In this document: positions 1-64,000 of the stretch, piece after piece
Layout of the letters: each line of letters opens with the position of its first letter
How positions within the stretch are numbered: position 1 is the stretch's first letter
Origin: Roseospira goensis
Lineage (GTDB): Bacteria; Pseudomonadota; Alphaproteobacteria; Rhodospirillales; Rhodospirillaceae
Assembly: GCF_014197795.1 (NCBI RefSeq)
Contig: NZ_JACIGI010000011.1
Location: 1 to 64,000 of the forward strand
Length of the DNA: 64,000 nt
Direction of reading: 5' to 3'
Notes under the pieces: generated by a model
The model's database searches: none
The model's input: the letters and a program-made list of their open reading frames with translations, nothing else
Told to the model about the DNA's origin: nothing
Position numbers and translations under genes: made by a program

Positions 1-85
1 CCATCGCGCCTTGAACGGCCTGACCCCGCTCGCGTACCTTCAAAACGCTCTCAAGGAGCCTTCTCCAGAGTCTCAGGCAGCCTGA
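1..85 (+). CDS. Transposase C-terminus (IS3/IS481-like), 5' part outside window
   Basis: Reading frame 2 runs open from the window edge to a TGA at 83-85 and encodes 27 residues containing HRALNGLTPLAYLQ. That string is the typical C-terminal end of the integrase (rve) domain of IS3/IS481-type transposases, just after the catalytic glutamate region. Only the tail is visible, so I cannot tell whether the element is intact. It ends about 90 bp upstream of a tRNA gene. No obvious terminal inverted repeat can be judged without the other end. Confidence 0.6.
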   Translation, partial: HRALNGLTPLAYLQNALKEPSPESQAA

Positions 86-176
86 ACCCATACACCGCAA
101 ACGCCGCGCTTGCCGTGGGCCGCGCGCCTGCGTATAAACGGGGGTCCGGCCCGGGGTCAGACCCGCCCGGTGCGCT

Positions 177-251
177 GCGGGTGTAGTTCAGTGGTAGAAC
201 GACAGCTTCCCAAGCTGTATGTCGTGGGTTCGATTCCCATCACCCGCTCCA
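177..251 (+). tRNA. tRNA-Gly (anticodon CCC)
   Basis: A full cloverleaf can be drawn. The acceptor stem GCGGGTG pairs with CACCCGC, followed by the discriminator T and an encoded CCA. The D-arm contains GTTCAGTGGTAGAAC, the anticodon stem ACAGC/GCTGT holds loop TTCCCAA (anticodon CCC), and the T-arm has GTGGGTTCGATTCCCAT. It decodes GGG glycine codons. A hairpin terminator follows 38 bp downstream, so it is probably transcribed as a single tRNA. Confidence 0.97.
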
Positions 252-288
252 GACTTCTCCATACTTCTCCATACCGAATCAGACACTT

Positions 289-312
289 ACGGCCCCTCCA
301 CGGGGCCGTTTT
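289..312 (+). terminator. Rho-independent terminator after tRNA-Gly
   Basis: ACGGCCCC and GGGGCCGT form an 8-bp stem around a short loop and are followed by TTTT on the plus strand. It fits termination of the tRNA transcript and also faces the 3' end of the convergent rcnA-like gene. Confidence 0.8.
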
Positions 313-343
313 CGTCTGCGGCCGGCGCGCCGCGGTGCGCCGC

Positions 344-1261
344 TCAACCCGCGGGGGCGGTGGGAAGGTGCGTCCAGCCGACCCCGATCATCGCGACCCC
401 GACGACGGCGATCAGGCCGGCCGACACATAGGGGGCCCGGGCCAGCAGCCGATCGAGCCGTCGCGTCCGGCGCGACACGGTGCGGACCCCCAGCGCCGCC
501 ACCACGCCGGCAAGCACGAGGGTGACGGCGAGGCCACCGCTGAACGCCCCGACCAGGCCGACGCCGAGCCAGAAGCGGTCCAGGTGCAGGCACAGGATCA
601 GCACCGTGATGGCGGCGGAACAGGGGATCAGGCCGCCGGTCAGGCCGAACAGCACGGTCTGGGTGTGGGTGGTGCGCCCGGGGCCGGCGGTGCCGATTCG
701 CGCCTCGATCTCGCGGGCGTGGGCGGCGGCGTGCGCATCCTCATATGACCCCTCCCGGGGGAGGGGATGCCCCGGGCCATCCAAAGGCGCCTGCGTGTGG
801 TCGTGTGGATGGTCATGCGTGTGCCCATGCAGGGCGGGGTGGCCCTGCGCCGGCGCCGGCACGCCCGCGACCGCCGGACCGGGCGCGGGTGCGGCCGCGG
901 CGGCGGACGTCCGGCGGTGTATCGCGCGCCGTGCCTGCCACACCATCCAGGCGGCGATGACCAGCACGATCACGCCGGAGGCCATCAGGAACCACGGCTC
1001 CAGCGCCTCGCCGATCATCTCCTCGCCGAAGCGCAGCGCCAGCAGCGCCAGGATCCAGACGATCAGGGTGTGCGACACCGCGGCGGACAGGCCGAGCAGG
1101 ACCGCCTGGCCCACGGTGCCGCGCACGGCGATGATGAAGGCCGCCATCATCGTCTTGGAGTGCCCCGGCTCCAGCCCGTGCAGCGCGCCCAGCGCCAGCG
1201 CCGTCGCGGCCAGCAGCACCGGTTGTCCGCTGCCCTCGGCAATCGCCGTCGTCAAATCCAT
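344..1261 (-). CDS. rcnA: NicO/RcnA-family nickel-cobalt efflux transporter
   Basis: This 305-residue inner-membrane protein belongs to the NicO family that exports Ni(II) and Co(II). The N-terminal part has the family signature around residues 25-40 (GALHGLEPGHSKTMMAAF), several hydrophobic helices, then a cytoplasmic His-rich stretch at about 130-165 with HGHTHDHPHDH, the metal-binding loop typical of RcnA. Further helices carry GGLIPCSAAITVLILCLH. The start is supported by GGGAGGG six bases upstream. It lies 18 bp downstream of a DmeR/RcnR-type repressor on the same strand, so the two form a metal-resistance operon. The exact metal cannot be read from sequence. Confidence 0.9.
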   Translation of the reverse strand: MDLTTAIAEGSGQPVLLAATALALGALHGLEPGHSKTMMAAFIIAVRGTVGQAVLLGLSAAVSHTLIVWILALLALRFGEEMIGEALEPWFLMASGVIVLVIAAWMVWQARRAIHRRTSAAAAAPAPGPAVAGVPAPAQGHPALHGHTHDHPHDHTQAPLDGPGHPLPREGSYEDAHAAAHAREIEARIGTAGPGRTTHTQTVLFGLTGGLIPCSAAITVLILCLHLDRFWLGVGLVGAFSGGLAVTLVLAGVVAALGVRTVSRRTRRLDRLLARAPYVSAGLIAVVGVAMIGVGWTHLPTAPAG

Positions 1262-1279
1262 GGCTGCCCTCCCGTGCGG

Positions 1280-1567
1280 CTACAGATAGCGCGAGATGTC
1301 CTTGAACTCCGCCAGGACCGCCTTGGCCTCGGGGCCGTCGCGCAGCACGCCGTCCAGGCAGTGGTCGATGTGGTCGCGGATGAACACCTGCTTGGCCTGG
1401 CGCACCGCCGCCTCGACCGCGGCGAGCTGCTGCGCCACGTCGACGCAGGGCCGCTCCTCCTCGATCATGGCGCTGATCTTGCGCAGGTGGCCCTCGGCGC
1501 GGCGCAGGCGCTTGACGATGTCGGCGTGCGTGGCGTGCACGGCCGGGGCGCTGTCTTCGCGGGGCAT
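1280..1567 (-). CDS. DmeR/CsoR-RcnR family metal-sensing repressor
   Basis: An all-helical 95-residue regulator of the CsoR/RcnR/FrmR family. It has the N-terminal HATHADIVKRL, then KRLRRAEGHLR, and the predicted metal ligands Cys in RPCVDV plus HIDHC (His and Cys four residues apart) in the second helix. The HxH N-terminus with DHIDHCL resembles DmeR, which represses the dmeRF Ni/Co efflux genes in rhizobia. I chose the ATG at 1567, with GGAG six bases upstream, over an in-frame ATG at 1600, because family members begin close to the HxH motif and the upstream start would overlap a probable operator. It is the first gene of an operon with the NicO exporter and presumably derepresses it when metal binds. 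Confidence 0.85.
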   Translation of the reverse strand: MPREDSAPAVHATHADIVKRLRRAEGHLRKISAMIEEERPCVDVAQQLAAVEAAVRQAKQVFIRDHIDHCLDGVLRDGPEAKAVLAEFKDISRYL

Positions 1568-1580
1568 GGCGGCTCCGATC

Positions 1581-1623
1581 GGGACGGGGTCATGTCCCAT
1601 GAACCTATCCCCCCGGAGGGGAT
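1581..1623. promoter_or_regulatory. Probable DmeR operator region (two inverted repeats)
   Basis: Two dyads precede the repressor gene. One is GGGAC-N8-GTCCC at 1581-1598. The other is a C/G-tract dyad at 1607-1623 with ATCCCC and GGGGAT around a 5-base centre. CsoR/RcnR-family operators are characteristically runs of G/C within an inverted repeat, so the 1607-1623 element is the better candidate for autoregulation of this operon. This is inference from position and pattern. Confidence 0.5.
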
Positions 1624-1798
1624 GGCGTCAAACCCGAGCTCCCCGTGCTCGCGAGCCGGATGGCCGCGCCGACGCTCTATCCCGCCTGGTGACCCATTTT
1701 TCCACTCGGGTTTCGCGGGCAGGGCCGGGACTCAGCCGCTAAGTGTTTGGAACAGGAGTGAAAACCGGCGCCGGGCGGGGCCGCGGACCGGGATGCTG

Positions 1799-1829
1799 TT
1801 GATGTTGCGAGTAGTTCGCAATTCGAATA
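1799..1829 (+). promoter_or_regulatory. Putative Fur box overlapping a promoter
   Basis: TTGCGA-GTAGT-TCGCAA at 1805-1821 is a perfect 6-bp dyad continued by ATTCGAA. It resembles alphaproteobacterial Fur sites of the form TGCGAATnATTCGCA. A TTGATG at 1799-1804 could serve as -35, with a weak -10 (TCGAAT) just past the dyad, so a bound repressor would block the promoter. It is 70-100 bp upstream of the operon that ends in feoB, which makes iron regulation plausible. Confidence 0.55.
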
Positions 1830-1898
1830 CCGTACAAAACATAGGGCCTCCGGACTGACCGGGCCGCCCCGTGTTCCACCGTCCGCGAGATTCGCCGC

Positions 1899-2393
1899 AT
1901 GTCTGCCGCCGCCGCCCGCCTTCCGGACTCTCCCGCCGCGCCGCCCCGGCCCCGGACGCGCCCCGCGCGCCGCGACGCCGAGGACCGGCTGGAGGCCCTG
2001 CGCTGGCCGCGGCGCGGTCCGGTCTGCCCGCACTGCGGGTCGCGCCATGCCTACCGCATGGTCTGCGTCCGGTCAGGCGGCGTCCGGTTCAAGTGCGCGC
2101 GCTGCCGCAAGCCGTTCTCGGCCCGGCGCGGCACCGTGATGGAACGCTCCAACGTCGACACCGCCACCTGGTTGCGGGTGATGGCGCTGTACCTGGACGA
2201 CAGCGGGCGCGGCTTGCCCGTCCGCGTCCAGAAGCTGTGCGGCGTCAGCTACAAGACCGCCTGGTCCATGGTGCGCCGCCTGGACGCGGCCCCCGACGAT
2301 CCGGTGCTGGCCGCGCTGCGCCGCGAGCGGGGATCGGCGCCGGCACCGGCTCCGGGCTGTGCGTCCCGCCCCTTCCACCACCGACTGCCGTGA
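1899..2393 (+). CDS. Zinc-ribbon/HTH protein resembling IS1595 transposase N-terminus
   Basis: A 164-residue soluble protein. After a proline/arginine-rich lead, residues 43-69 hold a zinc ribbon (CPHC at 43-46, CARC at 66-69) of the type found at the N-terminus of IS1595/ISXO2 transposases. A helical stretch at about 80-131 ends in GVSYKTAWSMVRRL, a typical helix-turn-helix. The DDE catalytic domain that should follow is absent, and the protein ends in a short Ala/Pro tail. It sits 15 bp upstream of an exported protein and heads the run to feoB, immediately after a putative Fur box. I infer a DNA-binding accessory or regulator derived from a transposase. A decayed insertion element is the alternative, but there is no trace of the rest of one. 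Confidence 0.75.
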   Translation: MSAAAARLPDSPAAPPRPRTRPARRDAEDRLEALRWPRRGPVCPHCGSRHAYRMVCVRSGGVRFKCARCRKPFSARRGTVMERSNVDTATWLRVMALYLDDSGRGLPVRVQKLCGVSYKTAWSMVRRLDAAPDDPVLAALRRERGSAPAPAPGCASRPFHHRLP

Positions 2394-2408
2394 GAAAAGG
2401 ACAATCCC

Positions 2409-2729
2409 ATGCTTCGATCCGCTTCCGCTTTCGCCCTCGGCACGGCCTTGCTGCTGGCGCCCGCCGGGGCCGCGATGGCCCATACTCCGCTGTTTTCCTG
2501 CTACGACAATGGCGACGGCACCGTGCTGTGCGAGGCCGGCTTCTCCGACGGTTCGTCCGCCTCCGGCGTGGCGGTGCGGGTGCTCGACGCCGATGGCGGC
2601 GTCCTCACCGACAGCCAGATGGACGCCAACAGCGAATTCACCTTCGAGATGCCGGAGGGCGACTACAGCGTGTTGTTCGATGCCGGCGAGGGTCATCAGA
2701 TCACCGTCCCGGCCGCCGAGATCTTCTGA
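2409..2729 (+). CDS. Small exported protein of iron-operon type, function unknown
   Basis: This 106-residue protein has a clear Sec signal peptide (about residues 1-24, cleavage near AMA-HTP) and a mature domain of about 80 residues. Two cysteines (FSCYDNGDGTVLCEAGF) could form a disulfide. The remainder reads as a small beta-sandwich resembling carboxypeptidase-regulatory-like modules (VAVRVLDADGG, FTFEMPEGDYSVLFDAG). AAAGGA precedes the ATG. It lies between the zinc-ribbon gene and the DUF4198 gene in the operon ending in feoB. I infer a periplasmic role in metal capture or delivery. No metal-binding motif is certain apart from the N-terminal His after cleavage. Confidence 0.75.
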   Translation: MLRSASAFALGTALLLAPAGAAMAHTPLFSCYDNGDGTVLCEAGFSDGSSASGVAVRVLDADGGVLTDSQMDANSEFTFEMPEGDYSVLFDAGEGHQITVPAAEIF

Positions 2730-2792
2730 ATCCCATCCTGAGTCCAATTCTGGGTCCGAGACCCGTTCGACCGAGAGAGAGGAGACCCCCGC

Positions 2793-3581
2793 ATGTCCCG
2801 CACCGTGCTGGCGGCGGCCGCCGCCGTAATGCTGTCGGCCGCCCCCGCCCTGGCGCATTTCCAGCTCGCCTACACGCCCGACGTGAACCTCGACCGACCC
2901 GGCGAGGTGCCGATGAAGTTCTTCTTCTGGCACCCGATGGACAATGGCCATGCCATGGACATGGGGACGCCGGAGGACCTGTCGGTCTACTTCAAGGGCG
3001 AGAAGATCGACCTGACCGACGCCCTCGCGCCCGTCACGTTCCAGGCCGCCGAAAACGAGGCCCAGGGTTTCGAGGCGGCGATTCCGGTCAAGCGCAACGG
3101 CGACTACATCGTGGCCTTCACGCCGGCGCCGTACTACGAAGAGAGCGAGGACATTTACATTCAGCAGATCACCAAGAGCGTTCTCAACAAGGGCGGCATT
3201 CCCACGGGCTGGAACGAGCCGGTCGGGCTGCCGACCGAGATCGTGCCGCTCAACAAGCCGACCAACGTGATCGCCGGGTCCACCTTCTCGGGTGTCGTGC
3301 TGTCGGACGGCGAGCCGGTCGCCGGCGCCGAAATCGAGATCGAGTACATGACCGCGCCGATCGACATGGACACCAATCGCCCGACCGAGCCGACCGTTGG
3401 CGGGATGCCGGGCGGGGCGCTGGTGGCGATCACCGACGCCAACGGCGTGTTCACCTTCGGCATCCCGAAGGCCGGCTTCTGGGGCTTCGCCGCGCTCGGC
3501 TCGGGTCCCGCGACGGAGCATGACGGCAAGGAGCTGTCCCAGGACGCCGTCCTGTGGGTGCGGGCCTACGACCTGAAGTAG
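2793..3581 (+). CDS. DUF4198 family periplasmic metal-uptake protein
   Basis: A 262-residue exported protein with a signal peptide (about 1-21, cleavage after ALA) that leaves a mature N-terminus beginning HFQLAYTP. That is the hallmark of DUF4198 proteins, which are associated with nickel and other metal uptake systems. His/Met residues cluster in FFWHPMDNGHAMDMG. The C-terminal half has an Ig-like fold pattern (SGVVLSDGEPVAGAEIEIEYM, then DANGVFTFGIPKAGFWGFAAL). A purine-rich GAGAGAGAGGAG precedes the ATG. It lies 118 bp upstream of feoB. In this setting it probably binds Fe(II) or another divalent metal in the periplasm; the metal is inference. Confidence 0.88.
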   Translation: MSRTVLAAAAAVMLSAAPALAHFQLAYTPDVNLDRPGEVPMKFFFWHPMDNGHAMDMGTPEDLSVYFKGEKIDLTDALAPVTFQAAENEAQGFEAAIPVKRNGDYIVAFTPAPYYEESEDIYIQQITKSVLNKGGIPTGWNEPVGLPTEIVPLNKPTNVIAGSTFSGVVLSDGEPVAGAEIEIEYMTAPIDMDTNRPTEPTVGGMPGGALVAITDANGVFTFGIPKAGFWGFAALGSGPATEHDGKELSQDAVLWVRAYDLK

Positions 3582-3699
3582 CCCCGGCGCCGGCGGCGGA
3601 TCCCGGTCCGCCGCCGCCCGAGGGCATGATGATGATGGGGGGCGGGGTGTGGTCGCGACACCATCCCCCCATCGCGCGTCGTTTCCTGAGAGGTCCGTG

Positions 3700-6267
3700 A
3701 TGCCCGATCCGTCCCCGTCGTCCCCGTCACCGGCCGTCGGCCCGCCGCCGACGCGCATCCGCGTGGCGCTGGCCGGGCAGCCCAACTGCGGCAAGTCCAC
3801 GCTGTTCAACGCCCTGACCGGGGTGCAACAGCACATCGCCAACTACCCCGGGGTGACGGTCGACAAGAAGAGCGGGGTCTACCGCGACGACGGGCTGACG
3901 GTCGAGGTCGTCGACCTGCCCGGGACCTACAGCCTGACCGCGTTCTCGCTGGAGGAACGGGTGGCGCGCCGGTTCCTGCGCGAGGCGCAGCCGGACGTTC
4001 TGGTCAACGTGGTCGATGCCACCACGCTGCGGCGCGGCCTCTACCTGACCTTCCAGCTCCTCGAACTGGGCTTCCCGGTCGTCGTGGCCCTGACCATGAC
4101 CGACGTGGCCGACCGGCGCGGCCTGACCATCGACACCGCGCTGTTGTCGCAGCGCCTCAACGCGCCGGTGGTGCCGGTGGTCGGCAACACGGGGCGCGGC
4201 CGGGAGGATCTGCGCGCCGCCATCCGCGACACCGCGCGGCGCCGCGCGGAGGCCGTCCCCGCGACCCTGAACTACGGCGATCTGGAAGAGCCGGTCGCGG
4301 ACCTGCATGCCCGCCTCGCCGCGCTGCCGGGGGTCACGCAGGCCGTCTCGCCCCGTTGGCTGGCGGTCAAGCTGCTGGAGGGCGACGCGGAGGCGCCCGG
4401 GGTGCTGCGCCAGTACGCCACCAATGTGCACGGTTTGCTCGACCGCGCCGAACGTGCCGCCGCGGCCTTCGAGGCCCGTGCCGGCCTGAGCGTGTCGGAC
4501 CACGTCGCCGGCTGCCGCGACCATCTGGCCGGCGACATCGTGGCGACCACCACCCGCCAGGCGGACACCGGCCGGGTGCCGCTGACCGAGCGGATCGACC
4601 GCGTGTTGCTCAACCGCTGGCTGGCGCCGGCGTTCCTGGTGCTGACGGTCTGGGTGATCTACCAGCTTTCGATCGTCCAGGGCTACGAACTGACCAAGGT
4701 GACGTGGCCTCTGCTGGCCGGATTCCGCGACCTGGCGTCGGACGCCTTGCCGGCGGCCGGCTTCCTGCACGACCCCATGCTGCGGTCGATGGGGCTGTGG
4801 ATGGTGGATTCGGCCAACGCCCTGCTGAACTACGTGCCGATCTTCCTGATCCTGTTCGCGTTGATCGCGATCCTGGAAGACAGCGGCTACATGGCCCGCA
4901 TTGCCTTCATCCTGGACCGCATCCTGCACCGCTTCGGGCTGCACGGACAGTCGACGCTGCCCTACATCCTGGGTGGGGTGTTCGCCGGCGGCTGCGCCGT
5001 GCCGGGGGTGATGGCGACCAAGGGCATTCCGGACCAGCGCGCCCGGATGGCCACCATCCTGACCGTGCCGTTCATGAACTGCCTGGCCAAGGTGCCGCTC
5101 TACACCCTGCTGATTTCCATCTATTTTCCGGACACTAAGGGCCTCATTCTGTTCTACCTGTCCACCATCACGGTGATCTTTGCCCTGCTGGTGGCCAAGC
5201 TGCTGTCGGTGTCGGTGCTGCGCCACATGGAGACGGCACCGTTTGTCATGGAACTGCCGCACTATCATCGGCCGACCGTGGTCGGCGTGCTGCGCCGCTC
5301 CGTCGACCGCACCTGGCTGTACATCAAGAAGGTGGGCACGGTGGTGGTGGCGGTCGCCACCGTGGTGTTCGTGCTGCTGCAGTTCCCCGGGCTGGCGCCG
5401 GACCGGCAGGCGCATTACCACGCCCGCGCCGAAGCGGCGATCACGGACTTCCGCGTCGCCCTGGCCGGCAACCCGCTGGCCGCCGCGGTGGCGGACCAGG
5501 AGGACCTGACCCGGCTGGTGAACCTGTACACCGATTACCGCAGCGACCGCATGCGGGTGACCAGCCGCGAGGCGGCCGAGGCTCTCGATGCCCGCGTCAC
5601 CGAGGCCCATCCCGAGCTGGCGCCGTTCGTGGTGCGCTCGCGCGATCCCGACGCCCGCGCCGCCCAGCGCGCCCTGCGCGATCTGGCGACGACGCGCAAG
5701 GAACTGCGCCGCGAGATGAAGGACGAACGCATCGTCAACAGCGCGCTCGGCCAGTTCGGCAAGCTGCTGGAGCCGGTGACGCAGTACGCCAACTTCGACT
5801 GGAAGATCAACGTGGCGCTGTTCAGCTCCTTCGCCGCTCGCGAAAGCAGTGTCGCCACCCTGGGCGTGCTGTTCGATCAGCCGGAGGGCGAGAACGCCAC
5901 CCTGGAGGAGCGCATGGGCGCCGAGCAGAAGGCGGCCGGCTACACCGCGCTGACGGCGGTGGCGCTGATGCTGTTCTTCGCGCTGTATCCACCGTGCCTG
6001 GCGACCACCATCGTGATCCGGGTGCAGACTCAGTCCTATGCCTGGATGGCCTTCGCCATCGTCTTCCCGACCACGCTGGCACTGGCGGTGGCGAGCCTGA
6101 CCTACACCACGGGCACGCTCCTGAACCTGAGCGGCCTGGAGATGATGACGGCGGTCTACGTCACCGCGCTGGCCCTGCTGCTTCTGGTGGGGTTGTTCAA
6201 GCCGCCGTTCGGGCGGACGCTGCCGGTGCCGGGCTACCGGCCGGAGCCGAAGGGAGCCGCAGAATGA
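3700..6267 (+). CDS. feoB: Ferrous iron transporter FeoB
   Basis: An 855-residue inner-membrane Fe(II) transporter. The G-domain has G1 GQPNCGKST (residues 26-34) and a G3 region VDLPGTYSL. A helical spacer follows, then membrane segments with the gate regions (GGVFAGGCAVPGVMATKG and a second gate near ALYPPCLATT). Between membrane segments, roughly residues 563-690, lies a long soluble insertion rich in Arg/Glu/Ala, which makes the protein longer than E. coli FeoB (773 aa). I chose the ATG at 3700, with AGAGG seven bases upstream, over an in-frame GTG at 3649. The next gene overlaps by ATGA. No feoA is present anywhere in the window. Confidence 0.95.
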   Translation: MPDPSPSSPSPAVGPPPTRIRVALAGQPNCGKSTLFNALTGVQQHIANYPGVTVDKKSGVYRDDGLTVEVVDLPGTYSLTAFSLEERVARRFLREAQPDVLVNVVDATTLRRGLYLTFQLLELGFPVVVALTMTDVADRRGLTIDTALLSQRLNAPVVPVVGNTGRGREDLRAAIRDTARRRAEAVPATLNYGDLEEPVADLHARLAALPGVTQAVSPRWLAVKLLEGDAEAPGVLRQYATNVHGLLDRAERAAAAFEARAGLSVSDHVAGCRDHLAGDIVATTTRQADTGRVPLTERIDRVLLNRWLAPAFLVLTVWVIYQLSIVQGYELTKVTWPLLAGFRDLASDALPAAGFLHDPMLRSMGLWMVDSANALLNYVPIFLILFALIAILEDSGYMARIAFILDRILHRFGLHGQSTLPYILGGVFAGGCAVPGVMATKGIPDQRARMATILTVPFMNCLAKVPLYTLLISIYFPDTKGLILFYLSTITVIFALLVAKLLSVSVLRHMETAPFVMELPHYHRPTVVGVLRRSVDRTWLYIKKVGTVVVAVATVVFVLLQFPGLAPDRQAHYHARAEAAITDFRVALAGNPLAAAVADQEDLTRLVNLYTDYRSDRMRVTSREAAEALDARVTEAHPELAPFVVRSRDPDARAAQRALRDLATTRKELRREMKDERIVNSALGQFGKLLEPVTQYANFDWKINVALFSSFAARESSVATLGVLFDQPEGENATLEERMGAEQKAAGYTALTAVALMLFFALYPPCLATTIVIRVQTQSYAWMAFAIVFPTTLALAVASLTYTTGTLLNLSGLEMMTAVYVTALALLLLVGLFKPPFGRTLPVPGYRPEPKGAAE

Positions 6268-6545
6268 GCCAGGACCCCACCGTGACGGACACCGCCCCCA
6301 CAACCGTGACCACACCCGTCCCCACGACCGCCGCCGATCCGGCGCCGCCGGCGGTCGACCTGAGCGAGGAGGCCGTCGCCGGCGGGCTGGAGCTGCTGCT
6401 GGTGGGGGGGCTGGTGGCGGTCGCGCTGCTGTACCTGTGGCGCACCTGGTTCGGCCGCAAGCGGTCACCCTGTTCCAGTTGCGCCTCCGGCAAGACCTGC
6501 GCGGTCGCGCGTCAGGCCGAAGCCCTCCGCCGCGACCGGGGGTAG
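6264..6545 (+). CDS. FeoB-associated Cys-rich membrane protein
   Basis: A 93-residue protein whose ATG overlaps the feoB stop (ATGA), so translation is probably coupled. A Thr/Pro-rich N-terminus of about 35 residues is followed by one transmembrane helix (about 41-60, LELLLVGGLVAVALLYLW) and a short Cys-rich tail CSSCASGKTC. This matches the FeoB-associated Cys-rich membrane protein family found next to feoB in several phyla. The cysteines probably bind iron or assist FeoB at the cytoplasmic face, as inferred for the family. Confidence 0.85.
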   Translation: MSQDPTVTDTAPTTVTTPVPTTAADPAPPAVDLSEEAVAGGLELLLVGGLVAVALLYLWRTWFGRKRSPCSSCASGKTCAVARQAEALRRDRG

Positions 6546-6640
6546 GGCGCGGCGGCGATCGGCTCTGAAACCAGCAGATTGCGCCGATTCACGCTCGAAA
6601 TCGGCCCCACCCCGGTGGTTCCGATGTCGAGCGATCGGCG

Positions 6641-6991
6641 CTAGCTTTCCTTGACGAACCAGCGTTTGGTGGCGCCGCAGATCGGGCAGCGCCAGGTGTC
6701 GGGCAGGTCCTCGAAGGCGGTTCCCGGCGGGATCGGGTGGTCGCCCATGATGTTGTCGGGATCGCCCTTGGCCGGGTCGTAGTAGTACGGGTCACATTCG
6801 TTGTAGGTGCACCGCCAGATCTGCGTGCGCGGATCGTACGCGGCCTCGGCGGCCTCGGCGGCCTTGGTGGCCGTGCGGGCGCGCGCCGGGCGGGGTCCGG
6901 GCAGGGTCGCGCCCACGAGGCCGAGCAGGGCGGCCGGCCCGGCCCGCAGCAGGCCGCGGCGGCTGGTCGAGGGGGCGGGCAGGGTGGTCAT
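6641..6991 (-). CDS. Tat-exported rubredoxin with CX4C first knuckle
   Basis: A 116-residue protein. Residues 1-40 form a twin-arginine signal peptide (SRRGLLR then a hydrophobic stretch ending near ARA), so the rubredoxin domain should fold with its iron in the cytoplasm and be exported. The domain has [27 protein letters not shown] and four cysteine ligands C61, C66, C102 and C105. The first pair is CTYNEC (CX4C) rather than the usual CX2C, a variant described for a Desulfovibrio desulfuricans rubredoxin-2. GGAGGGACATC precedes the ATG. It lies 65 bp downstream of phoX on the same strand, back to back in 3' ends with the Feo operon. The electron partner is unknown. Confidence 0.9.
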
Positions 6992-7056
6992 GATGTCCCT
7001 CCGTGCGCATCGGTCAGGATCACGGGCCGGGGTCGTATCCCGGCCCGTGATCGCTG

Positions 7057-9141
7057 TCAGCCGATGGCGCCGCCGCCGGTCTTGACGATCACCTGCACCG
7101 CCGGACGCGGCGGCAGGCTGTCATCGAAGTCCGGCCAGCGGGTCGAGGGATTGTCGAACGTGCTGTCCTTCTCGTCGGCCGGATGCTGGACGGCGGCGAA
7201 GTAGGCCGAGTCGTCCGGCGTGAACTCCGGTCCGCACAGCTCGGCGCCGCGCGGGCAGGCGTAGAAGCGCCGGGTCAGGGCGCGGCCCGGGCCGGACACG
7301 TCCGCCGCCCACACGCCGTCGGCGATGCCGCTCTTGGGGCCGCCGTCGGTGGCGATCCAGATGCGGCCCTTGCTGTCGAAGGCCACGTTGTCCGGGCAGG
7401 ACAGCCAGCCGTCGGGGCCGACATCGCCGCCGTAGCGGGCGCCGTCCTCGGGCTTGGACGGATCGCCGGCCATCAGGAAGATATCCCAGGTGAAGGTGTC
7501 GGCGGCATGATCGGCGTTGGCGCCGTCGCCGTCGGCGGCGGTGCCCGGCGGGATGATCTCCACCACGTGGCCGTGCCGGTTGGCGGCGCGGGTGTTGACC
7601 GCGTTGAGCTGGTCGTCCTTGCGCTTGGTGTTGTTGGTCATCAGCGCATAGATGACGCCGTTGACCGGGTTCGGCTCGACGTCCTCGGGCCGGTCCATCG
7701 GGGTGGCGCCCAGCAGGTCGGCGGCCTTGCGCACGTCGATCATGACGTCGCCCTGGTCGTTGAAGCCGTTGTCCGGGGTCAGCGGCCCCTGACCGAACAC
7801 CAGCGGCAGCCAGTCCAGGGTGCCGTCGTCGTTGAAGCGCGCCACCGACAGCGTGCCCTCGTCGAGCAGGTCCATGTTGGCGGCGCGGTCGTCGGGGTTG
7901 AAGGTCCCGGCGGTGACAAAGCGGTAGACGTACTCGAAGCGCTGATCGTCGCCGGCGTAGACGACGACATGGCCGTCCTTGTTGACCACGGTGGTGGCGC
8001 CTTCGTGCTTGAAGCGGCCCAGGGTGGTGCGCTTCTTCGGCACGCTGTTGGGGTCGTAGGGGTCGTACTCGACCATCCAGCCGAAGCGGTTGGCCTCGTT
8101 GGGCTCCTTCTCGACGTCGAAGCGGTCGTGGAACTTGCCCCAGGCGTAGCGGCCGCCGCCGACGCCCAGGCGCTTGTAGTTCTCGGCCTCGGCGGTCTGC
8201 TCCACGTCGCCCATGAAGTAGCCGTGGAAGTTCTCCTCGGCGAACAGGATGGTGCCCCACGGCGTCTTGCCGCCGGCGCAGTTGTTCACCGTGCCGATCA
8301 CCTTGGTGCCGGTGGCGTCGGCACTGGTCTTCAGGCGGTCGGAGCCGGCGGCCGGGCCGGTGATCGCGAAGTCCGTGCTCAGCGCGGTGAAGCGGCGGTT
8401 CAGCGGGCTGTCCGGGACCACGCGCCAGGTGGTGCCGTCGCGCCGGATCTCGATCACGGCGTGGCCGTGGGCGGCCATCTCGATGTCGACCTGATCCTTG
8501 GTCAGCTTGTCGATCTCGCCGTCGCCGATGCCCGGGAACATCAGGTGCGGGTTGGTGTACTCGTGGTTGACGCACAGCAGCCCGTGGTCCGAATTGTCGG
8601 AGCCGACCGGCAGCGGCATGAAGGCCACGAAGTCGTTGTTGTAGCCGAACTGCTGGGCCTGGGCCGCGGCGCTCTGCTTGAGCGGGTCGAAGTCCGGCGC
8701 GCCGGCCACCACCGGGTCGCCCCAGCGGATCAGGGTCTGGATCTCGTAGCCGTCGGCAACGTGGCTGGTCTCGTCGTAGCCGTGCGGCAGCGGCGGGAAG
8801 GTCAGCGTGCTTGCGCTCTCGGCGGCGCGGGCGGAGGCCGGGGCCAGGGCGGTGCCGACGGCACCGGCGCCGGCGGCCAGCGCGGCGGAGGCGGCGGCGC
8901 CCTTCATCAGGCCGCGCCGGCTCAGGGTCTTGCCGCTGAACAGGCTGGCGGCCACGACGGCGGCACCGGCACCGCCCAGGGCGGTGGTGGCGGCCAGGCC
9001 GGCCGGGGTGCCGACCTGGGCCAGGCGCGCGGCCAGCAGGGCGTCGAACGACGGTGCGGTCGAGCGATTCAGGGCGACGTCGTCGTCGCCGTCCACCCGG
9101 GTGCTCCAGGCGGAGCGGGTGCTTTCGGGGGTGTGGCTCAT
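7057..9141 (-). CDS. phoX: PhoX family alkaline phosphatase (DUF839), Tat-exported
   Basis: A 694-residue enzyme of the PhoX family, monomeric Ca/Fe-dependent periplasmic phosphatases that release phosphate from monoesters. Twin arginines at 75-76 (SRRGLMKG) sit after an unusually long N-region, as is common in PhoX. The mature part carries family blocks such as [44 protein letters not shown] and [20 protein letters not shown] precedes the ATG. It is followed by the exported rubredoxin gene, so the pair could be co-transcribed. I found no convincing Pho box upstream. Confidence 0.95.
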
Positions 9142-9309
9142 GGGGTGTCTTCCTCCGGTACAGGTGATCCGCCCCGGGGCGTGGTCGCGGCGCGGCGCGG
9201 TTCGCTCCCAGGCGAGACCCTGGAGCCGGAGGATAGGCGACCGCCCGAAAACCCTCTATGCCTTAGAGTTGAATGTTTTTTGACGCTCTGTTTACGGTTT
9301 TCTTACCCT

Positions 9310-9329
9310 GCGCGGATCGCGATCCGCGC
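9310..9329. repeat. Perfect 20-bp palindrome upstream of phoX
   Basis: GCGCGGATCG is followed directly by its reverse complement CGATCCGCGC. It lies between the histidine kinase 3' end and phoX, about 170 bp upstream of the phoX ATG, with no T-tract. Its right half GATCGCGATCCGCGC recurs exactly in the long inverted repeat at 19685-19748, so it may be a member of a dispersed palindrome family. Confidence 0.7.
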
Positions 9330-9423
9330 GACGACCGACAGGGTCTCGCCGCGCCGCCAGGGTCCCCCGCCCTCGCGGTCGGCGGTGTCTGGCACGCCGA
9401 CGCGCCGCCATCGGCCCGCCCGG

Positions 9424-12400
9424 TCAGGGGGCGGGCGGCTCCCTCATGGGGAACGAGACCGTGAACACGCTGCCGACGCCCGGCGTGCTGGCGAGGCGCA
9501 CCGTACCGCCGTGCATCTCCGCCAGCGAGCGCACCAGGGCGAGCCCGAGGCCGGTTCCCTCGATGCGCCGCATCTCGGCGTCGGCGGCGCGGGCGAACGG
9601 CTCGAACAGGCGGGTCTGATCGGCCGGCGCGATGCCGATGCCGGTGTCCGCGACCGCCAGGTCGATGCCGCCGTCGGCGCCCGGCCCGGCCGAGACCGTG
9701 ATCTGACCCCCGCGCGGGGTGAACTTGATCGCGTTGGTCAGAAGGTTGAAGACGATCTGGCGGACCGCCAGGTCGTCAGCGACCAGCGGCGGCAGCCCGG
9801 GGGCGAGGTCGCGGTAAAGGGTCAGGCCCTGGGTGGCGGCGCGGTGCTCGACCAGGTGCAGCGTGCCCGAGATCAACTCCGCGAGGTCCAGGGTCGCCAG
9901 CGTCAGGTCGCGGCGTCCGGCCTCGATCTTGGCCAGGTCCATGAGACCGTCGATCAGGTCAATCAGATGCGTGCCGCTGGCGTGGATGTCGGCGGCGTAT
10001 TCCCGATAGGTCGGTGAGCCGACCGGTCCCAGCATCTCGTCCTTCATCATCTCGGAGAAGCCGAGGATGGCGTTCAGCGGTGTCCGCAACTCGTGGCTCA
10101 TGGCGGCGATGAACTGGGACTTGGCCTGGTTGGTCTGCTCGGCGGAGATGCGGGCTTCGACCAGGGACTGCTCGGCGCGCTTGCGCATGTCGATGTCGGT
10201 GACGGTGCCGATGGCGCGGGTGGCGCGGCCGGCGCCGTCCCAGGCCACCGGCTTGCCGCAGGCCTGCACCCACATCCAGGCGCCGTCGCCGCGGAGCAGG
10301 CGGTATTCGACGTCCATCGGCCGGCCCGCGCGCAACCCCTCGTGGACGATCGGCAGCACGCGCGCCCGGTCGTCCGGGTGCACCATGTCCTCCCAGAACG
10401 CCAGCGAGGGCGAGAAGGTGTCGGAGGGGTAGCCAAGCAGCGTGAAGCAGCGCGGGCTCCAGTCCAGCTCGCCGGTCACCATGTCCCAGTCCCAGATGCC
10501 GTCGTCGGCGGCCTCCAGGGCGAGACGCAGCTTCTCCTCGTTGCGGGCGAGGGCATCCTCGGCCCGCTTGATCGCCGTGATGTCCTGCATGGTGCCATGA
10601 ACGACGTGTCCGGCCGGTCCGGGCACGGGCTCCGGTTCACCCTGCATGCGGACCCAGGCGTCCGGCTGGTCCGGACGGTGCAGGCGCAGCAGCAGATCGT
10701 AGGGCGTGCCGTCCCGGACGGCGGCGTCGATGACGCCCCGCAGCAGGGTCAGGTCCGTCGGGTCATACAGGCGCTCTAGGTCGCCGCGGTCCGGGGGACC
10801 CTGGTCGGGATCGCGGCCGTGAATGCGGAACACCTCCGCGGACCACACCGGCACCCCGACGGCCGGATCGAAGCTCCAGTTGCCGACCCGCGCGATGCGC
10901 TGCGCGCGTTCCAGGTCGGCCACGGTGGCGGCCAGGGACTGACGCGCCTGCACCAGGTCGGTGACGTCGCGCGCGACCTCGACGACCCCTTCCAGGGCGC
11001 CGGTCTCGTCGAACGCCGGGAAGGCCCGCAACGCGAAGGTGCGGCCACCCGGGGTGGAGATCTCCGACTCGCAGGGCTGGCGGGTGCGGAAGCTCTTCAG
11101 CACTGGGCAGTCCGGGCAGGGCGCGGTCTGCTCCTCCCAGATCTCGTAGCAGTGCCGGCCGATCATCGCCCGCGTGGTCTGGTCGGCGGCGTCCGCCGCG
11201 GCCGCGTTGGTCCACGAGATGCGCAGGTCGTCGGCGGCGAAGAAGGTGACCAGATCGGAGATGCTCGACAGGATGCGGGCCTTCTCCCGCTCGCTGGCGC
11301 GCAGCGCCCGTTCCGCCGCCATGCGGTCGGTGACGTCGTGGATGATGGAGAACAGCAGGGTGCGGCCCTCCAGCTCCAGCGGCGTCGAATTCACGCTGAC
11401 GTCCCGGATCTCGCCCGAGGCGAGCCGGTGGCGGAAGCTGAAGGCGTTGCACTGCCGCAGGGCGGCGCGCTGGCAGTGGCGATCGACCTCGCCCGGCGGC
11501 AGCGTGTTCAGCGCGTGAATGCGCATGGCGCGCAGGCGGTCGTTCGGATAGCCGTAGAAGCGGCTTGCCGCCGGATTGGCCTGGACGATGGCGCCGGACG
11601 TCGGGTCGATCAGCAGCATGATGGCGCTGGAGCCGTCGAACAGGCCCTTGTACAGCCGGCGGCTGCGCCGCAGCGCCTCGCCCTCGCGCACCTGGGCGGT
11701 GACGTCGCGCGTCACCCCGATGAACCCGCTGGGCGCGCCGGTGGCCGGGTCCTTCATCGCCCGGCTGGTGGTCTCCACCCAGACGTAGCGCCCGTCGCCG
11801 TGCCGGGCCCGATAGCGGAAGGTGCCCGGCGCGCCGTCGGTCAGGATCAGGGTGCGGGCGTGGTTCAGGCACGCCGCATCGTCCGGGTGCGACAGGTCGC
11901 CCGGCGTGCGGCCCACGATGTCGGCCGGGTCGTGTCCGAGCACGGGGTGCGCCGCCGGCGAGGCGAAGGTGCACACGCCGTCCAGGTCGTGGGTGGTGAT
12001 CAGATCGCTGGCGTTGGCCGCCAGGAGCCGGTAGCGCTGCTCGCTGTCGCGCAGGGCCTGGGTCGCCAGCTCCCGGTCCGTGGCGTCAACGGTGGCGACC
12101 AGAACCCCGTTCACCATCCCGCGATCGTCCCGGATCGGCTGCATCAGCACGTCCCAGTAGGTCACCTCCTGGTCGTCGTCACCGTGGGGCTGGCGCGGCC
12201 GCCCCCGCGAGCGCACCGGCACGCCGGTCTCCAGGACATCGCGCAGGGTGGCGCTCAGCGCGTGGTCGGTGTTGACATCGGCGTAGGCCTGCCCCTCGAA
12301 GGCCCAGCGGGGCAGGCCGAGCTTGCCGGCGTAGACGTCGTTGACGCGCAGGAACCGGCCCTGGCGGTCCAGGAACGCCAGGCCCACCAGTGATTGTTCG

Positions 12401-12780
12401 AACACCCGGTCGAGCAGGCCCGCCATCTCCGGCGACTCGGCACAGGACGCGGCGGGGTCGGCCACCTCGCGCAGCGTGGTATGGACGCCCACGCAACGGC
12501 CGTCGGCGGTGACCGGATCGGAGCAGACGGTGACGCAGGCGCCCTCGGGCCCCGGCAGCCGATGGGTGCGCGTCACCGGCCGGCCGGTGCGCAGCACCGC
12601 GCGATCGTCGGCGTGGAGGGCGTCGGCGACCGCCCCCGGGAACAGGTCATGGTCGGTCGCCCCGACCACGTCCGCGGGCGCCCACCCCACCAGGCGGGCC
12701 AGGGCGGGGTTGGCGAAGCGCACCGTCAGCGTCTCGTCCTTGATCCAGGTCGCGACCGGCGCGGTGTTCACGGCCTGCAC
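9424..12780 (-). CDS. Multi-PAS sensor histidine kinase
   Basis: A cytoplasmic hybrid-free sensor kinase of about 1118 residues with no transmembrane helix. About seven PAS/PAC modules occupy residues 1-880, several with GFIGVTRDVTA-like PAC ends. One PAS (about 510-630) contains CPDCPVLKS and a later Cys, a motif that could sense redox or bind a cofactor. The HisKA domain has SHELRTPLNAILGF with the phospho-accepting His near residue 896, and the HATPase_c domain has N, G1 (DTGIGIA) and G2 (GTGLGLALV) boxes up to the C-terminus. No cognate receiver gene is adjacent. The start is uncertain: GTG at 12780 leaves the first PAS slightly short. A strong AGGAGG at 12883-12888 lies six bases before an in-frame ACG (12874-12876) that would complete it. 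Confidence 0.9.
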   Translation of the reverse strand: MQAVNTAPVATWIKDETLTVRFANPALARLVGWAPADVVGATDHDLFPGAVADALHADDRAVLRTGRPVTRTHRLPGPEGACVTVCSDPVTADGRCVGVHTTLREVADPAASCAESPEMAGLLDRVFEQSLVGLAFLDRQGRFLRVNDVYAGKLGLPRWAFEGQAYADVNTDHALSATLRDVLETGVPVRSRGRPRQPHGDDDQEVTYWDVLMQPIRDDRGMVNGVLVATVDATDRELATQALRDSEQRYRLLAANASDLITTHDLDGVCTFASPAAHPVLGHDPADIVGRTPGDLSHPDDAACLNHARTLILTDGAPGTFRYRARHGDGRYVWVETTSRAMKDPATGAPSGFIGVTRDVTAQVREGEALRRSRRLYKGLFDGSSAIMLLIDPTSGAIVQANPAASRFYGYPNDRLRAMRIHALNTLPPGEVDRHCQRAALRQCNAFSFRHRLASGEIRDVSVNSTPLELEGRTLLFSIIHDVTDRMAAERALRASEREKARILSSISDLVTFFAADDLRISWTNAAAADAADQTTRAMIGRHCYEIWEEQTAPCPDCPVLKSFRTRQPCESEISTPGGRTFALRAFPAFDETGALEGVVEVARDVTDLVQARQSLAATVADLERAQRIARVGNWSFDPAVGVPVWSAEVFRIHGRDPDQGPPDRGDLERLYDPTDLTLLRGVIDAAVRDGTPYDLLLRLHRPDQPDAWVRMQGEPEPVPGPAGHVVHGTMQDITAIKRAEDALARNEEKLRLALEAADDGIWDWDMVTGELDWSPRCFTLLGYPSDTFSPSLAFWEDMVHPDDRARVLPIVHEGLRAGRPMDVEYRLLRGDGAWMWVQACGKPVAWDGAGRATRAIGTVTDIDMRKRAEQSLVEARISAEQTNQAKSQFIAAMSHELRTPLNAILGFSEMMKDEMLGPVGSPTYREYAADIHASGTHLIDLIDGLMDLAKIEAGRRDLTLATLDLAELISGTLHLVEHRAATQGLTLYRDLAPGLPPLVADDLAVRQIVFNLLTNAIKFTPRGGQITVSAGPGADGGIDLAVADTGIGIAPADQTRLFEPFARAADAEMRRIEGTGLGLALVRSLAEMHGGTVRLASTPGVGSVFTVSFPMREPPAP

Positions 12781-13337
12781 CAGCCAGGACTCGGCGTCGC
12801 CTGGCGGGCCGGACTGGAGGGCGGGGCGGCCGTCGAGCCGCTGTGTGTCTGCGCCCAGAGATTCGTCAGGGATCGTCCGTGTCCTCCTGTGCGCGTCCGC
12901 GTCTCATACGGGCCGGCCTTAATCCTGACGGATCAGGAGCACGGCCGTACGCAGCCCCCGACGCCCTTAGCGCGCCGACCAACACAGCGGCGCCGCGCAG
13001 CGATGCCAGGGGCCCACCGGCCGGCCAGCCGGCCGAAAGGTCACGTCTTGCGCCGGCCGGTCTCATGGCGCCATCGGTCGCGAGCCGGCCCGCCTCGGGA
13101 GGAAGACATCCCGTGCCGCGGGACCGGCCCCGGCGGGAGAATTGTAATCAGATCATCATAGGGGATGGGCAAAAGGGTGTCTTTAAGGCATCGGACATAC
13201 GCCTCTTGGACTGCACCCGCACCGGCTCGCGCAATAAAAGATGATTTCTTGCCGAGGGCTGTCTGGTTTCGTTGTATGCGCCCAGATCACTTGTCGCAAA
13301 GGCCGGAGCGCTTCGCCGGTTCACGAGGCGCCCGCCC
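12781..13337. other. Non-coding gap, fghA 3' end to kinase 5' end
   Basis: No convincing gene is visible on either strand. The minus strand carries the kinase ribosome-binding site AGGAGG (12883-12888). An AT-richer stretch at 13140-13290 stands out from the surrounding GC content and may hold the kinase promoter. A GC hairpin (CCGGAGCGCTTCGCCGG, about 13302-13319) just past fghA may be its terminator. Confidence 0.5.
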
Positions 13338-14186
13338 TCAGCCGGCCAGCGCCGCGGCGTGATGCGCGATGTGCTCGCCGATGAACGTGGCGACGAAAAA
13401 ATAGCTGTGGTCGTAGCCGGGCTGCATCCGCAGCGTGATCGGCACGCCGGCCGTCCGCGCCGCGTCCGCGAACACCTCCGGGGTGAGCTGGGTGCCCAGA
13501 AAGGTGTCCGCGTCGCCCTGGTCGATCAGGATCGGCCCGCGCCACTCGCTGCCGCCGACCAGCGCGGTGGCGTCGTAGGCGGCCCACAGCGCGCGCTCTT
13601 CGCCCAGGTAGCCGGTGAAGGCCTTCTGGCCCCACGGCACCCGCGACGGGGTGACGATCGGCGCGAAGGCCGAGACCGAGCGGTAGCGGTCCGGGTTGCG
13701 CAACGCGATCACCAGGGCGCCGTGCCCGCCCATGGAATGGCCGCTCACGCCCTGGCGCGCCGGGTCCATTGGGAAGTGCGCGGCCACCAGCGCGGGCAAC
13801 TCCCCGGTCACGTAGCTGTACATGCGGTAATGCCGCGCCCAGGGCTGCACCGTGGCATCGACGTAGAAGCCGGCGCCACTGCCGAAGTCGTAGGCTGCGT
13901 GCTCCTCCGGCAGATCGAGGCCGCGCGGGCTGGTATCGGGGGCCACCAGCATCAGGCCGTGCTCGGCTGCATACCGCTGGGCGCCGGCCTTGATCGTGAA
14001 GTTCTCCTCGGTGCAGGTCAGCCCCGACAGCCACCACAGCACCGGCACGCGTGCCCCCGGCTCCAGCGCCTGGGGCGGCCGGTAGAGGGCAAAGCGCATG
14101 GGGGTGCCGGTTTCGCGCGAGGGGTGCTGGTAGATCCCCTGGATGCCGCCGAAGCACTTGTTTTCGGAAAGGGTTTCGAGAGTCAC
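13338..14186 (-). CDS. fghA: S-formylglutathione hydrolase
   Basis: A 282-residue serine esterase that hydrolyses S-formylglutathione to formate and glutathione, the second step of glutathione-dependent formaldehyde detoxification. Visible motifs are LSGLTCTEENF, the nucleophile elbow SGHSMGGHGAL, the Asp in DQGDADTFL and the His in GYDHSYFF, the complete triad. The frame stays open upstream through the hairpin repeat array, so a longer product can be read. The GTG at 14186 with GAGG five bases upstream gives the normal family length and N-terminus (LSENKCFGGIQGIYQH). It is downstream of frmA on the same strand but separated by about 690 bp of repeats. Confidence 0.95.
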   Translation of the reverse strand: MTLETLSENKCFGGIQGIYQHPSRETGTPMRFALYRPPQALEPGARVPVLWWLSGLTCTEENFTIKAGAQRYAAEHGLMLVAPDTSPRGLDLPEEHAAYDFGSGAGFYVDATVQPWARHYRMYSYVTGELPALVAAHFPMDPARQGVSGHSMGGHGALVIALRNPDRYRSVSAFAPIVTPSRVPWGQKAFTGYLGEERALWAAYDATALVGGSEWRGPILIDQGDADTFLGTQLTPEVFADAARTAGVPITLRMQPGYDHSYFFVATFIGEHIAHHAAALAG

Positions 14187-14226
14187 GGGATCCTCGCTTG
14201 GGTCGGCGGTGGAAGAGGGAACTCGT

Positions 14227-14862
14227 CTTGCGCCCTCTCTTCTTGCGCCCATGCTCCTGCGTGGGCGTCCTTTGTCTACTTGCGCCCACGCTCCTGCGTG
14301 GGCGCCTGGGGGGCAGCGCGCCGGGTCCCACGCGGGAGCGTGGGACCGAGAAGGACATTTTCTCGCGCCCCCGCTCCTGCGGGGGCGCCGGGTCCCACGC
14401 GGGAGCGTGGGACCCAGACATGGGATCTCGCGCCCCCGCTCCCGCGGGGGCGCCGGGTCCCACGCGGGAGCGTGGGACCCAGACATGGGATCTCGCGCCT
14501 CCGCTCCTGCGGGGGCGCGGGGTCCCACGCGGGAGCGTGGGACCGAGAAGGATATTTTCTTGCGCCTCCGCTCCTGCGGGGGCGCGGGGTCCCACGCGGG
14601 AGCGTGGGACTGAGAAGGATATTCTCTTGCGCCCCCGCTCCCGCGGGGGCGCGGGGTCCCACGCGGGAGCGTGGGACCCAGACATGGGATCTCGCGCCCC
14701 CGCTCCTGCGGGGGCGCCGGGCCCCACGCGGGAGCGTGGGACCCAGACATGGGATCTTGCGCCCCCGCTCCTGCGGGGGCGCCGGGCCCCACGCGGGAGC
14801 GTGGGACCCAGACATGGGATCTCTTCTTGCGCCCCCGCTCCCGCGGGGGCGCGGGGTCTAGA
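14227..14862. repeat. Tandem paired-hairpin array, block 1 (unit about 65 bp)
   Basis: The region alternates two hairpins. Type A is GCGCCCCCGCTCCTGCGGGGGC-like (about ten copies, the first ones diverged). Type B is a 22-bp palindrome, GTCCCACGC-GGGA-GCGTGGGAC (eight copies, near 14327, 14391, 14457, 14521, 14588, 14656, 14720, 14784). They are joined by only two recurring linkers, one like GAGAAGGACATTTTC and one like CCAGACATGGGATCTC. All six frames stay open over long stretches and give spurious Pro/Arg/Gly-rich products. The same family, inverted, occurs at 59517-60147. It separates frmA from fghA. Confidence 0.95.
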
Positions 14863-14874
14863 AACCGCCCCGGC

Positions 14875-15984
14875 TCAGAACGTGATGACCGTCCGGATCG
14901 ACTGCCCCTCGTGCATCAGGTCGAAGGCCTCGTTGATACGCTCCAGCGGCAGCACGTGGGTGATGAGCGGGTCAATCTCGATCCTGCCCTTCATGTACCA
15001 CTCGACGATCTTCGGCACGTCGGTGCGGCCGCGCGCGCCGCCGAAGGCGCTGCCCTTCCACACCCGCCCGGTGACGAGCTGGAACGGCCGGGTGGCGATC
15101 TCCTCGCCGGCGCCGGCCACGCCGATGATGGTCGAGACCCCCCAGCCCTTGTGGCAGCATTCCAGGGCGGCGCGCATCACCTGCACATTGCCGATGCACT
15201 CGAAGCTGTAGTCGGCGCCGCCCCCGGTCAGGTCGACCAGATGCGCCACCAGGTCGCCGTCGATCTCGTTCGGGTTCACGAAGTGGGTCATGCCGAAGCG
15301 TTCGGCCATCGCGCGCCGGGCCGGGTTGATGTCGACGCCCACGATCATGTCGGCGCCCACCAGGCGCGCGCCCTGGATCACGTTCAGGCCGATGCCGCCC
15401 AGGCCGAAGACCACGACGGTGGCGCCGGGCTCCACATGGGCGGTGTTGATGACTGCGCCGACCCCGGTCGTCACCCCGCAGCCGACGTAGCACACCCTGT
15501 CGAAGGGCGCGTCGGGGTCGATCTTGGCGACCGCGATCTCGGGCAGGACCGTATGATTGGCGAAGGTCGAGCAGCCCATGTAGTGGTGCAGCATGCGGCC
15601 GTTGAGCGAGAACCGGCTGGTGCCGTCGGGCATCAGGCCCTGGCCCTGGGTGGCGCGGATGGCCTGGCACAGGTTGGTCTTGCCGCTGAGGCAGTATGCG
15701 CACTGCCGGCATTCCGGCGTGTAGAGCGGGATGACGTGGTCACCCGGGACCACCGAGGTGACGCCGGCGCCCACCTCCAGCACCACCCCGGCGCCCTCGT
15801 GGCCCAGGATGGTGGGGAACAGGCCCTCCGGGTCGGCGCCCGACAGCGTGAAGGCGTCGGTGTGGCACACCCCGGTGGCCTTGATCTCCACCAGCACCTC
15901 GCCGGCCTTCGGTCCCTCCAGGTCCACCTCCTCGATCACCAGCGGCTGGCCGGCCTCCAGCGCGACGGCGGCACGTGTCTTCAT
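14875..15984 (-). CDS. frmA: S-(hydroxymethyl)glutathione dehydrogenase, class III ADH
   Basis: A 369-residue zinc- and NAD-dependent enzyme that oxidises S-hydroxymethylglutathione to S-formylglutathione. Catalytic zinc ligands are visible in GVCHTDAF and GHEGAG with the later CGVTTG cysteine. The structural zinc lobe is [17 protein letters not shown]. The Rossmann glycine motif is [14 protein letters not shown] took the ATG at 15984, with GGGAGGATC upstream, rather than the longer open frame, because [15 protein letters not shown] is the usual family N-terminus. The product feeds fghA encoded downstream past the repeat array. No FrmR-type regulator is adjacent. Confidence 0.96.
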
Positions 15985-16104
15985 GGTCCCGATCCTCCCT
16001 GGTCGTGGGTCTCCGACCTTGGCGGTCGGACTTGCCCCGGATGATCGGACGTTTGGCGGTCCGGGGCAACGGATGGCGTGATCCGCTTCCGCGCCGTGCA
16101 TCGC

Positions 16105-18156
16105 TCAGGGACGCCAGCGCGCGAACAGGTCACGGAACACGGCGGCCGCCGGGCCGCCGCCGCCGAGCCCGTCCATGGGCCGGCCCTGGTCGTCGCCGAT
16201 CCACACCCCGGCCAGCGCGACGCCCCCCGCGGCGGTCTCCACGAAGCCGACGAACCAGGCGTCGCGGAAGGCCTGGGTGGTGCCGGTCTTGCCGAAGACG
16301 CTGAGGCCGGCGCCCGGCGCTGGCTGCGCCGCCCGGCCGGTGCCCCGGGTGACCACCGCACGCAACATGCGCCGTATCGCTGCCTCGTGCGCCGCCGACA
16401 CCACCCGCGGGGCCTCGCCCAGGGCGCGGCGTTGGTGCACCACGGCGCCGCTGCGGTCGCGGATCCGCACCACCCCGTGCGGCAGCACCGCCCGGCCGCC
16501 ATTGGCGAACGGGGCATAGGCCGCGGTCATGTCCAGCGGCGAGACCTCGATGGTGCCGAGCGCCATCGACGGGTCGGTGGTGTCCACGGTGGTCAGGCCG
16601 AGTCGGCGCGCCACCCGGGCGACCCGGTCGCGCCCCGCGTGTTCGGCGATGCGCACGGCGACCGTGTTGACGGACTGCGCCAGCGCCGTGGTCAGGGTGA
16701 CCGGCCCCCGGTAGCGGTTGTCATGGTTGCGCGGCGACCAGCCGCGCACGGTCACCGGCGCGTCCTCGATCACGCTGTCGGGCGTCAGGCCGGCCTCCAG
16801 CCCGGCCAGCCACACCACCGGCTTGAACGCCGAGCCGGGCTGGCGCCGGGCCTGGGCGGCGCGATTGAAGGGGCTGGCGGCCCAGTCCCGGCCGCCCACC
16901 ATGGCGAGCACCGCGCCGCGGCGGTCCAGCACCACCACCGCGCCCTGGGTGGCGCCGCGGGCGCGCACGTCCGGATCGTCCAGCACCGCCGCCAACGCGG
17001 CCTCGGCCGCTGCCTGGGCCGCCGGCCGCAGGGTGGTCTCGACCACCAGGTCGCGGTCCACGGCGCCGACGTAGCCGTCGACCCGGCCGAGGACCCACGC
17101 CCCGAAGTAGCGCCCGCCGGCCCCGGCGCCGCGCGCCAGCGCCAGGGTCGGGCGCCCCTCGCGGGCGAGCCGGTCGGCGGTGGCGGCCTCCAGATAGCCG
17201 GCCTCGACCATGTTGCCCAGGACCTCGCGGGCGCGGGCATGGGCCAGGTCCGGATTGGCGGCCGGGTTGAGCCGCGACGGTGCCTTCATGAGGCCCGCCA
17301 GCACCGCCGCCTGGTAAGGGCCGACGGCGGTCGCCGGTCGGCGGAAGAAGCGCCGCGCGGCGGCGTCCATGCCGTAGGTGCCGGCCCCCAGGTAGACCCG
17401 GTTGAGATAGAGCCCGAGGATCTGGTCCTTGCTGAAGGTCGCCTCCAGCCACAGCGCCAGCAGCAGTTCCTGCACCTTGCGCCGCAGGGTCCGGTCGTGG
17501 CTCAGGAACAGGGTCTTGGCGACCTGCTGGGTGATGGTGCTGCCGCCCTGGACCACCGCGCCGGCGCGCAGGTTGACCACGATGGCGCGGGCGATGCCGA
17601 ACGGGTCGACGCCCCAGTGATGGTAGAAGCGGCGGTCCTCGGTGGCCAGAACGGCCTGGATCAGTGCCGGCGGCAGCGTCGCCACCGTCACCGTCTCGCC
17701 GTGCACCTCGCCGGCCACCGCCAGCGGCGTGCCGTCGTCCGCCAGCACGGTGATGCCCGCCGGCCGGACCCGCGTCGCGGCCTCGCGCACGTCGGGCAGG
17801 TCGTAGGCGTACCAGCCCACCAGCAGCGCCAGCGCGACCGCCGTCCAGATCGTGCCGACCAGCGTCCATGAGGTCAGGCGCCACAGTCGTGACGGCCAGC
17901 CGCGCCGGCGGGCCGGTGCGCGGCGGCCCCGGGCGGTCCGCGCCGCCGGCTTGGCCGGCGGCGTCCGCGATCGCGCGGGCGGTGTCTTGGGCCGGGTCTT
18001 CGGGGGGCTGGCGGGTTTCCGCGCCGGGGTCTTTTTCGCGGCGGCGCGCCCGGTGGCCGCGCGGGCGGGCGCCTTGCGCGGCGATGCGGTCCGGCGCCGG
18101 CGTTGCTCGCCGCGGCGCGGTCCCCCGGACGAACCGCCTTTCGTCGTGCGTGCCAT
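16105..18156 (-). CDS. Bifunctional penicillin-binding protein (PBP1 type)
   Basis: A 683-residue class A PBP that polymerises glycan strands and cross-links peptides. A cytoplasmic head of about 85 residues, rich in Lys/Arg/Ala/Pro, precedes one transmembrane helix (about 93-113). The GT51 domain has ATEDRRFYHHWGVDP (catalytic Glu173) and GGSTITQQVAK. The transpeptidase domain has SAFK (Ser442), SVN (from Ser495) and KTGTT (Lys623). It is shorter than E. coli PBP1a because the OB-like insert is lacking. The basic N-terminal tail could contact DNA or phospholipid; that is speculative. Same strand as frmA but probably a separate transcript. Confidence 0.95.
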   Translation of the reverse strand: MARTTKGGSSGGPRRGEQRRRRTASPRKAPARAATGRAAAKKTPARKPASPPKTRPKTPPARSRTPPAKPAARTARGRRAPARRRGWPSRLWRLTSWTLVGTIWTAVALALLVGWYAYDLPDVREAATRVRPAGITVLADDGTPLAVAGEVHGETVTVATLPPALIQAVLATEDRRFYHHWGVDPFGIARAIVVNLRAGAVVQGGSTITQQVAKTLFLSHDRTLRRKVQELLLALWLEATFSKDQILGLYLNRVYLGAGTYGMDAAARRFFRRPATAVGPYQAAVLAGLMKAPSRLNPAANPDLAHARAREVLGNMVEAGYLEAATADRLAREGRPTLALARGAGAGGRYFGAWVLGRVDGYVGAVDRDLVVETTLRPAAQAAAEAALAAVLDDPDVRARGATQGAVVVLDRRGAVLAMVGGRDWAASPFNRAAQARRQPGSAFKPVVWLAGLEAGLTPDSVIEDAPVTVRGWSPRNHDNRYRGPVTLTTALAQSVNTVAVRIAEHAGRDRVARVARRLGLTTVDTTDPSMALGTIEVSPLDMTAAYAPFANGGRAVLPHGVVRIRDRSGAVVHQRRALGEAPRVVSAAHEAAIRRMLRAVVTRGTGRAAQPAPGAGLSVFGKTGTTQAFRDAWFVGFVETAAGGVALAGVWIGDDQGRPMDGLGGGGPAAAVFRDLFARWRP

Positions 18157-18560
18157 CGGGTGGTATCCAAACGGTTAGGAGCGGCCCCGCGCGTCCGCGG
18201 CCCCGACGTCCCGACGACCTGCGATTCGCTCGCATCGGTGGCGCCGCCGCGGACGGGCGCCCGACCGCGTGATGGGCCGGGTGTCCATCCGTTGTCAATA
18301 TCTTGCGGCCAGCGCGCCGGACCGCGGCGCTTTCGTGTCAATATACGGGATCTGCGCCCCGATCCGCACTCCGCCTTTGCGTTCCGGGCTCAAAGGAGTC
18401 ATATGCGGAAGAGGGGGCGGGGATGTCGTTCCAACCCGGACCAACCGGGGGGCTGCCAAGGGACGACGGCCAGAAGGGGGACCCGCGACCGGACGCGGGC
18501 GCCACGCGTGACGGCGCCGCGAGCCCGGGCGTTGTGCGAACCGGAGGGAGAGGACCCGCC

Positions 18561-18773
18561 GTGACCAAGGACGACACGCTCTCCACGTTGTTGCCGCCCG
18601 GCCTGCTGGCCCGCCTGATGGCGCTGGCCGCGCGCTCGGGCCGTCCGCCCGAGGACTGCCTGGTGCAGGCCGTGAGCGAGTATTGCGACACCTGGGAGGA
18701 CTACCACCGCATGGTGGACCACCTGGTGCTGAACGAGGACGAACGGCGCACCTTGCGAGTCGTCAACGAGTAG
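18561..18773 (+). CDS. Small RHH/CopG-like protein, orphan
   Basis: Seventy residues starting at a GTG preceded by GGAGGGAGAGGA. The sequence LPPGLLARLMALAARSGRPPEDCLVQAVSEYCDTW has the spacing of a ribbon-helix-helix DNA-binding protein (short strand, then two helices with an invariant-like turn), and the C-terminus is acidic and helical. Such proteins act as antitoxins or transcription regulators. No toxin gene is adjacent on either side. An in-frame ATG at 18423 would add a 46-residue Pro/Gly-rich lead and cannot be excluded. The stop codon lies within a 20-bp tandem duplication. Confidence 0.65.
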   Translation: MTKDDTLSTLLPPGLLARLMALAARSGRPPEDCLVQAVSEYCDTWEDYHRMVDHLVLNEDERRTLRVVNE

Positions 18774-18794
18774 GGCGAGTCGTCAACGAGTAGG
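18755..18794 (+). repeat. 20-bp tandem duplication across a stop codon
   Basis: GCGAGTCGTCAACGAGTAGG occurs twice head to tail. The first copy encodes the last residues and stop of the RHH-like protein, and the second would repeat the same codons after the stop. A third, partial copy (GCGGGTCGTCGG) follows. Confidence 0.9.
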
Positions 18795-18841
18795 GCGGGT
18801 CGTCGGCGATCCGGTGTCGCGTGTTCGACGCGGCGGGCGGC

Positions 18842-19594
18842 TCAGGCCAACAGTTGACCGCCGTTGACCTCCACCACCTGTCCGGTCACGTAGCCGCCCA
18901 GCGCCGGCGCCAGCAGCGCCAGCGCCGGACCCGCGCAATCGTCCGGCGTGCCCAACCGGCCGAGCGGGATACCCGCGCGGGTGGCCTCCAGCTTCTCGGG
19001 CGTCGAGTGCCGCTGGTGGAACGCGGTGTCGATGGTGCCGGGAGAGATGGCGTTGACCCGGATGCCCCGGGGGCCGAGTTCCTTGGCAAGCGAGCGCGTC
19101 AGCGTCGACAGGAACGCCTTGGCGGCGCTGTAGACCGAAGACCCCGGACTGCCGCCGGTGCGCGCGCTGATCGAACTGACGAACAGGATCGACGCCTGGG
19201 GGCTGGCCTCCAGGTGCGGCAGGGCGGCCTGCGTGACCTTGATCGCCTGGCGCACGTTGAGATCGAAGACGCTGTCGAGGAAGGCGTCGTCGATCGCCGC
19301 GAACGGCACCCGGTCCACCATGCCGCCGGCGTTGTTCACCACCGCATCGAGCCCGCCCAGGGCCTCCGCCGCCCAGGCCACGGTCGCGGCCGGCTCGCCC
19401 GGCGCGGTCAGGTCGGCGGGCCGGGTGACGACGGCCCCGCCGGTCTCGCGCTCCAGGGCGGCCGCCGCGTCGGCGCCGCCGTGGTATGTCGCCGCGACGC
19501 GCGCACCCGCCGCCGCCAGCCGGCGGCTGAGCGCGCCGCCGATGCCCGTCGTACCGCCGGTGACCAGAACCCGCAGGCCGCTCGCCTCCGCCAT
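18842..19594 (-). CDS. SDR family NAD(P)-dependent oxidoreductase
   Basis: A 250-residue classical short-chain dehydrogenase. It shows the nucleotide motif TGGTTGIGG (about 12-20), NNAGG near residue 90, the catalytic Ser in SSISARTGG and the YxxxK pair in VYSAAKAF, then VNAISPGTIDT and the C-terminal VTGQVVEVNGGQLLA. This resembles 3-oxoacyl-ACP reductases (FabG-like) and other ketone reductases, but the substrate cannot be assigned. It stands alone between a converging small RHH gene and a 560-bp gene-free region. Confidence 0.9.
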   Translation of the reverse strand: MAEASGLRVLVTGGTTGIGGALSRRLAAAGARVAATYHGGADAAAALERETGGAVVTRPADLTAPGEPAATVAWAAEALGGLDAVVNNAGGMVDRVPFAAIDDAFLDSVFDLNVRQAIKVTQAALPHLEASPQASILFVSSISARTGGSPGSSVYSAAKAFLSTLTRSLAKELGPRGIRVNAISPGTIDTAFHQRHSTPEKLEATRAGIPLGRLGTPDDCAGPALALLAPALGGYVTGQVVEVNGGQLLA

Positions 19595-19684
19595 GCCGAT
19601 GCCCTCCGTCCTGTGTGCGTGCCGCCGCGTGCGCCGGTCCGGCCGGTCCGGTTTCTCGCGATAATCGGCTGCGATTCATATACT

Positions 19685-19748
19685 TAGCGCGGATTCACGC
19701 GATCACTCGGAACGACGACGTGGTTCCGCGTGATCGCGATCCGCGCTA
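19685..19748. repeat. Long imperfect inverted repeat (64 bp)
   Basis: TAGCGCGGAT...CGCGATCAC...CGGAAC pairs with GTTCCG...GTGATCGCG...ATCCGCGCTA around a 9-base loop. The stem is about 25 bp, interrupted only by a TCA bulge and one mismatch. It has no T-tract. Its right arm shares 15 identical bases with the palindrome at 9310-9329. Confidence 0.85.
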
Positions 19749-20157
19749 CGGCGCCCGGGTTCGCGACCGCGCCATGATATCACCATGGTTCCGACACGGT
19801 GGAACCATCGCGCGGCTCTATCTGTTGACCTGGAACAGACGGTCGCCCGTCGGCCGTCGTTCCGAAGAGGACCCGCCGGTCACTCGGCTGCCGATCGGCG
19901 GGCTTCTGCTTCTCTCTCTCTCTCCATCACCTGGCCCGGGTCCGCCCCAGCGGAGCCGGGCCTTTTCTTGGGCGCGGAGTCTTGGGCTCTGACCGGGCCG
20001 TCACGACTGGGCCGTCACGGCTGGGCCGTCACGCGGGGGGCGGTTTTCCAGAAGACCCGACTCTGTGTATGGTGATATCGACGTCAGCCGCGACCCCAGG
20101 CGCCCGGCCTGTCACCCCCGGCCTGTCACTCGACGACCGCAAGAGGATCCCTGCCCC
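19749..20157. other. Gene-free stretch with hairpins, possible small RNA
   Basis: No gene is evident here. It holds a dyad ATGGTTCC-N8-GGAACCAT at 19785-19808 and a T-tailed hairpin at 19933-19966. Near the next gene are short direct repeats (CTGGGCCGTCACG around 20008-20034, CGGCCTGTCAC around 20105-20128). A small RNA ending at the terminator would fit, but nothing proves transcription. Confidence 0.35.
19933..19966 (+). terminator. Candidate rho-independent terminator in a gene-free region
   Basis: GGCCCGG and CCGGGCC pair around a 16-base loop and are followed directly by TTTT on the plus strand. No annotated plus-strand gene precedes it within 1 kb, which suggests an unannotated short transcript. 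Confidence 0.55.
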
Positions 20158-20508
20158 ATGCCCGCCGCCGTCCAGCCTCCGTTCCTGCTTCTCCTGGTCG
20201 GTCCCGTGGCCGGCATCCTGACCCTGACCGGCTGGCAGGTCGGGCCGTTCTGGCTGTTCTGGACCGGAAGCACCCTGCTGCTGCTGGATCTGGCGGTCGG
20301 CGTTGCCACCGGCGCCAAGTCCCGCATTCCGGCGGTCCAGATGATCGCGGCCGGGCTGGCGATCATCACGATCAACGGACCATGGTTCGTCGCCGTCCTG
20401 GTCGGGGTGGCGATCGGCAGCCTTCTGGAGGGCCTGGGCCACATCGTCCAGCGCCTGGTGTTCCGCGGACGCGTCCCGCAGGCCCCGGACGACTCCGGCG
20501 AGGGGTGA
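20158..20508 (+). CDS. Small integral membrane protein, unknown function
   Basis: A 116-residue protein with three or four predicted membrane helices (about residues 8-26, 31-50, 62-78 and 82-98) and a short charged tail ending PDDSGEG. AAGAGGA lies ten bases before the ATG. I do not recognise a family. It is convergent with the hydroxybutyryl-CoA dehydrogenase gene, their stops six bases apart, so it is probably a single-gene transcript. Confidence 0.7.
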   Translation: MPAAVQPPFLLLLVGPVAGILTLTGWQVGPFWLFWTGSTLLLLDLAVGVATGAKSRIPAVQMIAAGLAIITINGPWFVAVLVGVAIGSLLEGLGHIVQRLVFRGRVPQAPDDSGEG

Positions 20509-20514
20509 CGCCCG

Positions 20515-21387
20515 TCAGCGGGTGGGGATCGGGGTCTCGCCGGTGTAGTCGTAGAAGCCACGGCCGGTCTTGCGGCCCAGCCACCCGGCCTCGACGTATT
20601 TCACCAACAGCGGGCACGGCCGGTACTTGGAATCGGCGAGACCCTCGTGCAGCACCTGCATGATCGCCAGAACCGTATCCAGCCCGACGAAGTCGGCCAG
20701 TTCCAGCGGCCCCATGGGATGGTTGGCGCCCAGGCGCATGGCGGTGTCGATGGCCTCGACACCGCCCACTCCCTCGTAGAGGGTGTAGACCGCCTCGTTG
20801 ATCATGGGCATCAGGATGCGGTTGACGATGAACGCCGGGAAGTCCTCGGCCGGCACCGACGTCTTGTTCAGGCGCTCGACCACGACGCGGACGAGCTGAT
20901 AGGTCTCCTCGTTGGTCGCGATGCCGCGGATCAACTCGACCAGCTTCATCATCGGCACCGGGTTCATGAAGTGCATGCCGATGAACTTGCCCGGGCGGTC
21001 GGTGGAGGCGCCCAGGCGGGTGATCGAAATCGACGAGGTGTTCGACGCCAGCACGCACTCCGGCGACAGGTGCGGGCACAGGTCGCCGAGAATGCGGCGC
21101 TTGACCTGCTCGTCCTCGGTGGCGGCCTCGACCACCAGGTCGCAGTCCCCGAACTGCTCCATGCCGAGCCCGGCGACGATGTGGGCCAGGCCGGCCTCCT
21201 TGTCCGCCTCCGCGATCCAGCCCCGGCCCACCTGACGGCTCATGTTGTGGGCGATGACGCCCAGGCCGCGGTCGAGGGCCTCCTGGCTGACGTCGGTCAG
21301 CCGCACGTCGAACCCGGCCAGGGCGCACACGTGACTGATGCCGGTGCCCATCTGGCCGGCGCCGATGACGCCGATCTTTTTGATCAT
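20515..21387 (-). CDS. hbd: 3-hydroxybutyryl-CoA dehydrogenase
   Basis: A 290-residue NAD(P)-dependent enzyme that interconverts 3-hydroxybutyryl-CoA and acetoacetyl-CoA. The N-terminal Rossmann motif is GVIGAGQMGTG. Catalytic residues appear in the family blocks ASNTSSISIT and GMHFMNPVPMMKLVE, and the C-terminal helical domain has NRILMPMINEA and HPMGPLELADFVGLDT, ending with GRGFYDY. It follows etfA by 157 bp on the same strand. This order (etfB-etfA-hbd) is common in alphaproteobacteria and supports a role in fatty-acid or polyhydroxybutyrate metabolism coupled to electron transfer flavoprotein. Confidence 0.95.
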   Translation of the reverse strand: MIKKIGVIGAGQMGTGISHVCALAGFDVRLTDVSQEALDRGLGVIAHNMSRQVGRGWIAEADKEAGLAHIVAGLGMEQFGDCDLVVEAATEDEQVKRRILGDLCPHLSPECVLASNTSSISITRLGASTDRPGKFIGMHFMNPVPMMKLVELIRGIATNEETYQLVRVVVERLNKTSVPAEDFPAFIVNRILMPMINEAVYTLYEGVGGVEAIDTAMRLGANHPMGPLELADFVGLDTVLAIMQVLHEGLADSKYRPCPLLVKYVEAGWLGRKTGRGFYDYTGETPIPTR

Positions 21388-21544
21388 TGCGCGGTCCTTG
21401 TGCCTGGGGCCGGCGCGCGGGACCCGCCGGCCGTGCGGGGGGCCGTCCCCGCCCGGGCCGGATCGCCCCGCCGGGAGCGGTGCGACGGCCGTCCCGGTGC
21501 AGGGAGGGCGGGGATCGGAGAGGTCGAGGCGGGGCCGGACGCGC

Positions 21545-22480
21545 CTACGACGCCAGCGCGGCCTCCAGGGCCGGGACCGCCTCGAACAGGTCGGCCACCA
21601 GGCCGTAGTCCGCCACCTGGAAGATCGGGGCCTCTTCGTCCTTGTTGATGGCGACGATGACCTTGGAGTCCTTCATGCCGGCCAGGTGCTGGATGGCGCC
21701 GGAGATGCCGACCGCGATGTAGAGTTCGGGGGCGACGATCTTGCCGGTCTGGCCGACCTGGAAATCGTTGGGCGCATAGCCGGCATCGACGGCGGCGCGG
21801 CTGGCGCCGACGGCGGCGCCGAGCTGGTCGGCCAGCGTCTCGATGTGGTGGAAGTTTTCGGCCGAGCCCATGCCGCGCCCGCCGGACACGACGACGCGGG
21901 CGCTGGTCAGCTCGGGGCGTTCGGAACTGCTCAACTCCTGGCCCACGAACGACGACAGGCCGGGATCCTCGGCCGCGGCCAGATCCTCGACCGCGGCGCT
22001 GCCGTCGCCGTGGGCGGCCTTGTCGAAGGACGCGCCGCGCACGGTGATGACCTTGATGGCATCGGCGCTCTTGACCGTGGCCATGGCGTTGCCGGCGTAG
22101 ATCGGGCGCACGAAGGTGTCGGCGTCCACGACCCCGGAGATGTCGGAAATCTGGGCCACGTCCAGCAGCGCGGCGACGCGGGGCAGGGTGTTCTTGCCCA
22201 TGGTCACGGCCGGCGCGAGGATATGGCTGTAGTCCCGGGCGATGGTCAGGATCAGGGCCGCGAACGGCTCGGCCAGGTGGTGCGCGTACAGCGGCGAGTC
22301 GCAGCACAGCACCTTGCTCACGCCGGCGATCTTGGCGGCGTCGTCGGCGGCCGCGCGGCAGCCCTCGCCGGCCACCAGCACGGTGACGTCGCCGCCGATC
22401 TGCTGGGCGGCGGTCATGGCGGCCAGGGTGCCCTGACGGATGGCGGTGTTGTCGTGGTCGGCGATGACGAGAATGGCCAT
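21545..22480 (-). CDS. etfA: Electron transfer flavoprotein alpha subunit
   Basis: A 311-residue FAD-binding subunit of ETF, which carries electrons from acyl-CoA and other dehydrogenases to ETF-ubiquinone oxidoreductase. The C-terminal FAD domain shows [50 protein letters not shown] and [20 protein letters not shown]. The ATG lies two bases after the etfB stop, so the two subunits are translated together. No etf-QO gene is in the window. Confidence 0.97.
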
Positions 22481-22482
22481 GG

Positions 22483-23232
22483 TCAGATCACCTTCGCTTC
22501 GTTGCGCAGCTTGTCCACCAGGGTTGCGACGTCGGGCACCATCACGCCGGCCTGGCGCGCCGGCGGTTCCTCGACCGCCACCGTGGTCAGGCGCGGCGCG
22601 ACATCGACGCCGAGGTCGCCGACCTCCAGGGTCTCGATCGGCTTCTTCTTCGCCTTCATGATGTTGGGCAGCGAGGCGTAGCGCGGCGTGTTCAGGCGCA
22701 GGTCGACGGTGCCGACGCAGGGCATCTTGACCTCGACGGTCTCCAGGCCGCCGTCGATCTCGCGGGTCATGGTGGCCGACCCGTCGCCGATCGCCACCTT
22801 CGACAGGAAGGTCGCCTGCGGCCAGCCCAGCAGCCCGGCCAGCATCTGGCCGGTCTGGTTGCTGTCGTCGTCGATGGCCTGCTTGCCCATCAGCACCAGA
22901 TCGGGGGATTCCTTGTCCACCAGCGCCTTGAACAGCTTGGCGACGGCCAGCGGCTGCAGGTCGTCGTCGCTCTTGACCAGGATGCCGCGGTCGGCGCCCA
23001 TGGCGAGCGCGGTGCGGATGGTCTCCTGCGCCTGCTGCGGGCCCATGGAGACGGCGACCACCTCGGTGGCGGTGCCGGCTTCCTTCAGGCGCACGGCCTC
23101 CTCGACGGCGATTTCGTCGAAGGGGTTCATGGACATCTTGACGTTGGCCGTCTCGACTCCCGTCTTGTCCGCCTTTACGCGGATCTTCACGTTGTAGTCG
23201 ACGACGCGCTTGACCGCGACCAGGACCTTCAT
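22483..23232 (-). CDS. etfB: Electron transfer flavoprotein beta subunit
   Basis: A 249-residue AMP-binding subunit of ETF, starting [17 protein letters not shown] as is usual in the family, with AGGGAG before the ATG. Conserved blocks include [35 protein letters not shown] and [15 protein letters not shown]. It is the first gene of etfB-etfA-hbd and diverges from the first caspase-like gene across a 470-bp gap. Confidence 0.97.
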
Positions 23233-23704
23233 GGCACTCCCTGTGCTTTCTTCTTCGCGGGGACCGGGGCGGGCGCGGCCGCGACGGCTCGCGCCGGGGC
23301 GGTCCCTCGCGGACCTGAACCAAGGGCACGCCGAAACGACCGGACCGGAGGAGGGACCCAGCCGCCGGGGCGCGTACGGATGTCTCGCCCGCCGCGCCGG
23401 GCACGTCAAGTGTGACATCCCGGAGACAGCCAACGGGCGCAAAACCGCCAACGAGCCTCGGCCGCCGCGCGGCCGCCGCCCGGATCGGGGCGAAGGGGTG
23501 CGCGACTCCGCGCCGCGCGCCCATTTTTCGCACCGCACAACGTAGGGCCAGCCGGGCCGGCCTGTCAAACGCCGCCGCCGGCGCTCAGCGGGAATCGGGG
23601 GGGAGCCTTGAGGGCCGGCGCGCCGCGGTGGCGGGGCGCCGCCATCTCCCTTAAGCTGATAGGGACGCCGATGCGGTGTGCCGGGGCAAGGGGAGGCACG
23701 GCCG
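23233..23704. other. Divergent intergenic region, etfB / caspase gene
   Basis: This region should hold the promoters of both divergent genes. I see no gene, clear operator or terminator in it. The plus-strand ribosome-binding site GGGGAGG for the caspase gene is at about 23689-23695. Confidence 0.5.
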
Positions 23705-25909
23705 ATGATGGTTCAGTGGGGGTGCGGGCGATCGGGTCGGGCGGCGCGGGGGGCCGCGGCGCCGGGGGTGATGGTGCGGGTGGTTCTGGTGGCCGTGCTG
23801 GCGTCTGTTCTGACCGGCGCGGCCCTCTGGGGGGCCGCCGGTCCGGCCGGCGCCGCGCCGCCGCCCGGCGAGAACCGGGTGGCGCTGGTGATCGGCAACG
23901 GCGGCTACCCCACCGGTGCCCTGCGCAACCCGGCCCGCGACGCCCGCGCCGTCGCGCGGGCGCTGGAGGCCGTGGGCTTCACCGTCACCACCCTGACCGA
24001 TGCCACGCGCCGCGACATGCGCCGGGCGGCGATCGCGTTCGGCCGCCGGCTGTCCGACGGCGGGGTCGGGCTGTTCTACTACGCCGGCCACGGCGTGCAG
24101 GTGGCGGGGGAGAACTACCTGATCCCGGTCGACGCGGTGATCGAGGACCAGGCCCACGTCGAGGTCGAGGGCATCGCCATCCGCGACGTGCTGGCCCGCA
24201 TGGGCGGGGCGCACAACCGCCTCAACATCGTCATCCTCGACGCCTGCCGCGACAACCCGTTCAAATCGGTGATGCGCTCCGGCGGCGGGCGCGGGCTGGC
24301 GCGCACCAGCGCGCCCACCGGCACCTATCTCGCCTACGCCACGGCGCCGGACCAGATCGCGCTGGACGGCGAGGACACCCGTAACAGCCCCTTCACCGGC
24401 GCCCTGCTGGCGGCGCTGGACCGGCCCGGGGCCGATCTGGACGACGTGTTCCTGAGTGTGCGGCGCGACGTCATGGCCGAGACCGACGGCCGCCAGGTCC
24501 CCTGGGTCAGCAATTCGATCACCGGGCAGTTCTACTTCCGCCCGCCCGCCCCGCCCCCGGCCCCGGCGGGGACGCGGTCCATCGAGCTGCTCCAGCCGGC
24601 GCCCGTGCCCCCGCCAACCACGCCGCCGACCCTGGCCCCGGGCGGCGAGGCCGAGTTGGCGTTCTGGCAGTCGATCCTCGATCTCGACCGGGCCGACCTG
24701 TACACGGAGTACCTGCGGCGCTGGCCGGACGGCACCTACGCGCCCATCGCCCGCGCCAAGATCGAGGTGCTCCAGGCCGGCCCGGTGCGGCTGGCGCGGC
24801 CGGACCCCGACTCCGCCTTCCGGCCGCTCCCGGCCGAAAGCCCCCCGCCGGCCGACTCGCCGGCCGAAGAGACCCCGCCGACGGACCCAACGCCGGTGGC
24901 GGGCCGGCCGGCGAGCGGCGTCGCGCCGGCCGCGCCCGTCTCGGTGCCCGCCGACGCCCGCCCGCTGGGCGCCGACGGCAGCGACGACCCGGACGCGCGC
25001 GACGCCTTCGGGCGCACGGCCCTGATGATCGCGGCCCGCGACGACGACCGCGACCGCCTCCGCCGGCTGCTCGCTGCCGGAGCCGCGGTCAACCTCCGTG
25101 GTCCCGACGGCAACACGGCGCTGACCCTGGCGGCCTGGGAAGGCCATGTCGCAAGCGCCCGCCTGCTGTTCGAGGGCGGCGCCGATCCACTGGCCGAGGG
25201 GCCGGCGGGGCCCGCCTGGGAGGGCCTGGCGCGGACCCCGGACGGCGCCCCCCTGCTGGCCGACATGGCGGCCTGGGTGCCCGAACTGGGCGAGACCCTG
25301 CTGGAGCCCGACCGCGGCACATGGCGCGAGGCCCAGGCCCGCCTCAACGCCCAGGGCCACGGTGCCGGCCCGGTCGACGGCCAGCCCGGCCCGCGCACCC
25401 GCAAGGCGCTGGAAGCGTTCCAGCGGGCACAGGATCTCGCGGTCACGGGCTACCTGGACGCGGCCACCCTGGCCCGGCTCGAAGCCGTGCAGCCCACCCT
25501 GCCGCGCCCGGCCCGGGTGGCGGCCGAGGGCGGGGTGCCGACCCTGGTGCTGTGCCGGCGCGTGGGCGCGGTGGTGGGCGACGGCGATGCGGCCGACCAC
25601 CGCAACCCGTTCCGTGTCACCTTGCCGTCGCCGATGGCGGTCGTGCGCGTACAGGTGGAGGCCCACGACAACATCGGGTTCCTGTCGGAGGCCGAGCTGC
25701 AACTTTATATCGACAACGTGTTCGTCGGCAGCCACGACGTCAAGTCGGAGGGCAGCACGCTCACCTATGGGCTTCAGGCGACGGGCTCACGCCTCGACCT
25801 GTTCTCGGTCGGCGGCGGCGCGCTGGCCGACGGCGACGACACCTACATCACGGCGATCCGGGTTTACGCCCTGCGGCCCGAGGGCACCGCGCCGGCCGCC
25901 TGCCGGTAA
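23705..25909 (+). CDS. Exported caspase-like protease with ankyrin and PG-binding domains (copy 1)
   Basis: A 734-residue protein. A signal peptide or anchor at about 23-51 is followed by a C14 caspase-fold domain (about 57-285) with the dyad His129 (YYAGHG) and Cys181 (DACRDNPF). Then come a short helical repeat ([19 protein letters not shown]), a Pro-rich linker, ankyrin repeats (about 430-495, GRTALMIAA and [14 protein letters not shown]), a peptidoglycan-binding-like domain (about 540-592, [12 protein letters not shown]...[13 protein letters not shown]) and a C-terminal beta-rich domain of unknown type. I took the ATG at 23705 after GGGGAGG. The next gene is a close paralogue. Substrate and role are unknown; location is probably periplasmic. 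Confidence 0.9.
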
Positions 25910-26022
25910 GGCCGCCAGGGCCGGGCGTGGCGATGGCTCTGGCCGCGCGCGCCCAATTGACTTATTCTGAAGCCGTGACGTCCGACGTGTCGCGCTGAGG
26001 GAGACTCGGGGGAGGCCCGGCG

Positions 26023-28314
26023 ATGTCTGGGACGATATCTGCGGTGTCCGGAACTGCGGTGTCCGGGAACGCGCCGGCGGGCGGCCGAGCGCCCCGGTCG
26101 GTCCTGAACTGGCTGGGGGCCGCGCTCGTCGCCGGCCTCCTGATCCTGGTCGCCGCCGCGCCGGCCGCGGCCGAGGCGGCCGGCGCCGCGCCGGACCAGG
26201 AGACCCGGGTCGCCCTGGTCATCGGCAACGGCGGCTATGACAGCGGCAGCCTGTCCAACCCGACCAACGATGCCATCGCCCTGTCGCGGGCGCTGCGCGA
26301 CGTCGGCTTCGACGTCACCACCCTGGTGGACGCCACCCGCCAGGACATGCGCCGCGCCTACATCGAGTTCGGCCGCCGGCTGTCCGACGGCGGGGTCGGG
26401 CTGTTCTACTACGCCGGCCACGGCGTCCAGGTGCACGGCGAGAACTACCTCATCCCGGTCGACGCGGTGATCGAGGACCAGGCCCACGTCGAGGTCGAGG
26501 GCGTCAACGTCCGCGATATCCTGGCCCGCATGGGCGGCGCCCGCAATCGGCTCAACATCGTCATCCTGGACGCCTGCCGCGACAACCCGTTCAAGTCCGT
26601 GATGCGCTCCGGCGGCGGGCGCGGGCTGGCGCGTACCAGCGCGCCGACCGGCACCTACCTGGCCTATGCGACCGCCCCGGATCAGGTCGCCCTGGACGGC
26701 GAGGACACCCGCAACAGTCCGTTCACCGGCGCCCTGCTGACGGCGCTGGAGGAGCCGGGCCAGGACCTGGACGACATCTTTCTGTCGGTGCGGCGCGACG
26801 TCATGGCGCGGACCGACGACCGCCAGGTGCCGTGGGTGAGCAACTCGATCACCGGCCAGTTCTATTTCCGGCCGCCGGCGCCGGAGCCGGCGGCGCCGGC
26901 CCAGCAGGCGACCCGGTCGATCGAGCTGGCCGCCCCGCCGATCCCGCAGTCGCCACCGGCCGGCAGCGAGGGCGAGGTCCTGTTCTGGGAATCCATCATG
27001 GACGCCAACCAGGCGGACCTGTACCGCGAGTACCTGTCGCGCTGGCCCGACGGCACCTATGCGCCGATCGCACGCCTGCGGCTGGACCGGCTGGAGAGCG
27101 CGAGCGCGCAGGCCGGGGACGGGGAGGCTGACGCGGCGGCGGCGCCCGCCGCCCCCGACACCCCCGCCGCCCCCGACGCGGCAACCGTTGGCGCCGCGCC
27201 GTTGTGGCCGACCGGCCGCCCGGCGCCGGGCACGAGCGTGGCCGATGCCGCCGGCACCGCCGGCACCGCCGGAACGGGCAGCCGGGGTGGCGCCCCCCCG
27301 CGCCCCCAGAGCGCCGGCCTGCCGCCGTCGCCGGTGCCGCAGGCGCCGACCGCGCTCGGCGCCGACGGCAGCAATGATCCGGACGCCCGCGACGGCCTGG
27401 GCCGGACCGCGCTCATGATCGCGGCCCGCGACAACGACACGGCCCGCCTCCGCAAGCTGCTGGACGTCGGCGCCAGCCTGGAACTGCGCGCCCCGGACGG
27501 CAACACGGCGCTGACGCTGGCGGCCTGGGAAGGCCATGTCGAGAGCGCGCGCCTGCTGCTGGACGCCGGTGCCGATCCCACCGCGGAGGGGCCGGCGGGG
27601 GCCGCCTGGGAGGGCCTGGCCCGCACCGCGGCGGGCACGGCGCTGCTGGAAGACGTGGCCGCCCGCGTGCCCACCGTCGGCGAGACCCTGCTGGGGCCGA
27701 GCCGCCAGGACTGGCGCGAGGTCCAGGCCCGGCTGAACGCCCTCGGCTTCGGGGCCGGGGGCGTGGACGGCCGGCCCGGCCCGCGCACGCGCGGCGCCCT
27801 CCAGGCCTTCCAGGGCGCCCACGGCCTGCCGGCCACCGGCTATCTGACCACCGCCAGCCTGACCCGCCTGCGCGCGCTGCAACCGCAAGTGCGGGTGCCG
27901 CAGGCGCAGCCGCGCCGGCGCGACGAGGCCCCGGCCCCCATGGTCCCGGTGCTGGTGCATTGCGAGAGCGTCGGCGCGGTGCTGGGCGGCAGCGGCGCCG
28001 ACCTGCCCAACCCCTACAACGTCACCCTGCCCGAGTCGATGCGGGTGGAGCGCGTGCAGGTGGAGGCCCACGACGACGTCGGGTTCTTCACCAACGCCGT
28101 GCTGCACATGTACCTCGACAACGGCTTCATCGGCCGGCGCGACGTCAAGGCGGCCGGCAGCACGCTGTCCTATGCGGTGGGGCGCAACGGCCGCTCGCTC
28201 CAGTTCTATTCGCGCGAGGAGGACGGCATCACCGGCGACGAGGAAACCTTCATCCACACCATCCGGGTCTTCGCGCTGCGGCCCAAGGGCACGCCGGACG
28301 CCCGCTGCCGGTGA
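26023..28314 (+). CDS. Exported caspase-like protease with ankyrin and PG-binding domains (copy 2)
   Basis: A 763-residue paralogue of the preceding gene with the same domain order: signal sequence (about 28-50), caspase domain with His133 (YYAGHG) and Cys185 (DACRDNPF), FWESIMDANQADLYREYL, a longer Ala/Pro/Thr linker, ankyrin repeats, a PG-binding-like domain (QARLNALGFGAG...PGPRTRGALQAFQ) and a C-terminal domain with VEAHDDVGFFTNA and TIRVFALRPKG. Stretches of the catalytic domain are nearly identical to copy 1 at the DNA level, while the linker has diverged. That suggests duplication with selection or gene conversion on the protease. The gap between the genes is 113 bp, so they may be co-transcribed. 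Confidence 0.9.
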   Translation: MSGTISAVSGTAVSGNAPAGGRAPRSVLNWLGAALVAGLLILVAAAPAAAEAAGAAPDQETRVALVIGNGGYDSGSLSNPTNDAIALSRALRDVGFDVTTLVDATRQDMRRAYIEFGRRLSDGGVGLFYYAGHGVQVHGENYLIPVDAVIEDQAHVEVEGVNVRDILARMGGARNRLNIVILDACRDNPFKSVMRSGGGRGLARTSAPTGTYLAYATAPDQVALDGEDTRNSPFTGALLTALEEPGQDLDDIFLSVRRDVMARTDDRQVPWVSNSITGQFYFRPPAPEPAAPAQQATRSIELAAPPIPQSPPAGSEGEVLFWESIMDANQADLYREYLSRWPDGTYAPIARLRLDRLESASAQAGDGEADAAAAPAAPDTPAAPDAATVGAAPLWPTGRPAPGTSVADAAGTAGTAGTGSRGGAPPRPQSAGLPPSPVPQAPTALGADGSNDPDARDGLGRTALMIAARDNDTARLRKLLDVGASLELRAPDGNTALTLAAWEGHVESARLLLDAGADPTAEGPAGAAWEGLARTAAGTALLEDVAARVPTVGETLLGPSRQDWREVQARLNALGFGAGGVDGRPGPRTRGALQAFQGAHGLPATGYLTTASLTRLRALQPQVRVPQAQPRRRDEAPAPMVPVLVHCESVGAVLGGSGADLPNPYNVTLPESMRVERVQVEAHDDVGFFTNAVLHMYLDNGFIGRRDVKAAGSTLSYAVGRNGRSLQFYSREEDGITGDEETFIHTIRVFALRPKGTPDARCR

Positions 28315-28402
28315 GAGCCGGACAGAGCCGGGGAAGGGGCGGTCGGAGCGGGACCCGGGACATCGGCGGACGGCAGGTCGGCGGACGGCAGGGAGGCGGG
28401 TG

Positions 28403-29302
28403 ATGACGGGCAGGGCGACGGGGGCGGCGGGCGTGGGGCGCCCGCCCGGCGCAGCGTGGTGGCGCGTGGCACGCGCCGCGGAACCGCGACACGCGCCAAG
28501 GAGAGGGACCCCGACGACACGGGGGCAGACGACACGGGGGCAGACGACACGGGGGCAGACGACACGGGGGCAGATCACACGGGGGCAGACGCCAAGCGGT
28601 GCGGCTGGCCCGCGGCAGCGTGGCCGTACGCTGCGGCGGTGGCGGCCGCTCGCGACGCTCCTGCTGGCGCTCGCCCTGTGGCTGCCCGCCGCCGCACCGG
28701 CGCCGGCGCAGGCCATCCCGGCCGGCTTCCAGTACAGCCACACCCTCACCTACCGCATCTACCGCGGCGACGACCCCATCGGGCAGACCGCCTTCGAGGT
28801 GCACACCCGGGGCCGCGACCGCACCGTGGTGACCCGCACCACCATCGACGTCCAGGTGCTGCTGTACTCCTACGCCAGCCAGCATGTGGCCACCGAGACC
28901 TGGGAGAACGGGCTGCTGACCGCGCTGGAGACCCGCACCAACGACGACGGCGAGCCCTACCGCGTCACCGGGCGGCGCGAGTCCGACGGTTTCCGCGTCA
29001 GCGGCGCGGCGGGCGAGCACGTCGTGCCGCCCGACACCCCGCCCAAGAGCTTCTGGAACCCGGGCATTCTGACCGCGCCGCGCGTCATCACCACCAAGCG
29101 CGGCGCCCTGGAGGCGGTCCGGGTCCAGACCCTGGGCCGCGAGCGCGTCGCCTACCGCGGCGGCAGCGCCGACGCCACGCGTTACCGGTTCGAGACCGAC
29201 GACGTCATCGACTTGTGGTATACGGACGACGGGTTGCTGGTGAAGGCGTTGCGCGACTCCTTCGGCGGCGACATCCTCTATCTGCTCGACACCACCGGGT
29301 GA
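28403..29302 (+). CDS. DUF6134 family exported protein with TTRGQ repeats
   Basis: A 299-residue protein. Residues 38-63 are five TTRGQ-type repeats from a 15-bp DNA minisatellite, followed by a basic stretch and a hydrophobic signal-like segment (about 83-104, ending APAQA). The mature region of about 195 residues matches DUF6134: YRIYRGDDPIGQTAFEV, TTIDVQVLLYSYASQHVATETW, PKSFWNPGIL and DLWYTDDGLLVKAL. The start (ATG 28403, GGGAGG six bases upstream) puts the signal unusually far from the N-terminus. No standard start codon lies between the repeats and the signal. It follows the caspase pair on the same strand. Function is unknown. Confidence 0.8.
   Translation: MTGRATGAAGVGRPPGAAWWRVARAAEPRHAPRRGTPTTRGQTTRGQTTRGQTTRGQITRGQTPSGAAGPRQRGRTLRRWRPLATLLLALALWLPAAAPAPAQAIPAGFQYSHTLTYRIYRGDDPIGQTAFEVHTRGRDRTVVTRTTIDVQVLLYSYASQHVATETWENGLLTALETRTNDDGEPYRVTGRRESDGFRVSGAAGEHVVPPDTPPKSFWNPGILTAPRVITTKRGALEAVRVQTLGRERVAYRGGSADATRYRFETDDVIDLWYTDDGLLVKALRDSFGGDILYLLDTTG
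28513..28587 (+). repeat. 15-bp minisatellite, five units (TTRGQ)
   Basis: The unit GACGACACGGGGGCA occurs four times exactly and a fifth time as GATCACACGGGGGCA. Being 15 bp, copy-number change keeps the reading frame of the DUF6134 gene. Confidence 0.95.
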
Positions 29303-29354
29303 GCCGCGCCGCTCCGACCGTGGCCCGGCCGCCCCGTGCCAGGAAAGGAGCCCC

Positions 29355-29999
29355 ATGACGGAGAAGAAGGATCCGGTCCTCGAACGGGCCTATGCCGTGG
29401 GCGGCCCCGATGCCGTGCGCGACCTTTACCGCGACTGGGCGGCGGACTACGACCACGACACCGTCGGCCGGCTGGGCTACGTCGCCCCGCGCATCGCCGT
29501 CGACGTCTTCGCCGACCACCTGGCGGGCCGCGAGGCCCCGATCATCGACGTCGGCTGCGGCACTGGGCTCGCGGGGGTCGCGTTGCGCACGCGCGGCTTC
29601 CGCCACGTCGACGGCCTCGACCTGTCGCCGGACATGCTGGCGGAAGCCCGGACCAAGACCCATGCCGAGGGACCGGTTTACGACGCCCTGATCGAGGGCG
29701 ACCTGACCGCGCGCCTGCCCGTGGACGACGACGCCTACGCCGGCGCGGTGAGCGTCGGCACCTTCACCCACGGCCACGTCGGGCCGGCCGGCCTGGGGGA
29801 AGTATTGCGCATCGTGCGCCCGGGCGGCCTGGTCACGGTCACGGTGAACGACGGGGTCTATGACGCCGAGGGCTACGACGCGGCCCTGGCCGCACTGGCC
29901 GCCGCGGGACGGGCAACGGTCGTCGACACCCGGCGCGCCGACTACCTGGTCAAGGAGGGCATCGGCGCCCGTGTCGTCACGCTGGCGGTGGCCGCCTGA
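29355..29999 (+). CDS. Class I SAM-dependent methyltransferase
   Basis: A 214-residue protein with the Rossmann methyltransferase motif I IIDVGCGTGLAG (about 63-74), an acidic motif II region GLDLSPDMLAEAR and the post-I stretch DLTARLPVDDDAY, then LRIVRPGGLVTVTVND. The N-terminus DLYRDWAADYDHDTV is typical of small-molecule methyltransferases. The substrate is not recognisable. AGGAAAGGAGCCCC precedes the ATG. It is the last gene of the plus-strand run that starts with the caspase pair, 52 bp after the DUF6134 gene. Confidence 0.88.
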   Translation: MTEKKDPVLERAYAVGGPDAVRDLYRDWAADYDHDTVGRLGYVAPRIAVDVFADHLAGREAPIIDVGCGTGLAGVALRTRGFRHVDGLDLSPDMLAEARTKTHAEGPVYDALIEGDLTARLPVDDDAYAGAVSVGTFTHGHVGPAGLGEVLRIVRPGGLVTVTVNDGVYDAEGYDAALAALAAAGRATVVDTRRADYLVKEGIGARVVTLAVAA

Positions 30000-30122
30000 G
30001 GCAGATCGCCCCGGACCGGGATCGCGGCGCGGCCCCGGTTCGGGGCGACACGCCGCCCGAAACCCAATGATCCCGAAACCCAATGATCCCGCGGCCCAAT
30101 GAGGCCGGAGAGCCGCGCCGGA

Positions 30123-30953
30123 TCAGGCCATCTGGGATTCGCTCTCGCCGTTGCCGCCGTCGCCGGAGGGCGTGGTCCGGCGCGGCGACCGCCGCGTCCG
30201 GCGCACCGGGCGGGGGGCGTCGTCGCCGGAGGTCTCCTCGGATCCGGCGGCGGCCCCGGCCGCGGCGCCCTCGGCGGCGGGGGCGTTCGCGCCCTCGGCC
30301 TCGCCGGCTGCCGCGCGGGTCGATCGGCTGCCGGTGCGGCCGGTGCGGCGGGGGGCGCGGCGCCGCGGCGGCGCCTCCTCGGCGGGGGCCTCGCTGTCGG
30401 CGCCGACGTCGGTGGCCGCCGGGCCTTCGGCGCCGGCCGCCGCTTCCGGGGCGGTCACGCCATCGCTGTCGGGTCCGCGATCGGCCCCGTTTCCGGACCG
30501 CCCGTGATCGCGTCCGTTGCCGCGGCCGGCACCGACGGGCGCCGCCGCAGCGGCGTCCCCCTCCTCGGACTCGCGGCGCGGGCCCCCGGCCTCTCCGGCC
30601 GCCGCCTCGTCGCCGGCAACCGGCTGGGTCGCGGTCCGCACCGGCGTCGGGGCGCCGGGTCGGTTGGCATCGGTTTGACCGGTCAGCGCCATGTAGACGC
30701 GGTAGTAATGGTCGGCGTGCTGAAGATAGTTCTCGGACAACACCCGGTCGCCCTGTGACCCGGCATCACGCGCCAGGGTCGTATACTTTTCGACAAGCTG
30801 CATCGCGTTGCCGCGCAGGCGCACACTCGGCCCGTTGCTGTCGAAGGTCTGATTGCGGTTCGGTGTCCGCTTGCCGCCGCTGCCGCCGCTGCTGCCGCTC
30901 CCGCCGCCGACACGGCCGCGCGGGCGTCCCCTGGTGTTCGAGCCTTGCTTCAT
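30123..30953 (-). CDS. DUF4167 domain protein (probable RNA-binding)
   Basis: A 276-residue protein with an N-terminal basic Gly/Arg/Ser region (MKQGSNTRGRPRGRVGGGSG) and the conserved DUF4167 block at about 30-95 (NRNQTFDSNGPSVRLRGNAMQLVEKYTTLARDA and NYLQHADHYYRVYMAL). A long low-complexity Ala/Glu/Gly tail ends in a basic RPVRRTRRSPRRTT segment. The family is largely restricted to alphaproteobacteria and usually sits next to prmC, as here. Its function is not established; the basic termini suggest nucleic-acid binding. The ATG overlaps the stop of a 14-codon leader ORF, and no good Shine-Dalgarno lies directly before it. Confidence 0.9.
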   Translation of the reverse strand: MKQGSNTRGRPRGRVGGGSGSSGGSGGKRTPNRNQTFDSNGPSVRLRGNAMQLVEKYTTLARDAGSQGDRVLSENYLQHADHYYRVYMALTGQTDANRPGAPTPVRTATQPVAGDEAAAGEAGGPRRESEEGDAAAAAPVGAGRGNGRDHGRSGNGADRGPDSDGVTAPEAAAGAEGPAATDVGADSEAPAEEAPPRRRAPRRTGRTGSRSTRAAAGEAEGANAPAAEGAAAGAAAGSEETSGDDAPRPVRRTRRSPRRTTPSGDGGNGESESQMA

Positions 30954-30991
30954 GAGTCCGTCTGATCAACTTGAGAAACGGTGCACGTCAC
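30950..30991 (-). CDS. 13-residue leader ORF coupled to DUF4167
   Basis: A GTG at 30991 follows a near-perfect Shine-Dalgarno (AAAGGAGG, minus strand, 31008-31001) at nine bases spacing. It opens a frame of 13 codons (VTCTVSQVDQTDS) ending in TGA that overlaps the DUF4167 ATG as ATGA. Because the DUF4167 start itself lacks a strong ribosome-binding site, the short ORF probably delivers ribosomes by translational coupling. The peptide resembles nothing I know, and its sequence may not matter. Confidence 0.55.
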   Translation of the reverse strand: MTCTVSQVDQTDS

Positions 30992-31641
30992 GGTCCCAGA
31001 CCTCCTTTGGGTTCGGGCTTCGGGACGGAGCGTGAGCGCGTGCGGGGCGCACGCCCCCGCACTGGGTCGGGCCGGCGCGCCGGCCGCCTCGGGCCACCAC
31101 GCCTCGCGACGACCCCTGCGGTCGCCGGCACGCGTCGTGGCAAACCCTGTGCAAACCCTGTCGCCGGCTCCCGCCAAGCCCGCGCGCGTGCGGGCCACCC
31201 GGCCACGGCCTCACGCCGTCCGAGCGACATGGTGCCGGGCGACATGGTGTATGGCGACGAGCCCCGACGACGGGTGTGCTCTGTGGGTCCCCGGTTGCCC
31301 CCCCGGCGGCCCGACCGGGACCCCGCGACCCTCCCTCTCTCTCGCGAGAGAGCCGCGCCCCCGGCAGTCTGTTGGTCCGCTTCTGGGCCCGCGCGGGCTC
31401 CGTGTCGGACCCCACCAAGGTCCTCGGACCTGGCCCCGGGATCCGCCCATGACCACCGACCCACGGCGGCGGACCGGCCACGGCATCGCGGGCTGCCATC
31501 ACCTGATCGCTCCCGTACCTGGGACCGGCGATCCCCTCCGGGACCGTTTCACCCGGGGCGGACCGCCACGCGAGCCGCATCGGTCGAACAGGTATGATGG
31601 CAAGACCGTAGGGCGCCTCCGGCCCGTTTCCAAGCATTTTT
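30992..31641. other. Gene-free 650-bp region between prmC and DUF4167
   Basis: No conserved coding sequence is visible on either strand. It contains a perfect 16-bp palindrome CTCTCTCGCGAGAGAG at 31337-31352, short direct repeats (CAAACCCTGT twice near 31140-31160, GCGACATGGTG twice near 31227-31250), and the leader Shine-Dalgarno at 31001-31008. The minus-strand promoter of DUF4167 and possibly a long 5' leader should lie here. Confidence 0.5.
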
Positions 31642-32550
31642 TCAGGGCACGATCCGTTTTTTTGCAGTGCAGGCGGGGGCGATGACGCAGCGCGCCCGCC
31701 CGCCCAGGTCCCGCGCCCGCGCGGGCGGCCCCAGGCCGGCCGCGTGCATCAGGTCCGCCACGGCATCGGCCTGATCGTGGCCGACCTCGACCGCCAGCCA
31801 GCCGCCCGACCGCAGCCGCGCCGCCGCCAATGGCACCAGGATCCGGTAGGCATCCAGGCCGTCGGCGCCGCCGTCCAGGGCCACCGCCGGATCGTGCCCC
31901 CGCACCTCGGGATCCAGGGCCGCCAGCTCGCCGGCGCGGATGTAGGGCGGGTTGGAAACGATCACGTCGAACGGTCCCGGCCAGTCCGGAAGGCCGTCGC
32001 GCCAGTCCGCGACCGCGACGGTGGCGCGCCCGTCCAGGCCGTGCGCGGCGGCGTTGGCGCGCGCGGCGGCGACGGCCCCGGCCGCGATGTCCAGGCCGAC
32101 GCCGCGGGCATTCGGCAGGTCCGACAGCAGCGCCAGCAGGATCGCCCCGGTCCCGGTGCCCAGGTCGAGCAGCGCCAGCGGGGCGGCGCGGTCGGGAACG
32201 CGCTCCAGGACCGCCGCGACCACGGTCTCGGTGTCCGGGCGCGGTTCCAGCGTGTCCGGCCCCAGCGCCAGATCCAGGGTCCAGAAGCCGCGCCGGCCCA
32301 GGATGCGGCCGACCGGTTCGCGCGCGGCGCGGCGCGCGACCAGGGCCTCGAACCGGGTTGCCGCCGCGGCCGGCATCGGATCGCCCAGCCGCAGCCCCAG
32401 GGCCGCCGGGGAGGGAAGGCCCAGCACATGCGCCGCCAGCACCCGGGCGTCGCCGCGCGCGTCCGGCACGCCCGCGGCGGTCAGGCGCTCCGTCGCGGCA
32501 GCCAGGGCGTGGGCGAGGGTGGCGGCGGGGCCACGCCGGGACAGAGTCAT
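31642..32550 (-). CDS. prmC: Release factor glutamine methyltransferase PrmC
   Basis: A 302-residue N5-glutamine methyltransferase that modifies the GGQ glutamine of RF1 and RF2. It has the helical N-terminal domain, EPVGRILGRRGFWTLDLALG, DTLEPRPDTETVV, motif I LLDLGTGTGAI and the catalytic NPPY motif (VSNPPYIRAGELA). Its ATG overlaps the stop of the upstream methyltransferase gene (ATGA). It belongs to the operon that also encodes its substrate RF1 (prfA), one gene upstream. Confidence 0.96.
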   Translation of the reverse strand: MTLSRRGPAATLAHALAAATERLTAAGVPDARGDARVLAAHVLGLPSPAALGLRLGDPMPAAAATRFEALVARRAAREPVGRILGRRGFWTLDLALGPDTLEPRPDTETVVAAVLERVPDRAAPLALLDLGTGTGAILLALLSDLPNARGVGLDIAAGAVAAARANAAAHGLDGRATVAVADWRDGLPDWPGPFDVIVSNPPYIRAGELAALDPEVRGHDPAVALDGGADGLDAYRILVPLAAARLRSGGWLAVEVGHDQADAVADLMHAAGLGPPARARDLGGRARCVIAPACTAKKRIVP

Positions 32551-33320
32551 GCGGCGCGGGCCTCGACCGTCAGGATCTGGGTGTCGGGGCCCGGCGCAGT
32601 TCCCGACCGGTAATCGGCCGCCACGGTCACGTCGGCAAACCCCGCCGCCCGCACCGCTAGGTCGATCTCCAGCAGCCCCCACCAGCGCAACCGGAACAGT
32701 TCCATCGCGGCCGCCGTCAGCCGGCCGTCCCGCCAGTGCTCGTAGCGCAGACCCGTCTCGGCCGTCTGGGCGAAGACATCGGTGCCCACCGGGATCTCGT
32801 GCAGTGTCAGCACATCGGCACCGTCGCGCCAGTGCCGCAGGCGCGGCGCCGACCCGGCGAGGCTGTCGCTGCGGTCCAGATCGAGGATGAGGCGTCCGCC
32901 CGGCCGCAACGCGCCGTGGAACCGGCGCAGCACGGCGCAGGCCAGCCCGGCGTCGGTGATCAACTGGAACGACCCGGCGGGGACGATGACGGCGTCGAAG
33001 CGGACATCGTAGGCGAAATCCTCGAACCGCTGTTGGCTCAGCGGCGGCGCCAGGCCCCGCGCCCGACAGGCCGCCTCGCACAGACGCAGCATCTCCGGCG
33101 AGGCGTCGCAGCCCCAGACGTCCAGCCCGGCCTCGACCAGCGGGATCAGCACACGACCGTTGCCGGCGGCGGGCTCCAGGATCGGGCCGGTCACGCCGGC
33201 CAGCCGCGCGCGATAGAACGCGACATCGCCGAAGCACCGCCCCACCGGCTTGTCGAGCTGGTACACCCATGCGGCCAGCGTGCCGTAGCGGTTGATCAGA
33301 GTCTTTTCCATGATGCCCAT
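32547..33320 (-). CDS. Class I SAM-dependent methyltransferase between prfA and prmC
   Basis: About 257 residues. The N-terminus (YGTLAAWVYQLDKPVG) is followed by motif I ILEPAAGNGRVLIPLVEAG, then VWGCDASPEMLRLC, a motif IV-like region FDAVIVPAGSFQLITD and GALRPGGRLILDLDR. The C-terminal half has LTLHEIPVGTDVFAQTAETGLRYEHWRDG. The family resembles small-molecule rather than RNA or protein methyltransferases, and the substrate is unknown. The start could be 33320 or, three codons later, 33311. It begins 20 bp after prfA and overlaps prmC by ATGA, so it is wedged in the translation-termination operon. Confidence 0.88.
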   Translation of the reverse strand: MGIMEKTLINRYGTLAAWVYQLDKPVGRCFGDVAFYRARLAGVTGPILEPAAGNGRVLIPLVEAGLDVWGCDASPEMLRLCEAACRARGLAPPLSQQRFEDFAYDVRFDAVIVPAGSFQLITDAGLACAVLRRFHGALRPGGRLILDLDRSDSLAGSAPRLRHWRDGADVLTLHEIPVGTDVFAQTAETGLRYEHWRDGRLTAAAMELFRLRWWGLLEIDLAVRAAGFADVTVAADYRSGTAPGPDTQILTVEARAA

Positions 33321-33340
33321 CGAAGCTGACCGACGCGGCC

Positions 33341-34402
33341 CTACCCCACCTCGGCCAGCTTGGCGGCCTGGTCCTCGGCGATCAGGGCGTCGATGACCTC
33401 GTCCAGGGCCTCGCCGGCGATCACCTTGTCGAGGTTGTAGAGCGTCAGGTTGATGCGGTGGTCGGTCACCCGGCCCTGCGGGAAGTTGTAGGTGCGGATG
33501 CGCTCCGAGCGGTCGCCGGAGCCGACCTGGCTCTTGCGTGCGTCGGCGCGCTCCTGCTCCGCCGCGCGGCGCTGCTCGTCGTACATCTTGGCCAGCAGCA
33601 TCTTCATCGCCTTGTCGCGGTTCTTGTGCTGGCTCTTCTCCTCCTGGCACTGGGCCACGATCCCGGTCGGGATGTGGGTGATGCGCACCGCCGAATCGGT
33701 GGTGTTGACGTGCTGGCCGCCCGCGCCCTGGGAGCGGAAGGTGTCCACCCGCAGATCCTTGTCCTCCACCTGCACGTCGACCTCGCGCGCCTCCGGCAGC
33801 ACGGCCACGGTCGCGGCCGAGGTGTGGATGCGCCCGCCGGCCTCGGTCACCGGCACGCGCTGCACCCGGTGCACCCCGCTCTCGAACTTCAGGCGGGCGA
33901 AGACGTCGCGGCCCGAGACGGTGGCGACCGCCTCCTTGATGCCGCCGATCGGCGTGTCGGTCATCTCCATGACCTCGAAGCGCCAGCCGTGGGCGGCGGC
34001 GTGGCGCTCGTACATGCGCAGCAGTTCGGCCGCGAACAGGGCGGCCTCGTCCCCGCCGGTGCCGGCGCGCACCTCCAGGATGGCGTTGCGCTCATCCGCC
34101 TCGTCCTTGGGCAGCAGCAGCACGCGCACGGCCTGCTCCCGTTCCGGGATCTCCGCGCGCAACCGGCCCACCTCCTCCTCGGCCAGCTCGCGCATGTCGG
34201 GATCGGACAGCATCGCCTCGGCGTCGGCCAGTTCGGCGCGGGCCTCGCGCAGCGCGGCGATCGCCTCCACGACGGGGGTCAGGTCGGACAGCTCCTTGGA
34301 CAGGCGCGGGATGTCCTGCGCGTCCAGGTCCTGACCGGACAGCAGCGCCCCCAGTTCCTCGTGCCGCGCCACCACGCGGCTCAGTTTTTCGTCCAGGCTC
34401 AT
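33341..34402 (-). CDS. prfA: Peptide chain release factor 1
   Basis: A 353-residue RF1, which recognises UAA and UAG stop codons. The codon-recognition motif PxT appears as VPVTEAGG. The catalytic GGQ loop is [18 protein letters not shown], and the C-terminus has [30 protein letters not shown], the standard RF1 block. Its ATG overlaps the hemA stop (ATGA). Length and motifs are complete. Confidence 0.98.
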
Positions 34403-35766
34403 GGTCGGTCTTCGGGTTCGGGGTCTGGGATCGGGTCGGTTGACGGGTCCGGCTCGGCTGCCCCCGGCGTGTCGGCCCCGGTGAGGCGGAACAGCCGGCG
34501 GGTGACGTTCTCGGCGTGGCGCAGGTTCTCGGGCGGGCCGCAGGCGAGCCGGCGCAGCTCCTCCGACGGGGTGTGCAGCAGCCGGCCGATGAGCAGCCGG
34601 GTGGCCTTTTCGGCGTCGTCGCCGGCCTCGGCCAGCACCTGGGTGCGCTCGGCCTCGAAGCGGGCGCGCAGCAGGGCGATGGCGGGCACGGCGGCCCGCT
34701 CCACCCGGCCGCGCTGGAACCGGCCCACCTCGTCACGCACGATGCGCCACGCCGCCTCGGCCTCGGCCTCACGGTGGGCGCGGCCCTGCATGGCGATGCC
34801 CTCCAGGTCGCCGAGATCGTACAGGAAGGCATTGTCGACCTTGTTGACCGCCGGTTCGACGTCGCCCGGCACCGCCACGTCGGCGATGAACACCGGTTTC
34901 TGGCGCCGCCGCTTGGCCGACTGGCGGGCGATGTCCTCGCCCAGCACATGCTCGCGCCCGCCGGTGCAGCAGATGACGATGTCGGCGGCCACCAGGTCGT
35001 CGATCAGGGCTTCGGCGGCACTGACGTGCGCGGTCAGGCGGCGCGCCACCGCCTCCGCGCGGCCGCGCCGGCGCGCCCGCACCACCAGCCGCTCCAGGCC
35101 GTGGGCCTGGAACGCTTCGGCCAGCAGTTCGCCCATCTCGCCAGTGCCCAGCATCAGGGCGCGACAGCCGTCGAGGTCGCCGTGCAGGTCGCGCGCCACC
35201 TGGACCGCGGCGGAGGCCACCGAGACCGGCCCCTCGGCGATGCGCGTTTCCGTGCGCACCCGCTTGGCGGCGGCGAAGGCGGACTGCAACAGCCGCTCCA
35301 GTTCGGCCCCCACCAGCCCGGCCGCGCGGGCCATGGCATAGCCGGCCTTGACCTGGCGCAAAACGTGCGGTTCGCCGATCACCTGGCTGTCGAGCGACGC
35401 GGCCACCGCGAAGCAGTGCCGGGCGGCATCGGCGCCGCGGTGGACATAGCCCTCCGCCAGCAACGCCGCCGGTTCGACCCCACCCTGCGCGGCCAGGGCC
35501 TCCACGGCGGCTTCGGCGGTGGCCTCGGCGACGTCGTTGTTGGCGGCCTGGGCCAGGATCTCGACCCGGTCGCAGGTGGACAGCACCACCGCCTGGGTCA
35601 CCCCGTAGGCGCGCAGCCGCCCCAGGAAGCCGGGCAGCGCCTCGTCGTCCAGTGTCACCTGGTCGCGCAGCGCCATGGAGGAGGAGTGATGGTTGACGCC
35701 CACCACCACCAGGCTGCCCAAGCCGTCCCCGGGGCCGCCGGGGCTGTCGCCCGCGGGCCCGGTCAC
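34399..35766 (-). CDS. hemA: Glutamyl-tRNA reductase (C5 heme pathway)
   Basis: Reduces glutamyl-tRNA(Glu) to glutamate-1-semialdehyde, the first committed step of the C5 route to heme. Visible are the N-terminal [16 protein letters not shown], the active-site cysteine in STCDRVEIL, the block [15 protein letters not shown], the NADPH motif [15 protein letters not shown], and [17 protein letters not shown] started it at a GTG (35766) overlapping the hisS stop (GTGA); a TTG at 35721 with GGGGA upstream is an alternative. It ends with an ATGA overlap into prfA. hemA-prfA-prmC order matches E. coli. Most alphaproteobacteria instead use 5-aminolevulinate synthase, so this gene is noteworthy here. 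No hemL is in the window. Confidence 0.95.
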
Positions 35767-37007
35767 CGGAAGCGGTCCAGCCCCGCCTCCAGCCCGTCGA
35801 GGGGAACCTGGGTCTGCTCGCCGCTGTCCAGGTCGCGCACCGTGGCGGCGCCGGCGGCGATCTCGTCCTCGCCCAGGATGACGGCGGCGCGGGCGTTGAT
35901 CCTGTTGGCGCGCTTCATGCGCTTGCCCATGTTGCCGGAGAAGCCGAGGTCGACGGCGAAGCCCGCGCGCCGCAGCCGGTCGGTCAGGGGCAGGGCCAGC
36001 CTCTCCGCCTCGGCCCCGGCCGGCACCACGGCGAGCGGGCGCGGCGCCGGCGGCGGATCGGCCAGCAGCAGCGCCAGGCGCTCGACCCCGGCGGCCCAAC
36101 CCACGCCCGGGGTGGGCGGCCCGCCCATCTGTTTGACCAGCCCGTCGTAGCGCCCGCCGGCCAGAACCGTGCCCTGCGCGCCCAGCGCGGTGGTGGTGAA
36201 CTCGAAGGCGGTGTGGGTGTAGTAGTCCAGGCCGCGCACCAGCCGCGGGCTGATCGCCACCGGGATATCGAGCGCCGCAAGGCCCTCCTGCACACGGGCG
36301 AAGAAGGTGCGCGAGGTCTCGTTCAGGCTGTCGGCCAGCACCGGGGCCTCGGCCACCACGGCGCGGTCGCCCTCGTCCTTGGAGTCCAGGATCCGCAGCG
36401 GGTTGCGATGCAGGCGGGCGAGGCTGTCCTCGGACAGTTCGCCCCGGCGGCCCTCCAGATAGGCCACCAGGGTTTCGCGGTAGGCGGCCCGGCTCTCCAG
36501 GTCGCCCAGGGTGTTCAGCTCCACGGTCACGGTGCCGCCCAGGCCGAGCGCCTCCAGGATGCGGTAGCCGCAGGCGATGACCTCGATATCGGCGGCCGGT
36601 CCCTCGACCCCCAGAATCTCCACCCCCACCTGGTGGAACTGGCGCAGGCGGCCCTTCTGCGGCCGCTCGTAGCGGAACATGGGGCCGCGATAGAACGCCT
36701 TGACCGGGACCTGCTGGGCCAGCCCGTTGGAGATGAAGGCGCGCACGATGGCGGCCGTGCCCTCGGGGCGCAGGGTGACGCTCTCGCCGCCGCGGTCCTC
36801 GAAGGTGTACATCTCCTTGGTGACGATGTCGGAGGTATCGCCCAGGGTGCGCTTGAACACCTCGGTGAACTCGAAGATCGGGGTGACGATCTCGTCGAAA
36901 CCGAAGCGCAGCGCGACCTCCTGGGCGCGCGCCTCGACGGCGCGATGGGCCCGGGCGGTGTCGGGCAGAAGGTCGTGGGTCCCGCGCACGGGTTGCAGGG
37001 CGGCCAT
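35763..37007 (-). CDS. hisS: Histidyl-tRNA synthetase
   Basis: A 414-residue class II aminoacyl-tRNA synthetase. Motif 1 region VRGTHDLLPD, motif 2 block FRYERPQKGRLRQFHQVGVEILG, the histidine-specific RGLDYYTHTAFEF and motif 3 around GVGWAAGVERLALLL are visible, with the C-terminal anticodon-binding domain present. I chose the ATG at 37007 (GAGGATT upstream, MAALQPVRGTHDLLP) over an open extension of 24 codons. A strong terminator separates it from ispG upstream, so hisS likely starts the hisS-hemA-prfA-methyltransferase-prmC transcript. Confidence 0.97.
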   Translation of the reverse strand: MAALQPVRGTHDLLPDTARAHRAVEARAQEVALRFGFDEIVTPIFEFTEVFKRTLGDTSDIVTKEMYTFEDRGGESVTLRPEGTAAIVRAFISNGLAQQVPVKAFYRGPMFRYERPQKGRLRQFHQVGVEILGVEGPAADIEVIACGYRILEALGLGGTVTVELNTLGDLESRAAYRETLVAYLEGRRGELSEDSLARLHRNPLRILDSKDEGDRAVVAEAPVLADSLNETSRTFFARVQEGLAALDIPVAISPRLVRGLDYYTHTAFEFTTTALGAQGTVLAGGRYDGLVKQMGGPPTPGVGWAAGVERLALLLADPPPAPRPLAVVPAGAEAERLALPLTDRLRRAGFAVDLGFSGNMGKRMKRANRINARAAVILGEDEIAAGAATVRDLDSGEQTQVPLDGLEAGLDRFR

Positions 37008-37159
37008 GGGGTGACAATCCTCAGGGAAAGGTCGAAGACAAGCGATCAGCGGTGCGCGAACCAGCGGGCGCGGCCCCAACGCACGCCTGACCGCGGCGCC
37101 CGTCGACCCTCAGCCTCGCGTCGGCACGGGCGGCCAACGCCACCACAGGAAACAAACGC

Positions 37160-37195
37160 AAAGGCCCGCCACCCGCACCCCGGGCGGCGAGCCTT
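37160..37195 (-). terminator. Terminator of ispG
   Basis: On the minus strand AAGGC-CGCC-CCCG pairs with CGGG-GGCG-GCCTT around a 5-base loop (two single mismatches) and is followed by TTTGCGTTTGTTT. It begins 17 bases after the ispG stop and insulates ispG from hisS. Confidence 0.8.
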
Positions 37196-37211
37196 GCACA
37201 GCGGTGCGGCG

Positions 37212-38351
37212 CTACTCCGCGGCGGACTTGGCGGCCGCCTTCTCGGCCTCGATGGCGGCGGCCTTCTTTTCGACCAAGTCGACGATATGGTCGATCATGT
37301 CCGGGTTGTTGATGTTGTGGTCCGGCACGCCGGCGATATAGACCTTGTTGGCCGCGCCCTCGTTGGCCAGGGTGCCGCCGCCGGTCAGGCCGATGTCGGT
37401 CTCGCGCGCCTCGCCGGGGCCGTTGACGACGCAGCCGATGATCGACAGCGAGATCGGCGTGGCGATGTGGGCCAGGCGCTCCTCCAGGATCTCCACCGTC
37501 TTGATGACGTCGAAGCCCTGGCGGGCACAGGACGGACAGGAGACGATACGCACACCGCGGTGGCGCAGGTCCAGGCTCTTGAGGATGTCGAAGCCGACCT
37601 TGATCTCCTCGACCGGATCGGCCGACAGCGACACCCGGATGGTGTCGCCGATGCCCTTCTTGAGCAGCCAGCCGATGCCGATGGACGACTTGACGGTGCC
37701 GACGCGGGTTCCGCCGGCCTCGGTGATGCCCAGGTGCAGGGGGTAGTCGCAGGCGTCGGCCAGCGCCTCGTAGGCGGCGATGGCGAGGTAGACGTCGGAA
37801 GCCTTGACCGAGATCTTGAACTCCCGGAAGTCGTTATCCTCCAGGATTTTCGCGTGCTCCAGCGCGCTCTGGACCATGGCCTCGGGGCAGGGCTCGCCGA
37901 ACTTTTCCAGCAGGTGGCGCTCCAGCGAGCCGGCGTTGACGCCGATGCGCATGGAACAACCGTGGTCCTTGGCGGCGCGGACCACCTCGCGCACCCGCTC
38001 GGCCGAGCCGATGTTGCCCGGGTTGATGCGCAGGCAGGCGGCGCCGGCCTTGGCGGCCTCGATGGCGCGCTTGTAGTGGAAGTGGATGTCCGCCACGATG
38101 GGCACCCCGACGCGGGGCACGATCTGCGCCAGGCCGGCGGTGGCGTCCTCGTCCGGGCAGGAGACGCGCACGATGTCGGCGCCGGCCTCTTCCAGGCGCT
38201 TGATCTGCGCCACCGTGGCCTCGACGTCGGCGGTGATCGTGTTGGTCATCGACTGGACCGAGACGGGTGCGTCGCCGCCGACCGGCACCGGGCCCACGTG
38301 GATCTGACGGCAGGCGCGGCGCGGCACGTCGCGGTAGGGTCGGGCGGACAT
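37212..38351 (-). CDS. ispG: 4-hydroxy-3-methylbut-2-enyl diphosphate synthase
   Basis: A 379-residue [4Fe-4S] enzyme of the methylerythritol phosphate pathway, converting MEcPP to HMBPP. Visible family blocks are [15 protein letters not shown] near the start, [36 protein letters not shown], and the cluster ligands in [12 protein letters not shown] and [12 protein letters not shown] chose the ATG at 38351 (GGGGG upstream, [12 protein letters not shown]) over a 35-codon extension. It is separated from rodZ by about 110 bp on the same strand; rodZ-ispG-hisS order is widespread in proteobacteria. Confidence 0.97.
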
Positions 38352-38464
38352 GAAACCCCCTTGTGGCAACCGTGAAACCGGGGTCTGGACCCGGGCGCGG
38401 GCCTGCGGCGCACCGCCCCCATCGTCCGGGATGACAGGCTCTCGGTATAAGGCCATTGGCGGGT

Positions 38465-40123
38465 CTAGTTCAAGGCGCTGGGCGACAGGCGCACGCCGTT
38501 GCGGGGGGCGCCGACCGGCCCCAGGTTGCGCACCCGCCGGCCGTCCACATAGACCTCCAGCCCGCCGGCGTTGCTGGTGTTGAGGGTGTAGCCGCCCCCA
38601 CCGGGCACCGCATAGGTATCGCCCCGGCGCAGCAGCCGGCGCACCACCAGGTCCCCGCCCTGGCGCACCTGGATCCAGGAGTCGCGGTTGGCGCGCAGCA
38701 CGATGCGGGCGCCCTCGGACACCGCGCGCACGTCGCTTGGCGCCGCCCGGCCCACGTACGACGGCGCGGGGTCCTCGGCCGCCTCTTGCTCCGCCGCCGC
38801 CGTCTCGGCGTCGTCGGCCGCCGTGGCTGCGTCGGTCCCCGGCACGGGCGGCGGCACCGAGGCGTCGGCCGCCACCGGCGTGTCGGTCCCCGGTCCCGTG
38901 TCCGGTCCGTCGGCCGCCGGAGCCGCACCCGCCGCGTCGACCGTCTCGGCGGTCTGAACGGTTTCGCCGTCCTCTCCGTCGGCGGACGCCGCTGTCGCGC
39001 CGGACTCGACGCTTTCCGCCGCCTCCGGAGCGGGCGTCGGCGGCGCCGGCACGCGGCTGCCGTCCTCGGCCGTCAACAGGGCCGGGGCGACGGTCGCCGC
39101 CTGGGTCGCGCCGGTCTCGCCGGTGTCGCCGCGATCGGCGGCCGGCTCAGCGGTTCCGCCGGTGTCGGACGCCTGGACGGTATCGGCGGCAGCCCCATCA
39201 GAGGTCCCATCGGCGATCCCGTCGGCGATCCCGTCGGCGGTCCCGGCGGAGGTCCCGGCGGGGGCCCCGTCGGCGGCAAGCGCCGGCGCGTCGCCGCCGT
39301 CCCGGCCCCCCTGCGGCCGATCGCCGGGCTGGCCGTCGGGGGCCGTTTCCCCCGGGGCTGCGCCCTCCAGGACGGCCACGGCATCGGCGGCCGCCGTCCC
39401 CGTCTGGTCCCCGCCCTCGGGCGTTGCGTCCGGCGCCGGCGCGCCCGCGCCGGACTCCGCGCCCGCCGCGACCGGCGGCGCGGGCGTCGTCGCGCCCGAG
39501 GCCACGCGTGCCGGATCCGACCCCGCATCCCCGGGGCCGGCCTCACCCGACCCCTGACCGGGCGCGGCCGGGTCGTCGCCGTCCACCAGGTCCACGAGGC
39601 GGGCCGGGATCTCCGGGATCAACTCGGCCACCGAGGTCTCGCTGGACGACATCCAGTACCACACGCCGTAGGCGGCCCCGACGAGCAGCAGCGCCACCAG
39701 CAGCAGCGCGCCGGCCGGCATGCCGCTGTCGTTCGCCGGGGCCGGGAAGTCGAGCTGGTTGGTGCGCGGCTGGATCCGCGGCTCGTCCTTGTAGCGGCGC
39801 ACGATCTCCTCGGCGTCCAGGCCGAGATATTCGGCATAGGCCCGGATGAAGCCGGTGACATAGGTCGGGCCCGGCAGGTCGCCGAAGCGCCCCTCCTCGA
39901 TCGCCAGCAGGTGATGGTACTTGATGCGCAGGTCCTCGGCGACGATGCGCAGATCCTGCCCGACCCGCAGGCGGGCCTCCTGCAGCAGGGACCCGACGTG
40001 CGAAACCGGGATGTAGTCCGCCTGGGGCGGCAGGCGTTCCGCCGAATTGGCCAAGGTCAATGCCCTCGTCGTCTGGTCTCCGCGCCGCCGCGGGGACGGC
40101 CCGGGCCGGCCGGTCGCGCCCAC
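38465..40123 (-). CDS. rodZ: RodZ-like cytoskeleton/cell-shape protein
   Basis: Up to 552 residues. An N-terminal helix-turn-helix (about 45-110: [38 protein letters not shown], then [17 protein letters not shown]) is the MreB-binding RodZ domain. One transmembrane helix (about 137-155) follows, then a very long low-complexity Ala/Asp/Gly/Thr periplasmic linker with 12-bp DNA repeats (GIADGIADG), and a C-terminal DUF4115 domain ([28 protein letters not shown]). The start is ambiguous: GTG at 40123 or TTGs at 40060 and 40054 nearer the conserved domain. The linker is longer than usual and varies in repeat number, so length may differ between strains. Confidence 0.9.
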
Positions 40124-40271
40124 CCCCCCGCGGCGCTCCGATCCGACATATACCCTACCAGATCAGACCGCGAAAAGGCTTTCGAAAGTCGAGGTCGAGC
40201 CTCGCCGGGCGCATGAAAACCTTTTAGATTCATTAATGTACTCGATCCCTGGCGGCCGTCCGGCGGGCGCG

Positions 40272-42536
40272 TCAGGTCACCTTGATGCCATGGTCGCGCG
40301 CGAAGGCCCGCAGCCCCCGCCGCGGGTTGGCAGCGCCCTTGTCCACCAGGGCCCCGACATAGGTCGCCACCGCGCGCGAGTCCATGGAGCGCAGCATCTG
40401 CTTGACCGGCCCGACCCCCTGCGCCGCCATCGACAGCGCCCGGAAGCCCAACCCCACCAGCGCCATGGCCTCCAGCGGACGGCCGGCCATCTCGCCGCAC
40501 ACCGCCACCGGCTTGCCGGCGGCCTGGCACTGATGCAGCACCTCGCGCAGCATGCGCAGCACCGGCACCGACAGGGTATCGTACCGGGCCGAGACGCGCG
40601 GATTGCCGCGGTCGGTGGCGAACAGGAACTGCAACAGGTCGTTGCTGCCGACGGAGATGAAGTCCGCCACCCGCAGCAGGGCCGGGAACTGGTACAGCAG
40701 CGCCGGCACCTCCAGCATGGTGCCCACGCAGATCTCGCGCGGCAGCACGCCGCCGCGCTGCCGCTCGCGCGCCACCTCGGCGTCGACCAGCCGGCGCGCC
40801 TGGTCGAACTCCGCCACGTCGGCGATCATCGGGAACATCACCCGCAGCTCGCGCCCGGCGCTGGCCCGCAGCAGTGCCCGCAACTGCGCGCGCAGCACCG
40901 CCGGCCGGTCCAAGGTGATGCGGATGGAGCGCCAGCCCATCGCGGGGTTGTCCTCGCCGTCGTTGCTCCAATACGGCAGCAGCTTATCGCCGCCCACGTC
41001 CAGGGTGCGGAACACCACCGGCTTGCCGCCCGCCTGTTCCAGAATTTTCTGGTACAGCAGCGTCTGGGTGGCCACGTCGGGCAGGCTGGGCCGGGTCATG
41101 AACGGCAGCTCGGTGCGGTACAGGCCGACCCCCATGGCGCCGGTGTCCTCCAGATGGCTCATGTCCATCAGCAGGCCGGCATTCATCATCACCGAGACGG
41201 CGACCCCGTCGCGGGTCTCGAACGGCAGATCGCGCTCGGCCAGGTACGCCCGTTTGCGGGCCAGCCGGGTCGCGACACTGTGGTTGAATGTGTCTCGAAC
41301 GTCATCGCTGGGGCGAACGAACACCTGCCCGTTGTCGGCATCCAGGGCCAGGGCGTCGAACGGGGCGATGCGATTGAACACCCCGTGCAGGCGGCCGATG
41401 ACCGGGATGTCCAGGGCACGCGCCACGATGACCGCGTGCATGGTCGGCGCGCCCTCTTCCATCAGCACGCCGCGCACGGTGCCGCGCGGGTAGTCCAGCA
41501 GTTCGGCCGGGCCGAGCGAGCGGCAGATCAGCACGGCATCGTCGGGCAACTGGCCCTGGGCGGAGGTCAGACCCTGCCCGGTGAGATGCAGCAGCAGCCG
41601 GTTGGCCAGATCCTCCAGGTCGTGCAGGCGCTCGCGGATGTAGGGGTCGCTGGCCTGCCCCAGCCGCACCTTCATGTCGTCGTCGACCTTGCGCACCGCC
41701 GCCTCGGCGGTCAGGCCGGAGCGGATGGCGTCGGAGATGCGCGACACCCAGCCGGCATCGTCGGCGAACATGCGGTAGGCTTCGAGGATCTCGCGGTAGT
41801 CGCCGGACAGGTCCACGTGGGTGCGGATCATGTCGTCGATCGACCGGCGCAGGGCCTGCAACGCCTCGCGCAGGCGGGCCAGTTCGGCGTCCGGGTCGTC
41901 GCTGATGAGGGTCTCGATGTGGACCTTGGGGCGGTGGTAGACCGCCGTGCCCAGCACCGCGCCGGCGTTCAGGCACAGGCCCTCCATGCGGAACGGCAGC
42001 ACCGCATTGCCGGCCACCGGCGCCAGCTCGTCGCGCGACACCAGGTCGGTGCCGGCCAGCAGCTCCGACAGCACCATGGCCACCGTTTCCAGGGTCTCGA
42101 TCTCGATGTCCTGGTATTGGCGCCGGTCGCGGTTCTGCACCACCAGCACGCCGATCACCTGACCGCCGCGGATCATCGGCACACCCATGAGGGAGGCGTA
42201 CACGTCCTCGCCGGTCTCCGGCCGGTAGACGAAGCTGGGATGGTCCCAGGCGTTGGGGGTGTTGAGCGGGCGCGCCCGGGCGGCGATCTCGCCGACCAGA
42301 CCCTCGCCGACCCGCAGGCGGGTCTGGTGTACGGCGTCCTGGGACAGGCCCTGGGTGGCGAACAGCTCCAGCACCTCGCCGGCCCGCAGGACGTAGCACG
42401 AGCAGACGTCGGAGCGCAGTTCCTCGGCGATCAGCCGCACGGTGCGGTCGAGGCGGTCCTGGGCGGTGCCGCCGCCCGCCATGTACTCGCGCAGGCGCCC
42501 CAGCAGGCGCCGGCCGCTGGCGTCGGGCAAGGGCAT
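40272..42536 (-). CDS. ptsP: PEP-protein phosphotransferase PtsP (EI-Ntr)
   Basis: A 754-residue enzyme I of the nitrogen PTS. An N-terminal GAF domain (about 1-165) is followed by the HPr-interacting helical domain, the phosphohistidine domain with His367 in APTMHAVIVARALDIPV, and the PEP-binding TIM barrel with GVGLYRTELPFM, FRTLDVGGDKLLPY, VMFPMIADVAEF, SVGSNDLLQFLFA and GEMAGRPLEAMAL. It autophosphorylates from PEP and passes phosphate to NPr. Its ATG overlaps the stop of the upstream gene (TGATG). No ptsN or NPr gene is in the window. Confidence 0.96.
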   Translation of the reverse strand: MPLPDASGRRLLGRLREYMAGGGTAQDRLDRTVRLIAEELRSDVCSCYVLRAGEVLELFATQGLSQDAVHQTRLRVGEGLVGEIAARARPLNTPNAWDHPSFVYRPETGEDVYASLMGVPMIRGGQVIGVLVVQNRDRRQYQDIEIETLETVAMVLSELLAGTDLVSRDELAPVAGNAVLPFRMEGLCLNAGAVLGTAVYHRPKVHIETLISDDPDAELARLREALQALRRSIDDMIRTHVDLSGDYREILEAYRMFADDAGWVSRISDAIRSGLTAEAAVRKVDDDMKVRLGQASDPYIRERLHDLEDLANRLLLHLTGQGLTSAQGQLPDDAVLICRSLGPAELLDYPRGTVRGVLMEEGAPTMHAVIVARALDIPVIGRLHGVFNRIAPFDALALDADNGQVFVRPSDDVRDTFNHSVATRLARKRAYLAERDLPFETRDGVAVSVMMNAGLLMDMSHLEDTGAMGVGLYRTELPFMTRPSLPDVATQTLLYQKILEQAGGKPVVFRTLDVGGDKLLPYWSNDGEDNPAMGWRSIRITLDRPAVLRAQLRALLRASAGRELRVMFPMIADVAEFDQARRLVDAEVARERQRGGVLPREICVGTMLEVPALLYQFPALLRVADFISVGSNDLLQFLFATDRGNPRVSARYDTLSVPVLRMLREVLHQCQAAGKPVAVCGEMAGRPLEAMALVGLGFRALSMAAQGVGPVKQMLRSMDSRAVATYVGALVDKGAANPRRGLRAFARDHGIKVT

Positions 42537-43747
42537 CAGGGAACCGGGTCGGCCGTCGCCGCGGGGGCAGCCGCGCCGGCCACCCCAGGGCGTGCCTCGG
42601 GGCGTGCCTCGGGGCGTGCCGCGGGGCGTGCCTCGGGGGCCGCCGCATCGGGCCGCGCAGGCTCACCCGCCACGCCGGCACGGGCGGCCAGGGTGGCCTC
42701 GGCCTGGGCGATCAGGGTATCAATGATGGCCTGGGTGGGCTGTTCCTCCTTCACCAGTCCGACGCTCTGGCCCGCCATCAGCGAGCCGCTCTCCACATCG
42801 CCGTCGATCACGGCGCGCCGCAGCGCGCCGGCCCAGAAGTGCTCGATCTCCAGTTGCGCCGCCTTCTGGTCGATCGCGCCGGCGCGGAAGCGGTCAATGG
42901 CCTCTTGCTGCGCCGCCATGAACCGTTCGGTGGCCTTGTTGCGCAGGGCGCGCACCGGAATGACGGGGAAGCGTTGATCGAGCTGCACCGACGGCACGGC
43001 GTCCCGCGCACTGGCCTTGATGAAGGCGGCCTTGAAGGCGGGGTGGGCGATGCTCTCGGTGGCGCACACGAAATGCGTGCCAAGCTGCACCCCGGACGCC
43101 CCCATCTCCAGGTAGGAGACGATGGCCTCGCCGCGCCCGATGCCGCCGGCCACGAACACCGGGATCTCGGCGCCGACGGCCGGCAGGATCTCCTGCGCCA
43201 GCACGCTGGTGGAGACCGGGCCGATATGGCCGCCGGCCTCGGCGCCTTCGATGATCAGGCCGTCCACCCCCAGGCGGATCAGCTTGCGCGCCAGGGCGGT
43301 CGCCGGCGCAAAGCACAGCACGCGCGCGCCGCCGTCCTTCAGGCGCCGGATGGTGGCCCCCGCCGGCAGCCCGCCGGCCAGCACCACGTGTCCCACCGAG
43401 CGCGCCAGACAGACGTCCACCAGCGCGTCCAGCTCAGGGTGCATGGTGATCAGGTTGACCCCGAACGGCCGGTCGGTCAGGGCCTGGGTGGCTTCGATCT
43501 CGGCCGCCAGCAGGTCCGGCCCCATGGAGCCGCAGGCCAGCACGCCGAAGCCGCCGGCGTTGGAGATGGCCGCGACGAGGGTGCGTTCAGACACCCACGA
43601 CATGGCGCCGCCCATGATGGCGGTGTCGGTGCCGAGCAGGGCGCGGCCGCGCGCCCACAGGCGGTCCAGGTGCTGGCGGGGAGTCTCGTCACGGCGAGTC
43701 TCGTCACGGGGGGTCTCGTCACGGCGGGTCTCGGGGGGGCGCGTCAT
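42536..43747 (-). CDS. Nitronate monooxygenase / NPD family FMN enzyme
   Basis: A 403-residue TIM-barrel flavoprotein of the 2-nitropropane dioxygenase family. Visible are MGGAMSWVSERTLVAAISNAGGFGVLA near the start, VGHVVLAGGLP, VDGLIIEGAEAGGHIG with the conserved His, VFVAGGIGRGEAIVSYLEMGASGVQLGTHFVC and a C-terminal extension. The first 24 residues derive from four 15-bp repeats at 43681-43740 (ETRRDETPRD). The C-terminus includes PEARPEARPG from four 12-bp repeats at 42591-42638. True substrate uncertain; many members are annotated as nitronate monooxygenase or enoyl-ACP reductase II-like. Start codon overlap couples it to ptsP. Confidence 0.85.
   Translation of the reverse strand: MTRPPETRRDETPRDETRRDETPRQHLDRLWARGRALLGTDTAIMGGAMSWVSERTLVAAISNAGGFGVLACGSMGPDLLAAEIEATQALTDRPFGVNLITMHPELDALVDVCLARSVGHVVLAGGLPAGATIRRLKDGGARVLCFAPATALARKLIRLGVDGLIIEGAEAGGHIGPVSTSVLAQEILPAVGAEIPVFVAGGIGRGEAIVSYLEMGASGVQLGTHFVCATESIAHPAFKAAFIKASARDAVPSVQLDQRFPVIPVRALRNKATERFMAAQQEAIDRFRAGAIDQKAAQLEIEHFWAGALRRAVIDGDVESGSLMAGQSVGLVKEEQPTQAIIDTLIAQAEATLAARAGVAGEPARPDAAAPEARPAARPEARPEARPGVAGAAAPAATADPVP
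42591..42638. repeat. 12-bp minisatellite, four units (C-terminus of NPD enzyme)
   Basis: CGTGCCTCGGGG is repeated four times head to tail with one substitution (third unit CGTGCCGCGGGG). On the minus strand it encodes an EARP/AARP repeat, so the frame is kept. Confidence 0.9.
43681..43740. repeat. 15-bp minisatellite, four units (N-terminus of NPD enzyme)
   Basis: Units GAGTCTCGTCACGGC, GAGTCTCGTCACGGG, GGGTCTCGTCACGGC and a diverged fourth copy lie head to tail. They encode the repeated ETRRDETPRD stretch at the N-terminus. Confidence 0.9.
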
Positions 43748-43843
43748 GGCGGTCGGTCCGGCTGGGGGTCGGCATGGCGGACCGCCGCCGCGCGGCCGGT
43801 GGCGGCCGGCGCGGCGGTCCGGGTAACGGGCGGACGCGCCGGC

Positions 43844-45076
43844 TCAGCCGGCGTCGAGACCGTAGGCGGTGTGCAGCGCGCGCACCGCCAGTTCGGTGTA
43901 CTCCTCCGCGATCAGCACGCTGACCTTGATCTCCGAGGTCGTGATGACCTGGATGTTGATGCCGCGATCGGCCAGCGCCTTGAACATGGTCTGGGCGACG
44001 CCGGCGTGGCTGCGCATGCCGACGCCAATGACCGAGACCTTGACCACGCCATCGGTGGCGATCAGCGACTGATAGCCCAACTCCTCGCGGCGCGCCTCCA
44101 GCAGGGCCACGGCCTTGTCGCGGTCGCCGGTCGGCACCGTGAAGGTCAGGTCAGTGGCCTGGCCGTCCTCGGAGATATTCTGGACGATCATGTCCACGTT
44201 GATGTTGCCGTCGGCCAACGGGCCGAAGATGCGCGCGGCCATGCCGGGCAGGTCAGAGACCCTGGTGAGGGTCACCTTGGCCTCGTCCCGGCTGTACGTG
44301 ATGCCGCTGACCAGTTCCTTTTCCACGATCTCGTCCTCGCCGCAAACCAGGGTTCCGGGCACGCTCCAGTACTCGGGCCAGCTATGGCGGACCTGGACCC
44401 GGACATTGTACTTCATCGCCATCTCGACCGACCGCGTTTGCAGCACCTTGGCGCCCAGCGAGGCCATTTCGAGCATTTCCTCGTAGGTGACGCGGGAGAG
44501 CTTGCGCGCCTTCGGCACGATGCGGGGATCGGTCGTGTAGACCCCGTCCACATCGGTGTAGATGTCGCAGCGGTCCGCCTCCAGCGCGGCCGCCAGCGCC
44601 ACCGCCGAGGTGTCCGAGCCGCCGCGCCCGAGCGTGGTGATGCGACGGTCCGTATCGCCCAGGCCCTGGAAGCCGGCCACCACCGCGACCTGACCCTGCT
44701 CCATGCGGCGGATCAGTTCCTCGGTCTGGATGTCCAGGATGCGGGCGCGGCCGTGCGCGGCGTCGGTCTGCACCGGGATCTGCCAGCCGGTCCAGGAGCG
44801 CGCCTCGACACCCAGGTCCTGCAATGCCATCGCCAGCAGGCCGATGGTCACCTGCTCGCCGGTTGCCACCACCACGTCGTACTCGCGGGCGTCGTGCATC
44901 GGTGACACCGACCGGCACAGCCCGACCAGCCGGTTGGTCTCGCCCGACATGGCCGAGACCACGACGGCGACCTGGTGCCCGGCCTCGACCTCCTCGGCGA
45001 TGCGCCGCGCCACCGTTCGGATGCGCTCGACGTCGCCGACCGAGGTGCCCCCGAACTTCATCACGATGCGCGCCAT
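43844..45076 (-). CDS. lysC: Aspartate kinase
   Basis: A 410-residue enzyme that phosphorylates aspartate, the first step to lysine, threonine and methionine. It begins MARIVMKFGGTSVGDVERI, and has VVVATGEQVTIGLLA, ITTLGRGGSDTSAVALAAAL and DVDGVYTTDPRIV in the kinase domain. Two ACT domains follow for feedback inhibition (TVPTGDRDKAVALLE, VSVIGVGMRSHAGVAQTMFKALADRGINIQVITTSEIK). It is divergent from ubiG across about 245 bp. No lysine riboswitch-like structure was recognised upstream. Confidence 0.97.
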   Translation of the reverse strand: MARIVMKFGGTSVGDVERIRTVARRIAEEVEAGHQVAVVVSAMSGETNRLVGLCRSVSPMHDAREYDVVVATGEQVTIGLLAMALQDLGVEARSWTGWQIPVQTDAAHGRARILDIQTEELIRRMEQGQVAVVAGFQGLGDTDRRITTLGRGGSDTSAVALAAALEADRCDIYTDVDGVYTTDPRIVPKARKLSRVTYEEMLEMASLGAKVLQTRSVEMAMKYNVRVQVRHSWPEYWSVPGTLVCGEDEIVEKELVSGITYSRDEAKVTLTRVSDLPGMAARIFGPLADGNINVDMIVQNISEDGQATDLTFTVPTGDRDKAVALLEARREELGYQSLIATDGVVKVSVIGVGMRSHAGVAQTMFKALADRGINIQVITTSEIKVSVLIAEEYTELAVRALHTAYGLDAG

Positions 45077-45322
45077 GGCTGGCCTGTCCCTTCTGGTCCG
45101 CGGTCGGTGGAATGCCCGCCGCCGGCGCCGGGCGACGGGTGGCGACGCGATGCGGGCGATCCGGTTGCCGCCGCCGACGTATCCCTGTAGAGGGTGGGTG
45201 CCGGGGCGCGCGGGCGCGTCCTAAATACCCGCTCGCCCCCGGCGAGGCAAGACGCGCGGCCGTCCGCGCGCCTGGTCCCGACCGTGCCCCTGCCCCCCGT
45301 CAGCCCGGAGACGCCGTCCGCC

Positions 45323-46087
45323 ATGACCGCCGCCGCCAAACCCGCCGATACCCCCCGCGCCAGTTCCGCGCTCGACGACGAGGTGGCGAAGTTCGCCGCC
45401 ATGGCGGAGAAGTGGTGGGACCCGGACGGCCCGTTCCGCCCCCTGCACAAGTTCAATCCCAAGCGGCTGGCCTACATCCGCGACCAGGCGTCGGCCCGCT
45501 TCGACCGCGACATCGACCAGCGCACACCCTTCGCCGGGCTCACCCTGCTGGACATCGGCTGCGGCGGCGGCCTGCTGTGCGAGCCGATGGCCCGCCTGGG
45601 CTTTCAGGTCACCGGTATCGACGCCACCGAGAAGAACGTGAAGACCGCCGCGGTGCACGCCGAACAGTCCGGGCTGGACATCACCTATCGTCACGCCACC
45701 CCGGAGACCCTGGTCGCCGAGGGCCTGCGCTTCGACGTGGTCCTGACCATGGAGGTGGTCGAGCACGTCGCCGACGTGGACGCCTTCCTGATGAGCTGCG
45801 GCACCCTGGTCAAGCCCGGCGGCCTGCTGGTGGGGGCGACCCTGAACCGCACGCTGAAGGCGCTGGCGCTGGCCAAGGTGGGGGCCGAGTACGTGCTGGG
45901 CTGGCTGCCGCGCGGCACCCACGACTGGCGGAAGTTCGTCAAGCCGTCCGAGTTCGCCGCCGGCCTGCGCGCCGGCGGGCTGACCGTCGACGGCTTCGCC
46001 GGCATGACCTACAGCCCGTTCGCCGACGCCTGGTCGCTGAGCCGCGATATCGACGTCAACTACATGGTCGCCGCGCACAAGGCGTAG
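45323..46087 (+). CDS. ubiG: Ubiquinone biosynthesis O-methyltransferase UbiG
   Basis: A 254-residue SAM-dependent methyltransferase for both O-methylation steps of ubiquinone synthesis. It shows the family N-terminus [27 protein letters not shown], motif [34 protein letters not shown] and LKPGG-like [16 protein letters not shown], with [13 protein letters not shown] near the C-terminus. I chose the ATG at 45323; an upstream open frame of 43 codons is Pro/Arg-rich and unlike the family. Divergent from lysC, as is common in alphaproteobacteria. Confidence 0.96.
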
Positions 46088-46167
46088 GGCAGCGGGGACC
46101 GGGCACCCGGGCGGCGCCCCTCGTTCCGGCGTCAGCCCTCGTTCCGGCGTCAGCCCTCTTCCCGGCG

Positions 46168-47955
46168 TCAGAAGGGCCAGAACACCGGGATGATCAGGAC
46201 GGCCACGACGCCGATCAGCACGTTGAGCGGCAGGCCGATGCGCAGGAAATCGGCGAACCGGTACCCGCCGGCGCTGTAGACCATGGTGTTGGTCTGATAG
46301 CCGATCGGGGTGGCGAAGCTGGCCGAGGCGCCGAACATCACCGCCACCACGAACGGCCGCGGGTCCAGGCCGAGTTGGGCGGCGATGCCGATCACGATCG
46401 GGGTCAGCAGCACCGCGACCGCGTTGTTGGAGATCATCTCCGTCATCAGCGAGGTCAGCGCGTAGACCACCGCCAGGATGACCAGCGGCGGCAGGCCGGC
46501 GATCACCAGCAGCACCGCGTCGACGATCAGGTGCATGGCCCCGGTCGTCTCCATGGCCCGGCTGACCGCCAGCATACCGAAGATCATCACCAGGATGCGC
46601 CAGTCCACGGCGCGATAGGCCTCGTCGCTCTCGATGCAGCCGGTCACGATCACCACCGCCACGGCGATCACCGCCAGGCTGACGATGGGCATGACATCGA
46701 GCGCCGCCAGCGCCATCACCGCCAGCACCGCCGCCAGCCCGATCGGCCACTTGCGCCGCCGCACCGCCCGGTCGCGCGGCTCGCTGAGGTTGACGATACC
46801 GGTCTCCTCCGACAGTCGCCGGATGTCGTCCGGCGCGCCCTCCAGCACCAGCGTGTCGCCGCTGCGCACCGGCACCGACTCCAGCTCGCCGCGCAGCCCG
46901 GCGCCGTGCCGGTGCAGGGCCAGCGGATACACGCCGTAGCGCCGGCGCAGCCGCAGCCGCCGCAGCGTGCGCCCGACCAGCGGACTGTCGGGCGCCACCA
47001 GGCCCTCGACCACCAGCATCTCGCGGCCGCGGACCGCCGTCACCGCGGGCGCCTGGCCCAGCGCCACCCGGGATTCCTCGCGCAGCGTCATGACCTCGGC
47101 CAGCGGGGTGCGGATCACCACCCGGTCGCCGGCCTGAAGCCGGACCGCGGCCATGTCGGCCCGCAGCGACTCGTCGCCGCGCAGCACGTCCAGCAGGCGG
47201 CGACCATGGCGGGTGAACAGGGACACCTCGCCCGGCGCGCGCCCGATCAGCGACGAGCCCTCCGGGATCACGACCTCGGCCAGGAACCGCCGCCGCGTGT
47301 GGCCGTCCAGGGTGCCGGCGGCGGTCTGGCGGTCCGGCAGCAGGACCCGGCCCGCGAGCGTGAGGTAGACCAGCCCCACCGCCGCCAGGATCAGGCCCGC
47401 CAGGGTGATCTCGAACATGCCGAACGGCGCCAGCCCCTGGGCCCGCGCCACCCCGTCCACCAGGAGGTTGGTCGAGGTGCCGATGAGCGTGCAGGTGCCG
47501 CCCAGGATGGCGGCATAGGAGAGCGGGATCAGGAACCGCGACGGGGCCAGGCCGAGGGTCTCGGCAAGCTGGATGACGACCGGGATCAGGATGATGACCA
47601 CCGGCGTGTTGTTCATGAACGCCGACAGCACCACCACCGCCCCCACCAGCGCCGCCATCGCCAGGCGCGGGGCGCGCCGCGCCAGGGCGGTGACCTGCGT
47701 GCCGAACGCGGCGATGGTCCCGGTGCGCACCAGGGCGCCCGAGAGGATGAACATGGCCGCCACGGTGATCGGGCCGGCATTGGAGAAGACGGCCAGGAAG
47801 TCGTCCTTGGACAGCACGCCCCCGGCCAGCAGCGCCGCCACGCCACCGAGCACGACGGCGTCCGGGCGCAGGCGCTCGGACAGGAAGGCGGCGAAGATGG
47901 CGAGGACGACGGCCAGCGTGAAAACCGCCGGCAGATGAGTCGAAAGCCCCGACAT
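46168..47955 (-). CDS. SLC13-type anion permease with TrkA-C domains
   Basis: A 595-residue membrane protein. Two blocks of hydrophobic helices (about 1-190 and 405-595) carry the SLC13/CitMHS-like signatures AFMNNTPVVIILIPVV and GGTCTLIGTSTNLLVDGV in the first half and NNAVAVLLTPIVIGIAAQLG with FATPIGYQTNTMVYSAGGY in the second. Between them are two TrkA-C (RCK-C) domains (about 215-370). The family imports sulfate, dicarboxylates or other anions, and the substrate cannot be told. The ATG at 47955 has GGGAGGATC upstream. A 46-codon open extension was rejected because it lacks membrane character. Confidence 0.9.
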   Translation of the reverse strand: MSGLSTHLPAVFTLAVVLAIFAAFLSERLRPDAVVLGGVAALLAGGVLSKDDFLAVFSNAGPITVAAMFILSGALVRTGTIAAFGTQVTALARRAPRLAMAALVGAVVVLSAFMNNTPVVIILIPVVIQLAETLGLAPSRFLIPLSYAAILGGTCTLIGTSTNLLVDGVARAQGLAPFGMFEITLAGLILAAVGLVYLTLAGRVLLPDRQTAAGTLDGHTRRRFLAEVVIPEGSSLIGRAPGEVSLFTRHGRRLLDVLRGDESLRADMAAVRLQAGDRVVIRTPLAEVMTLREESRVALGQAPAVTAVRGREMLVVEGLVAPDSPLVGRTLRRLRLRRRYGVYPLALHRHGAGLRGELESVPVRSGDTLVLEGAPDDIRRLSEETGIVNLSEPRDRAVRRRKWPIGLAAVLAVMALAALDVMPIVSLAVIAVAVVIVTGCIESDEAYRAVDWRILVMIFGMLAVSRAMETTGAMHLIVDAVLLVIAGLPPLVILAVVYALTSLMTEMISNNAVAVLLTPIVIGIAAQLGLDPRPFVVAVMFGASASFATPIGYQTNTMVYSAGGYRFADFLRIGLPLNVLIGVVAVLIIPVFWPF

Positions 47956-48067
47956 GAGGGGATCCTCCCGCGCGACCCGAAGCGTCCCGAACGGGCAACA
48001 GAGGGACGCTGACGCGGCATCGGGGCCGCGATCCGGCGGCATGCCGCGGGTGCTGAGCCCGAGCGGT

Positions 48068-48514
48068 CTAGGAAAGAATCGCGCAGGAGGCAAGAACCAT
48101 CACGCCCACTCGCTCAGCGCGCGCAGTCAGCGCCGCCCGCGCCGCCGGGTGCGTGTCCGGATCGAGGGTCAGGACCAGGCGCCAGCCGGGCGGCGCCGTC
48201 CAGTCCTCCAGCACGGCCAGCGCCAGGCCGACGGCCGGTCCGCAATCCAGAACCAGGACAACCGGCGGCGGCGACCGCTCCGGCGCGGCCCGGGGCCAGG
48301 CCCCGGCGAGGGCGTCCGCCAGCGCGCGCGGCCAGCCCGGCCCCAGGCTCTCCCCCGCACCGGGCGGGCCGGCCACCACCAGCGGCGCGCCGGCCGGCGC
48401 CGCCAGCGCCGCCGCCAGCAGGTCGTCCGGCCCCGCGATCGGAACCACCGGGCCGGCCTCCAGCCGCCCCCTCACAGCGACAGACTCGAGAGGGTGCGGC
48501 GCGGGCGTCGGCAT
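48068..48514 (-). CDS. Hypothetical protein with degenerate P-loop-like motif
   Basis: A 148-residue protein rich in Ala/Pro/Gly. It contains PLVVAGPPGAGESLG, which looks like a Walker A loop with the lysine replaced by glutamate, followed by PPVVLVLDCGPAVGLAL, reminiscent of a Walker B strand. It may be a catalytically dead ATPase-like fragment or simply a Rossmann-like fold. It is divergent from the coiled-coil/zapA genes across 94 bp and 112 bp upstream of the SLC13 gene on the same strand. I do not recognise the family. Confidence 0.55.
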   Translation of the reverse strand: MPTPAPHPLESVAVRGRLEAGPVVPIAGPDDLLAAALAAPAGAPLVVAGPPGAGESLGPGWPRALADALAGAWPRAAPERSPPPVVLVLDCGPAVGLALAVLEDWTAPPGWRLVLTLDPDTHPAARAALTARAERVGVMVLASCAILS

Positions 48515-48608
48515 TGACGGGAGTCCATGGCATGCCTATTCTCAGGTGCACTGCCAGGATGGCAGAGTAGCGCTCTGAATTCGAAAAGAAAAACCAGGAG
48601 TCTCGGGA

Positions 48609-48953
48609 GTGATCGCAAGCCCGTCCCCCGGCCCGGCGAACGGAACGGCGACAGCCCCGCAGGCCACACCCCCCTCATCCACAGAGGACACCACGGCCGT
48701 GCAGCGGGTCGACGGAGCCCTTCACGCCCTCGGGCAGGCCATCGAACGCCTGGAATCCGCGTTGACGGCGCAGGAGCAACGGCGCGCCCTGGGCGAGGCC
48801 GACGAGGCGCGCCGGGACCGCGACCTGGATGCGCTGCGCCGGGAATATGACAGCCTGCGCGGCGAATACGCGCAACTGCGCGACGTGGTCGAGCAGGTCA
48901 ACGGGCGCCTCGACGGCACCGTCAGCCGGCTGCGCGCCCTGCTGGAGGGATAG
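48609..48953 (+). CDS. Small coiled-coil protein upstream of zapA (DUF4164-like)
   Basis: A 114-residue protein starting at GTG. After a Pro/Ser/Thr-rich lead of about 30 residues it is a continuous coiled coil (VDGALHALGQAIERLESAL, LDALRREYDSLRGEYAQLRDVVEQVNGRLDGTVSRLRALLEG). Similar short coiled-coil genes precede zapA in many alphaproteobacteria. It is six bases upstream of zapA and probably co-translated. A cell-division role is inferred from position only. Confidence 0.8.
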   Translation: MIASPSPGPANGTATAPQATPPSSTEDTTAVQRVDGALHALGQAIERLESALTAQEQRRALGEADEARRDRDLDALRREYDSLRGEYAQLRDVVEQVNGRLDGTVSRLRALLEG

Positions 48954-48959
48954 CGGGCC

Positions 48960-49328
48960 ATGCCCCATGTGACCGTCACCGTGAACGGCCGGGACTACCG
49001 CATCACCTGCGGCGCCGGCGAGGAGGACCATGTCCGCCACCTCAGCACGCGCCTGGACACGCTGGCGCGCGAGCTGTCCGGCCGCCTTGGGCACCTGAGC
49101 GAGGGCCTGTCGCTGGTGATGGTCGGCCTGACCCTGGCCGACGAACTGGCCGAGGCCCGGCGCGAGGGCGAGGCGCTGCGCGCGCGCCTGGCGCCGCTGG
49201 GCGAGGTGGCCGAGCAGGCCGAGGCCCGCGACCGCGCGCGCCTGGAGGCGGAGGAGCAGGCGGCCGCCGTCATCGCCACCATGGCGCAACGCATCGAGAC
49301 CCTTGCCGCGCATCTGGATCAGGCCTAG
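48960..49328 (+). CDS. zapA: Cell division protein ZapA
   Basis: A 122-residue FtsZ-ring stabiliser. The N-terminal VTVTVNGRDYRITCGAGEEDHVRHLSTRLDTLARELSG globular domain is characteristic, followed by a long C-terminal coiled coil (RREGEALRARLAPLGEVAEQAEARDRARLEAEEQ). It is followed immediately by the 6S RNA gene and then the 5-formyltetrahydrofolate cyclo-ligase gene, a synteny seen across proteobacteria. Confidence 0.95.
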   Translation: MPHVTVTVNGRDYRITCGAGEEDHVRHLSTRLDTLARELSGRLGHLSEGLSLVMVGLTLADELAEARREGEALRARLAPLGEVAEQAEARDRARLEAEEQAAAVIATMAQRIETLAAHLDQA

Positions 49329-49331
49329 GTT

Positions 49332-49505
49332 GGAGGGTGCGGGGCTGCCCGGTTCGTCAGGCACGCACACTCCCGGGGGCTATACGTCTGTAGAAGGGAG
49401 CTGTCCCTGTCGGGATCCTGGTCCCGGCACACGGCGCCCACGTTGTTGCCGCGGCCCATGTGGAGGTCGCATCGCCAACGGCCAGGGTGGCTCCGCAGTC
49501 CTTCC
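49332..49505 (+). ncRNA. ssrS: 6S RNA
   Basis: Between zapA and the fthC gene, where proteobacterial 6S RNA usually lies. A long closing stem forms between GGAGGGTGCGGGGCTGCCCGG (49332-49352, one bulge) and CCAGGGTGGCTCCGCAGTCCTTCC (49482-49505). The 5' strand continues GTTCGTCAGGCACGC...CCCGGGGGCTATAC, which parallels the E. coli 6S GTTCGCAAGCGGGCC...CCTGAGCCGATA. An apical hairpin GGGATCCTGGTCCC is present. About 174 nt, within the expected size. Ends are estimated from pairing. Confidence 0.8.
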
Positions 49506-49840
49506 GTGCCTTCCGCGCCGCCGCGACGGACCGCCGCCGTTGGGCGGCGCCGGCGTCTGGGGTGGTCGGCGTCTGGGATGGTCGGCGTCTGGGGTGGTCT
49601 CAGGCGGGGTGGTCGCAGGGGTCCGGGATCGGGCCGCCCACCGCCCACCGCCCGTCGCCCGCCGTCCCGAACACCGCTCCGGACCCGATCGGTTGCGGGA
49701 TGCCCGACCGATCCGCCCTCGACCTTCCATCGTCGGCCGACGGACGCCGCCGACACGGGCCGCAACGGTCCCCGCCGCAGCCCGGTCCTGGCTTCAACCG
49801 CGCGCCCGCGCCGCGGCGCCGCGCCAGCGAAGGGATCCGC
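49506..49840. other. Gap between 6S RNA and fthC
   Basis: No gene is visible. It holds three 16-bp units CGGCGTCTGGGGTGGT at 49551-49598 (second copy differs by one base), GC-rich hairpins just after the 6S RNA that may terminate it, and the fthC ribosome-binding site AAGGGA at 49830-49835. Confidence 0.5.
49551..49598. repeat. 16-bp tandem repeat, three units
   Basis: CGGCGTCTGGGGTGGT, CGGCGTCTGGGATGGT and CGGCGTCTGGGGTGGT lie head to tail in the non-coding gap. Confidence 0.9.
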
Positions 49841-50515
49841 GTGACCGAACCGCTGCCCGTCCCGTCCCGTGACCCGGCTGCCGCGCCGGCGGACGACCCC
49901 GCCGCCCGCAAGGCGATGTGGCGCACCCGCCTGCTGGCGGCCCGCCGCGCGGTTGCGCCGGCGGATGCGGCCGTCGCCGCCGAGGCCGCCCGCGACCACC
50001 TGTTGGCCGCCCTGCCGCCGGCCCCGGACGCCGTGGTCGCCGGCTACTGGCCGATGCGGGGCGAGTTGGACCCGCGCCCCGTGCTGACGGCGCTGCGGGC
50101 GCGCGGCCATCCCGTCGCCCTGCCGGTCACGCCGCCGCCGGGGGCCGCCCCGGTGCTGGAGTTCCGGCTCTGGGACGGCGATCCGGCCGGGCTCGCCGCC
50201 GGCCCGTTCAAAACCCGCCAGCCCCCGGTGACCGCCCCGGCCGCCACCCCGACCTGGATCGTCGCCCCGCTGCTGGGCTTCGACCGGCGCGGCACCCGCC
50301 TGGGCTACGGCGGCGGATACTACGACCGCCACCTGTCCGGCGCCGGCGTGGTCGCGATCGGCTACGCCTTTGCCTGCCAGGAGGTCCCGCTCGCCGCCGG
50401 CGGGCTGCCGGTCGAGCCGCACGACATCCCGCTGGCGGCCGTCGTCACCGAAACCGAGGTGATCCGGCCGCAGCAGACGCTGGCCGACCCGGGCGTCACG
50501 GGAGGCCCGGACTGA
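49841..50515 (+). CDS. fthC: 5-formyltetrahydrofolate cyclo-ligase
   Basis: A 224-residue enzyme (YgfA/MTHFS) converting 5-formyl-THF to 5,10-methenyl-THF with ATP. It shows RKAMWRTRLLAARRAV at the start, AGYWPMRGELDPRPVL, PLLGFDRRGTRLGYGGGYYDR and GYAFACQEVPLAA near the C-terminus. I chose the GTG at 49841, preceded by AAGGGA, over a long upstream extension that runs through repeats and the 6S RNA. Its stop overlaps the ATG of the next gene (TGATG). Confidence 0.95.
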   Translation: MTEPLPVPSRDPAAAPADDPAARKAMWRTRLLAARRAVAPADAAVAAEAARDHLLAALPPAPDAVVAGYWPMRGELDPRPVLTALRARGHPVALPVTPPPGAAPVLEFRLWDGDPAGLAAGPFKTRQPPVTAPAATPTWIVAPLLGFDRRGTRLGYGGGYYDRHLSGAGVVAIGYAFACQEVPLAAGGLPVEPHDIPLAAVVTETEVIRPQQTLADPGVTGGPD

Positions 50516-51372
50516 TGCGCATCCTGTTCCTGGGCGACATCGTCGGCCGCACCGGCCGCGACGCGGTGTGCGCGGCGGTGCCGACGCTGCGCCGCGACCT
50601 GGACCTCGACTTCGTGATCGCCTGCGGCGAGAACGCGGCCCACGGCTTCGGCCTGTCGCCCAAGCTGTGCGACCAGATCCTGGGTGCCGGGGTGGATCTC
50701 ATCACGCTTGGCAACCATGCCTGGGACCAACGCGACATCATCCCCTACATCGGCACCCAGCCGCGCCTGCTGCGCCCGGCGAACTTCCCGCCCGGCACCC
50801 CGGGCCAGGGGGCGGCGCTGCTGACCGACGGCCGGGGGCGCCGGCTGCTGGTGGTGCAGGTCATGGGGCGGCTGTTCATGGACCCGCTCGACGATCCGTT
50901 CGCGGTGGTGCTGCGCGAGATCGCGGCCGCGCCCCTGGGCGGCCCGCCGGGCCGCGGCGCCGATGCCATCCTGATCGACATGCACGCCGAGGCGACCAGC
51001 GAGAAGATGGCCATCGCCCACCATCTCGACGGGCAGGTCTCCGCCGTGATCGGCACCCATACCCATGTCCCGACGGCGGACGCCCAGATCCTGCCCGGCG
51101 GGACCGCCTACCAGTCCGACGCCGGCATGTGCGGCGACTATGATTCGGTCATCGGCATGGTCAAGCAGCCCGCGACCCAGCGGTTCGTCCGCAAGATGCC
51201 GACGGATCGCCTGACCCCGGCCGACGGCCCGGCCACCGTGTGCGGCGTCGTGGTCGAGACCGACGATGCCAGCGGTCTGGCCCGCAGCGTCACGCCGGTG
51301 CGGCTGGGCGGGCGGCTGGAGGCGACCGGTCCCGCCCGCGCCCCCAGGACCCCGGCCCCCGGTCCGGCCTGA
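50515..51372 (+). CDS. YmdB-family metallophosphoesterase (TIGR00282)
   Basis: A 285-residue calcineurin-like phosphodiesterase. Metal-binding motifs are MRILFLGDIVGRTGRDAV, GENAAHGFGL, TLGNHAWDQRDI, IDMHAEATSEK and VIGTHTHVPTADAQIL. The family (B. subtilis YmdB) hydrolyses 2',3'-cyclic nucleotides and affects biofilm choice. Translational overlap with fthC is typical of alphaproteobacteria. The C-terminal 15 residues are a Pro/Ala tail. Confidence 0.93.
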   Translation: MRILFLGDIVGRTGRDAVCAAVPTLRRDLDLDFVIACGENAAHGFGLSPKLCDQILGAGVDLITLGNHAWDQRDIIPYIGTQPRLLRPANFPPGTPGQGAALLTDGRGRRLLVVQVMGRLFMDPLDDPFAVVLREIAAAPLGGPPGRGADAILIDMHAEATSEKMAIAHHLDGQVSAVIGTHTHVPTADAQILPGGTAYQSDAGMCGDYDSVIGMVKQPATQRFVRKMPTDRLTPADGPATVCGVVVETDDASGLARSVTPVRLGGRLEATGPARAPRTPAPGPA

Positions 51373-51618
51373 GGCGGGAGCCGGCGGCGGCCTCGGCGAC
51401 GCGTTTGGCTATACAAACCGGACGCCGGGCAGTACGGTCTTCGAATGGGGCGCCCCGCCGAAACACAAAAAAACGTGCGGGGCGGGCCGTCGTCACTGTC
51501 AGACGGCACAGGCGGCGGCATGCTGGGATCCGGCCCGAGCGTCGGCCCGATGCCGTCGGATGTTCGCCGCTCCGTTTCCGGCGAGGACGCCGGTTAAGTA
51601 AAAGTGGAACGCTACGCG

Positions 51619-52764
51619 ATGAGCGACCAGAGACTGTCGATCGAGGATGTCCAACGCCTGCTGGCGGATCCCTCCGACCAGACCCGGGCCCGGACCGCGG
51701 AGAAGCTCGCCCGGCAGTTTGACGACAGGTCCCTGTCCCCGTCCGAGCGCCGCATGGCGGAGGATATCCTGCGTCTGATGGCGCGGGACGCCGCCGTGCG
51801 CGTGCGCCAGGCCCTGTCCGAGAACCTGAGGGACAATGCGCTGCTGCCGCACGACCTCGCGGTGACGCTGGCCCGAGACGTCGAGACGGTGGCGATTCCG
51901 GTTCTGGAGGTGTCGCAGGTCCTGACGCCCGAGGATCTGATCGAGATCGTGCGCGGCCAAGACGAGGCCAAGCAGACCGCGATCGCCCGCCGTCCGACGG
52001 TGCAGGCCGCCGTCGCCGACGCGCTGGCGCAGGAGGGGACGGAGAAGGCGGTCAGCGCGCTCGCCGGCAACCTGGGGGCGGACCTGACCGAGACCTCGAT
52101 GCAGCGGATCGTCGACCGCTTCGGGGACAGCGAGTCGGTGCAGGGCGGACTCATCAGCCGCGACGTGCTGCCCATCACCATTGCCGAAAAGCTGGTCAAC
52201 CAGGTCTCCGAGGCGTTCCGCGCCCGCCTGCTGGAACGCCACCCGCTGTCGCCCGACGCCGCCGCGTCGCTTCTCTTGCAGTCGCGCGAGCGCGCCACCA
52301 TCGGCCTGTCGACGGGCTCGTCGGAAGAGAGCGTCATCCGGCTGGTGCACCAACTGCGGCAGCATGGGCGCCTGACGCCTTCGATCATCGTGCGCGCCGC
52401 CTGCATGGGCGACATCATCTTCCTGGAGTGCGCGATGGCCGAACTGGCCGGTGTCGCGGTGGCGAATGCGCGCATTCTGATCCACGACTCGGGCCATCTG
52501 GGTCTGCGCGGCATCTTCGAGCGGGCCGGCCTGCCGGAGAGCATCTATCCGGCCCTGCGCGCGGCGGTCGATATCTTCCGCCAGACCGACTACGACGGCT
52601 TGGAGCGGGACCGCGAACGCTACAGCCGGCGCATGATCGAGCGCATCCTGACCCAGTACGGCGACCTCGGCGTGGATTTCGAGTCGAGCGATCTGGAGTA
52701 CCTGCTCGGCCGCATGAGCCAGCTTCCGGCCACGCTGCCCCCGGCCGTGCCGCCGACCGCCTAG
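51619..52764 (+). CDS. DUF2336 domain protein
   Basis: A 381-residue soluble, all-helical protein of the DUF2336 family, HEAT-like repeats found mostly in alphaproteobacteria. Residues 1-110 (VQRLLADPSDQTRARTAEKLARQF, RRMAEDILRLMARDAAVRVRQALSENL) resemble HEAT units, and the remainder contains LERHPLSPDAAASLLLQSRERATI and ILIHDSGHLGLRGIFERAGLP. Some relatives are linked to cell-cycle or stress signalling, but the function here is not established. I took the ATG at 51619 (GGAACG upstream); an in-frame GTG at 51604 is possible. Confidence 0.88.
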   Translation: MSDQRLSIEDVQRLLADPSDQTRARTAEKLARQFDDRSLSPSERRMAEDILRLMARDAAVRVRQALSENLRDNALLPHDLAVTLARDVETVAIPVLEVSQVLTPEDLIEIVRGQDEAKQTAIARRPTVQAAVADALAQEGTEKAVSALAGNLGADLTETSMQRIVDRFGDSESVQGGLISRDVLPITIAEKLVNQVSEAFRARLLERHPLSPDAAASLLLQSRERATIGLSTGSSEESVIRLVHQLRQHGRLTPSIIVRAACMGDIIFLECAMAELAGVAVANARILIHDSGHLGLRGIFERAGLPESIYPALRAAVDIFRQTDYDGLERDRERYSRRMIERILTQYGDLGVDFESSDLEYLLGRMSQLPATLPPAVPPTA

Positions 52765-53069
52765 CGCGGATCGCCGCGCGATGACCGCCGGCCCCGGGTA
52801 ACGCGCCCAGGTGAGGCGCCCAGGTGAGGCGCCCCGGGTGACGCGTGATCGCGTCCGAGCCGGAGGCTGCGGCGCCAGCCTTGCGGCCCTGTGCGCGCCT
52901 GCCCCATCGTTCGGGCACCCATTCTCCGCATCGGGACCGGGGAACCGTCGCATTGTCCGCCGGCGCGCTCCGCGCCGGGGCATTATTCCGGATCCGTGTC
53001 AGGGTATTGTCAGCAAGCCTGCCCTAGGGTGCTCCCATTCAATCGGGAGGACAGGGGAGGATACAGGCC
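52765..53069. other. Gap between DUF2336 and DDRYD genes
   Basis: No gene is supported. The left edge carries TAGCGCGGATC followed by an imperfect dyad (GCGCGG...CCGCGC), and short direct repeats (CCCAGGTGAGGCGC twice) follow at 52807-52834. Two AT-richer patches near 52975-53045 could hold the promoter of the DDRYD gene. Confidence 0.45.
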
Positions 53070-53900
53070 ATGAGCGATGACCGGTACGAATACGGCGGTT
53101 ACGACGACGATTGGTACGAGTACGGCGGCTCCGGCTACGACGATGACGACGACTGGTACGAGTACAGTGGCTCCGGCTACGATGAAGACGACCGGTACGA
53201 CGACGACCGGTACGACGACGACCGGTATGACGACGACCGGTACGACGACGACCGGTACGACGACGACCGGTACGACGACGACCGGTATGACGACGACCGG
53301 TATGACGACGACCGGTATGACGACGACCGGTACGACGACAGCCCGTACGACGACAGTCCGTACGATGACGGCGGCATCTGGTCGGCGGCATCGCCCAACG
53401 CCCGCACCTACGACGGTCCCGGGATCGGCCCGCACGACACCGGGTTCCTGTCGGCCTACAGCGGGTTCATCGCCCTGAGCCACGTCGCCCTCGGGACCAG
53501 CCCCGCGATCGGCGACGCCATCCACAGCGTGGTGTCCGCGGGGGGCGGCCTGTCGTCGGCTGCCCGGGCCGTCATCACCGACACGAGCTTCAATCAGCAG
53601 TTCAACGGCGCCGCGACCCTCGACGACAAGATCGACGTCATCACCGTCGGACACCTGGGCCTGGGAGCCGGCAGCGAGGCCCACGCCGTCGCCAACGACT
53701 ACTTCGAGAGCTGTCTGAACGGCGGGATGTCGGTCCCCGACCTGCTCATGTCGGTGGTCTCGTACCTGCTGGACGACGGGCGCCGGCTGTCGATGTTCGA
53801 TCAGGCGGCCGAGACCGTGCTCGGCGGCGGCTCAACCGCTCTGGTCGGCGTGCTGGATGCGGACGACCTGGGCGGTGGTGCTGGGTTGACCGCCGTCTGA
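53070..53900 (+). CDS. Acidic Tyr/Asp repeat protein, function unknown
   Basis: A 276-residue protein with no signal peptide. Residues 1-39 are Asp/Tyr/Gly-rich (EYGGYDDDWYEYGG). Residues 40-99 are ten DDRYD and two DSPYD repeats encoded by a 15-bp minisatellite. The C-terminal half (about 105-276) is a normal-looking helical domain (FIALSHVALGTSPAIGDAI, FNQQFNGAATLDDKIDVITVGHLGLG, DYFESCLNGGMSVPDLLMSVVSYLL). The repeat would be strongly acidic and probably disordered, able to bind Ca2+ or basic partners. GGAGGACAGGGGAGG lies upstream. I do not recognise a family; the neighbours give no hint. Confidence 0.75.
   Translation: MSDDRYEYGGYDDDWYEYGGSGYDDDDDWYEYSGSGYDEDDRYDDDRYDDDRYDDDRYDDDRYDDDRYDDDRYDDDRYDDDRYDDDRYDDSPYDDSPYDDGGIWSAASPNARTYDGPGIGPHDTGFLSAYSGFIALSHVALGTSPAIGDAIHSVVSAGGGLSSAARAVITDTSFNQQFNGAATLDDKIDVITVGHLGLGAGSEAHAVANDYFESCLNGGMSVPDLLMSVVSYLLDDGRRLSMFDQAAETVLGGGSTALVGVLDADDLGGGAGLTAV
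53187..53366 (+). repeat. 15-bp minisatellite, twelve units (DDRYD/DSPYD)
   Basis: GACGACCGGTACGAC is repeated ten times with only silent TAC/TAT variation, followed by two diverged units (GACAGCCCGTACGAC, GACAGTCCGTACGAT). Unit length keeps the reading frame, so copy number can vary without truncating the protein. Confidence 0.97.
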
Positions 53901-54174
53901 CCCGAGCCGGTCGTCCGAAGCCGCTCAGAACCGGGAGCAAGGAGGGACGTGCCCACGCACCCCCTGTGTTGGGGCGCGTGGGCGCGCTTGACCCGTCGCG
54001 TCACTGTCGACTCGCGTGCTCCGACAACCTTGCGCGGCCGACGGCGTCGGGTTCCGGCCCCGCCACGCCGTCCCCCGGCGTCCCTCGGCATCCCTCGGTC
54101 GCCCCCCCACTCCAAGGCAGCTCGGGTCCTCGCACCCCGCCGGCTGCCCGCGCCAACGCCGCGAAGCGGCGTAG

Positions 54175-54206
54175 GGCTCTTGTCCTGACGAGTCAGGACA
54201 AGAGCC
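54175..54206. repeat. Perfect 14-bp inverted repeat with 4-base loop
   Basis: GGCTCTTGTCCTGA and TCAGGACAAGAGCC flank CGAG. There is no T-tract. It lies 275 bp past the DDRYD gene and 15 bp before a T-tailed hairpin. Confidence 0.9.
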
Positions 54207-54220
54207 GGCCAGTATGACGA

Positions 54221-54243
54221 GCCGGAGGCCCTTCCGGCGTTTT
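54221..54243 (+). terminator. Candidate rho-independent terminator
   Basis: GCCGGA and TCCGGC pair around GGCCCT and are followed by GTTTTA on the plus strand. It could end the transcript of the DDRYD gene or of an unannotated RNA in the gap. Confidence 0.6.
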
Positions 54244-54459
54244 ATCTTGAGCGCGCGGGTCTCCTTGGACCCTCCATTGACTGTAATCGTTTAGTTAACG
54301 TGTGACCATTAGACTAAGCAGACCCTGCGGTTCAGGGCTCCGGCATTTTTTCGCCAATTGAGAGGGTGGGGGGCGGCCACGCCTTTCCATCGTGCGGGAC
54401 CGCCAGCGACGGCGACCTGCAAACACCTTGGCGTCTTTACCAGAAAGGAGAAGGACGAC

Positions 54460-56145
54460 ATGAATCCGCTGCGCATGAGGATCGGGGGACGGCTGGCACT
54501 GATTGTCCTGGCGGCGGTTCTGGCCATCGTCGGCACCTCCGCGTCCCAGCTCATGGCCTTAAGGGATGTGATGCTGGAGGACCGCCAGGAAAAGGTGAAA
54601 AATGTCGTGGAGACCGCCCAAGGCGTCCTGGCGTATTTCGCGGCCGAGGCCGACGCGGGCCGCATGACCGAGGCGGCGGCCCAGGAGGCCGCCAAGGCTG
54701 CGATCACCGGCCTGCGCTATGCCGGTCGGGAGTATTTCTGGCTTCAGACCATGCAGGGCCTGATCCTGGCACATGGCGTCAACCCCGACCTGGTCGGTCA
54801 GGATCTTGGCGGAACTACGGACGCCAAGGGGTTCGCCTATCAAGATGCCCTGACCCGGGCGGCGCGGTCGGGGGGCGGGTTCGTCCGGTACCATTTCGCG
54901 CGGCCCGGCGCCGATGAGCCTCTGCCCAAGATCTCCTACGCGACGCGGTTCGAACCCTGGAACTGGATGATCGCGTCGGGCGTCTACGTGGACGATGTCA
55001 CTGCGGCGTTCTGGCGCGCGACGGCTTTCACTGGCGTCGTGGTCCTGGCGATCGCGACGGTGTTCGTCGCGCTGGCGTGGGTCGTGGCGCGGAGCATCAC
55101 CCGACCGATCCGCTCCGTCAGCGAGAACATGCTGCACTTGGCCGACGGCAAGGAGTCGATCACCATCGCGTATGCCGACCAGACAAACGAGATCGGCGAC
55201 CTGTCCCGGGCCATGGCCATCTTCCGCGACAAGACGGTCGAGATGGAGCGCATGCGCGAGGAGCAGGTCCGCCGCGAGCACGAGGCCGAGGCGCACCGAA
55301 AAGCTGAGGTCGCCGAGATGGCCAATCGCTTCGAGGCGTCGGTCGGGCAGATCGTCGAGCAGGTGTCCCAGTCCGCCACGACCCTCAACGATGCCGCCGA
55401 GAGCCTGAGCGGTCTGGCGCGGACCACGAACATGCGGTCGACGGACGTCGCCGCGTCCGCCGAGGAGGCATCGGCCAATGTGGCGACGGTATCGTCCGCG
55501 GCGGAGGAACTGTCCGGGTCGATCAGCGAGATCAGCCAGCAGGTGGCGCGCGCGTCCAAGGTGGCGTCGGAGGCGGTCCAGCAGGCCGAGGGGGTAAACG
55601 GGACGATGCAGGGTCTTGCGCGCGAGGCCCAGAAGATCGGGGAGGTCCTGGACCTGATCACCGACATTGCCGACCAGACGAACCTGCTGGCCCTCAATGC
55701 CACCATTGAGGCCGCCCGGGCCGGCGATGCCGGCAAGGGGTTCGCCGTCGTCGCCAACGAAGTCAAGAGCCTGGCCCAGCAGACCGCTCGGGCGACGGAG
55801 CAGATCGGGTCTCAGATCGGCGGGGTCCAGTCCTCGACCGGCGCGGCGGTCACAGCGATCGAGACGATCACGCAGACCATTCGGTCGGTCGACGAGATCG
55901 CATCCTCGATCGCCGCGGCGATCGAAGAACAGGGCGCGGCCACCAACGAGATTGCCCGCAACGTGGAACAGGCGGCCCAGGGCACCCGGGACGTGTCGGC
56001 CAACATCGACGACGTCCGGTCCGCGGCCGTGGAGTCGGGGTCGGCAGTCGACCGCTTCCGCGACATGTCGGCGGGCCTGTCCGGGCAGGCGGACACCCTG
56101 CGCGAGGAGGTCCGGCGCTTCCTGGATACCGTGCGGACTGCCTAG
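54460..56145 (+). CDS. Methyl-accepting chemotaxis protein (sCache_2)
   Basis: A 561-residue chemoreceptor. TM1 is at about 8-30, followed by a single-Cache (sCache_2) periplasmic sensor of about 150 residues with [18 protein letters not shown] and [20 protein letters not shown], typical of small organic-acid or amino-acid sensing. TM2 is at about 188-210, then HAMP ([13 protein letters not shown]) and the signalling domain with the conserved tip [21 protein letters not shown]. No C-terminal CheR/CheB pentapeptide is present (ends VRTA). AAAGGAG precedes the ATG at 54460. Its stop overlaps the stop of the convergent epimerase gene. Confidence 0.95.
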
Positions 56146-57206
56146 GGCCGGTCGGCGGCGCCCGGCTCCGGGCCGCGCGGATCCCCGTGGTAGTCCAGGT
56201 ACCAGGCCACGAACCGCGCGATCCCGGTTTCCAGCGGCGTCTGGGGCGCGCAGCCGGTGGTCGCCGTCAGGTCCGTGACGTCGGCCCAGGTCTCCGGCAC
56301 GTCGCCCGGCTGCATCGGCCGCAGATCCTTGATGGCCTCGACCCCCAGCGCCCGTTCCAGCAGGGCGATGCAGTCCAGCAGTGCGACCGGGCGGCCGCTG
56401 CCGATGTTGTGCACGGCGAACGGGGCCACCGGACTGGTGGCCGGATCCAGGGGCGCGGCGCGGTCGGCCACAGCGGGGACGGGGGCCGCGACCGGGGCCG
56501 GCGGCCGGTCGGCGATCGCCAGCACCCCGGCCACGATGTCGTCGATGTAGGTGAAGTCGCGCGCCATGCGACCGGCGTTGAACACCTGGATCGGCTCCCC
56601 CGCCAGCATGGCACGGGTGAACCGGAACAGCGCCATGTCGGGGCGGCCCCAGGGGCCGTAGACGGTGAAGAACCGCAGCCCGGTACAGGGCAGGCCGTAC
56701 AGGTGTGCCTGGGCGTGCGCCATCATCTCGTTGGCGCGCTTAGTGGCGGCATACAGCGTCATCGGGTGATCGGCGCCGTGGTGCGGACTGAACGGCTGCG
56801 CCGTGTTGGCGCCGTAGACGGAACTGGTGGAGGCGTACACCAGGTGCCCCGGCGGATGGGCGCGGCAGCCCTCCAGCACGTTGAAGAAGCCGATCAGGTT
56901 GCTGTCCAGGTAGGCGCGGGGATTCTCCAGGCTGTAGCGGACCCCGGCCTGAGCCGCCAGGTGGACGACCAGTCCCGGCCGGTGGGTCGCGAACAGGTCC
57001 AGCACACCCCCCGCGTCGGTCAGGTCCAGGCGCACCTCGCTGTAGCCCGCCCGGGCGCGCAGGTCGGCGGCGCGGGCCTCCTTCAGGCGCACGTCGTAGT
57101 ACGGCGTGAAGTTGTCGAGCCCGATCACCGTCTCGCCGCGCGCCAGCAGGGCCCGCGCGACATGGAAGCCGATGAAGCCGGCCGCACCGGTGACCAGGGT
57201 CGTCAT
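56142..57206 (-). CDS. UDP-glucuronate 4-epimerase-like NAD-dependent epimerase
   Basis: A 354-residue extended SDR. It has [17 protein letters not shown] at the start, [18 protein letters not shown] (a signature of UDP-glucuronate epimerases), [29 protein letters not shown], the YAATK catalytic pair and [13 protein letters not shown]. It converts UDP-glucuronate to UDP-galacturonate for capsule, LPS or exopolysaccharide. I chose the ATG at 57206 ([10 protein letters not shown]) over a 23-codon extension. No other polysaccharide gene is adjacent. Stop codons overlap with the convergent chemoreceptor gene by four bases. Confidence 0.92.
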
Positions 57207-57428
57207 GGGTCGCTGCCGCCTTTCCTGCCGTAATCCGCCGGCTGCACCGTAAACCGGATGCCCCCGGATCGCCATGGCCGATCATCAGGGCCGATCATCA
57301 GGGCCGATCGCCGTCGCCCCGCACCCCTGGTGCCGGCGGGCGCGGTTCCCATCTTCAGGATCGGGGGTATGCCCGGCGCACACGGCCCCTGCGCCGCTGC
57401 CCTCCCACGATCCGGCCGGGAGCCTCGC

Positions 57429-59504
57429 ATGACCGTCCTGACCGACATCGCCCTGGCGCCGCTGGTCCCGGTGTGGCTGCTGGCCGTGCTGGCCGGGATC
57501 ATGGCCGCCCTGGCGGCCGTGTCGCTGTGGCGGCGCGCGCGCGGCGCCTGGGTCCGGCTGGTGCCCGGGGTGGCGCTCCTGATCGCGCTGGCCAACCCCC
57601 AGGGCCTGACGGAGCGGCGCACGCCCCTGGATGACGTCGCCGTCATCGCGGTGGACGAGAGCTTCTCCAACGGCCTCGGCGACCGTCCGGCCCAGACCGC
57701 CGCGGCCCTCGACGCCCTGAACCGCGCCCTCGCCACCCAGCCGACGCTCGACGTCCGCGTGGTGCCGGTGCCCGATGGCGGCGCCGACCGTGGCACCCGG
57801 CTGATGGAGGCGGTCCAGCGCGCCCTTGCCGACGTGCCGCCCGGCCGCCGCGCCGGCGTGATCGCGCTCACCGACGGGCGGGTGCACGATGCCGAGGCCG
57901 TCGGCGCCGCCGCCCTGGGCACCCCGCTGCACGTCCTGCTCACCGGTGCCCGCGACGAGCGCGACCGGCGCCTGGTGGTGGAGGCGGCGCCGGCCTACGG
58001 CCTGGTGGGCCGCACCCTGACCGCGACCGTGCGGCTGGAGGACCCGGGCCTGGCACCGGGCACGCCGGTGCCGCTGGCGGTGACGCGCGACGGCCGCCCC
58101 GCCGGCGACGTGGTGGTGCCGGCCAACCGGGCGGAGACTGTGACGCTGCCGGTGGAGCATGCCGGCGACAACGTGTTCGAGCTGACCGCCGAGGCGGTGC
58201 CGGGGGACCTGACGACGGCCAACAACGGCGCCGCCCTGACGGTCAACGGCGTGCGTGACCGGCTGCGGGTGCTGCTGATCTCGGGCGAGCCGCACGTGGG
58301 CGAGCGCGTGTGGCGCAACCTGCTGAAGGCCGACGCCAACGTCGACCTGGTGCACTTCACCATCCTGCGCCCGCCGCACAAGGACGATTCGACGCCGCTG
58401 CGCGAATTGGCGCTGATCGCCTTTCCGATCCGCGAGCTGTTCGAGGAACAGCTTGAGAACTTCGACCTGGTGGTGTTCGACCGCTACAGCCGGCGCGGGC
58501 TGGTGCCGCTGGGCTACCTCGCCAACGTCGCCGACTACGTGCGCGCGGGCGGCGCCCTGCTGCTGGCGGCCGGACCGGAGTTCACCGACCCGATCAGCCT
58601 GTACGACAGCGCGCTGGCCGATGTGCTGCCCATCACCCTGACCCGCGCCGTGGTCGAGCAGCCGTTCCGTCCACTGCCGACGACCGACGGCCGCCGCCAC
58701 CCGGTCACCGCCGGCCTGCCCGGGTTGGAGGGCGGCCCCGACGGGACGCCGGACTGGGGGCCGTGGGCGCGCCTGATCGAGGTCCGGCCCACCGGCGGGC
58801 GCACCCTGCTGACCGGTCCGGGCGGCCGGCCGGTGCTGCACCTGGCGCGCAGCGGCGAGGGGCGTGTCGGGCTGCTGCTCAGCGATACCGCCTGGCTGTG
58901 GGCCAAGGGCTACGCGGGCGGCGGGCCGCAGGCGGAACTGCTGCGCCGCCTCGCGCACTGGCTGATGAAGGAGCCGGAGCTGGAGGAGGACGCCTTGCGC
59001 GCCCGCATGACCGGCGCCGGCCTGACGGTGACCCGGCGCGGCCTGGATCCGGAGACCATGCCAGAGACCGTGACGGTCACCGATCCGCTGGGCGACCGCC
59101 GGGCGCTGGCGCTGACGGACCAGGGCGACGGGCGCGCGGTGGCGACCCTGGCGGCCGACCGTCCCGGGGTCTACACCATCGACGACGGCACCCTGACCAC
59201 CGTGGCGGTGGTCGGCACACCCAACCCGCGCGAGACCAGCGAGGTCAGCGCCACCGCCGACCTCCTGCGCGCCCTGGCCGAGGCCAGCGGCGGCGGCGTG
59301 CACTGGCTGGCCGAGGACGGCACGCCGGCGGTGCGGCGCGTGCTGGGGGCGCAGGCGACCCACGGGCCGGGCTGGATCGGGCTGCGCGACAACCGGGCCT
59401 TCAGTGTCGCCGGGGTCGACCAGACGCCGCTGATGCCGGCGTGGCTGGCGCTGCTGGCCATGCTGGGCGGGCTCGGCTGGGCCTGGTGGCGCGAGGGGCG
59501 GTAG
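57429..59504 (+). CDS. Large membrane protein, Bat/glutamine-amidotransferase-like
   Basis: A 691-residue protein. Two hydrophobic helices lie near the N-terminus (about 13-58), then a VWA-like region beginning DDVAVIAVDESFSNG (Asp/Ser but not a full MIDAS), beta-rich segments, a class I glutamine-amidotransferase-like domain (about 280-500: LRVLLISGEPHVGERVWRNLLK, FDLVVFDRYSRRGLVPLGYLANVADYVRAGGALLLAAGPEF) and a final transmembrane helix (about 668-684). Homologues usually sit with MoxR-type ATPase, DUF58 and BatA-like genes; none is present here. Followed by the second hairpin-repeat array. Confidence 0.85.
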   Translation: MTVLTDIALAPLVPVWLLAVLAGIMAALAAVSLWRRARGAWVRLVPGVALLIALANPQGLTERRTPLDDVAVIAVDESFSNGLGDRPAQTAAALDALNRALATQPTLDVRVVPVPDGGADRGTRLMEAVQRALADVPPGRRAGVIALTDGRVHDAEAVGAAALGTPLHVLLTGARDERDRRLVVEAAPAYGLVGRTLTATVRLEDPGLAPGTPVPLAVTRDGRPAGDVVVPANRAETVTLPVEHAGDNVFELTAEAVPGDLTTANNGAALTVNGVRDRLRVLLISGEPHVGERVWRNLLKADANVDLVHFTILRPPHKDDSTPLRELALIAFPIRELFEEQLENFDLVVFDRYSRRGLVPLGYLANVADYVRAGGALLLAAGPEFTDPISLYDSALADVLPITLTRAVVEQPFRPLPTTDGRRHPVTAGLPGLEGGPDGTPDWGPWARLIEVRPTGGRTLLTGPGGRPVLHLARSGEGRVGLLLSDTAWLWAKGYAGGGPQAELLRRLAHWLMKEPELEEDALRARMTGAGLTVTRRGLDPETMPETVTVTDPLGDRRALALTDQGDGRAVATLAADRPGVYTIDDGTLTTVAVVGTPNPRETSEVSATADLLRALAEASGGGVHWLAEDGTPAVRRVLGAQATHGPGWIGLRDNRAFSVAGVDQTPLMPAWLALLAMLGGLGWAWWREGR

Positions 59505-59516
59505 GCATCCTGGCCG

Positions 59517-60147
59517 GCGCCCCCGCGGGAGCGGGGGCGCAAGATCCCCGTGTGTCTCGGTCCGACGCTCCGGCGTAGGACCATTTTCCTCTCGGTCCCA
59601 CGCTCCCGCGTGGGACCCGGCGCGACGCCCCCGCGGGAGCGGGGGCGCGAGATCCCCGTGTGTCTCGGTCCCGCGCTCCCGCGTGGGACCATCTCCTTCT
59701 CGGTCCCACGCTCCCGCGTGGGACCCGGCGCGGCGCCCCCGCGGGAGCGGGGGCGCGAGATCCCCGTGTGTCTCGGTCCCACGCTCCCGCGTGGGACCAT
59801 CTCCTTCTCGGTCCCACGCTCCCGCGTGGGACCATCTCCTTCTCGGTCCCACGCTCCCGCGTGGGACCATCTCTTTCTCGGTCCCACGCTCCCGCGTGGG
59901 ACCCGGCGCGACGCCCCCGCAGGAGCGGGGGCGCAAGATCCCCGTGTGTCTCGGTCCCACGCTCCCGCGTGGGACCCGGCGCGACGCCCCCGCGGGAGCG
60001 GGGGCGCAAGACCTCCGTGTGTCTCGGTCCCGCGCTCCCGCGTGGGACCATTTCCCTCTCGGTCCCACGCTCCCGCGTGGGACCAGGCGCGACGCCCCCG
60101 CGGGAGCGGGGGCGCGAGATCCCCGTGTGTCTCGGTCCCGCGCGGGC
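59517..60147. repeat. Tandem paired-hairpin array, block 2 (inverted relative to block 1)
   Basis: The same family as 14227-14862 on the opposite strand: type B palindromes GTCCCACGC-TCCC-GCGTGGGAC (eleven complete or near-complete copies plus a truncated one at the right edge) and type A hairpins CGCCCCCGC-GGGA-GCGGGGGCG (six copies). They are joined by linkers like AGATCCCCGTGTGTCTC and ATCTCCTTCTC. Some B units follow one another directly without an A unit (59777-59900). It lies between two convergent genes. Open frames through it are spurious. Confidence 0.95.
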
Positions 60148-61404
60148 TCACTCCACCGCGCGCTGGGCGACCGCCAGGCCGTCGGCGAGCCCGGCGGCGG
60201 GATAGAGGATCACCCGATCGCCGTCCGCCAGGCCGTCGAGAACCTGGGCCTGGACCCCGTTGTTGCGCCCGACCTCCACCGCGCGCAGCCGCGCCCGGCC
60301 GTCCGCCACCATGAACACCGCCCAACGCTCGCCGTCGCGGAACAGGGCGCTGGCGGGGACGACCAGCGCGGCCGCGTCCTCCCACACCACGATGCGGGCC
60401 TCGACGCGGTAGCCGTGGCCGAGCCGCGCCTGGTCCGTGCGCGGACCGGAAAAGCGGATCACGGTGTTGACCCGCTGCTCCTCGACGCCGAGCGCGGAAT
60501 ACTTGGTGAAGCCCCAGGGGTCCACCCGCTCGACCACAGCGTCCAGGGTGCCGGGACCGCCCCAGGCCTCGATCATCACCCGGTCGCCCGGCGCGACCTG
60601 GACGGCGTCGGTGGACAGCAGTTCCACCAGCACCTCCAGGTCGTGGTCGATATTGCCGATCTCCAGGATCGGGGTGCCGGCCGCCAGGGTGGTCTCGCTT
60701 TGCTGGATCACCCGCAGCACCTGGCCGTCGGTGGGCGCCCGCACCGGGATGGGGGCGCGGCCGGCGGCGGCGGCGCCGGGGGGACCGCCGGCGGGGGCGA
60801 GGGCCGGGGCGTGGCCCCCGGTATCGAACTCGATGAGTTGGGCGCGGGCCGTCTCCAGCTCGGCCTGACGCATGGCGATGGCGGCCTCGGCGGTGGCGAG
60901 GGCGGCGTCGGTGGCGCGCGCCGTGCGCAGGGCGCGATCCAGCACCGCCTGGCTGACGGTCCCGCTGGCCTGCAGGCGCCGGGTGCGGGCCAGTTCGGTG
61001 TCGGCCAGGTCCTTGTCCGCGACGGCGCGGTTCAATTCGGCCTGGGCCAACCGGACCGCCGCCTCGGCCGCCGTCACCGCCGCCCGGGCCTGCTCGCGGG
61101 TGCGCACGTCCAGCGCCGACGGGTTGCTGGGCAGCATCTGCGCCACCACCGTCTCGCCCCGGGCGACGCGGTCGCCGGGCTCCACCTCCACCCGCAGCAA
61201 CCGGCCCGCGACCGGCGTCGAGACCACGTAGGCGTCGTGCACCCGGGTGCGGCCCTCCTCGTCGATGGTCACGACCATGGGCTCGACCGTCACGGTGCCG
61301 ATGTCCACCCGCAGCGCGCGCGGCCAGAACGCCACGGCCAGCCCGGCGGCCACCAGCCCGACGGCGGCGACGGTGAGGAGATGGCGGGACCGTTTGCGGG
61401 CCAT
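60148..61404 (-). CDS. HlyD/MacA-type periplasmic adaptor subunit
   Basis: A 418-residue membrane-fusion protein. An N-terminal anchor helix (about 10-27) is followed by a barrel-sandwich (biotinyl-lipoyl-like) half VVSTPVAGRLLRVEVEPGDRVARGE, a long helical hairpin (about 110-195, AAVTAAEAAVRLAQAELNRA and LARTRRLQASGTVSQAVLD), the second lipoyl half IPVRAPTDGQVLRV, and beta-barrel regions. It bridges the inner-membrane ABC exporter encoded upstream to the periplasm. The ATG lies five bases after the permease stop. A GTG overlapping that stop (GTGA, 61413) is an alternative start. Confidence 0.93.
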   Translation of the reverse strand: MARKRSRHLLTVAAVGLVAAGLAVAFWPRALRVDIGTVTVEPMVVTIDEEGRTRVHDAYVVSTPVAGRLLRVEVEPGDRVARGETVVAQMLPSNPSALDVRTREQARAAVTAAEAAVRLAQAELNRAVADKDLADTELARTRRLQASGTVSQAVLDRALRTARATDAALATAEAAIAMRQAELETARAQLIEFDTGGHAPALAPAGGPPGAAAAGRAPIPVRAPTDGQVLRVIQQSETTLAAGTPILEIGNIDHDLEVLVELLSTDAVQVAPGDRVMIEAWGGPGTLDAVVERVDPWGFTKYSALGVEEQRVNTVIRFSGPRTDQARLGHGYRVEARIVVWEDAAALVVPASALFRDGERWAVFMVADGRARLRAVEVGRNNGVQAQVLDGLADGDRVILYPAAGLADGLAVAQRAVE

Positions 61405-61409
61405 CGGGG

Positions 61410-63773
61410 TCACTCCCGGGTCTTCAGGGCGGAGACGAGGTCGACGCGGTCGAGGTCGCGCTTGACCAGCCAACCGGAGGCCAGCGCCGCCGTCAGCACC
61501 GCCAGCACGGCGACACCGCAGGCCCGGGCGCTGTACAGGGCGGGGATCTGGTACAGGTCGGTGCTGAAGCCCTCGGCCAGGCCGGTCGCCAGCAGGGCGC
61601 CCAGCGCCAGCCCCAGCGGCAGCGCGGCCAGGGTCACCACCGCCAGTTCGCCGAGCAGCACGAAGGCCGCCTCGCCGCGGGTGAAGCCGAGCACCCGCAG
61701 GCTGGCGATGTCGCGGGTGCGTTCGGCCTGGGCGATGCGGGCGGCGTTGTAGACCACGCCGAAGGTGATGACGAAGGCCAGCCCCGCCATGACGAAGCGC
61801 TGGGCGCCGGCGCCGCTGTCGATCAGGCTTTGCACGGCGTCGCGGGCCTGGGCCTTCAGGCTGACCCCGGCCACCGCCGGCATGTCCTTCAGCGTGCGGT
61901 AGATCGCGGGGCCGGAGGCGGTGTCGATGCGCAGCACCGCGCCGGAAACGCGGTGCGGCTCCCGCAGCGCGCGGTTGAGCGCCCCGATCTCCATGTAGGC
62001 CGGCGCGCCCACCAGCGTCTCGGCGATGCCGATCACGGGCAGGTCGAGCAGCGGCTGGCGGCCCTCGCGCACGTCGACGGTCAGGGCGTCGCCGGGCGCG
62101 ATCTCCAGAATGTCGGCCAGCGCCACGGCCAGGATCACGCCCTCCTCGCGCAACCGGATGGGGCGGCTGTCCTGGTCCAGGGCGCGGTTCAGGCGCGGCG
62201 CCCCGACCAGGCCGTGCACCGCGCCCCGGTAGGTGTTCAGGCCGTGCCGCAGCACCGCCGGCACCACCCGCATCGGCTCCACCGCGATCACACCCGGGAG
62301 GCGCTGCAACTCCAGGATGGTCTTGTCGCCCTGGGCCTCGACGAAGGTGACGGTCACGTCGCTGCGGTCGGCAAGGTCGAAGGTGATGTCCATCACGCGG
62401 TTGAAGCTGTCCAGGATCGACAGCAGGCCGGCGCACAGCGCCAGCCCCGCGGCGATGCCGACCACCGCCCCGGCCATGCGGCCCGGCTGGCGCGTGATGC
62501 GGCGCAGCACCATGCGGCTCGGCTGGTCGAGCCAGGCGCCGAGCCCGGCGGCGATGCGGCCGGCGCGCGCGTAGTTCGGCGGGGTGGGCGGGCGCATGGC
62601 GGTCGCGGGGGTGAGCGCGAACACGCCGCGCAGCACGACCAGCCCGCCGGCCGAGGCGGCCAGCACGCTGACCAGAACGCCCAGGACAAAGGCGGCCGGG
62701 TCGGTCTGGAACACCAGGAAGGGGAACTTGAAGAACGTGAGATAGAACTCCACCATCGACCGCCCGGCGGCGACCCCCAGCAGGCAGCCCGCCAGCGCGC
62801 CGGCGGTGGCGATGGCCAGGATCATCTTGAAGTAGTGCACGGTCACGGCGAGGTTGCTGTAGCCGAACGCCTTGAGGAGGCCGATCTGTTCACGCTCGGC
62901 CTGCACCATGCGCGAGATCACGATGGTCAGCAAAAAGGCCGCCACCGCCAGGAAGATCGGCGGCACCACGGTGGTGGTGGTGCGCAGCCCGGCGATCTCC
63001 TCGCTGACGAAGCGGTTGGAGACGTGATCCTCCAGGCCGTAGGCGCCCTGGCCGCCATAGGGCGCAAGCAGGCGGTCGACGGCGGCCCGCACCGCCGCGG
63101 CGTTGGCGCGCGGCCCCAGCGACAAGAGCGCCTCGTTGAACGCGCCCTCCATGTCGTAGGCGGCGGCGAGCGCCGTGCGGCTCATCCAGATCACGCCGAA
63201 GCGGGCGTCGTCCGGCGCCAGCTCGCCCGGCGGGGTGGTGTAGAGGAACTCCGGCGACTGCGCCAGCCCCACCACCCGGAAGGTGCGCCGTGCCCCCTTC
63301 ATGGTGGCCGACAGGGTGTCACCGGGGCGCAGGCCCTGGGCGCGCGCGAAGCTGGTCAGCAGCAGGATCTCGTCGGCCCGATCGGGGTCCAGGCGGCGGC
63401 CGTCGGTCAGGTAGACGTCGTTGACCCGTGGGGCGCCGAAGTCGGGCAGCGAGACCGCCTGCGCCTGCAACGGCAGATCCGCGCCGGGCAGGTCGATGAG
63501 GGCACCACCGGCGACCCGGCCCTCGGCGGCGGCGACGCCGGGAATCGCGGCCAACTCGGTCATCACCCGGTCGGGCGCCCGGGTCAGCGGCGCGAACACG
63601 TCGGCCAGGCGATAGCGCTCGTAGTAGGTGCGCCGCGTCTCGTCGAGCGAGGTGACCAGCCCGGTCATCATCACCAGCAGCAGCACGCCCACGGCGATGA
63701 CCGCGCCGATGGCGATGGCCTGGCCCTTGATGCGCCACAGGTCGCGCAGCAGTTTCCGGTCCAGCGGGCGCAT
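61410..63773 (-). CDS. ABC transporter permease, two FtsX domains
   Basis: A 787-residue permease. One N-terminal helix (about 19-42), a large periplasmic MacB-PCD-like domain, then helices around residues 260-385 (first FtsX domain), a second periplasmic domain after a helix near 430-455, and a C-terminal FtsX domain (about 665-775, with TRDIASLRVLGFTRGEAAFVLLGE). This is the ten-helix arrangement of large lipid or lipoprotein/efflux exporters. It begins four bases after the stop of the ATPase gene, so ATPase, permease and adaptor form one operon. Confidence 0.93.
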   Translation of the reverse strand: MRPLDRKLLRDLWRIKGQAIAIGAVIAVGVLLLVMMTGLVTSLDETRRTYYERYRLADVFAPLTRAPDRVMTELAAIPGVAAAEGRVAGGALIDLPGADLPLQAQAVSLPDFGAPRVNDVYLTDGRRLDPDRADEILLLTSFARAQGLRPGDTLSATMKGARRTFRVVGLAQSPEFLYTTPPGELAPDDARFGVIWMSRTALAAAYDMEGAFNEALLSLGPRANAAAVRAAVDRLLAPYGGQGAYGLEDHVSNRFVSEEIAGLRTTTTVVPPIFLAVAAFLLTIVISRMVQAEREQIGLLKAFGYSNLAVTVHYFKMILAIATAGALAGCLLGVAAGRSMVEFYLTFFKFPFLVFQTDPAAFVLGVLVSVLAASAGGLVVLRGVFALTPATAMRPPTPPNYARAGRIAAGLGAWLDQPSRMVLRRITRQPGRMAGAVVGIAAGLALCAGLLSILDSFNRVMDITFDLADRSDVTVTFVEAQGDKTILELQRLPGVIAVEPMRVVPAVLRHGLNTYRGAVHGLVGAPRLNRALDQDSRPIRLREEGVILAVALADILEIAPGDALTVDVREGRQPLLDLPVIGIAETLVGAPAYMEIGALNRALREPHRVSGAVLRIDTASGPAIYRTLKDMPAVAGVSLKAQARDAVQSLIDSGAGAQRFVMAGLAFVITFGVVYNAARIAQAERTRDIASLRVLGFTRGEAAFVLLGELAVVTLAALPLGLALGALLATGLAEGFSTDLYQIPALYSARACGVAVLAVLTAALASGWLVKRDLDRVDLVSALKTRE

Positions 63774-63777
63774 GCGG

Positions 63778-64000
63778 TCACCAGGCGATGTCGTCGGGCG
63801 ACAGCTTGGTCGCGTTGGTCTCCACCGCCCGGATGCGGCCGTCGGCGAAGTGGACCACCTGGTCGGCGAGCCCGGCGGTCGCGGCGGCGTGGGTGACGAT
63901 CAGCACGGTCGCGCCCAGGGTCTCGTTGACGTCGCGCAGCACCCCCAGCACGGCCCGGCCGGTGGTGCTGTCCAGGGCGCCGGTGGGCTCGTCGCAGAAC
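63778..64000 (-). CDS. ABC transporter ATP-binding protein, C-terminal part
   Basis: The gene enters from beyond the right edge. The visible 74 codons read FCDEPTGALDSTTGRAVLGV (end of Walker B and D-loop), then LGATVLIVTHAAATAGLADQ (switch His) and VHFADGRIRAVETN, ending SPDDIAW. This is the MacB/LolD-type ATPase C-terminus. It powers the permease encoded four bases downstream. Walker A and the signature motif lie outside the window. Confidence 0.95.
   Translation of the reverse strand, partial: FCDEPTGALDSTTGRAVLGVLRDVNETLGATVLIVTHAAATAGLADQVVHFADGRIRAVETNATKLSPDDIAW

Follow-up and report, generated by a model that had tools for sequence, protein, structure and literature searches.

Introduction

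Prokaryotic caspases have mostly been discussed with regard to cell death. According to a survey from 2012, 11 of 671 prokaryotic caspase homologues possess a peptidoglycan-binding domain and "may be extracellular", and the same source separately mentions N-terminal helices, possibly signal peptides, in prokaryotic caspase homologues (PMC3501461). The features ascribed to orthocaspases in PMC3501461, PMC5756287 and PMC6426788, i.e. the p20 fold, the His/Cys dyad, a pair of pocket aspartates and accessory domains located C-terminally of the caspase, recur in the two proteins described below. Paracaspases are defined by an Ig domain, and in TbMC2 residues Asp95 and Asp211 are the two pocket aspartates for basic P1 residues (PMC6426788). 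The DxCR motif has been proposed for type II paracaspases, yet it is present in many prokaryotic homologues too (PMC5756287). EipB (DUF1849) is described as a periplasmic envelope-integrity protein of Alphaproteobacteria (PMC10787603).

Here we analysed a locus within a stretch of 64,000 nucleotides of Roseospira DNA, subsequently designated the window, in which two caspase genes, casA and casB, are followed on the same strand by a DUF6134 gene and a methyltransferase gene, as an earlier note on this DNA had read it. Roseospira is a purple bacterium. The two proteins differ from described orthocaspases by the combination of ankyrin repeats, PG_binding_1 and a predicted CBM-like domain, found in this analysis only in Roseospira, and the window further differs by its tandem pair with a diverged candidate recognition domain and by linkage to DUF6134. 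The earlier note had called the architecture unusual, which holds for this combination but not for the peptidoglycan-binding part, as caspases of that kind had been reported in 2012 (PMC3501461).

Results

Two adjacent genes encode putative orthocaspases of the same architecture

The gene order in the window is fixA, casA, casB, DUF6134, methyltransferase, DUF4167 (Table 1). Both caspase ORFs are present, and Pfam detected Peptidase_C14 (PF00656; 1.2e-37 in CasA, 1.6e-40 in CasB), Ank_2 (7e-11 and 5e-12) and PG_binding_1 (1.5e-15 and 8.5e-15; 57.5 and 55.1 bits against a cut-off of 23). All of these matches exceeded the curated thresholds, confirming the earlier reading of adjacent paralogues with caspase, ankyrin and peptidoglycan-binding-like domains. 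CasA and CasB are 60% identical in an alignment from end to end, and the GC content at third codon positions is 0.94 in casA and 0.95 in casB. This end-to-end kinship, the strong domain matches and the coding composition show that the genes are not a chance pattern. From the N- to the C-terminus, CasA comprises a hydrophobic N-terminus, the p20 caspase domain, a segment with the motif FW..YL..WPDG, ankyrin repeats, PG_binding_1 and a C-terminal domain. In both proteins, Pro-rich linkers, the ankyrin repeats and PG_binding_1 separate the caspase from the C-terminal domain. Judged by the Pfam match, PG_binding_1 is a candidate peptidoglycan-binding module. No sigma-70-like promoter and no terminator-like site were detected between positions 23400 and 30200.

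Table 1. Positions of genes, domains and repeats in the window.
Feature	Position	Strand	Remarks
casA	23705-25909	+	734 aa; exported-type C14 caspase (putative orthocaspase); paralogue of casB
casA hydrophobic export segment	23768-23821	+	residues 22-39; hydropathy
casA caspase domain	23876-24535	+	His codon ~24089, Cys codon ~24245
casA ankyrin repeats	24986-25189	+	Pfam Ank_2
casA PG_binding_1	25322-25480	+	Pfam
casA C-terminal domain, predicted CBM-like	25535-25906	+	fast-evolving copy, 27 private changes; fold inferred from casB model
casB	26023-28314	+	763 aa; paralogue of casA, same architecture
casB hydrophobic export segment	26119-26172	+	residues 33-50; hydropathy
casB caspase domain	26203-26865	+	His133 codon ~26419, Cys185 codon ~26575
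casB ankyrin repeats	27373-27585	+	Pfam Ank_2
casB PG_binding_1	27703-27870	+	Pfam
casB C-terminal domain, predicted CBM-like beta-sandwich	27943-28311	+	AlphaFold2, Foldseek, VIA-align
DUF6134 (PF19630) protein	28403-29302	+	exported-type, predicted EipB-like beta-spiral; start codon uncertain
15-bp tandem repeat	28513-28591	+	5.3 copies; in frame, N-terminal part of DUF6134 ORF
class I SAM methyltransferase	29355-29999	+	Pfam; judged outside system
DUF2336 gene	51598-52764	+	

The putative catalytic dyad of CasB, H133 and C185, occupies the same columns in CasA and in the caspases of R. marina and R. navarrensis, and is identical in all four Roseospira proteins, in line with the intact His/Cys dyad noticed before. 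D83 and D183 of CasB, which fit an acidic S1 pocket, are likewise invariant in all four proteins, and by motif position we take them to be the counterparts of pocket residues Asp95 and Asp211 of TbMC2. CasA and CasB appear to be orthocaspases and are predicted to cut after Arg or Lys. In Pfam, the C14 match extends as far as position 233 of 233. Among solved structures, the MALT1 paracaspase was by far the nearest in sequence to the CasB caspase domain (positions 26203-26583 of the window; 1.5e-17), and bacterial GSU0716 was the sole further match at E up to 0.01 (8e-4). The likeness to MALT1 extends to the DxCR motif (DACR). However, no Ig model was matched N-terminally of p20 in CasA or CasB by Pfam at E up to 1, and both proteins further differ from MALT1 in having no Pfam match to a death domain, in being bacterial and in their export-like N-termini. 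A third C14 protein of the same genome (contig C30, L038:6179-8581, minus strand) carries its caspase domain C-terminally, after long Pro/Ala-rich stretches; in p20, its identity with CasA and CasB is only about 30%, and its architecture is another one.

Export-like N-termini and extracytoplasmic-type modules are found among related caspases

According to hydropathy analysis, the N-termini of CasA and CasB contain a stretch of strong hydrophobicity, with Ala-x-Ala-like sites coming after it. Related caspases were collected by searching a single genome of each species for two short caspase motifs, and 80 of 563 confirmed loci were kept. These loci contain 94 C14 ORFs, 73 of which have a recognisable caspase start. 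A hydrophobic segment (mean hydropathy of 1.9 over 14 residues, a cut-off chosen by us) is located at most 80 residues before this start in 60 of the 73 ORFs, both Roseospira ORFs counted; the 21 ORFs without a recognisable start motif were omitted from this count. Judged by hydropathy, export-like N-termini are the rule among the related C14 ORFs of the sampled loci.

A module scan, which covered one ORF per locus and left out L043 and L044 (Roseospira) as well as L118 and L122, detected in the resulting 76 C14 ORFs Sel1 (15 ORFs), PG_binding_1 (8), SH3_3 (7), SH3_4, YARHG and FGE-sulfatase (5 each) as well as MlaC and the F5/8-type C domain (2 each); SBP_bac_3 and VWA were single cases among the related caspases. 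The MlaC-fused caspases, both with an export-like N-terminus and encoded in one frame, come from a Rhodospirillaceae MAG (L082:2033-4177, plus strand) and a Proteobacteria MAG (L106:186-1793, plus strand), while the caspase with the family-3 solute-binding domain, also with an export-like N-terminus and in one frame, is encoded at L074:7962-10646 (plus strand). MlaC is a periplasmic phospholipid carrier, and exported-type caspases fused to MlaC or SBP_bac_3 point toward an envelope role likewise. The proposal of the earlier note that the proteins act at the envelope rather than in the cytosol is thus supported by the export-like N-termini and by the extracytoplasmic-type modules of the relatives. 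Such a placement of CasA and CasB, as suggested by these sequence features, would be a property of an already known kind (compare PMC3501461).

These data also bear on the idea that CasA and CasB are suicide or defence caspases, i.e. death effectors set off when the cell is infected or damaged, a role suggested for many prokaryotic caspases. PMC3501461 presents programmed death as the customary proposal; moreover, the PADLOC caspase model gave a weak match (2e-11, 42 bits), and the ankyrin part was matched by PDC-M72A (3.7e-9 and 1.8e-11). However, no other complete defence model was found among the four proteins tested, the methyltransferase matching no more of mad2 than its methylase (3.8e-14) and DUF6134 having no match, and in R. 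marina the genes around are DUF2336, DUF2155 and aat. The export-like N-termini and extracytoplasmic-type modules in CasA, CasB and their relatives likewise speak against a death effector, which we consider very unlikely. We favour a protease of the envelope.

The C-terminal domain is a predicted CBM-like beta-sandwich detected only in Roseospira

No Pfam match was obtained for the last ~123 residues of CasA and CasB at E up to 1, in line with the earlier note, which had left the domain unnamed; from a predicted model we now describe it as a CBM-like beta-sandwich. The AlphaFold2 model of the CasB domain has a mean pLDDT of 85, with five models spanning 85 to 64 and an alignment of 4 sequences, and a beta-sandwich fold was found on it. 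Comparison with known structures by Foldseek yielded TM-scores of ~0.3-0.57 on the query, with only 2 matches reaching E 0.001, and the Foldseek and VIA-align lists also include non-sugar jelly rolls, among them viral coat proteins. Nearest among known folds are CBM36, CBM6, CBM35 and the carbohydrate domain of BcsB, from which the Roseospira domain differs in its sequence: Pfam gave no CBM family at E up to 1, and a sequence comparison with the PDB, taken to E up to 10, yielded none either.

A profile search through 298 genomes of the order, in which up to 14 candidates were scored per genome so that a weak copy may be missed, found the domain in 3 genomes, the window's own included, all of them Roseospira. 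CasA and CasB are rows of the search profile, and their own scores are therefore given by construction; R. marina and R. navarrensis each have one copy according to the whole-genome profile search. Neither the C-terminal domain nor DUF6134 was found by local HMM search in the 78 non-Roseospira loci among the 80 kept, several of which have short flanks.

The two copies diverged unevenly after a tandem duplication

In the caspase tree, CasA and CasB group together with a support of 0.996, indicating that the tandem arose in the window's lineage. Side-by-side caspases with the full architecture are known from one genome, that of the window. R. marina and R. navarrensis have a single caspase each, in both cases adjoining DUF6134, so that from the expected neighbourhood the pairing of caspases was absent and the adjacency to DUF6134 was present. 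In R. navarrensis, only ~300 bases of contig precede the caspase ORF, and the place of a second caspase is therefore not readable there; the whole-genome search showed one C-terminal domain. Two or three C14 ORFs lie side by side on one strand at the distant loci L054, L057, L077, L102 and L118, i.e. tandem caspases recur elsewhere.

The caspase domains of CasA and CasB are 85% identical to each other and 78-81% identical to those of the relatives. The C-terminal domains share 51% identity; CasB is 66-68% and CasA 45-49% identical to the relatives in this part, the CasB domain closely resembling the lone copy of each relative. Private changes of CasA and CasB were even in the caspase (6:6) and numbered 5:2 in the FW..YL segment, 5:3 in the ankyrin repeats and 7:3 in the PG-binding domain. 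In the C-terminal domain, CasA has 27 versus 3 in CasB (p 8.4e-6; rate test on four sequences), and the C-terminal versus the caspase domain gave p 0.009 in Fisher's test. The C-terminal branch measures 0.67 for CasA versus 0.14 for CasB. Two loops of the model, picked after the changes had been seen, comprise 20 of 123 positions and 15 of the 27 CasA changes, while the strands are under-hit (they make up 83 of 123 positions but received 13 of the 27 changes, p 0.016).

Some of these features would also arise if CasA were the decaying duplicate of an otherwise ordinary exported orthocaspase. In this scenario, the C-terminal domain of CasA would have lost its constraint, CasB would perform the original job and DUF6134 would be a neighbour by history. 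Duplicates often decay, the long CasA branch and the restriction of the tandem to one genome fit such a course, and the faster change, seen in four sequences, could be relaxed constraint. However, CasA retains an open frame, dyad and pocket as well as an even caspase rate, and changes clustering in two loops with under-hit strands are unlike free decay. Owing to this clustering, the pattern, as placed on the predicted model, resembles a remodelled recognition surface more than free decay, and we regard a decaying duplicate as somewhat unlikely, though an explanation to be reckoned with.

The same distribution of changes speaks to a nutritional or maturation protease that would trim extracellular or outer-membrane proteins, the CBM-like domain serving to stabilise the enzyme, as the P domain of Kex2 does, and not to read a ligand. 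In Kex2, the P domain is packed against the catalytic domain of the same protein, whereas Pro-rich linkers, ankyrin repeats and PG_binding_1 intervene in CasA and CasB, and a purely structural domain is unlikely to be the sole diverging part. Such a function appears highly improbable to us.

DUF6134 adjoins the full-length caspases, but the methyltransferase does not

The DUF6134 protein matched its Pfam family with 3.3e-43 (148.3 bits, curated cut-off 27.9). Its start codon is uncertain, as a tandem repeat lies between the possible starts and the hydrophobic stretch. An EipB beta-spiral was found on the predicted model by VIA-align, and the protein is predicted to be EipB-like in fold. It differs from EipB in that no sequence relation was detected: hhalign gave a probability of 1.2 (E 0.043), and EipB_like (PF08904) was absent from the families matched by 34 family members at E up to 0.1. 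A separate EipB_like gene is located on contig C18 of the window's genome. No paper in the literature searched mentions DUF6134, and none mentions Roseospira together with caspase.

R. marina (G004) has the order DUF2336, caspase, DUF6134, DUF2155, aat, and R. navarrensis (G005) the syntenic order caspase, DUF6134, histidine kinase, DUF2155; because of this synteny, their caspase-DUF6134 linkage counts as one observation and not as two. The pair is kept in 3 of 3 genomes with a full caspase, in two contexts with differing flanks. In another Roseospira genome (G003), DUF2336 adjoins DUF6134 with no caspase between; the C-terminal domain was not found there, and a partial caspase, 50-55% identical, is located at the end of another contig. 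This DUF6134 gene without a full caspase is what a neighbour by history would predict. In the window, the DUF2336 gene, which flanks the caspase in R. marina and DUF6134 in G003, is 22 kb away on the same contig; DUF2155 of this genome is on another contig. Close DUF6134 proteins (at least 59% identity) were present in 4 of 7 Roseospira genomes searched.

Comparison of 189 R. marina genes with ~815 kb of the window's genome gave 9 reciprocal best hits; 2 of 18 neighbour relations were kept, and none of the 10 with both genes on the same strand, numbers that do not suffice for a background rate. When the same genes were compared by tblastn with the 131-kb window contig (thresholds of 45% identity and a single piece covering 40% of the length), three passed, i.e. 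DUF6134, DUF2336 and one other, the caspase remaining below the single-piece length threshold.

Across 385 alphaproteobacterial genomes, DUF6134 was found in 153 and C14 in 88, and the two lie within 10 kb of each other only in the window's genome among the matches listed, as compared by eye. The Roseospira caspase-domain profile detected no caspase in 20 DUF6134 neighbourhoods, a non-random set drawn from the 30 best-scoring fetched loci. Near DUF6134, these 20 loci contain a cyclopropane-synthase-type methyltransferase (8), amine oxidase (7), DUF1365 (7) and an MlaE-F-D operon (2). One member of DUF1365 is UfaO, which belongs to the synthesis of furan fatty acids in R. sphaeroides (PMC7380195). 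At L229:1063-10360 (minus strand), DUF6134 directly follows a co-directional operon of MlaE, ABC ATPase, MlaD and an ABC_trans_aux lipoprotein, with photolyase, amine oxidase and a cyclopropane-synthase-type gene on its other side; the same gene families are found near DUF6134 at L233.

Close orthologues of the methyltransferase (58-75%) exist in genomes G001, G002 and G005, R. marina having weak matches only. In G005, the orthologue and the caspase are on different contigs (C149 and C115), the other orthologues occur in genomes that lack the full caspase, and we rejected the methyltransferase as a member of the system. Nor do the copies of G001, G002 and G005 share a contig with fixA or DUF4167. 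The earlier note had suggested that the two downstream genes may belong to one system with the caspases. Of this, the adjacency of DUF6134 held, as this gene adjoins the caspase in both relatives with the full architecture (2/2). The four-gene unit found no support: both relatives (2/2) have a single caspase, and in the one with a close methyltransferase orthologue this gene is unlinked. As a system of the whole order it was rejected too, the C-terminal domain being confined to Roseospira in the 298 genomes.

Discussion

The architecture, the export-like N-termini, the predicted folds, the linkage within the genus and the asymmetric evolution were computed. From these we infer the activity of CasA and CasB, their ligand and activation, and the partnership with DUF6134, as follows. 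CasA and CasB would be exported and act in the periplasm, where PG_binding_1 and the CBM-like domain may address the protease to a glycan or another envelope ligand, while the ankyrin repeats would provide a protein contact. Clustering on the ligand would bring the caspase domains together and thereby activate them, and an envelope protein would then be cut after Arg or Lys. The ancestral unit may have consisted of one caspase and the DUF6134 protein, the latter being a putative exported envelope protein of the EipB fold and most likely partner or substrate of the caspase. In the window's lineage, the caspase would have been duplicated in tandem with the cutting part kept alike, and remodelling of the CasA recognition domain, mostly in two loops, may have led to two ligands with the same proteolytic output. 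The whole chain, from export, docking and activation by crowding to Arg/Lys cutting, DUF6134 as partner or substrate and two addresses, is put forward tentatively, with a chance slightly below even.

A wider reading, which we think unlikely to hold in full, is that exported bacterial caspases are a modular family of periplasmic sensor-proteases, in which the C-terminal module would read an envelope ligand (peptidoglycan, glycan, phospholipid carrier or solute) and the caspase would convert this into a cut. The Roseospira tandem would then split specificity through changes in its reader loops only and work with DUF6134, and the cuts made by caspases would help to repair or survey the envelope instead of killing the cell. 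The predicted CBM-like fold of the C-terminal domain and the predicted EipB-like fold of DUF6134 give a first structural handle on two uncharacterised families. With a protease that is 85% identical and a candidate recognition domain that is 51% identical, casA and casB are a natural pair in which recognition by exported caspases becomes directly testable.
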